A DNA stretch of 29,418 nucleotides, from positions 1 through 29,418 of the IMG/VR virus record IMGVR_UViG_3300009183_000268. One strand, given 5' to 3'. Every line of letters starts with the position of its first letter. The stretch's first letter is position 1. Origin of the DNA: a virus. This document shows positions 1 through 29,418 of the stretch, piece by piece. The notes beneath the pieces were generated by a model. The model saw only the letters and a program-made list of their open reading frames with translations, had not been told where the DNA came from and did no database searches. The position numbers and the translations under genes are program-made.

Positions 1-323
1 AAATTACGTATTGAAGAATTTAAAACTCTTCCAATCAAATATGTAGAAGGAGCGATTTTTTTTTTGTTGAATTTAGCAAGAGCATCTCAAGAACTTACCC
101 ATCTTTATTCCCAGAGCAAGCTCATGTGGATAATAATGAAGATAAAAATAACTTTAATGCTTATTGGGGATGGTATTCAGCGATATCAACGCTCTCGAAC
201 GACTGTGTTTGGGAAATTGACAACGTGGTTGCTCTACCCCTTTATCAGTGTCTTAATCACCTTTCGTATATTATTGACAAGAGACAAGAACAAGAAAAAT
301 TAAATAAAATGCAATCCAAATGA
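1..323 (+). CDS. Partial small phage protein (tail-assembly-chaperone-like), reading frame broken at a T10 run
   Basis: The gene enters from the left edge. Frame 1 reads sensibly up to the ten T at 56-65 (…[12 protein letters not shown]). After the run, the protein-like sequence lies in the -1 frame and ends at TGA 321-323. That tail contains [23 protein letters not shown] and [11 protein letters not shown]. Before the run, the -1 frame has stops near positions 12 and 19, so neither frame alone gives the whole protein. T TTT TTT at 57-63 fits the X XXY YYZ slippery heptamer, so programmed -1 frameshifting, as in lambda G/GT tail chaperones, is possible. A miscalled homopolymer (11 T instead of 10) explains it equally well. 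The end overlaps the next start as ATGA at 320-323, which supports the -1 frame as the real terminus. The chaperone role is a guess from general appearance and the possible frameshift. Confidence 0.55.
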
Positions 324-2293
324 GTGTAATAAGTTTTTTAGTATCATCAGGTTCAACGTCAAATAATGCGTGTGAAATTGCACCATATTATTTGGTATAT
401 GCAAATGTAGCACCAAATCAATGCGACCCATGTGCCAGTCTATCAACTTGTTGGCCATGTTTACAAGCGAATGTTAATATACTTTATATTGATAGTGGTT
501 GCACAGTCCCAGTTCAAACAGGATATTATTCAAACCAATATAATCCATCTATTTATGCAACAGTCTATACAGTAAATGGTTTATTACAATCAGGAGGGTT
601 TCAGGGATGTTCTGTGTTTCCAACTCCAACACCAACAGGAACAGCACAACCTACATCAACACCCACTCAAACAAAGACACCAACTCTAACTCCTACAAAT
701 ACATCTACCCCAACTAATACGGCGTCTAATACACCCACACCCACATCTACTCCTACTCAAACACCTTCACATACTCCAACCTTAACACCGTTCTTAAGTC
801 CATCCGCCACACCACTTCCACCTCCAACCCCAACACCCACATCTCATCAAATTAATTTTAAGACACTACATGATGACTTTAATTTAATGGCGAGCAAACA
901 CAAACAAATCAATTCATTTGGTTTGGGTGATATAGAACAAATAAGTTTCTGGACAGAACAAAGAATGAAAGAATTAAATACAACTTTCAATCCACCCATC
1001 TATCCATTATTATATGTTGTTCCAAGTAATGTTGTTAATGAATTAAGATATAAGACATGGAATTTTAATGTCTTATCAATGGATATTGTTGAAAGAGATT
1101 TATCCAATCAAGTAGATACAGTTTCTGATACATTACAAATATTACAAGATGTCATATCTCAATACAGATTATCGGTTGATGCAAGACAAGGAAACTATTA
1201 TGATAAGTATTTTATTGATAATATAATTACATGTGTTCCATTCTTGGAAAGATATGTTGATATGACAAATGGTTGGAACGCAGAATTAAAAATACAAACA
1301 ATGACATCTTTGGATAGATGTTCAGCGGCCTATAATGAATTTACTGGAACACCAATATTTCATTTGGCGGGAATAAACTATAAAACATTTCATGACGATT
1401 TTAGATTACTTGCTGACCATCATAAGCAACTTAACTCATTCGGATTTGGAGCTTACCAGGATTTATCTTTCTGGACTGAGAGTAGAATTAAAGAACAGAA
1501 TACAACATTTAATTCACCAGTATTTCCATTAATATATGTGGTTCCAAATAATGTGGAACAAAAATTAAATTACATGACATATACCTTTACGGTTATTGTT
1601 ATGGATATAATTGAAAGAGACTTAACAAATCAAGTTGATATCTTATCGGATACATTACAAATTATGGATGACGTAGTAGGACAATTTAGATTATCTGTTG
1701 ATGATGCATTAGGAAACTTTAATAAGGAATACTATCTTCAAGACCCAGTTAATTGCATTCCATTCTTAGAACAGTATACAGATTTATGTGGGGGATGGTC
1801 AGCAACATTAAATATTGATGTAATGACACCATTAAATAGATGTGATGCAGCATTTGAAAGTTTCATTACTCCTACTCCTTCAGCAACTCCAACTAATACT
1901 CCATCACCAACAAGTAGTGAGACACCGACCCCTACTCCTACAAATACTGAAACACCGACACAAACACCGAGTGAAACCCCTACTCAAACTCCAACTAATA
2001 CTGAGACATCAACTCCAACCCCTACTCCTACAAATACTGAGACACCCACTAATACTCCTACTCCATCAACAACTTTAACGGCAACGCCTACTAATACACC
2101 TACTCCTACTAATACTCAAACCCCAACTAATACAAGAACTCAAACTCCTACATTAACTGGAACTCCAACCAATACACCAACTAATACTAAAACTCCAACA
2201 CCAACACCAACTAAACCATCAGGATTAAATAAATTATGGAATACCAATACAACTAATTGGGATAGTGAAACTGGTATTTGGAATACAATATAA
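320..2293 (+). CDS. Thr-Pro-linker structural protein with a tandem tail-completion-like domain
   Basis: A 657-residue protein of unusual architecture. Residues 1-100 form a cysteine-bearing module with two CxxC pairs (C35/C38 and C44/C47). Residues 101-174 are a Thr/Pro/Asn/Ser/Gln linker. Residues about 181-340 and 355-514 are two copies of one domain, collinear at an offset of 174 residues without gaps; I count 90 identical positions of 160. Residues 517-634 are a second linker, followed by a short Trp-rich end ([10 protein letters not shown], then GIWNTI). The domain core ([30 protein letters not shown]) resembles a protein usually encoded alone near the neck genes of Bacteroidota phages, which I take to be a tail terminator or completion protein; this is from memory and untested. 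An HK97 gp10-like connector gene lies two genes downstream, in keeping with a neck role. The start overlaps the previous stop. Confidence 0.6.
620..841 (+). repeat. Thr-Pro linker 1 of the 657-residue protein
   Basis: This encodes residues 101-174, built almost only of T, P, N, S and Q in TPT, TNT and TQT units. Synonymous codons are mixed (ACA, ACT, ACC; CCA, CCT, CCC), so the DNA is degenerate and not a perfect tandem array. The plus strand is strikingly poor in G. Confidence 0.9.
860..1861 (+). repeat. Tandem duplication of a 160-residue domain (period 522 nt)
   Basis: Copy 1 spans 860-1339 and copy 2 spans 1382-1861, both in frame inside the 657-residue protein. Shared landmarks include HDDF, HKQ-NSFG, FWTE-R-KE, NTTFN-P, MDI-ERDL-NQVD and PFLE-Y-D. 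The copies have diverged to roughly 56% identity by hand count, so the duplication is old and both copies have been kept intact. Confidence 0.9.
1868..2221 (+). repeat. Thr-Pro linker 2 of the 657-residue protein
   Basis: This encodes about 118 residues of TPTNT, TPTQT and TETPT units between the second duplicated domain and the Trp-rich C-terminus. Codons are mixed, as in the other linkers of this window. Confidence 0.9.
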
Positions 2294-2308
2294 AAAAATA
2301 AAAATATA

Positions 2309-3100
2309 ATGAGCACTCTTACAGGGCAACAAATCAATTTAACATATCCAGGTTTATTAAACTTGGAAACATCAACATCAGGTATAACATCATCTTATCA
2401 AAATATTCAAGATGGTCTTGGTAATAACACAAATACAAGAATATCAACATCGGGTATTATATCCCCTAATATAGTTGGTATGAATAATCTTAAACCTGAT
2501 TATGGTGGGTTAGGATTTGCAACCAATGCATCAACACCAGTTGCAACAACACAAAATAAAGTAATTTATGAATTATTTTATGACCCAGGAATTTATTCGT
2601 ATTCAGCAATAAGTTATAATGTAGGTTCAGCAACAACTACAAATGATATTATAACTATGGCATTCTACACATTACAACAAGTTCCTTTATATGGTGTGGC
2701 ACCATCAACTTTAATACAATCAGGTATTACTTTAACAACCAATTCAACAGGAGTTAAAACAACAACATTACCTTCAACATTATCATTTAGTGGAACAGGT
2801 GGGGGATGGTATGTTGCGGCATTTATTATATCCAATTCAGGAGCAACCCCAACAACCAGATTTACAATTCCAACTCAAACTATAACCAATCAATCTTATA
2901 CAACAACTTGGGGTCAATATTTAACTGCGGCAGGAACATCAACAAACACAGGAAGTAGAATTACAAGTATTGCAGCAACAACATTACTAACATTAAACTT
3001 ATCAGCATTCCAAACAAGTTTTTCTCAAAGTGATATATCAACTAATTTACTTACCACTATAATAGCACAAGGTTTTGGATTTGGATTAAAAACAATTTAG
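2309..3100 (+). CDS. Putative tail fibre-like structural protein
   Basis: A 263-residue protein rich in Ser, Thr and Gly, probably mostly beta. The N-terminus (GQQINLTYPGLLNLETS, then a short IQDGLGNNTNT stretch) resembles the N-terminal segment I associate with tail fibre or spike proteins of Bacteroidota phages, where it may anchor the protein to the tail. The rest (GGWYVAAFIISNSG, FTIPTQTITNQSYTTTWG) looks like a beta-sandwich, perhaps carbohydrate-binding. I see no cysteines, unlike the neighbouring adhesins. It starts after an A-rich leader 15 nt past the preceding gene, and its stop lies two bases before the gp10-like connector start. Function is inferred from composition and position only. 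Confidence 0.5.
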   Translation: MSTLTGQQINLTYPGLLNLETSTSGITSSYQNIQDGLGNNTNTRISTSGIISPNIVGMNNLKPDYGGLGFATNASTPVATTQNKVIYELFYDPGIYSYSAISYNVGSATTTNDIITMAFYTLQQVPLYGVAPSTLIQSGITLTTNSTGVKTTTLPSTLSFSGTGGGWYVAAFIISNSGATPTTRFTIPTQTITNQSYTTTWGQYLTAAGTSTNTGSRITSIAATTLLTLNLSAFQTSFSQSDISTNLLTTIIAQGFGFGLKTI

Positions 3101-3102
3101 TA

Positions 3103-3735
3103 ATGCAATATAAATTAACCCAACAACAACTTAATATTATGATGGCCTTATTAGTTAAGGAAATCAAAAAAAAGATTAATACTCAATATCCGTATGGACA
3201 TGGGGATTATGTTGGTAAGGATACAAAAATTGCGTCAGGTCAATTATATGATAGTATTCAATATGATGTTGAAGTAGATGTTGATGGAATACCATTTGGT
3301 CTTTTATATTATGCGGATTATTTTAAGTATGTTAATAGAGGAAGACCAGCAGGACTTGGTGCAACAGGTGAATTCTTAGGGAAGAAAGGATTAAAGAAGA
3401 CACCAAAGTTATCAGCAAAAGCAGGAGCAGTTCCAATACCTGCATTAGTTAATTGGATTAGTATAAAAGGAATTAATGTGCAAGATGCAAGAGGCCATGA
3501 CATCTCCCCTCTCAATCTAGCGTTTGCAATGAGACGTAATATATTTAAGTATGGTATAAGAAAAACTGATATTTATAATGGAGCACTAGATAGTATAGAA
3601 GATATGTTTGAAGACTTTCCAAATAATCTTCCTGACTATTTAAAAGGAGAAGCAAAGGAGGTTATAAAAGATGTGGCGGAAGATATAAATATATTCTTAA
3701 CACAGATGATAAAACTTGAATTAGATACAAAATAA
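3103..3735 (+). CDS. HK97 gp10-like head-tail connector / tail completion protein
   Basis: A 210-residue protein with the general plan of the HK97 gp10 family, which joins head and tail. It opens with a helical segment (LLVKEIKKKIN), then a conserved-looking core (ASGQLYDSIQYDVEVDVDG, YADYFKYVNRGRPAG) and a segment (PIPALVNWISIKGINVQDARG) followed by AFAMRRNIFKYGIRKT, all typical of this family in Bacteroidota phages. The C-terminus is acidic and helical. Stop and next start overlap as TAATG at 3733-3737, so translation is probably coupled to the following tail gene. Confidence 0.7.
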   Translation: MQYKLTQQQLNIMMALLVKEIKKKINTQYPYGHGDYVGKDTKIASGQLYDSIQYDVEVDVDGIPFGLLYYADYFKYVNRGRPAGLGATGEFLGKKGLKKTPKLSAKAGAVPIPALVNWISIKGINVQDARGHDISPLNLAFAMRRNIFKYGIRKTDIYNGALDSIEDMFEDFPNNLPDYLKGEAKEVIKDVAEDINIFLTQMIKLELDTK

Positions 3736-5378
3736 TGAGTTTAAATTTAGATATAATACAAATGCCTTTAGAGGCAACACCAACTCACTCAGACCACACC
3801 TGGAATGTTGCACTAAATGATTATTCAGCATATACTGATATAAGATTAGTTGTGGATATTTACAAGAACCCATATCAAAATGATAGTGGTTCAACACAAG
3901 ATTATGGAAAGGTTGCAAGACTATTGGTTCCAGTTAATGAATTTGGTAATTGTATATTTAGTGTAGAAACAATTATCTATAACTTAGTAGATAATAACCC
4001 AAGAAACTTAGGGGGAATTTATTCTGCTAATACAGGAACAGAAAGAATGAACCCTTATCTTGTTAGAGTTGCAGATAGTGATACAACCTCAGTTGAATTA
4101 CAAACATCTCAAGCAACAATAGTTAATGACAAAACGTCAACAATATCTTTTTCAAATGGATTTAATGGTGGGTATCCAGGATTTCAAAACATATATCAAA
4201 TCAATGAATATAGATGTTTATTCGGAGTTCAATATACATCCTCAGGGGGCACACAGGTTGTCATAGTTCCCACCGATTTCTCTGCCTATACTTCATACAC
4301 TGGTGGTTCAATAAGTCCTTATTCAGCCTCTACACAACCATACGGAGTAATGATATGGCCTGGCGTTCAAGAGAACAAACAAATGTCAACCAAATATTAC
4401 TATTCAGGTAATAATTTGAACGGACAATACAACTATTGGAATACAAAAGTTTATAGTTATCAAACCTCAACAGGAACAACAAGAGGAAACTTTATGTCTA
4501 CTTTTGGTAATGAAACAATTCCAATGACAATACTTGGTTCACAGGTATATCAAACAAGATGGAGAACACACTATTACAAATGTCCAATTATTCTTGGATT
4601 TATGTATGGAGGTAATCCTTTATTCAATAACACATCTTCGGTTAATGGTATTATGTATCTACAAAAGACCGGAGTTAATTCACAATATAACTACGATGCA
4701 ATTCAATCTAATGGTATTGATTTTACATCAAGAGCAAACCTACAAACGCAAGCACCATATTCATATCTTCAACAAAGAATTGCGTATGGTATATTCAAAC
4801 CAAATCCAGTTGTAAGAACTGATAGTGATGTTGCAATCTTTTTATCTAATAATATTTTAGGTTATGATTATGATATCTATGGTTCAAGTGAAATTGTTCA
4901 ATATAAAATGATAGGTGAAGAATGTTTAAATAATCCCATCAACTTTTTATTCATGAACCGAAACGGAATTTGGGACACATACACGTTTTCAAAAAAGTCT
5001 GTTAAAAGATATGGTGTGAATAAAAAAACATACAACCAACAAAAAACATTGAATACTAAAATTTGGAATAGACAATCTTATGATAGTTCTGAAACAGTAT
5101 TTTATGGTCAAGCAGAAGAATTTTTAACTGTGGATAGTAATTACGTTCAACAAAATGATAGTATTATTATTGAAGAGTTATTGATGTCCCCATATGTTTA
5201 TATTATTGAAGACAACTGGTTGCCAGCAACAAATCAAGAATACATCTATCCATACTTAATACCATGCACCGTTCAAAATAAAGAAGTAAAAGTATTGGAA
5301 CAAAAATATCAAAGACTATTTCAATACACAATAGAACTTAAACAAGTTCCTTATCGCGACTTTGAATTCCCTGTTTAA
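3735..5378 (+). CDS. Large tail / baseplate structural protein, family uncertain
   Basis: A 547-residue protein without signal peptide or membrane segment. The N-terminal half is rich in Tyr, Ser, Thr and Gly and looks like a beta-rich virion protein. Toward the C-terminus lies a stretch (GEECLNNPINFLFMNRNG, WDTYTFSKKSVKRYGV) that I associate with a conserved structural protein located between the connector and tail-tip genes in Bacteroidota phages. The C-terminal region (EVKVLEQKYQRLFQYTIELK) is compatible with an intersubunit contact. It is tightly placed between the gp10-like gene (overlap TAATG) and the 1256-residue tail-tip gene (2-nt gap), arguing for a role in the distal tail. I cannot name a specific function. 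Confidence 0.55.
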   Translation: MSLNLDIIQMPLEATPTHSDHTWNVALNDYSAYTDIRLVVDIYKNPYQNDSGSTQDYGKVARLLVPVNEFGNCIFSVETIIYNLVDNNPRNLGGIYSANTGTERMNPYLVRVADSDTTSVELQTSQATIVNDKTSTISFSNGFNGGYPGFQNIYQINEYRCLFGVQYTSSGGTQVVIVPTDFSAYTSYTGGSISPYSASTQPYGVMIWPGVQENKQMSTKYYYSGNNLNGQYNYWNTKVYSYQTSTGTTRGNFMSTFGNETIPMTILGSQVYQTRWRTHYYKCPIILGFMYGGNPLFNNTSSVNGIMYLQKTGVNSQYNYDAIQSNGIDFTSRANLQTQAPYSYLQQRIAYGIFKPNPVVRTDSDVAIFLSNNILGYDYDIYGSSEIVQYKMIGEECLNNPINFLFMNRNGIWDTYTFSKKSVKRYGVNKKTYNQQKTLNTKIWNRQSYDSSETVFYGQAEEFLTVDSNYVQQNDSIIIEELLMSPYVYIIEDNWLPATNQEYIYPYLIPCTVQNKEVKVLEQKYQRLFQYTIELKQVPYRDFEFPV

Positions 5379-5380
5379 TT

Positions 5381-8300
5381 ATGCTACAAATTAGAACCAC
5401 GGTTGACGGAAAAAATATCTTTCTGGATTTATATCAAAATGAACCAGTATTACTTAATATGTCATTTGCTGAATTGCAAGACATAACAAAGAAGAATAGT
5501 AATTTTTCTCAAACCTTTACATTACCTGGTTCAAAAAAAAATAACATAGTCTTTAATTTCTTTTATGAATTGAATGCAATACCAACAGACTTTAATCCAA
5601 ACAATAAGTTTGAAGCAAGTTTGTTATGGGATGGTTATGAAATCATGCATGGCAATATTAGATTAAATTCAGTGTCAGTTGAAAAAGGAGAGATAATTTA
5701 TTCAGTATCTTTTTATAATCAAATTGGAGACTTAATGTCAAACATTGGTGATAAGTTTTTATTTGATTTAGATTTGAATTATTTAAATCATCCTTATTCA
5801 CAAGATGTAATATTATATTCAAACCTTGACCCCAATTTATTTTCATTAACAGGAACAACAGATTATTCATATCAGAACGGTAAGACGATGTGGGGATTAT
5901 ACAATATTGGTTATGAATATATTTCAGGTAATACTGTTAATTCAGGAACCACACCATTAGTTCAATTTACTCAAGCCAACGCAACCACATTACAATATAC
6001 ACCTCAAGCACCAAACTTTGATTTTACTGGAAGCCCAGTGCATGATTATTATTTTAAACCTTCAATACAGATTAAAGAATTATATTCAGCGATAGTTAAT
6101 GAGGCGGGATATGAAATAGAAAGTTCATTTTTTGATACATCTTATTTCAAAAGATTTTACATGCCACTAAAATTTGTTGATGAAAGTATTTATTCAAGAA
6201 ATGCAATTGCGGCATGTTATACTTATAATAATGAAAATATTCCAGTTGATTATGGATATAACACTTATACTAATCCTTCAAGCGGGATTACATGTAATAG
6301 TTTAGGATGGACAGCAACAACAAGTTCATTTAATATACCAGCAGAGTTTGCGGCGTCATATCAATTTAGATTTACGTTTACGGTAATACCAAGAGTGCAG
6401 TGCGACCCAGATGCAGGGATATTACCTTATTTATATTTCTTTTTTGCGGATGGAACAACAACTGAAACATTATATCCAGGAACAAATTTTTGTGATACAA
6501 CACCACAACCGGTTTCAATAGAGAGAACATTTAATATATCAGGGGATAGTCAATTAGAGTTTTATTTTCAAGGTGATTATATTGATATTAGTGGTTTTAC
6601 ATCACAGATAATTAATCCACCAAGATTTATTCCTAATGGTTCAATTATTAATTATGATATTGAATTCCCACCAAATGATTATTCTCAAATTGATTTTATA
6701 ACATCGGTCAATAAATATTTTAATTTAATTGTAGTTCCAAATCCCGACTATCCGAAGAAATTAATTATTGAACCTATCGTAGATTATGTTGGAAGTGGGG
6801 TAGTATTAGATTGGACAACTAAGGTTGATGCCAATTCAATACAAAGTTTATATCCAACAAGTTCATTATTAAATGGAACACTACACTTTGAATTTAAGTT
6901 AGACCAAGATTACGCCAACCAAGATTTTAAAGGGCAAACTAATAGAATATTTGGAACAGATAAGTTTCAATTAAATTTAGATTATAAAGATACAATTACT
7001 AAATTTGATTTTTTATTTTCATCTCCAATTGATATTACAGTTTCAAACTCTTTTGTTCCATTGATTACATTATCTTCAATGTCAAAAGTTAAGACAATTG
7101 ATAATGCGGGTAAATCATTACAAACATTTGTTCCATTTAAGATATTACCAAAAATGGTATTCAGAGGTTTAACATTACCAAATGATAACTATGGTTTTAT
7201 TGCGGGGTCAGGAACAACCGCATCAACAACTTGCACATCAGGAATTACTTATACAACAAATTTAGCGGGAAGACCATTATTTTATAATGACTGTAATGGA
7301 GTGCAACAAGTTTATTATGGAAGCACTGTTGGTTCGAATACATTACCAGGTTGTGCAAATCCGTATACCTTATATTATCCTTTAGTTTTATTTCCATATC
7401 CAACATTAACTATAACAAGTAATGGAACATCATGTAATACAGCACCACCAAGTCAATATCAGTATTGGTATATGAACCAATTACAACAAGATAGATGGAC
7501 AAACATTAATAGATTTACAACATACCCATTCAACTATAATAACTTTTCACACTACACAAACTTTAGAGGAGAAGATAAAACTAATATTACTCCATCTGAA
7601 TTCACATTTATTAATGATGATTTGTATAACATATACTATCAAGATTATATTGATGATATAATTAGTGAAGAAAATAAAATCTATTCAACTAAGATTTATT
7701 TATATCCAAATGATATTCAGTCTTTAACTTGGAAAGAAAAAATTTTAATCAACAATACTTATTTTAGAATTAATAAGATAACAAATTGGAATGCCTTAGA
7801 ACCTGCGGTATGTGATATTGAATTAGTTAAGTTAACAAAAGATTATCAGTCTCATCCTATATTGTATTATGATTTAATACCTTGTAGTTCAGGAGCAACA
7901 TTACATTCAAACTCTGATTTGAATTATAATCTATATGCCTACGCAGGAACTTATGTTAAATTATATGATGATGCATTAAGTTATCTTGGTTGTTATTCTG
8001 TTTCAATTGGAGAGTATGACCCATTAGATACTTATAATCATTATTATATTGGAAGTGGTTATACATCAACAAATGTCGGAGCATATCCTGATTGTGGTTG
8101 CACAGGAAGAACGCCATTTAATATAGTTCAAGAAGAACCAAACGAAGATAGAGTATTTTATTTTAGAGGGATAGAGTGTAATGGAAGTGATGAATATAAT
8201 TTCACAGCAAATACAACATCATTAAATACCGCATTAATCTATAAAGTTAAAAATCCAACAACAGATATAACATATTGTATATCAGGAATATCAATTACAA

Positions 8301-9151
8301 GTGCATCATTAATTAATTATGACTTTGTTAATACTTATGCAAATTGTGTTGATTGTAATTATGTTCCACCTACTCCAACACCAACACCAACAAACACATC
8401 TACACCAACTAATACCCCATCACCAACTCCAACAACACCTCCTGTAGACCAATGTTTCTGTTATGATATTATAGTATCCGCAACAACATCAGAAGAAGGA
8501 GGATTTATTGCGAGCATTACTTATAATAATTGTTTTGGTGTATTAACAGGAAGAGCGTTTACAACGGGACCAGGAACATATAAACAATGTATTCAAAGAA
8601 GTGGTGGTGTAGTTCAATATTTTACTTCAGATGGTATTGATACAAGTTCATTAATAGGAGTTGGAAATGGTAATTGTAATACAGGTTATGTCTGCACAGG
8701 ATATGTTCCAGCAGGAATAACTCCAACCCCAACAATGACTAATACAATGACACCAACTCCAAGTGCAACAATTGGATTAACACCAACGGCAACACCAGTT
8801 CCATCGGCAACTCCAACACAAACACAAACTCCTACTGCAACAATTGGATTAACTCCAACACCAACAGGAACACCAGCAATAACTCCTACTCCAACTGAAA
8901 GTCCAGCGGTTAGTTATACTTTTTATTTAGCGGATGAATATGAATGTTTAAATCCAGGTTGTGCATTTGTTCAATCAAATGTATTAGTTGCATTACCAAG
9001 TTCAGTATCACCAAATTATGGTAATTTCTATCCAGCATTATATCCAAATGGTTATACTTATACATTAATAACAACAACGGTTGGGACTGGTGGATTATTA
9101 TTAGATACAATAAATTTTAAATCATGTAATACAGCATGTTCTGTATTATAA
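5381..9151 (+). CDS. Tail-tip / baseplate hub-like protein with C-terminal adhesin modules
   Basis: A 1256-residue protein in two parts. Residues 1 to about 820 form the virion part. It starts with LDLYQNEPVLLNMSFAELQD, TKKNSNFSQTFTLPGSKKNN and FNPNNKFEASLLWDGYEI, an N-terminus common in tail-tip proteins of Bacteroidota phages and suggestive of a gp27-type hub. Residues about 822-994 form a Cys-bearing region ending NCVDCNYVPP. Then come a Thr-Pro linker (about 996-1021), a Cys module (about 1023-1112), a second linker (about 1114-1175) and a final 80-residue Cys module. The joined modules have the same style as those of the 657- and 844-residue proteins, so I infer receptor-binding decorations fused to a tip protein. 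The start is 2 nt after the previous stop. The hub assignment is inference. Confidence 0.6.
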   Translation: MLQIRTTVDGKNIFLDLYQNEPVLLNMSFAELQDITKKNSNFSQTFTLPGSKKNNIVFNFFYELNAIPTDFNPNNKFEASLLWDGYEIMHGNIRLNSVSVEKGEIIYSVSFYNQIGDLMSNIGDKFLFDLDLNYLNHPYSQDVILYSNLDPNLFSLTGTTDYSYQNGKTMWGLYNIGYEYISGNTVNSGTTPLVQFTQANATTLQYTPQAPNFDFTGSPVHDYYFKPSIQIKELYSAIVNEAGYEIESSFFDTSYFKRFYMPLKFVDESIYSRNAIAACYTYNNENIPVDYGYNTYTNPSSGITCNSLGWTATTSSFNIPAEFAASYQFRFTFTVIPRVQCDPDAGILPYLYFFFADGTTTETLYPGTNFCDTTPQPVSIERTFNISGDSQLEFYFQGDYIDISGFTSQIINPPRFIPNGSIINYDIEFPPNDYSQIDFITSVNKYFNLIVVPNPDYPKKLIIEPIVDYVGSGVVLDWTTKVDANSIQSLYPTSSLLNGTLHFEFKLDQDYANQDFKGQTNRIFGTDKFQLNLDYKDTITKFDFLFSSPIDITVSNSFVPLITLSSMSKVKTIDNAGKSLQTFVPFKILPKMVFRGLTLPNDNYGFIAGSGTTASTTCTSGITYTTNLAGRPLFYNDCNGVQQVYYGSTVGSNTLPGCANPYTLYYPLVLFPYPTLTITSNGTSCNTAPPSQYQYWYMNQLQQDRWTNINRFTTYPFNYNNFSHYTNFRGEDKTNITPSEFTFINDDLYNIYYQDYIDDIISEENKIYSTKIYLYPNDIQSLTWKEKILINNTYFRINKITNWNALEPAVCDIELVKLTKDYQSHPILYYDLIPCSSGATLHSNSDLNYNLYAYAGTYVKLYDDALSYLGCYSVSIGEYDPLDTYNHYYIGSGYTSTNVGAYPDCGCTGRTPFNIVQEEPNEDRVFYFRGIECNGSDEYNFTANTTSLNTALIYKVKNPTTDITYCISGISITSASLINYDFVNTYANCVDCNYVPPTPTPTPTNTSTPTNTPSPTPTTPPVDQCFCYDIIVSATTSEEGGFIASITYNNCFGVLTGRAFTTGPGTYKQCIQRSGGVVQYFTSDGIDTSSLIGVGNGNCNTGYVCTGYVPAGITPTPTMTNTMTPTPSATIGLTPTATPVPSATPTQTQTPTATIGLTPTPTGTPAITPTPTESPAVSYTFYLADEYECLNPGCAFVQSNVLVALPSSVSPNYGNFYPALYPNGYTYTLITTTVGTGGLLLDTINFKSCNTACSVL
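8366..8443 (+). repeat. Thr-Pro linker in the 1256-residue tip protein
   Basis: About 26 residues of PTPTPTNT type separating a region ending NCVDCNYV from the next Cys module. Confidence 0.85.
8720..8905 (+). repeat. Second Thr-Pro linker in the 1256-residue tip protein
   Basis: About 62 residues. The unit ATIGLTPT occurs twice (near 8766 and 8839), an internal duplication within the linker. The linker precedes the C-terminal Cys module. Confidence 0.85.
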
Positions 9152-9169
9152 AAAAAGATATTTAATATT

Positions 9170-11704
9170 ATGAGTTGTAATTTTTATGTTCATCAAGACC
9201 CATCAGGTGGTGCAAAATATGTATCAGGAACAACATGTTCTGGCACCGAAGCATATTATTATTTAACTTATGGACAAAGTGTTTGTATGGATAATAATAA
9301 ACCATTGGTTAATCTTAATGGATTAATTATTAGTGGTTCATGTTTACCAATTACACCAACACCATCAACAACTCCACTTGAATATTGTTTTGTATCTGGA
9401 TTAACTTATACAACCGTTCCTTATCAATGTCCAAATGATGGACTAATTTATTATGATGTTTATGGTTCATTAAAAATAACAGCAACAATTGGAGGAAGAA
9501 TTGAAGATACAAATCCGGCAATTCCAGTTAGTATTTCAAATGGTATTCAAACACAAATTATAACAATTCCTCAAGGACAAACATTTACTGAATTTGTTTA
9601 TCCAAAAGTTAATTTTAGATATACTGATACTGGTTGTATTTCAACAAATTATCCTGATTGGTATATTATTGGTTCTCCATCAATAACTCAATGTTTATTC
9701 TTTACCCCAACTCCAACAACAACTCCAAGCCAAACACCAACACAAACCCCAACTAATACCCAGACCCCAACCCAAACAAGTAGTGAAACACCAACTCCTA
9801 CTCAGACCCCAACTAATACTGGAACACCAACTCAAACGCCAACTAATACTGAAACATCTACTCCAACACAAACGCAAACACAAACACAGACACAAACGCA
9901 AACACAAACACAGACACAAACTCCTACAAATACTAATACACAGACGCCAACTAATACACAAACGCCTACTAACACACAAACACAAACTCCTACAGCAACA
10001 TCAAATCCTATTTGTCCAGAACAAATAATTGTATCAAATTCAAATCCGGTTTATTCTGGAGCAGTTGGAACTTATACAAGAACTTACACTTATTCAGGAG
10101 GCTCATTTAATTATGGATACTTCTCAGCAAATACAGGTGGTGCAACATTTATGACTGGTCTTGATGGAACAGGTAATGGAGCAATTGTATATCAATATTA
10201 TAACTCAATATTGAACCAATATTGGCAATTAGTTGGATTTAGTAATCCTACTCCAAATCAAATAATAAACTTTGATTTATTTGATACTGTTGGTGGATTT
10301 TTAAGTATGGGTTATCAACCATTATTACCATTAGGAACAGGAACATTAGACATAATGGGAGTTATAAATAATGGTGGTGTTTTATATCCACAAAAAGGAC
10401 AAACAGCATTTAATAATTTTTATATTTCATATCCTGCAAGTTGTCCAACTCCTACTCCTACACAAACCCCAACTCAAACACAAACTCCTACTAATACTAC
10501 AACTCAAACCAATACACCAAGTCCAACACCACCACCAAGTGGAGCAACTGAAGCATACGCATATCTTAATGCTGTTGTTAGTGCAGGAGGACTTATAACT
10601 CCAACAATAAGTGCTTGCACAATAACATTATTCCAACAATTATTTACTAATGGTCTTTGGAATAAAATACAAGCATTCTATCCATTCTTAGGCCGCAATG
10701 TTGCAGGTGCTAAATTTAATGGTAAAAATCCTGTTGATAGTGATGCAGCATATAGATTACAATTTAATGGAGGGTGGAGTTTTGGAGTATTTGGGGCAAC
10801 ATCAAATGGAACAAATGCTTATGCCGATACATTCTTGTCAGCAACCACTATTGGTTCATTAAATAATCACATGGGTGTTTATATGCAAAATGCTACTTAT
10901 CCAACAAGTAGAACTTATATTGGAACGGCCTATCCAAGCACTTATGGTTCTTATTTTTCTTTAGGATATGATAGTTTTGGTAAATTTGTTTATGGTGCAA
11001 AATCATACGGTATTACTACTTCATCAGCAGCAACAATACCAAATGGATTTAATTTAATAACAGGAACTCAAGCACCAAATTTACAAAAACATTTTTATAA
11101 TGGAGTTTTAAAATATACTGCATCATTAACAAATGTTGATAATATTACTTCTTCAATTACTATTGCAGCATTAAATAATAATGGGACTATTCAACAATAT
11201 TATGCAAACAATTATTACTTTGCAACAATTGGTTCTGGTTTAACTGATACTGAAGCAATTAATTATACAAATATTGTTAATACATATTTGGCATGTATTG
11301 GAAGAAATACTTATCCTGCAATTACTCAAACCCCAACACCAACACCTGGATTAAGTCCTACCCCTACTCCTACACCATCTTATGTAGCACCAACACCATC
11401 ACCAACTAAAACTCAAACCCCTACACCAAATCCAACAACAACACCAACCTCAACTCCGGCTGGACCAACATATTATTATTATGAAATGCATCAATTTGCA
11501 ACATCAGCTTGTCTTAGTTATACAACAACTAATGTTAGAAGCACATCTTTATTATCAACAGGTATATCTGCATTTTATTGTAATACAAGCACAGGTGTAA
11601 AATATAGATTATTTCAAACTATTGCGCCTGGTTCTTATTCAATTATTAATACAAGTGCTTGGCTAGGACCATATTCAAGTTGTTCATCAATGCCATGCCC
11701 TTAA
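9170..11704 (+). CDS. Modular Thr-Pro-linked adhesin with a lectin-like domain
   Basis: An 844-residue protein made of modules on linkers: a short Cys module (1-60, ending NGLIISGSCLP), a beta module (about 70-177), a 100-residue Thr-Pro/Gln-Thr linker (179-278), a beta module (about 280-425), a short linker, a globular domain (about 457-718), a linker and a C-terminal Cys module (about 765-844). The globular domain (WNKIQAFYPFLGRN, AKFNGKNPVDSDAAYRLQFN, GGWSFGVFGATSNGTNAYAD) is a type I recall at the ends of tail adhesins in uncultured Bacteroidota phages and probably has a LamG/concanavalin-like fold. I see no secretion signal, so it should be assembled onto the virion. It lies just downstream of the tip protein and upstream of the tape measure. 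The target receptor is unknown. Confidence 0.6.
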   Translation: MSCNFYVHQDPSGGAKYVSGTTCSGTEAYYYLTYGQSVCMDNNKPLVNLNGLIISGSCLPITPTPSTTPLEYCFVSGLTYTTVPYQCPNDGLIYYDVYGSLKITATIGGRIEDTNPAIPVSISNGIQTQIITIPQGQTFTEFVYPKVNFRYTDTGCISTNYPDWYIIGSPSITQCLFFTPTPTTTPSQTPTQTPTNTQTPTQTSSETPTPTQTPTNTGTPTQTPTNTETSTPTQTQTQTQTQTQTQTQTQTPTNTNTQTPTNTQTPTNTQTQTPTATSNPICPEQIIVSNSNPVYSGAVGTYTRTYTYSGGSFNYGYFSANTGGATFMTGLDGTGNGAIVYQYYNSILNQYWQLVGFSNPTPNQIINFDLFDTVGGFLSMGYQPLLPLGTGTLDIMGVINNGGVLYPQKGQTAFNNFYISYPASCPTPTPTQTPTQTQTPTNTTTQTNTPSPTPPPSGATEAYAYLNAVVSAGGLITPTISACTITLFQQLFTNGLWNKIQAFYPFLGRNVAGAKFNGKNPVDSDAAYRLQFNGGWSFGVFGATSNGTNAYADTFLSATTIGSLNNHMGVYMQNATYPTSRTYIGTAYPSTYGSYFSLGYDSFGKFVYGAKSYGITTSSAATIPNGFNLITGTQAPNLQKHFYNGVLKYTASLTNVDNITSSITIAALNNNGTIQQYYANNYYFATIGSGLTDTEAINYTNIVNTYLACIGRNTYPAITQTPTPTPGLSPTPTPTPSYVAPTPSPTKTQTPTPNPTTTPTSTPAGPTYYYYEMHQFATSACLSYTTTNVRSTSLLSTGISAFYCNTSTGVKYRLFQTIAPGSYSIINTSAWLGPYSSCSSMPCP
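9704..10003 (+). repeat. Thr-Pro / Gln-Thr linker of the 844-residue adhesin
   Basis: Exactly 100 codons, from TPTPTTTPS to a long alternating QT tract and back to TPTNT units. It contains a perfect 24-nt tandem repeat, listed separately. Confidence 0.9.
9871..9918 (+). repeat. Perfect 24-nt tandem duplication coding Gln-Thr repeats
   Basis: Positions 9871-9894 and 9895-9918 are identical 24-mers, themselves built from degenerate hexamers of the type aacaca/aacgca. Loss or gain of any unit keeps the frame because 6 and 24 are multiples of three. Confidence 0.9.
10445..10540 (+). repeat. Short Thr-Pro linker before the lectin-like domain
   Basis: About 32 residues of TPTQT and TPTNT type that end in PSPTPPPS and lead into the globular domain. 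Confidence 0.85.
11324..11465 (+). repeat. Thr-Pro linker before the C-terminal Cys module
   Basis: About 47 residues of TPTPTPG, SPTPTPTPS and TQTPTPNPT type joining the lectin-like domain to the last module of the 844-residue adhesin. Confidence 0.85.
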
Positions 11705-11716
11705 AAAAATTTACTT

Positions 11717-11878
11717 ATGACAAACTTTATATTTAATGATGAGGGAATAGATGAATTCCCAGATAGAATAAACGATTACATGGATGACCTTCAACCACAG
11801 TTAAAAACTTTGATTGATAATATGAAAATATTAGGTTTCCTTCAAATAACAAACCCAGATGGCAAAACAGAAAGTTGA
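11717..11878 (+). CDS. Small 53-residue protein directly upstream of the tape measure gene
   Basis: An ATG at 11717 opens a 53-codon frame (MTNFIFNDEGIDEFP…, …LQITNPDGKTES) ending at TGA 11876-11878. It overlaps the tape-measure start (11859) by 20 nt, so translation is likely coupled. The protein is acidic and has a helical middle (DYMDDLQPQLKTLIDNMKIL). This location, just before the tape measure, is where tail-assembly chaperones normally lie, but the protein is much shorter than known ones and I do not recognise its family. It fills a gap between two long genes that would otherwise be unexplained. Confidence 0.65.
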   Translation: MTNFIFNDEGIDEFPDRINDYMDDLQPQLKTLIDNMKILGFLQITNPDGKTES

Positions 11879-14800
11879 ATTAGTATTTGATTTTAATACC
11901 CAAGATGTCAAGATAGCGACAGACCAAACATTATCGCTAACACAACAACTAAGGATATTAAAAAAAGAATTATTAAAGACAGAAGAAGGAACTCAAGAAT
12001 TTGATATCTTAAAAAATAAAGTTAATGAAACTACAGATAGTGTTAGTAGAGTTAATACCAAATCAAGAGAATTCTTTTCAACCTTACAATTAATACCTGG
12101 TCCTATTGGGGATATAGCGGGAAGGGTGGATAATGCAATTAGTTTATTAAAAACATTTTCATCTTTCAGTCTTAAAGATATTCAAAGCCAGTTCAAAGCA
12201 TTAGGTTCTGATTTATCTAATATAGTTAGTAATTTCTTAGGTTTAAAAGATAAACAAAAAGAAATTATTGATAGTAATGGACAATTAACAATATCAAATA
12301 ATAATGTTAGTTCATCAATACAAAATGTTGATGGCAGTTCAATTAATGCAGCAAAAAGTATTAATGATACAATTGTAGCAAATGAAAAATCATTAGGTGT
12401 AAATGATGAAGTAATTAAAGGTCTTAAAGATAAACTTGATACTGAAAAACAATTACAATCAGCCTTAAAAGCGTCTATTAGTCAAGAACAAGAAAAACTT
12501 TTTACTTTAAAAAAAGGTAGCACTGAATATAAAGCATCAGTTCAATCAATTGAAACTTATAATGGTGAATTACAAAATTCAATTAAATACGAAAAAAGAT
12601 ATTCAACTGAATTAGATATTGCCACAGCAAAATTACAGGCAACAACAACAGCAACAAATACCACAACAACCTCAACTGAAACATTAACAAAAGCAGTTAA
12701 TGGAGAAACTGTTGCGGCTGAAGTAAATACTGTTGCAACAACAGAACAAACTTTTGCAATGAGAGCGTTAGCAGTTGCAGAAAATGCGGCAGCAACAGCA
12801 GGAACAATATTAAAAGCAGTATTAGCAGGTTTAGGTATTGGATTAGTTATTGCGGGTATTACAACTTTAATTGGATATATCTCAACATGGGTTTCTTCAA
12901 CTGGGGATGCGGATGCAGCAAATAAAAGATTAAATGAAACTCTTAAGGAACAACAAAGAATATTAGATAATGATTTAAAGGCAGTTGATAATGCAACTAA
13001 GTTAAATGTATTAAGAGCAAAGATTGCGGGTAAGACTGAGGAAGAAATTTATAATATTCAAAAACAAGGTGGACAAGATAGACTTGCATTATTAAGAGGT
13101 GCTGATAATCAATTATTTGAAGAACAAAGAAAGTTATCAAAGAAACAAGGAGATTATGCAAAGTTAACTGATGAACAAAGAACAGCATTAGCGGTAGAGT
13201 TTAGAGATAAGTCTTTAAAATTTGGTCAAGATATTACAGCACAAATTGTTGCAAATGAAGAAGCAAGATTAAGTGAACAATTAAGAATAGTTGAGAAGGG
13301 TAGAGATAAAAATAAGAAGACAGCAGAAGAAATTGCAAAAGAAAGACTTGAAGCACTTAAAGCAAATCTTGATGCACAAATTCAATTAGAAATTGATGCA
13401 GAGAAAAGGGGTGGGATTACAAAAGAAAATGTTCTTAGAGAATTATTAAATAAAAGACTTCAACTTGAATTAGATGATACCAAGAAATCTCAAGCAGAAA
13501 AAGATGTTTTAAGACAACAATATGCGGATAAATTAACATCAGCATTAGAAGACGATGCAAAAGTCATCAGAGATAAGCGTATTGCTGAATTAGATGCCCT
13601 TATTCAAATAGAAAAGGATAAAGGGGTTGAAGGTCTAGACACATCAAGAGAAGGTCTACAAACGCTCCTAAATCAAAGAATGGAGTTTGAACTTTTGGCG
13701 GTTAATGGTGTTGAAAAATCAGAAGCGGAGAAGACAGCAATTAGACAAAAGTATGCAAGACTACTTGAAGAAGAACTTAAGAAAGATAATGATAAAAGAA
13801 ATCAAATTAGATTTCAACAATTAGACAGAGAACTTCAAGACCTTGATGGAAATTATGAAGCACAAGTTGGAAAGTTTGTTGAGATACAAACAGAGATAAC
13901 AAATAATACAACTCTTGAAGAAGAAAAAAGATTTCAATTAAGAAAAAATTATCATGACCAATATCTTCAATTATTAGACCAAGGTAATAAAAATGAAATT
14001 GATGCAATTGATAAAAAATATGGAAAGTTTGCACAATATGATAGTGAATATTATGATGCGTTAAGAGAAAAATATAAAAATGATGTTGCTCAATTAGAAG
14101 AAGCAAAAACTAAAAAATTAATTACTCAAGAAGAGTATGACCAAAGAATTGCTGGAAGTAGTAAGGCACAGATTGAATTAGATAAACAACAAGCAGCATC
14201 CAAAGAAGAATTAGCGGGTGTTGTAAGTAATGCATTAGGTCAAGTTGCAGAATTAGTTGGTAAAGATACTGTTGCAGGAAAGGCATTAGCAATCGCACAA
14301 GCAACAATTGATACTTATGCGGGAGCGTCAAAAGCATTAGCAGCATATCCTCCTCCATTCAACTTTATTGCAGCAGGTGCTGTTGTAGTTGCAGGTTTAT
14401 TAAATGTAAAGAAAATCTTATCAGTTAAAGTTCCAGGAGCAGGTTCAAGTGATACATCAGCAGGAGCAGCAACAGCAAAACCTTCAGTTGCACCAATCAA
14501 TGTTAATGCAATCAAAAGAGCAAAAGGTGGAATAGTTAAAAGAGCGGAAGGTGGTGATGTTGCAGGTGAAGGAAGTGAAACAAGTGATAGTATTCCAGCA
14601 ATGTTAAGTGATGGAGAATATGTGGTGAATGCAAGGTCAACAAAATTATTTAGACCACTATTATCAGCAATTAATAATTATAGTGGTATACCAGGATTTG
14701 CAGCAGGAGGAACAGTAATGGGTAGTAATATAAAACCAGGTGGAACAAGTAATGAAACCTTAATTGAAAAATTAACAGATAGTATTTCCAATAGACCAAT

Positions 14801-14879
14801 TCAAACCTATGTTGTATCAAACACAATGTCTAATCAACAACAGTTTGATAGAACAATTAAATCCCGTTCTTTAATATAA
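11859..14879 (+). CDS. Tail tape measure protein
   Basis: A 1006-residue protein with tape-measure features. A short beta N-terminus (VELVFDFNTQDVKI) is followed by long helical, coiled-coil sequence (about residues 20-260 and 370-800, rich in E, K, Q, L and A). Two hydrophobic stretches lie at about 314-347 (AVLAGLGIGLVIAGITTLIG) and about 806-852. The C-terminal motif near 903-925 (GSETSDSIPAMLSDGEYVVN) is the usual tape-measure ending. The protein sets tail length and spans the tube lumen; at about 1.5 angstrom per residue the tail would be near 150 nm, consistent with a siphovirus. It starts inside the preceding 53-residue ORF. Confidence 0.9.
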   Translation: MAKQKVELVFDFNTQDVKIATDQTLSLTQQLRILKKELLKTEEGTQEFDILKNKVNETTDSVSRVNTKSREFFSTLQLIPGPIGDIAGRVDNAISLLKTFSSFSLKDIQSQFKALGSDLSNIVSNFLGLKDKQKEIIDSNGQLTISNNNVSSSIQNVDGSSINAAKSINDTIVANEKSLGVNDEVIKGLKDKLDTEKQLQSALKASISQEQEKLFTLKKGSTEYKASVQSIETYNGELQNSIKYEKRYSTELDIATAKLQATTTATNTTTTSTETLTKAVNGETVAAEVNTVATTEQTFAMRALAVAENAAATAGTILKAVLAGLGIGLVIAGITTLIGYISTWVSSTGDADAANKRLNETLKEQQRILDNDLKAVDNATKLNVLRAKIAGKTEEEIYNIQKQGGQDRLALLRGADNQLFEEQRKLSKKQGDYAKLTDEQRTALAVEFRDKSLKFGQDITAQIVANEEARLSEQLRIVEKGRDKNKKTAEEIAKERLEALKANLDAQIQLEIDAEKRGGITKENVLRELLNKRLQLELDDTKKSQAEKDVLRQQYADKLTSALEDDAKVIRDKRIAELDALIQIEKDKGVEGLDTSREGLQTLLNQRMEFELLAVNGVEKSEAEKTAIRQKYARLLEEELKKDNDKRNQIRFQQLDRELQDLDGNYEAQVGKFVEIQTEITNNTTLEEEKRFQLRKNYHDQYLQLLDQGNKNEIDAIDKKYGKFAQYDSEYYDALREKYKNDVAQLEEAKTKKLITQEEYDQRIAGSSKAQIELDKQQAASKEELAGVVSNALGQVAELVGKDTVAGKALAIAQATIDTYAGASKALAAYPPPFNFIAAGAVVVAGLLNVKKILSVKVPGAGSSDTSAGAATAKPSVAPINVNAIKRAKGGIVKRAEGGDVAGEGSETSDSIPAMLSDGEYVVNARSTKLFRPLLSAINNYSGIPGFAAGGTVMGSNIKPGGTSNETLIEKLTDSISNRPIQTYVVSNTMSNQQQFDRTIKSRSLI

Positions 14880-14916
14880 AAACGGTAATAATAAACTTTT
14901 TAGATATTTAATAATA

Positions 14917-16116
14917 ATGAACGGAACAAAAATAATTGAATTATTTATTGATGATGATTATGAAGAAGCTGGCATTGAAGCAATTTCTTTAGTATCTCGT
15001 CCCGCCCATGAAGAAAATTGGCAAGCATTTAATTCCCAATTAGAAGAGGTTGAAACCTTAAACCCCTACACAATAATTGAAGATGATTTTTGTTCCAATC
15101 ATACCTCTCTATTTAATTCAGGAGAACCATATTCAAGACTTATTAATGATGGTTGGGATATTGTTAAAGTTGAAAAGATAACTCCTCAGGACGTCTATAA
15201 GATGCAACAGGAAAAGTTTTCAGCGCCTAATGACCCATCTCAATTAGATACAGATAATTTAAGAATTAGATATAAGTATATTGGTCCAAGAGACCCAGAT
15301 AATAGAGCATTCTGTGCATCTATGTTAGCCAATGATTTAGTTTATAGAATTGAAGATATTGAAAAGTTATCAAATCCAGAATTTGGCTCTTACAATATAT
15401 TTTTATTTCGTGGTTCGTATAACTGTCGTCATGCGTGGGTTAGATTATTATACAAGAAACAAGGACAAATTAGAAATGATGGTTCTTCAACAAGAAACAG
15501 AATTGAAGGTGGAGAAGATATAGTAGTAGGACCAGATACAAGACCAGGACCAACAATTGCAAATGCAAGTAATCCTGATGCAAAACAATGGAAGAAAGGA
15601 ACTGAAAGAAACGGATTAGAAGATAGACAATATCTTATGAGTGAAGAGATGGATATAGAACCAAACCCATGTTGGGATGGTTATGAACCAATAGGATTAA
15701 AAGATGATGGTTCTCCAAACTGTGTTCCAGTTAAAATGACAAAAGATGACTTTGCTGAAAGCATTACTGATTATCCAGAAGGAGTTAAAGGTGCAGCACA
15801 AAGAGCATTGAACTATGCTGAGAAAAACGGTTGGGGTTCATGTGGAACTGGTGTTGGAAAACAAAGAGCAAATCAACTTGCAAAAGGTGAAGCAATATCT
15901 GTTGACACTGTTAAAAGAATGTATTCATATTTATCAAGACATAAAGTTGATTTACAATCAAGTAAAGGATATGAAGATGGATGTGGAAAACTTATGTATG
16001 ACGCATGGGGTGGTGCAGCAGGATTATCATGGTCAGAAAGAAAGATAAATCAACTTGAAAAAGAAAAGATGAGTGCAGCAATTTTTAAGTTAGCAGATAG
16101 AAAATTATTTAATTAA
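14917..16116 (+). CDS. MuF-like minor head protein carrying the N-terminal piece of a prohead protease
   Basis: A 399-residue protein with several parts. Residues 1-43 (IELFIDDDYEEAGIEAISLV, then SRPAHEENWQAF) look like the segment that normally precedes the catalytic domain in XkdF-type prohead proteases. Residues about 115-185 (RYKYIGPRDPDNRAFCASML, FRGSYNCRHAWVRLL) resemble a MuF-type minor head domain. Residues about 277-380 hold a module I recall from Bacteroidota phage head genes (DYPEGVKGAAQRALNYAEKN, GWGSCGTGVGKQRANQLAKG, LMYDAWGGAAGLSW). The catalytic His and Ser are absent here and lie in the 161-residue gene at 16486. I therefore read this as a capsid-assembly protein split from its protease domain. 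It is 1 nt from the Dps-like gene. Confidence 0.6.
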   Translation: MNGTKIIELFIDDDYEEAGIEAISLVSRPAHEENWQAFNSQLEEVETLNPYTIIEDDFCSNHTSLFNSGEPYSRLINDGWDIVKVEKITPQDVYKMQQEKFSAPNDPSQLDTDNLRIRYKYIGPRDPDNRAFCASMLANDLVYRIEDIEKLSNPEFGSYNIFLFRGSYNCRHAWVRLLYKKQGQIRNDGSSTRNRIEGGEDIVVGPDTRPGPTIANASNPDAKQWKKGTERNGLEDRQYLMSEEMDIEPNPCWDGYEPIGLKDDGSPNCVPVKMTKDDFAESITDYPEGVKGAAQRALNYAEKNGWGSCGTGVGKQRANQLAKGEAISVDTVKRMYSYLSRHKVDLQSSKGYEDGCGKLMYDAWGGAAGLSWSERKINQLEKEKMSAAIFKLADRKLFN

Positions 16117-16117
16117 C

Positions 16118-16486
16118 ATGGCAACATTTGTAGAATTCATATCAAGTTTAAATAGTTGTAAACAACAAGCCGTATTCTGGCATAATCAAACAACGTCTTA
16201 TTCAACACATAAAACTTTAAATGGTTTTTATGAAGAAATAGAAGATTTGTTAGATGGATTAGTTGAAAGCACAGCAGGAATTTATGGAAGACCTGTTGAT
16301 TATACAACACATGACCCAGAAGATTATGTATCAGTAGAACAAGTTATTGAATACTTTAAAAAAGTGTATGACTACGTTCAAACTGAAAGAAAAAATTTAT
16401 ATCAAGAAAGTTGGATACAAAATCAAATTGACGAGATAGCAGCATTAGTTGCACAAACATTATACCTTTTAACTTTAAATAAGTAA
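16118..16486 (+). CDS. Dps/ferritin-like four-helix protein (DUF5856-like)
   Basis: A 122-residue, all-helical protein. The segment FWHNQTTSYSTHKTLNGFYE continues to DLLDGLVES. His31, Asp46 and Glu50 have the same spacing as the ferroxidase ligands His63, Asp78 and Glu82 of E. coli Dps, and Trp21/His22 sit near the position of its His51-Trp52. Such proteins occur in phages; their role is unproven, with iron binding, DNA protection or head assembly as options. It lies between the MuF-like gene and the protease, and its stop overlaps the protease start (TAATG). The DUF5856 name is from memory; the ferritin-like fold is the firmer claim. Confidence 0.55.
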   Translation: MATFVEFISSLNSCKQQAVFWHNQTTSYSTHKTLNGFYEEIEDLLDGLVESTAGIYGRPVDYTTHDPEDYVSVEQVIEYFKKVYDYVQTERKNLYQESWIQNQIDEIAALVAQTLYLLTLNK

Positions 16487-16971
16487 TGGATAATATATTA
16501 AAGAAGACCTTTGCATTAGACGAAGAAAAGAAAATGATTATTGGGGCAGCAATGATACCCAATAAAATGATTATTCGTTATGATGAATTAGGAAATCCTT
16601 ACTACGTTTATTTTAGTAAACAGAGTATTCAAAAAATGTCCGCCAAATTTTTAAGAGAAAAGCGCACGGATGAAGCCAGTGTAGAACATGATGGTAAAAA
16701 ATTAGGTTCTGAAAAAGTATTTATAACAGAGAGTTGGGTTAGTGATGACCCAGTTTACGATAAATCACACAAATATGGATTTAATCTTCCATCGGGAACA
16801 TGGTTTGTTTCAATGAAGATTAATGATAATAGCGTGTGGAAAATGATTAAAGAGAAATCTTTAAATGGATTTTCAGTTGAAGGGTTATTTGCTGAAAAAT
16901 CTATGTTCTCAAAAGAGGACAAACAAATAAACCAAATTACTCAAATACTTAAATCAATTACAGATGAATAG
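16486..16971 (+). CDS. Prohead protease, XkdF type (Peptidase_S78_2-like)
   Basis: A 161-residue catalytic domain that would cleave scaffold and head proteins during maturation. Signature segments are present: IIGAAMIPNKMIIRYDELGN, YYVYFSKQSI, VEHDGKKLG with putative catalytic His68, ITESWVSDD, LPSGTWFVSMKI, and LNGFSVEGLF with putative catalytic Ser130. The N-terminal segment usually fused ahead of this domain is missing and is found instead in the gene at 14917. The start (ATG at 16486) shares its A with the previous stop; the end overlaps the scaffold gene by 8 nt, the standard protease-scaffold-MCP order. Confidence 0.8.
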   Translation: MDNILKKTFALDEEKKMIIGAAMIPNKMIIRYDELGNPYYVYFSKQSIQKMSAKFLREKRTDEASVEHDGKKLGSEKVFITESWVSDDPVYDKSHKYGFNLPSGTWFVSMKINDNSVWKMIKEKSLNGFSVEGLFAEKSMFSKEDKQINQITQILKSITDE

Positions 16972-17758
16972 TAAACAAGCAATTAACAAGATTATGACAA
17001 TCCTTAATCTAACTCCTCAAAAATTTTATGAGTGCAAAACCGACCAAGGTGTGCAACTTAAGATGGAAGGTGATTTAGAAGTAGGCGGTCCAATCTATGT
17101 TGCAACCGATGAAGGCATGATACCAGCTCCAGATGGAGTTCATAAAATTGAAGATGGTTCAGAACTTGAAGTAATGGATGGTAAAGTTTCCAAGATTAAA
17201 ATGGGAAATGATACTGAAATTACGGATGACGCTAAGGTTGAAGACGCAAAAGAAAAAGTAGAAATTGCTGATGAGACAATGTCAGAAATTGAAATGGAAT
17301 TTGGTGATGTAAAACTTAAAAGTGGCGAAGTATTAAGACTTGGCAATGACGAACCAGGAGTGGATGTCATGGTTAGAAAAGTCGGATATGACGGAACTTT
17401 AAGTGCAATTGCTGATGGTGAATATGAAACTGAAGGTGGAAAGATGATTTCTATTACAGGTGGAGTTATTGACGGTTATCAAGATGCATCTTCCAAAGAA
17501 CAAAAAATTGAAAAGACAGAAGACATGTCAGCGGTTGAAATTGCACAAATATTTGCTCAAGCCTTAAAAAAGTTTGAAGATAAATTAGATGCAATGGAAC
17601 AAAAATTTACTGGTCTTGAAACAAAATTTACAAAATTTGCTAAAGAACCAGCGGGTGAAAAAGTATACAATCAAAAAACTGTAAACTTTGAAGATAATGC
17701 TCCACATACAAAATTGGACAGCTTCAGAAAAATGAGAGAATTACTCTCAAACAAATAA
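16964..17758 (+). CDS. Head scaffolding protein
   Basis: A 264-residue, strongly acidic protein between the prohead protease and the MCP. The N-terminal two thirds contain beta-type repeats around ADGEYETEGGK and MEGDLEVGGPIYVATDEG-like hairpins. Residues about 189-230 form a coiled coil (FAQALKKFEDKLDAMEQKFT), typical of scaffolds, and a basic C-terminal tail (FRKMRELLSNK) could bind capsid protein. It overlaps the protease by 8 nt. Position and coiled coil make the assignment likely; the protease should degrade it during maturation. Confidence 0.75.
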   Translation: MNSKQAINKIMTILNLTPQKFYECKTDQGVQLKMEGDLEVGGPIYVATDEGMIPAPDGVHKIEDGSELEVMDGKVSKIKMGNDTEITDDAKVEDAKEKVEIADETMSEIEMEFGDVKLKSGEVLRLGNDEPGVDVMVRKVGYDGTLSAIADGEYETEGGKMISITGGVIDGYQDASSKEQKIEKTEDMSAVEIAQIFAQALKKFEDKLDAMEQKFTGLETKFTKFAKEPAGEKVYNQKTVNFEDNAPHTKLDSFRKMRELLSNK

Positions 17759-17783
17759 ATTAAAAAAATAAAAATTTTAAAAA
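17759..17783 (+). promoter_or_regulatory. A-rich translation leader of the major capsid gene
   Basis: The 25 bases before the MCP start are almost all A and T, with no Shine-Dalgarno sequence. Such leaders are typical of strongly expressed Bacteroidota genes, where A-rich upstream bases favour initiation. No TAnnTTTG box is visible here, so transcription probably comes from further upstream. Confidence 0.5.
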
Positions 17784-18752
17784 ATGAATTACAAAAAATC
17801 ATTAAAAAAATTAGACTTTTCATATGACTTAGCTGGTCTTAGTAATTACGTAGACCAATTAAATACTGATATTATTCAAGAGGCCGTGTTGTCTCCAATT
17901 ACAATGTCGTATTTAAATGTCATTTTGGGAATTAAAGGCACACAAAATGTCAATCTATTAAGTGAAACATTAGAAGTGCAAAATGGTAATACTTGTGGAT
18001 GGGAAAATTCCGGTTCAACAACGTTTACTACAGCACCAATTACAGTTGGACAATATAAAGTAAATCAATCTTTATGTTTACAATCTCTAAACGAATTATG
18101 GCTTGGCCAGTTTTTAAACGCGGGCTCATATAACGAAAATGCTCCATTTGAACAAGCGATAGTAGACCTTCAGACGCGCCAAATCAAGCGTTTTAACGAG
18201 GATACGCTATGGCAGGCTACATCAGGTTCAAGTTCGTTCTCTGGTTTCATTGAATTATTTGCAAATACAGCAGGTGTTTATCAATTAACAGGTGCAACAG
18301 CACTTTGTTCAATCACTGGTGCAACAGTTCAAGAAAAAGCAAATAGAGTATTAGAGCAAGTTGATAATATTATTGATGCATTAAATAGAAATATTTTCCA
18401 AAGAGATGATGTTATTATTTATATGGGTTTACCCGCTTTTAAATGTTATTTGACGAGTTTGAGAAATGTTAACAATTTTCATATTGATACAAGAAATGAA
18501 AAATTAGGTCAAGTGTATGAAGTATACCATCCTCAAACAAACTTTAAAGTTGTTGGTTGTCCTGGATTAAACACAGATTTAATTGCAGCAGGTCCGATGC
18601 AATTCATGCTTGCAGGAACGGATTTAATGTCGGATGAAGATAGCTTCAGAAGCTGGTTTTCTATGGATTTCCAAGAGGTCAGAATTATGAGTGCTTGGAA
18701 ATTGGGAACCGCTCTAGCATTCCCAGAATTTTTCGTGACGAACGGATTATAA
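17784..18752 (+). CDS. Major capsid protein, HK97 fold
   Basis: A 322-residue protein directly after the protease and scaffold genes. Features expected of an HK97-type MCP are visible: an N-terminal helical arm (LSNYVDQLNTDIIQEAVLSP), an E-loop-like segment (NGNTCGWENSGSTTFTTAPI), a long helix (KANRVLEQVDNIIDALNRNI), a P-domain core (DVIIYMGLPAFKCYLTSL), and a C-terminal A-domain with FMLAGTDLMSDEDSFRSWFS and MSAWKLGTALAFPEFF. The scaffold is a separate gene, so no fused delta domain is expected. It is followed by a strong hairpin terminator. Confidence 0.85.
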   Translation: MNYKKSLKKLDFSYDLAGLSNYVDQLNTDIIQEAVLSPITMSYLNVILGIKGTQNVNLLSETLEVQNGNTCGWENSGSTTFTTAPITVGQYKVNQSLCLQSLNELWLGQFLNAGSYNENAPFEQAIVDLQTRQIKRFNEDTLWQATSGSSSFSGFIELFANTAGVYQLTGATALCSITGATVQEKANRVLEQVDNIIDALNRNIFQRDDVIIYMGLPAFKCYLTSLRNVNNFHIDTRNEKLGQVYEVYHPQTNFKVVGCPGLNTDLIAAGPMQFMLAGTDLMSDEDSFRSWFSMDFQEVRIMSAWKLGTALAFPEFFVTNGL

Positions 18753-18762
18753 TATTTTTATT

Positions 18763-18790
18763 GAAGGAGGTGAAATATCCTCCTTCTTTA
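18763..18790 (+). terminator. Intrinsic terminator-like hairpin after the MCP gene
   Basis: A perfect 8-bp inverted repeat, gaaggagg at 18763-18770 and cctccttc at 18779-18786, with an 8-nt loop and a short T run after it. It lies 10 bp past the MCP stop. The left arm resembles a Shine-Dalgarno sequence, but no start codon is suitably placed and such sequences are little used in this phylum. Confidence 0.7.
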
Positions 18791-18830
18791 AATAAACAAA
18801 ATAAACTAAAACAATAATAAATTAATTTTT

Positions 18831-19361
18831 ATGGCTTGTAATATAACAGCTGGCATTCCTTTGGGATGTCGCGATAATGCGGGTGGAGTAGCAACAATGT
18901 GGATTACTGATTATGATAACATCACATTCATTGGTTCAACAGGAGCTACACCAGACCAAATTACTTCAATAAGCGGTTCAGGTGTTTTTTATACTTATGA
19001 ACTTATCAGGACTTCTAGTCAATTTACAGAAACTGTGAATGCGAGTTTAGAAGCGGGAACCGTTTACTATCAAGATGAATTAGCAACATACTTTGCTAAG
19101 ATGACACAAGAGAAAAGAAACATTCTTAAAGTATTAGCTCAAAATCAAAAATTAGCGGTTGTCTATGAAGACAACAACGGAGATTATTGGTTAATGGGAC
19201 AAAACTACGGAAGTTTCATAAGTGCGGGAACACAAGTTTCCGGAAAGGCCCTTGGCGATGCCAACGGACTGAACATGACTTTCCAATCTCTTGAACAATT
19301 CCCTATCAATTCTTTGAGTGGCACTCTTGCAAGTGTTATCCAAGGTTTTACGATAGCATAA
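18831..19361 (+). CDS. Putative major tail tube protein
   Basis: A 176-residue protein. The N-terminus (MACNITAGIPLGCRDNAGGV) and core (YTYELIRTSSQFTETVNASL, NNGDYWLMGQNYG) and the end (LNMTFQSLEQFPINSLS) match a highly conserved structural protein I recall from Bacteroidota phages. Its size, beta-rich composition and independent expression unit make a tail tube protein most likely; a capsid decoration protein is the main alternative. It is flanked by terminator-like hairpins (18763-18790 and 19376-19416) and has its own A-rich leader, consistent with high-level production. Confidence 0.5.
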   Translation: MACNITAGIPLGCRDNAGGVATMWITDYDNITFIGSTGATPDQITSISGSGVFYTYELIRTSSQFTETVNASLEAGTVYYQDELATYFAKMTQEKRNILKVLAQNQKLAVVYEDNNGDYWLMGQNYGSFISAGTQVSGKALGDANGLNMTFQSLEQFPINSLSGTLASVIQGFTIA

Positions 19362-19375
19362 TCACAAAACAATTT

Positions 19376-19416
19376 AAACATGGGAGGGTATACATTACTC
19401 TCCTGTGTTTTATTTT
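19376..19416 (+). terminator. Intrinsic terminator-like hairpin after the tube gene
   Basis: Arms at 19376-19388 and 19398-19410 form a 13-bp stem when three G-U pairs are allowed, with a 9-nt loop (tatacatta) and a TATTTTTA tract after it. It lies just ahead of the next gene and covers an alternative GTG start at 19405. Confidence 0.65.
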
Positions 19417-19422
19417 TATATC

Positions 19423-21321
19423 ATGATATTAATAAAGACTAACCAGGAAAATACAATTGTAATAACAGTATCACAAAATGCTGAATTACCAAATCCACAA
19501 TGGTTATTTTCATTTACTCATATCTTTTCAAAAAGAACAGTTAGATTTGTTTTACCAAATGTGTCAACACATAAAAGTAGATATGATGAATTTGTTTTTG
19601 TTGAAGGACAAGGTGCTAATGAAATTGCTTTTCCATTTGAAGGTCAATATATTTATAATGTCTATGAACAAGTTGCACAAATTCCTGAAAATCTTAATCC
19701 AGCCTTAGCATATAATGTTGTTGAAACTGGTATTGCTACCGTAATTGCAATGTCTTCATCTACAACAAATGATTATTATGAAGAATTTATTTCTCCAAAT
19801 GAATTTAATGCAAACTATATTTTTGCTCCTAATGAATTAAATCCTCCAACACAAACTCCTACTGAGACTGCAACCAATACTCCAACTCCATCAATAACAC
19901 CAACAAACACACCTACAGCCTCCATTACGCCATCCAATACAGCAACCCCTACAGAAACACCAGTGATTAGTCCAAGTCCAACCACAACATCTACAATCAC
20001 TCCTACACCAAGTATTACTGCATCACATACTCCAACCAAAACACCAACACAAACTCCGACTAATACAAAGACTTCAACGCCTACGCCTACTAATACAAAA
20101 ACACAAACTCCTACACCAACCACAACAACAACTTTGACGGCTACGCCAACTCAAACTGCATCTAATACTCCTACCCCAACTCAAACTAAAACCCCTACCC
20201 AAACTCCTACTAATACTAAAACTCCTACTCAAACGCCAACTCCAAGTATTACTGCATCACAAACTCAAACTCCTAGCCCTACAACAACTTTAACGGCTAC
20301 ACCAACTCAAACACAAACATCTACAAATACTCCTACGCCAAGTATTACTGCCTCACAAACAATGACGCCTACTCCAAGTATTACGGCAAGCCAAACACAA
20401 ACTCCTACTAATACTCCTACCCCTACTCAAACCCCTACAAATACTATAACTCAAACACAAACGCCAACTAACACAGCAAGTCAAACTCAAACCCCTACAC
20501 CAAGTATTACAGCAAGTCAAACAATGACACCTACTAATACTAATACTCAAACAGGAAGTCCTACACCAACTCCTACTGCAACACCATTTAGTCCAGCATC
20601 ACTTAGTCCAGTTATTTGGGTGGATTTCTCAGATACCGCAACAATGACATTTAGGGCAGGAACAAATTTCTTAGAAAAAATAACAAATAAAGGAGTTTAT
20701 GGTGGATTAACAGCATTTACTCAAACTAATGCTGCGGACCAACCAGCAATTTCATCTTGGACCGGTTCTTCAAGTGTTGTAATATCAGCAACAACAGTTT
20801 CTAATGATTGGGTAAATTCAAATATATCAACAACAGGTTCTTCAAATTGGACAAGAATAGTTGTTGTTAGTGAAAAAAGCGGCGGTTTCCAACCATATAG
20901 ATGGTCATTTAATTCAGGAGCCTCTTCAGTATCAACATATAATAATAATGGTGGAAATTATTTTAAATCTCTTTTTAATGGTTCTAGTTTTTTATATTTC
21001 AGAAGAGATTGTGCATTAACAAATAGACCAAATAGTGGTCAAACAATAATTGATTACATTTCAACATCTGCAGCAACGCCAATAAGTTATTCTGAATGTA
21101 ATACAAGTGCATTTACAGAAACAACAACAGCAGGTTCAAATGGAGCAACAGTTCAAAACTTTCCTTCTGCAGGAACACTTTCTTTAATAAATGAAACAGG
21201 CACAACTACGGCATTAACTGGTCAAATTGGAGAAGTAATTTTATTTACAAGAGAATTAACCTCAACTGAAAAAACAAATATTAATAATTATTTAAAAAAT
21301 AAATGGGGATTAAAATATTAA
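19423..21321 (+). CDS. Second Thr-Pro-linked adhesin with C-terminal lectin-like domain
   Basis: A 632-residue protein. I place the start at ATG 19423, because the in-frame GTG at 19405 lies in the terminator stem. Residues 1-140 form a compact beta domain (QNAELPNPQWLFSFTHIFSK, TVRFVLPNVSTHKSRYDEFV) of a type found as a stand-alone virion protein in related phages, probably the anchor. Residues 141-388 are a 248-residue Thr-Pro linker, the longest here. Residues about 389-632 look like a LamG/concanavalin-type lectin domain, starting SLSPVIWVDFSDT and ending IGEVILFTRELTSTEKTNIN plus YLKNKWGL, a familiar ending of such domains. I infer receptor or glycan binding. Two small genes follow at once and may assist it. 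Confidence 0.6.
   Translation: MILIKTNQENTIVITVSQNAELPNPQWLFSFTHIFSKRTVRFVLPNVSTHKSRYDEFVFVEGQGANEIAFPFEGQYIYNVYEQVAQIPENLNPALAYNVVETGIATVIAMSSSTTNDYYEEFISPNEFNANYIFAPNELNPPTQTPTETATNTPTPSITPTNTPTASITPSNTATPTETPVISPSPTTTSTITPTPSITASHTPTKTPTQTPTNTKTSTPTPTNTKTQTPTPTTTTTLTATPTQTASNTPTPTQTKTPTQTPTNTKTPTQTPTPSITASQTQTPSPTTTLTATPTQTQTSTNTPTPSITASQTMTPTPSITASQTQTPTNTPTPTQTPTNTITQTQTPTNTASQTQTPTPSITASQTMTPTNTNTQTGSPTPTPTATPFSPASLSPVIWVDFSDTATMTFRAGTNFLEKITNKGVYGGLTAFTQTNAADQPAISSWTGSSSVVISATTVSNDWVNSNISTTGSSNWTRIVVVSEKSGGFQPYRWSFNSGASSVSTYNNNGGNYFKSLFNGSSFLYFRRDCALTNRPNSGQTIIDYISTSAATPISYSECNTSAFTETTTAGSNGATVQNFPSAGTLSLINETGTTTALTGQIGEVILFTRELTSTEKTNINNYLKNKWGLKY
19843..20586 (+). repeat. 248-codon Thr-Pro linker of the second adhesin
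   Basis: TPT, TQT, TNT and TLTAT units dominate. The phrase TPSITASQT recurs several times (near 20241, 20338, 20374 and 20500), giving a higher-order repeat on top of the dipeptide pattern. The plus strand is nearly free of long G-containing stretches. Confidence 0.9.
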
Positions 21322-21324
21322 AGT

Positions 21325-21594
21325 ATGAAAGGTTGGTTAAAATATAATACAGAACAAGAAGGAATTAATTTAATTAATTCAATAAATACTTGTTTAGGTT
21401 TACCTCAAGGTGAAACAATAACTTGGTATGATGCACCATTGGCAATGTGTTCTTTAAGTCCATTAAGTGCATCAACAGAATTTTGGGGTTATGTTGTTAA
21501 AGTAGACACAGACCAAATGGGACAGTGTTTAACTGAAACAGAACTTAATTCAATTATTCAAATACCTGATGATATAAATAATTGTCAAATTTAA
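21325..21594 (+). CDS. Small protein after the adhesin gene, unknown function
   Basis: An 89-residue protein starting 3 nt after the adhesin stop. It has four spaced cysteines (C23, C42, C68, C87) and an aromatic-rich middle (EFWGYVVKVDTDQMGQ). I recall similar small proteins following adhesin genes in Bacteroidota phages but know no function. A fibre-assembly helper or minor virion protein is possible on position alone. Confidence 0.6.
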   Translation: MKGWLKYNTEQEGINLINSINTCLGLPQGETITWYDAPLAMCSLSPLSASTEFWGYVVKVDTDQMGQCLTETELNSIIQIPDDINNCQI

Positions 21595-21596
21595 TT

Positions 21597-21860
21597 ATGG
21601 AAGAAATACAATACGTAGCCATTTTAACTATCAATCAAAAAGATAGTTTAGTGGGAGAATTAGTTTGTCCTGATGTTTATTTTAATCCAACCTTAGATGT
21701 AAATGAAGAGTGGTTTATATCTGATGATGAAATCAATGCGTCAATATATCCACAACATGACTGGATTAAAGATTTAACTTTATCAGTATATCAAGGACCT
21801 TATGTTCCACTGCCAACACCATCAGGAGATACAATAACAATATCAGGAACAACAATTTGA
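21597..21860 (+). CDS. Small acidic protein of unknown function
   Basis: An 87-residue protein. ATG 21597, 2 nt after the previous stop, is preferred over the in-frame TTG at 21582, which would overlap the upstream gene. The sequence is acidic (NEEWFISDDEINASIYPQ) and ends in a short Pro/Thr/Ser segment (PLPTPSGDTITISGTTI). Together with the previous gene it forms a pair between the adhesin and the portal. I do not recognise the family. Confidence 0.6.
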   Translation: MEEIQYVAILTINQKDSLVGELVCPDVYFNPTLDVNEEWFISDDEINASIYPQHDWIKDLTLSVYQGPYVPLPTPSGDTITISGTTI

Positions 21861-21885
21861 TTATTGAGATAAAAAACTATATTTA
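21856..21885 (+). promoter_or_regulatory. Possible Bacteroidota-type promoter ahead of the portal gene
   Basis: TTTG at 21856-21859, an 18-nt spacer, and TATATTTA at 21878-21885 fit the TTTG / TAnnTTTG pattern with one mismatch at the last base. The TTTG overlaps the end of the preceding gene. Transcription would begin at or very near the portal ATG (21891), giving a nearly leaderless message, which lowers my confidence. Confidence 0.35.
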
Positions 21886-21890
21886 TAATT

Positions 21891-23117
21891 ATGAGTGAGA
21901 ATAAAGAATTTGAATTTAAAGTATTAGATTTTGCAGCAAGTGCTAGAGTTCCTATCATTGAAGAAAATTTAATAATTAATACAAGAACTCCATGGGTTTA
22001 TTATGGGCCAGCCAATCTTGCACCACAAGAACTAATCCGTTTATACAATTCATCTCCAACACATAGAGCAGCAATTACATCAAAGTGGTATGCTGTAAGA
22101 GGAGAAGAAATAACATTAAGGTCTGGTGAAAATTCTAGACTTGAAATGGTTAATAGTATTGGAGATAAGGTATATGATTTATGGTCAAAGGCTTGTTTAG
22201 ATTTTATTCTCTATGGAGCGTTTGCAATTAATATAGTTTGGAGACGCGATAGAGAACAAGGATTTGAAATGTATTATATTGATACATCAAAACTAAGAGC
22301 CGAAAAGTCTGACATGAATGATAGAATAAATAATTTTTATTACTCAAGTGATTGGGCTTTTCCAAAAAAGTTTGTTCCAAGAAGATTACCAACGTTTAAT
22401 CCAAATCATGAAGAACCTTCGCAAATTTTTTATTACACAACTCACTCTTGTGGAAATAATTATTATGCAACTCCTTCATATTGGGGAGGTGCCACGGCAA
22501 TTTCTACACAAGTTGAGATATTTAATTGGCATTTCAATAATATTTGTAATGGACTTTCCCCGTCTTTATTTGTCTCATTGAATACAGGCATCCCCGGACC
22601 GGAAGAACGTGAGCAGATTTATAATAACTTAAATGCCAAATATGGCGGTTCAAATCAAAGTGGAAAATTATTTTTAACGTTTAGTGATAGTAAAGATAAT
22701 GCACCAGAGATTACACCAATTACATCAAATTCTTCAGATAAAATGTGGGTTGAATTAAATCAAATGGTTCAAGAAACAATTTTAACATCACATCAAATTA
22801 GTTCACCTGAATTACTTGGTATACAAGTGCCAGGTGCATTAGGGAGTTCAGACCATCTCGAGGCACAAGACCATTTTCAAAATTTGGTGGTCCGTCCTTT
22901 ACAAACGGAAATTAAATCGGCGTTTGAAAAATTATTATCATTACGCGATGGTGGTAAACCAACTGAAATTGATATTAAACAATTTGTAATGGTATCACTT
23001 CCAGATACTGCTCCAATTAGAATTACTGACGCTAATGTTAATGAAACAAAAGATATTACAGATAAGGTTAATGAAAACAAAGATGTAGTTGATAATACAA
23101 ACGAAATAATAAAATAA
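21891..23117 (+). CDS. Portal protein
   Basis: A 408-residue protein with portal hallmarks: LIRLYNSSPTHRAAITSKWY near the N-terminus, LDFILYGAFAINIVWRRDRE in the core, IFYYTTHSCGNNYYATPSYW, and the clip/stem region from GIPGPEEREQIYNNLNAKYG to VPGALGSSDHLEAQDHFQNL. The C-terminus is an acidic, Asn-rich tail. It forms the dodecameric DNA-passage ring at the head vertex. Here it lies about 3 kb downstream of the MCP, not upstream as is usual, and is followed 2 nt later by a connector gene. Confidence 0.8.
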   Translation: MSENKEFEFKVLDFAASARVPIIEENLIINTRTPWVYYGPANLAPQELIRLYNSSPTHRAAITSKWYAVRGEEITLRSGENSRLEMVNSIGDKVYDLWSKACLDFILYGAFAINIVWRRDREQGFEMYYIDTSKLRAEKSDMNDRINNFYYSSDWAFPKKFVPRRLPTFNPNHEEPSQIFYYTTHSCGNNYYATPSYWGGATAISTQVEIFNWHFNNICNGLSPSLFVSLNTGIPGPEEREQIYNNLNAKYGGSNQSGKLFLTFSDSKDNAPEITPITSNSSDKMWVELNQMVQETILTSHQISSPELLGIQVPGALGSSDHLEAQDHFQNLVVRPLQTEIKSAFEKLLSLRDGGKPTEIDIKQFVMVSLPDTAPIRITDANVNETKDITDKVNENKDVVDNTNEIIK

Positions 23118-23119
23118 TT

Positions 23120-23722
23120 ATGTCATTATTACCAGGTCAAATACCGCAGGACGTATTGCTCATTTCGGAACAGAAACTTAAAAATTTTTCCGATATTGAC
23201 CCTAATATCACTTCTTCCGTGCTACTTCCGTTTATTGGCGTAGCCCAACAAACTAAAATTGAATATATTATCGGAGGACGCTATTATCAACAATTATTAA
23301 ATGGAGTTATTAATAATAATTTATCTCAAGTTGACTATGATTTTTTAGTGTTTTTTGTTCAACCCTGTCTTATATGGGCGGCGTATGCAGAATGTTTACC
23401 ATCGGTTTACATGAGACTTAAAAATTCGGGTATTGTTGTTCCAGAACAAAGTGTTTCTGTTAAAGAAATGCAATATATGCAACAAAGAGCGGATGATAGA
23501 AGTGGATTTTTTGAACAAAGAATGATTGACCAAATTATATTTAATTCAAATCTTTATCCAAGTGTATTTCAATGGAATACAAGAAGTGGATTACAACCAC
23601 ATTTAGGTAAGAACTACTTTTCCGGAATTCAGTTAAGTAATGGTAATAGATATGCTGATTACGGTATCCCAAGAGGAATGACAGTTTTTGCGGACCCAAC
23701 ATTTTATTGTTGTGGAATTTAA
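23120..23722 (+). CDS. Head-tail connector protein (DUF6712-like)
   Basis: A 200-residue, largely helical protein. The segments ISEQKLKNFSDIDPNITSSV, IEYIIGGRYYQQLLNGV, FVQPCLIWAAYAECLPSVYM and VSVKEMQYMQQRADDRSGFF match a connector/neck family that follows the portal in Bacteroidota phages (I recall it as DUF6712). It probably binds beneath the portal like gp6/gp15 adaptors. The Pfam label is from memory and the exact ring position is inferred. Confidence 0.65.
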   Translation: MSLLPGQIPQDVLLISEQKLKNFSDIDPNITSSVLLPFIGVAQQTKIEYIIGGRYYQQLLNGVINNNLSQVDYDFLVFFVQPCLIWAAYAECLPSVYMRLKNSGIVVPEQSVSVKEMQYMQQRADDRSGFFEQRMIDQIIFNSNLYPSVFQWNTRSGLQPHLGKNYFSGIQLSNGNRYADYGIPRGMTVFADPTFYCCGI

Positions 23723-23724
23723 TT

Positions 23725-23988
23725 ATGAATGAAAGTTTAATTTTAATAATATCAAATGCCTTAACAGGAGTTGCATCTTTTCTTGTATCAAAAAGAATGT
23801 CAAATGCACAAACTGATAATCAAATTTTAAAGAATTTGGAATTGGCAATGGGTGTATATCAAACTTTATGTGAAAACTTAAAAGATGAAATTATTAATTT
23901 AAATCTTAAAATACAAGATTTAGAAAAAAAGATTGATGAATTACATGAAGAAAATAAAATGTTAAAAGGATACGGAAAATCAATATAA
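23725..23988 (+). CDS. Small membrane-anchored coiled-coil protein
   Basis: An 87-residue protein. ATG 23725 is preferred over the in-frame TTG at 23707, which would overlap the connector gene. The N-terminus is one hydrophobic segment (LILIISNALTGVASFLVS) followed by basic residues (KRM), so it should sit in the membrane with its C-terminus cytoplasmic or bound to the virion. The rest is a coiled coil (LNLKIQDLEKKIDELHEEN). Similar short proteins are common in Bacteroidota phages. Single-segment holin or spanin-like lysis roles are possible, but no lysin gene is near, so function stays open. Confidence 0.6.
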   Translation: MNESLILIISNALTGVASFLVSKRMSNAQTDNQILKNLELAMGVYQTLCENLKDEIINLNLKIQDLEKKIDELHEENKMLKGYGKSI

Positions 23989-23989
23989 T

Positions 23990-24583
23990 ATGCCAATACC
24001 TTCACCAGCCAATAATGAAAATGCAGACCAATATATTTCAAGATGTATTGCCAAGATATACAATGAATACGGTCATGACCAAGCCACGGCTATTTGCAAA
24101 AACAAATGGTCAAATAAAAATATGAGTAAGACAGAAGAAGTATTTGTTCTTAAACCAACAAAGAATGAAAACAGAGGTAAGTATCTTGAAAGATGTTCTA
24201 AGAATAATCGTATGAGATTACAACATCCTAATATGAGAGAACGATTAAATGCTTGTTTGCATGGATTTAATTCATTTTATAAATATTGGAATAAGATGGA
24301 AGACTTTGCTGGAATACCTGCTGATAGTGCCTTAGGAGAATGTATTGCAACTGAAAAAGCAAAGGGTGCAGATTATAGAACTGCTTATGCAACTTGTTCA
24401 ACAAAAGTTGTTAGTCCATCAACACCAGTTGTATTAAGTGAAGATGATAATAATTTAATTGAAGAACCAGTATTACTTGCTGATTATCCTTGGGATGAAT
24501 GTATTGCTGACCAATTAGATAAAGGTCATGATGAAGAGAGTGCAAATAAGATATGTGGATATATTAAAGCACAGAATGCCTAA
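23990..24583 (+). CDS. Protein with four cysteine-paired helical repeats
   Basis: A 197-residue protein starting 1 nt after the previous stop. Cysteines occur as four pairs: C19/C36, C69/C89, C118/C136 and C171/C189, with 17-20 residues between partners. Three pairs share the pattern (E/R)CIA…G-D…A…(I/T)C, as in GHDQATAICKNKW and GHDEESANKICGYI. Linkers include a VVLSEDDNNLIEEP segment. I recall single copies of such a motif in head-region proteins of Bacteroidota phages, but four in one chain is notable. Metal binding or stacking helical hairpins stabilised by disulfides are both possible. It is the last gene of the plus-strand block. Confidence 0.6.
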   Translation: MPIPSPANNENADQYISRCIAKIYNEYGHDQATAICKNKWSNKNMSKTEEVFVLKPTKNENRGKYLERCSKNNRMRLQHPNMRERLNACLHGFNSFYKYWNKMEDFAGIPADSALGECIATEKAKGADYRTAYATCSTKVVSPSTPVVLSEDDNNLIEEPVLLADYPWDECIADQLDKGHDEESANKICGYIKAQNA

Positions 24584-24601
24584 TAAATTACCAAGATAAT
24601 T

Positions 24602-24658
24602 AAAAACCCTCAACCAAATAGTAAAATGAAAATAAAACTATAAGGAGAGGGTTTTTTT
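24602..24658. terminator. Bidirectional terminator between converging operons
   Basis: Arms aaaaaccctc (24602-24611) and gagggttttt (24647-24656) are perfectly complementary, 10 bp. The 35-nt loop contains a second inverted repeat (atagt/actat) that would lengthen the structure. A-runs on one side and T-runs on the other let it work on both strands. It separates the structural block ending at 24583 from the minus-strand genes ending at 24686. Confidence 0.8.
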
Positions 24659-24685
24659 ATATGCAAAGGAAAACCAAAACAAAGT

Positions 24686-25003
24686 CTAGAATGGTAGGTC
24701 ATCAGCTTCTTCAATAAGCTGAGAGGTATTAGTTTCAAGTTCATATTGATTTTCAACATGTTCCCAATAGTTTTGTTCTTCATCTCTATGACCAAAGATA
24801 GCATCTACAACTAATCTTATTTCTTTTTCTTTAATTTTTTCTTTAATCTTATTTAAGATTACTACATCCATTGGATATTCAGGATATTCCTCAAGACTTT
24901 CAACTAACATGTTATGTAATATTTTAAGTTCATATAACTTAAAGGTTAATGGACTTGCATCTACATCATCATTTTTCATATTAATCATTTCACGTTTTAA
25001 CAT
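24686..25003 (-). CDS. Small protein with an SSB-like DDLPF C-terminal tail
   Basis: About 105 residues from ATG at 25003, placed 14 nt after a TAnnTTTG box; downstream ATGs at 24988 and 24979 are alternatives. The middle is helical (LYELKILHNMLVESLEEYP, KIKEKIKEKEIRLVVDAIFG) and no OB fold is visible. The last residues, SQLIEEADDLPF, match the acidic tip used by bacterial SSB to recruit replication and repair proteins (consensus DDxPF). I infer it may dock on host SSB partners. It is the last gene of the minus-strand cluster, before the shared terminator. Confidence 0.65.
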   Translation of the reverse strand: MLKREMINMKNDDVDASPLTFKLYELKILHNMLVESLEEYPEYPMDVVILNKIKEKIKEKEIRLVVDAIFGHRDEEQNYWEHVENQYELETNTSQLIEEADDLPF

Positions 25004-25014
25004 AATATTTATTT

Positions 25015-25224
25015 TTACAAAGATACACAATTATTGTTATAAAATTCTTTTCTTACAATTTCTTTTAATTTTTTTTCACCACGTTTTGTTAATGGTTTTA
25101 ACTTACCATCAACTATTTGATAACTTTCCATTTGGTCAGGCCAAGTCCATACACCATTTGTTTTTAACATTGAGATGATTTGTTTGAACCATCTTTCATT
25201 TGCTACATACTGATAATTTTCCAT
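25015..25224 (-). CDS. Small protein of unknown function
   Basis: A 69-residue, basic protein with several Trp and Lys (ANERWFKQIISMLKTNGVWT, LKPLTKRGEKKLKEIVRKEF). It looks like a small alpha/beta fold; I do not recognise it. It has its own TAnnTTTG box at 25253-25260 and an AT-rich leader of about 28 nt. The end overlaps the promoter of the next gene. Confidence 0.65.
   Translation of the reverse strand: MENYQYVANERWFKQIISMLKTNGVWTWPDQMESYQIVDGKLKPLTKRGEKKLKEIVRKEFYNNNCVSL
25018..25025 (-). promoter_or_regulatory. TAnnTTTG promoter box for the DDLPF-tail gene
   Basis: TATCTTTG on the minus strand. It lies inside the last codons of the upstream gene (it encodes part of Val-Ser-Leu and abuts the stop), so promoter and coding sequence share bases. 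Confidence 0.65.
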
Positions 25225-25252
25225 AAGATTTATTTTTATTTGTTTGTTTAAA

Positions 25253-25260
25253 CAAAGATA
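25253..25260 (-). promoter_or_regulatory. TAnnTTTG promoter box
   Basis: TATCTTTG on the minus strand, preceded by TTTACG and followed by TTTAAACAAACAAA, the same cassette as the other minus-strand promoters. Confidence 0.7.
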
Positions 25261-25284
25261 CGTAAATGTTTTTAATTAAAAAAA

Positions 25285-25551
25285 TTATTTTTTCTCATTA
25301 TCCAAAAGTTTTTTAATAATAATACCTAAGACAGTTATACTATCCATGTCGGTATATTCGGCAATTTCTTCACATATTTGATTTAATTCATGTGAATTTG
25401 TTATTTGACATTCAAATAATGTTTCATTTGTTTCATTATTATTAACCTCGCCCCACATTCTGTCCATGTAGTTATAAAATCTTATTGATACATCTTCATT
25501 ATGAAATTCAAGATTATCTAAACCTTCAATTATTGATAGTGTTATTAACAT
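25285..25551 (-). CDS. Small acidic protein of unknown function
   Basis: An 88-residue protein, acidic, with a hydrophobic start (MLITLSIIEGLDNLEFH) and a helical end (VLGIIIKKLLDNEKK). Its ATG overlaps the stop of the upstream gene by 7 nt, so it is translationally coupled and has no promoter of its own. Family not recognised. Confidence 0.65.
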   Translation of the reverse strand: MLITLSIIEGLDNLEFHNEDVSIRFYNYMDRMWGEVNNNETNETLFECQITNSHELNQICEEIAEYTDMDSITVLGIIIKKLLDNEKK

Positions 25552-25994
25552 GATGCTTTTGCTATTATTATTGATTGTAATTCTTGTTCAGTCATCGTTG
25601 GTATAATTTTCCATTTATTAGTTATACTTGATTTACCCTTTAAAGATATTATTGTATGACTAATAAGTCTTTTATCAAGACTACTAGTATAAAGGTCAAA
25701 ACGAATACCTTCAATTTTAACTAAAAAGAAATCAATATTGTCATGCACAATTTTATCAACAATATATCTATCATTAGTTTTAAAAGGACATAACATTGCT
25801 GCTATATCACGTTGGTTATCACGAATTTCTTGACGTATATTATAATATTCGTTTTCAACATTACCTTTAAATTGTTGAAAGGTTTGTATCATACTATTAT
25901 AATTTTCAACACGACTTTTATAATCTACTTCAGCTAATTTAAGTCTTTCAATTTCTTGTTGTAGTTGTTCTACGGTTTTTATTTGATTTTCCAT
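25545..25994 (-). CDS. Coiled-coil protein of unknown function
   Basis: A 149-residue protein. ATG 25994 is chosen over the in-frame TTG at 26012, which lies within the promoter cassette. The N-terminal half is a coiled coil (VEQLQQEIERLKLAEVDYKS). The C-terminal half looks like a small alpha/beta domain (NDRYIVDKIVHDNIDFFLVK) ending in Cys. A TAnnTTTG box ends 15 nt upstream. It forms a two-gene unit with the 88-residue protein that follows. Confidence 0.65.
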   Translation of the reverse strand: MENQIKTVEQLQQEIERLKLAEVDYKSRVENYNSMIQTFQQFKGNVENEYYNIRQEIRDNQRDIAAMLCPFKTNDRYIVDKIVHDNIDFFLVKIEGIRFDLYTSSLDKRLISHTIISLKGKSSITNKWKIIPTMTEQELQSIIIAKASC

Positions 25995-26009
25995 TTTGAT
26001 TTGTTTTAA

Positions 26010-26017
26010 CAAAGATA
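26010..26017 (-). promoter_or_regulatory. TAnnTTTG promoter box
   Basis: TATCTTTG on the minus strand, inside the cassette TTACG-TATCTTTG-TTAAAACAAATCAAA ahead of the coiled-coil gene. The leader would be only about 10 nt. Confidence 0.75.
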
Positions 26018-26029
26018 CGTAATACTTTT

Positions 26030-26401
26030 TTAATTAAAAAATAAATCTGTATAAAATTCTGCAACCTCATCACACCACATTTCATCAAGACTTTCGCTTG
26101 GGTCATAATCACAACTTATTAAGAATAGTCTTCTCTTATCATGTATTTCATGTTGTATGTCTTCATAAAAGCTCACTGCTGACCCCAAATCCTTATTGCT
26201 AGCATTTTCTATTATCTCAAAATAATTACTCCTAAAATTGCTAAAAATGTTATCTATGCTAATTCCTTTAACTAAATGACGTGCTACAAAATAAACTGTG
26301 TCTCTCATTTTTTTATATTTTTTTTTGTTTTGATTTAATAACCATAGTTCATATTCATCATTGAACATAAGGTCGTATTCCTCCGAAGATAAGTAATCCA
26401 T
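26030..26401 (-). CDS. Acidic protein of unknown function
   Basis: A 123-residue protein, acidic at both ends (SSEEYDLMFNDEYELWLLNQ and ESLDEMWCDEVAEFYTDLFF) with a basic stretch between (NKKKYKKMRDTVYFVARHLV). I do not recognise it. It starts 5 nt after the winged-helix gene, so the two are probably co-transcribed from the promoter at 27278-27285. Confidence 0.6.
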   Translation of the reverse strand: MDYLSSEEYDLMFNDEYELWLLNQNKKKYKKMRDTVYFVARHLVKGISIDNIFSNFRSNYFEIIENASNKDLGSAVSFYEDIQHEIHDKRRLFLISCDYDPSESLDEMWCDEVAEFYTDLFFN

Positions 26402-26406
26402 TTGAA

Positions 26407-26664
26407 TTAATCAATATTTGGTGATGTTAATATTTCAGCAAATAATTTTTCATGAATTATTTTAATTCCATGTTCAGTAATGGAATGTAAAGATGGATGC
26501 CCAATTGTTCTTTTAACTGTTATACAATCCATTGCTTCAAGTTTCCATATTCTTTCATATAGAGCATTACCTTGCTTCATAATCCTTCTTGTAATCTTTA
26601 CATCAGTCTTTCCATTATTATTAATATGTAATAATATATCAAGTTCTCTTTCAGTTAGTTTCAT
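26407..26664 (-). CDS. Winged helix-turn-helix protein
   Basis: An 85-residue protein that fits a winged helix: LTERELDILLHINNNGKTDV, then a recognition-type helix (GNALYERIWKLEAMDCIT) and a wing-like hairpin (VKRTIGHPSLHSITEHG) ending in a helix. It resembles small MarR/PadR-type DNA-binding domains. It could regulate the phage operons, for instance the repeated promoter cassette next to it, but that is inference. Start and previous stop overlap (TAATG). Confidence 0.6.
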   Translation of the reverse strand: MKLTERELDILLHINNNGKTDVKITRRIMKQGNALYERIWKLEAMDCITVKRTIGHPSLHSITEHGIKIIHEKLFAEILTSPNID

Positions 26665-26921
26665 TATTTAATATTTAATAGTTCTGCTAAATTTAATACT
26701 TCTTCAACACTCATATTGTCAATTCTATTATGCATATCCTTAATACCTTTTTCTTTAAGGTCTGCCATATCACTTAACTTTTGTAAAGTATAAAATATCT
26801 TATCCCAATCTTTTTGAGATGCATCCCAACTTAATAAGATGCTGCCGTCTTCGTGATATACTGTGATTACATCATTGTGTAATTGAATGTCAAGTCTTGC
26901 TTGTCCGTATTTATTTTTCAT
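26664..26921 (-). CDS. Small protein of unknown function
   Basis: An 85-residue protein. ATG 26921 is preferred over the in-frame TTG at 26948, which would overlap the gene before. It begins with a beta hairpin-like part (ARLDIQLHNDVITVYHEDG, SILLSWDASQKDWDKIFY) followed by helices (MSVEEVLNLAELLNIK). Family not recognised. It lies in the unit 27262 to 26030. Confidence 0.6.
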   Translation of the reverse strand: MKNKYGQARLDIQLHNDVITVYHEDGSILLSWDASQKDWDKIFYTLQKLSDMADLKEKGIKDMHNRIDNMSVEEVLNLAELLNIK

Positions 26922-26925
26922 TTTA

Positions 26926-27087
26926 TTATTTTTTACAAATTGATACAATAATTGTTAAACCACCTGTCTCATTAATATAAGTGTCAGTGATATAATCTTT
27001 TACTAAAGGTAGTTGACACGGTGCAATCTCAGTTGCAATTTTAACAACTCCGTTTTTCTTGAATTCTAAGATAATGTGATTTTTCAT
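26926..27087 (-). CDS. Small beta-rich protein of unknown function
   Basis: A 53-residue protein (MKNHIILEFKKNGVVKIATE, PCQLPLVKDYITDTYINETG). ATG 27087 lies 1 nt after the upstream stop, and the gap to the next gene is 4 nt. The in-frame TTG at 27126 is rejected because it overlaps the upstream gene. I see no family. Confidence 0.55.
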   Translation of the reverse strand: MKNHIILEFKKNGVVKIATEIAPCQLPLVKDYITDTYINETGGLTIIVSICKK

Positions 27088-27088
27088 T

Positions 27089-27262
27089 TTAATTAGTTTT
27101 ATATTTTTTTTTAATTTCTTCAACATGTTCTTTTAAATAAGATTTAGGAAATTTTCTTTCTTTACCATTTTTTAAAAGTAGAATTACTTCATTTCCACAT
27201 GTAATAGTGCTATCTGCAGAATTTAGATATCTTTGGAATGTTTTTAAACTTAATTTTTTCAT
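27089..27262 (-). CDS. Small basic protein of unknown function
   Basis: A 57-residue, lysine-rich protein (MKKLSLKTFQRYLNSADSTI, LKNGKERKFPKSYLKEHVEE). ATG 27262 is preceded by the cassette leader TTAAAACAAATCAAA. It is the first gene of a five-gene unit running to 26030. Confidence 0.6.
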   Translation of the reverse strand: MKKLSLKTFQRYLNSADSTITCGNEVILLLKNGKERKFPKSYLKEHVEEIKKKYKTN

Positions 27263-27277
27263 TTTGATTTGTTTTAA

Positions 27278-27285
27278 CAAAGGTA
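27278..27285 (-). promoter_or_regulatory. TAnnTTTG promoter box (TACCTTTG variant)
   Basis: The box reads TACCTTTG on the minus strand within the conserved cassette; the bases after it are identical to those at the 26010-26017 site. It should drive the five genes from 27262 to 26030. Confidence 0.75.
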
Positions 27286-27290
27286 TGTAA

Positions 27291-27488
27291 TTATTTTGAT
27301 AATAATGAAATAAGTTTAAATTTTATTTCATTAAGATGTTGAATTTGAATTGAATGAGTTGCATCTAAATTTAAAGTATTTGTAAAATATCTAATAAATC
27401 TTTCGGTTGTTTTAATAGCAACTTTTAATTCTTTTTTTGACATTTTGTTAATTTCTAATTCTTGATAAAGTTCATTTAAATTTTTCAT
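27291..27488 (-). CDS. Small helical protein of unknown function
   Basis: A 65-residue protein, mostly helical (NLNELYQELEINKMSKKELK, VAIKTTERFIRYFTNTLNLD). It has its own promoter box (27512-27519) and an A/C-rich leader. Family not recognised. Confidence 0.6.
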   Translation of the reverse strand: MKNLNELYQELEINKMSKKELKVAIKTTERFIRYFTNTLNLDATHSIQIQHLNEIKFKLISLLSK

Positions 27489-27511
27489 TTTGTTTGTTTT
27501 GATTTGAATTG

Positions 27512-27519
27512 TAAAGATA
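27512..27519 (-). promoter_or_regulatory. TAnnTTT promoter box (TATCTTTA variant)
   Basis: The minus strand reads TATCTTTA preceded by TTACA. The last base differs from consensus, making it the most divergent of the six cassettes. Confidence 0.5.
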
Positions 27520-27543
27520 TGTAATTGTTTTGAATTAAAAAAA

Positions 27544-27675
27544 TTATTTTTGATTTATTTTTATTTCAACCAACATATTTAAGATTTCTAACATTTGTTC
27601 TTCATCACATGTAGTAAATCCAAATTCACCATAAAGTTCTTCCGCTAATTGATTACAGATTTCTAAGTTGTTCAT
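27544..27675 (-). CDS. Very small acidic protein of unknown function
   Basis: A 43-residue frame from ATG 27675 to TAA 27546-27544 (MNNLEICNQLAEELYGEFGF, then TTCDEEQMLEILNMLVEIKI). It is acidic and helical. An in-frame ATG at 27702 would add nine residues but lies only 9 nt from the promoter box; the leader before 27675 (CAAACAAA) matches that of the neighbour at 27488, so I prefer 27675. Its promoter and spacing match the cluster, which makes it likely to be real despite its size. Confidence 0.55.
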   Translation of the reverse strand: MNNLEICNQLAEELYGEFGFTTCDEEQMLEILNMLVEIKINQK

Positions 27676-27711
27676 TTTGTTTGTTTTGATTTTCATATTC
27701 ATTTGTTTTAA

Positions 27712-27719
27712 CAAAGATA
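27712..27719 (-). promoter_or_regulatory. TAnnTTTG promoter box with a -33 TTTG element
   Basis: TATCTTTG on the minus strand with TTTG 17 nt upstream (minus strand; near 27737-27740) and the cassette TTAAAACAAAT after it. It is the outermost promoter of the leftward cluster and the only one with a clear -33 element. Confidence 0.75.
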
Positions 27720-28216
27720 CGTAATAGTAATGATACCAAAAAATCTTTTTTAAAGTATTTTCATATATTCTTTTATCCTATATGTATAGGAGGTTCTATA
27801 TCCAAAGAAAACTCACTCTTCTTCAAATACTCAATTACTTTATAAATCAATTCGTAATATCAGTGCCCTACCGTATATCCCCATATCCAAAGGGAGTATC
27901 AATCTAATTACTAGTTTCTTTGTCGGATGTTGTTAACCTCTTAAACATTCATCCACTTTTGTTGATACTATATTTTCTTTTATTGGAACCTCTCAGGATT
28001 TTATTCCTTACTTAAACAATAAAAGTTTAATACTTAGAACTTTAAACTTTCATTTAACCTATCATTGATATAAGTTGGGGAGTGAAACGCTGTTAAGACC
28101 CCATATACAATAAATACCTGGAAAAGAAGAAAAGTTAAATAGTTTAAAAAAAAAACTTTGGAAATTTTACTCTTTTAATATTTTCTCCTATATTTACTAA
28201 TAACAAACAAATAATT
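27720..28216. other. Non-coding region between diverging gene clusters, with several hairpins
   Basis: There is no credible ORF on either strand across about 500 bp. Visible structure: CCTAT/ATAGG around 27778-27791; a direct repeat ATATCCAAAG at 27798-27807 and 27883-27892; a 9-bp perfect inverted repeat at 28022-28030 and 28042-28050; and TGGGG (28076-28080) with CCCCA (28099-28103) enclosing an 18-nt loop. A TATATTTA at 28189-28196 may be a -7 box for the rightward genes, but no -33 element fits. A small RNA, a regulatory region or a replication origin are all possible; I cannot choose. Confidence 0.5.
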
Positions 28217-28417
28217 ATGGGACTATTATTAACGGGGGAGACCTCGACTTTACAACAATGGGATATTAAAGATATCCTAGGTTTAACACACAAATCAAAT
28301 AAAGAAGAAGCAGAACGTATCAAACAGTCTGAATGGGATGAAACCATTGGACCGTATTGTAATGGCATGACTTATCTTGAAATTGAACAATTCAATAATC
28401 AATATAATAATTACTAA
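28217..28417 (+). CDS. Small protein of unknown function
   Basis: A 66-residue protein (MGLLLTGETSTLQQWDIKDI, ETIGPYCNGMTYLEIEQFNN), the first gene of the rightward cluster, after an A-rich leader (AACAAACAAATAATT). It touches the next gene without a gap (stop 28415-28417, ATG 28418). Family not recognised; its position suggests a link to nucleotide metabolism but nothing in the sequence proves it. Confidence 0.55.
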   Translation: MGLLLTGETSTLQQWDIKDILGLTHKSNKEEAERIKQSEWDETIGPYCNGMTYLEIEQFNNQYNNY

Positions 28418-28714
28418 ATGGAAAAAAACATTTTACACAGAGCACATGAAATCATTTTTCAACGTAAGGAAGAAAAAGAACGTCAGTATGGACCACTTGA
28501 AGATAGTATGGCCAAGGCAGCAAGGGTTGCATCAGAGTTATGCAATAAAGAAATAACAACTGAAGACTTTTATAAGTGTATGATTGCCTTAAAGGTATCA
28601 AGGATGGCTTATAATCTTAAAGATGATACAATGTTAGACACGGTTGCATACGTTGCAGGATTGGATGATTTCAACAAAAAAAATAAAACAAATAACAATG
28701 AAAAACAATTATGA
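28418..28714 (+). CDS. DUF6378-like protein
   Basis: A 98-residue helical protein. The pattern AHEIIFQRKEEKERQYGPLE, AARVASELCNKEITTEDFYK, MIALKVSRMAYNLKDD and LDTVAYVAGL fits the DUF6378 family as I remember it (an R…YG start, then a T-x-x-D-x-x-x-x-M and LK-SR core with a D-x-x-x-Y end). These are found in phages near nucleotide-metabolism genes. The function is not established. The end overlaps the next gene by 17 nt. Confidence 0.6.
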   Translation: MEKNILHRAHEIIFQRKEEKERQYGPLEDSMAKAARVASELCNKEITTEDFYKCMIALKVSRMAYNLKDDTMLDTVAYVAGLDDFNKKNKTNNNEKQL

Positions 28715-29418
28715 ACATGCGTATCGTAAGATACTAAAAAAATGTTTGGGTCATGGAATTTATAGAGATGATAGGACTGGAGTAGGTTCTTATTCTTTAT
28801 TTGATAAACATATTCAAGTTGATGTATCAAAATACTTTCCAATTTTAACAGGCAGAAAGATATTCCAAAGAATATTTGAAACAGAGTTTGAATGGTTTAT
28901 GAATGGTGAAACTGACATTAAAAGATTTCAAGAACGTAATATACATATATGGGATGCATGGGCGGATGGATATGGATACTTAGGACCAGTATATGGATAC
29001 CAAATGTTAAACTTTAATGGTCAAGGTATTAATCAATTGGAACAAGTCATTCATTCAATTAAAACAAATCCAAATTCAAGAAGACATATCATATCACTAT
29101 GGAACCCAGCACAATTAAATGAGATGGCGTTGCCACCATGTTATCATAACTTTCAATTCTATGTTGAGAATAAAAAATTAAGTGTATCCATCACTCAACG
29201 TTCAGGAGATTTGTTTCTTGGTATTCCTTATGATATATGTTTGTTCTCAAGACTATTATTATATGTTGCAAATAAATGTGATTTAAATCCTTATTTGGCC
29301 AGTGTAAAAATTGTTGATGCACATATCTACAAAAATCAATTGGTTGCGATTAATGACTATCTAAGTCAACCTATGCACGATTTACCAACATATACATATA
29401 CCAATGATAAGTTGGAAT
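28698..29418 (+). CDS. Thymidylate-synthase-family enzyme, probably dCMP (hydroxy)methylase; partial at window end
   Basis: The first 240 residues are present; the gene runs off the right edge. Family motifs: RDDRTGVG near 23-30, IWDAWADGYGYLGPVYGYQ (84-102), Arg128/Arg129 in NSRRHIISLWNPAQ, catalytic Cys148 in ALPPCYHNFQFYV, QRSGDLFLGIPYDI (167-180) and DAHIYKNQ (207-214). In dUMP-specific ThyA the residue at position 179 is Asn (E. coli Asn177); here it is Asp. Asp at this site is the known mark of dCMP-using relatives, such as T4 gp42 dCMP hydroxymethylase (Asp179, Cys148), and Asn-to-Asp mutation in thymidylate synthase shifts preference to dCMP. His147 of E. coli is also Tyr here. Methylation versus hydroxymethylation cannot be told from this part. 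Confidence 0.75.
   Translation, partial: MKNNYEHAYRKILKKCLGHGIYRDDRTGVGSYSLFDKHIQVDVSKYFPILTGRKIFQRIFETEFEWFMNGETDIKRFQERNIHIWDAWADGYGYLGPVYGYQMLNFNGQGINQLEQVIHSIKTNPNSRRHIISLWNPAQLNEMALPPCYHNFQFYVENKKLSVSITQRSGDLFLGIPYDICLFSRLLLYVANKCDLNPYLASVKIVDAHIYKNQLVAINDYLSQPMHDLPTYTYTNDKLE

Follow-up and report, generated by a model that had tools for sequence, protein, structure and literature searches.

The window, by which we mean the whole 29,418-bp stretch analysed here (IMG/VR record IMGVR_UViG_3300009183_000268, our G000; 31.6% G+C), is without end repeats and is probably a fragment of a phage genome. Its last gene, a member of the thymidylate synthase (TS) family, runs from an ATG at 28698 through 240 codons and is open up to the last base; no stop codon is present because the contig stops at 29,418. 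As judged from an 88% identical full-length relative in record L002, the missing 3' end would encode about 16 C-terminal residues. The product matched PF00303 (E 9e-74; 248 bits against the Pfam cut-off of 24.3) and PHROG 160, thymidylate synthase (E 5.5e-78), and on these profile matches belongs beyond doubt to the TS superfamily. The nearest cultured-phage enzymes are 40-43% identical to it, and the identity is 36% with E. coli ThyA, 26% with the DLP4 enzyme and 18% with T4 gp42.

Table 1. Genes and active-site codons at the end of the window
Feature	Position	Strand	Evidence
TS-family gene, predicted dCMP C5-methylase	28698..29418	+	ORF, PF00303
DUF6378 gene, 98 aa	28418..28714	+	PF19905, E 2.7e-14
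Leu145 codon (E. coli Leu143; Asp in the T4 gp42 and SPO1 gp29 hydroxymethylases)	29130..29132	+	alignment; PMC6400193
Cys148 codon TGT, catalytic nucleophile (E. coli ThyA C146, T4 gp42 C148)	29139..29141	+	alignment
Tyr149 codon (E. coli His147)	29142..29144	+	alignment; position associated with cytosine modification in PMC8670742
Asp179 codon GAT (E. coli Asn177, T4 gp42 D179), predicted dCMP-selecting residue	29232..29234	+	alignment

The start of the TS-family gene is overlapped by 17 bases by a DUF6378 gene, and the same order was found in 19 relatives in addition to the window. The modelled DUF6378 protein consists of four helices, and its best fold matches, one of them the pyrophosphatase AF1178 (4qgp, Z 5.4), stayed at the noise level of Z about 5. 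The PHROG labels "phosphofructokinase" attached to this gene look unreliable.

Portal and terminase of both the window and a syntenic relative matched phages of Bacteroidota (Nonlabens, Flavobacterium, Bacteroides and Phocaeicola), and the single close match among bacterial assemblies was a contig of a Bacteroidetes MAG, so that a Bacteroidota host is likely on these matches. Elsewhere in the window, four long predicted virion proteins (320-2293, 5381-9151, 9170-11704 and 19405-21321) contain Thr/Pro-rich repeat stretches, interposed between other regions and with Thr up to 24%; these may be flexible linkers, or sites of glycosylation, in proteins of the tail or surface. A "DNA methyltransferase" label (phrog_1530) at 16486-16971 was set aside as a likely database mislabel, the protein otherwise being a head maturation protease.

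Active-site residues and the Asp/Tyr clade

By alignment, the TS superfamily residues E63, R128, R129, C148, R168, S169, D171, H209 and Y211 are present in the window protein; they cover the catalytic Cys, phosphate-binding Args and Glu58 expected of the superfamily. The first-pass annotation had placed Cys148 and Asp179 at the positions known from T4 gp42, and the alignment agrees, pairing them with gp42 C148 and D179 and with ThyA C146 and N177. The equal residue numbers in the window and T4 proteins are partly a chance outcome of insertions and deletions, because the window protein is far less similar to gp42 than to ThyA. Where the canonical dUMP-using TS carries Asn177 (E. coli numbering), Asp179 is found here and throughout the clade to which the protein belongs. 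This Asp is no sequencing accident: none of 15 aligned clade members departs from it, and each of the 74 distinct proteins of the wider clade has it.

Relatives were gathered from viral contigs, phage records and bacterial genomes, and identical sequences were removed. Asp177 was combined with Tyr147 in 74 distinct proteins, with Pro147 in 8 Xp12-like proteins and with Thr or Asn147 in 3 T4-like proteins, while 169 distinct proteins had Asn177 together with His147 or Val147. The Asp/Tyr proteins formed one clade (support 0.97) that excluded the Asp proteins of T4-like and DLP4-like type; in this phylogeny they are a third Asp lineage, apart from those of T4 and of the Xp12 kin. Within the clade, positions 177, 147 and 176 have changed jointly and invariantly, with His147 replaced by Tyr and Phe176 by Tyr. 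One search pattern included Tyr147, so the count of Tyr147 proteins does not measure how common they are; no pattern included position 177, and the link between Tyr147 and Asp177 therefore counts as a result.

The TS of cytosine-modified phage contigs was distinguished from that of unmodified contigs best by two residues, those at positions 177 and 147 (PMC8670742). Work cited in the same paper reports that a single Asn-to-Asp change in the E. coli or L. casei TS shifts the preference to dCMP, with 5-methyl-dCMP as the product. The predicted dCMP specificity of the window enzyme is thus well supported at the sequence level, and the first-pass warning that a plain TS label would mislead is probably justified, the Asp being real and clade-wide.

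Gene neighbourhood

All 29 of the closest relatives have, immediately downstream, a gene for a protein (protein cluster 1) whose C-terminal part is a MazG domain; in the window this gene would fall just beyond the end. The neighbour matched PF03819 (up to E 8.9e-9, above the cut-off in the three proteins tested) and the PHROG MazG profiles (to E 1.5e-31), and carries the EExxE...DxxxD motif of MazG/PRA-PH proteins. Among genes with sufficient flanking sequence, a MazG-type motif was present no more than 1.5 kb away for 49 of 49 in the Asp/Tyr class, 7 of 8 in the Xp12-like Asp class and 4 of 141 in the Asn class (Fisher 3e-41, relatedness of the sequences not corrected for); as the clade members are related, these counts do not represent independent events. 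The first-pass annotation had proposed a search for a dCTPase, a dNMP kinase or a glucosyltransferase nearby, and the MazG-type pyrophosphohydrolase is a candidate for the dCTPase. The T4 hydroxymethylase is paired with a dCTPase. TS and PRA-PH domains also occur together on modified contigs (PMC8670742).

As to the other two enzymes, a Pfam scan covering 46 proteins from a single relative (G024, 63.5 kb) detected no nucleotide kinase, including a dedicated 5-methyl-dCMP kinase, and no glycosyltransferase, glucosyltransferase or carbamoyltransferase. The same scan revealed ribonucleotide reductase, DNA ligase, ERF recombinase, pyrimidine-dimer glycosylase and a PRA-PH domain; DNA ligase and PRA-PH are among the domains associated with modification or co-occurring with TS in modified contigs (PMC8670742). 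Neither a second PF00303 gene nor ThyX was found in 27 records, and neither DHFR, dCMP deaminase nor DNA C5-methyltransferase in the 17 longer records; because the records are fragments, these absences are weak evidence. TET/JBP was not seen in the relatives searched, a search that says little since it had no positive control.

Three further observations were made on the loci of relatives. The N-terminus of the MazG neighbour (L018:10771-11526 and L028:10770-11543) weakly resembles T5orf172/MUG113 (GIY-YIG-type), with scores below the Pfam cut-offs, and may be a DNA-binding or nuclease part fused to the pyrophosphohydrolase. The uncultured marine autographivirus AP013540 (L052:2170-4191) carries a shorter-tailed Asp177/Tyr147 enzyme (Tyr83, Lys92), annotated thyA, beside an NTP pyrophosphohydrolase, a dCMP deaminase and a gene named dTMP kinase; this group may be a fuller cassette for modified cytosine. 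T4-like hydroxymethylase homologues (L287:308-946 and L295:151-795; signature M/S/D/N/D) are located near an ordinary Asn-type TS on the same viral contigs, indicating that the two enzymes can coexist.

Methylation, hydroxymethylation and other readings

In the published signature of dCMP hydroxymethylases, the residue three places ahead of the catalytic Cys is acidic, Asp or Glu (D145 in T4), T4 position 94 is Ser or Thr with Tyr96 two places later, Val85 is present, and the C-terminal tail is missing; T4 has Val where TS has Trp83, and Asp where TS has Leu143 (PMC6400193). The window protein shares the Asp of the T4-D179 type. Three residues before its Cys stands Leu145, which is Leu in 74 of 74 clade members, and at T4 position 94 stands Pro97; E. 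coli position 92 is Pro in 67 and Lys in 7 of the 74. All these proteins except one retain Trp83, and Trp80 is kept too. In most full-length clade proteins the C-terminus is a TS tail of the ITAPVAI kind (..VAI/VAV); the C-terminus of the window protein lies off the contig, and its tail is judged from the 88% identical relatives, which end in ITAPVAI. As far as sequence tells, Asp177 is thus accompanied by the hydride-transfer apparatus (Leu143, Trp83 and, from relatives, the tail). The AlphaFold model of the full-length L002 protein superimposed on the E. coli TS ternary complex 4gev with Z 33.6 and rmsd 1.5 over 251 residues.

SPO1 gp29, a dUMP hydroxymethylase, served as an independent control. 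It has Asn177, Asp at the water-activating position 143 and no TS tail; T4 gp42, acting on dCMP, also has Asp143 and also lacks the ..VAI/VAV tail. Because SPO1 gp29 combines Asn177 with Asp143, the latter goes with hydroxymethylation whichever the base, and it is absent from the Asp/Tyr clade. With the hydroxymethylation residues absent and the methyl-transfer residues kept, 5-methyl-dCMP is the likelier product. The residue set is no proven rule for methylation, since the Asp enzyme of DLP4, a phage related to Xp12, differs at 83, 92, 143 and 147, although it comes closest to a natural methylase reference.

It is quite unlikely that the enzyme works as T4 gp42 does, water rather than hydride adding to the methylene intermediate to yield 5-hydroxymethyl-dCMP, maybe decorated later. 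Such a reaction would account for Asp179 and Cys148, and some metagenome contigs link Asp-type TS to modification derived from 5hmC (PMC8670742), but the replacements at Asp145 and Ser94 of T4, the tail in relatives, the lack of the SPO1 Asp in the clade and the lack of glucosyl- or carbamoyltransferase among the 46 scanned G024 proteins all argue against it, and it was rejected on the published signature and the SPO1 control. The parallel with the T4 dCMP hydroxymethylase drawn in the first-pass annotation consequently breaks down (Leu145, Pro97, Trp88, tail kept in relatives); of the two products that it offered, 5-methylcytosine is favoured by the methylating residue set, and T4-type 5-hydroxymethylcytosine is disfavoured.

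An ordinary dUMP-using TS, in which the Asp is a tolerated variation or permits mixed use of dUMP and dCMP, is also unlikely. The identity to E. coli ThyA and to phage enzymes annotated TS (41-43%), the retained TS apparatus and the finding of no other TS-family gene in the records searched would agree with it. Against it, all 169 Asn-type sequences have His or Val147 whereas the clade changed jointly at 177, 147 and 176, the strong linkage to a MazG-like gene is not seen with Asn types, and no dCMP deaminase, the supplier of dUMP, was found in the 17 longer records. Hardly credible is an enzyme for the ribonucleotide CMP, like MilA of mildiomycin biosynthesis: MilA carries the Asp as well (PMC5175136), but its ribose-preference residues Lys133 and Ala176 are Arg and Ser in the window protein, which keeps Arg128, Arg129 and Ser169, and the context is that of phage replication. 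CMP specificity was rejected on these residues.

The proposed pathway and known systems

We consider it probable, from sequence comparison, that the gene encodes a phage dCMP C5-methylase and that, together with removal of dCTP by MazG, 5-methylcytosine replaces cytosine in the phage DNA. The changes Asn177 to Asp and His147 to Tyr would let a TS bind dCMP instead of dUMP, with the parts for hydride transfer that reduce the methylene intermediate being retained. Cys148 would attack C6 of dCMP, methylene-tetrahydrofolate would supply the one-carbon unit, and hydride transfer would yield 5-methyl-dCMP and dihydrofolate. The MazG-like pyrophosphohydrolase would convert dCTP to dCMP, both draining the dCTP pool and supplying the methylase, so that 5-methyl-dCTP might take the place of dCTP in phage DNA and shield it from restriction. 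For the wider group the chances appear evenly balanced that a large set of mostly uncultured Bacteroidota phages harbours a natural lineage of dCMP methylases, derived from TS through positions 177, 147 and 176 in an origin separate from those of the T4 and Xp12-relative Asp enzymes, and, with the linked MazG, replaces all genomic cytosine with 5-methylcytosine.

Xp12 is a documented case of a phage genome with 5-methylcytosine in place of cytosine, and its relatives are suspected of the same. The present proposal, if true, would add a separate and abundant lineage, clearly recognisable by the residues Trp/Pro/Leu/Tyr/Asp and by a constant partner enzyme. Annotators could then separate dCMP methylases, thymidylate synthases and hydroxymethylases by sequence alone, many environmental phages would be flagged as probably restriction-resistant, and a natural test would be at hand of how few changes convert a thymidylate synthase into a dCMP methylase.

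The activity itself would not be of a new kind, since phage dCMP methylation is known from Xp12 (PMC7653180; also as cited in PMC5175136), in whose DNA all cytosines are 5-methylcytosine (PMC7653180). In our comparisons the DLP4 enzyme stood in for Xp12. Enzymes of the Xp12 type (Xp12 and its relatives DLP4 and AXL1) share with the window enzyme the kinship to TS, the action on dCMP that is predicted for the window enzyme, Asp177 and Tyr176, and with its clade an adjoining nucleotide pyrophosphohydrolase gene. The DLP4 enzyme differs in Phe83, Ser92, Asn143, Pro147 and its tail, and the DLP4 genome has the DHFR and dCMP deaminase genes that were not found in the 17 longer records of the window relatives. 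T4 gp42 agrees in superfamily, Cys148, Asp179 and the expected substrate dCMP, in contrast to its low identity and to its Asp, Ser and Val in place of Leu145, Pro97 and Trp88, with the tail kept in window relatives. The MetaGPA contigs (PMC8670742) resemble the clade in Asp177, an altered position 147 and the co-occurrence of pyrophosphohydrolase and DNA ligase domains; in the worked example there, a TS homologue is accompanied by a 5hmC carbamoyltransferase, a type of enzyme not detected among the 46 G024 proteins. Through Asp177 in an otherwise methylating active site, the window enzyme resembles the engineered dCMP methylases L. casei TS N229D and E. coli TS N177D, for which 5-methyl-dCMP is the product according to the reports cited in PMC8670742; unlike these, the window lineage is natural and carries, in addition, His147 to Tyr and Phe176 to Tyr.
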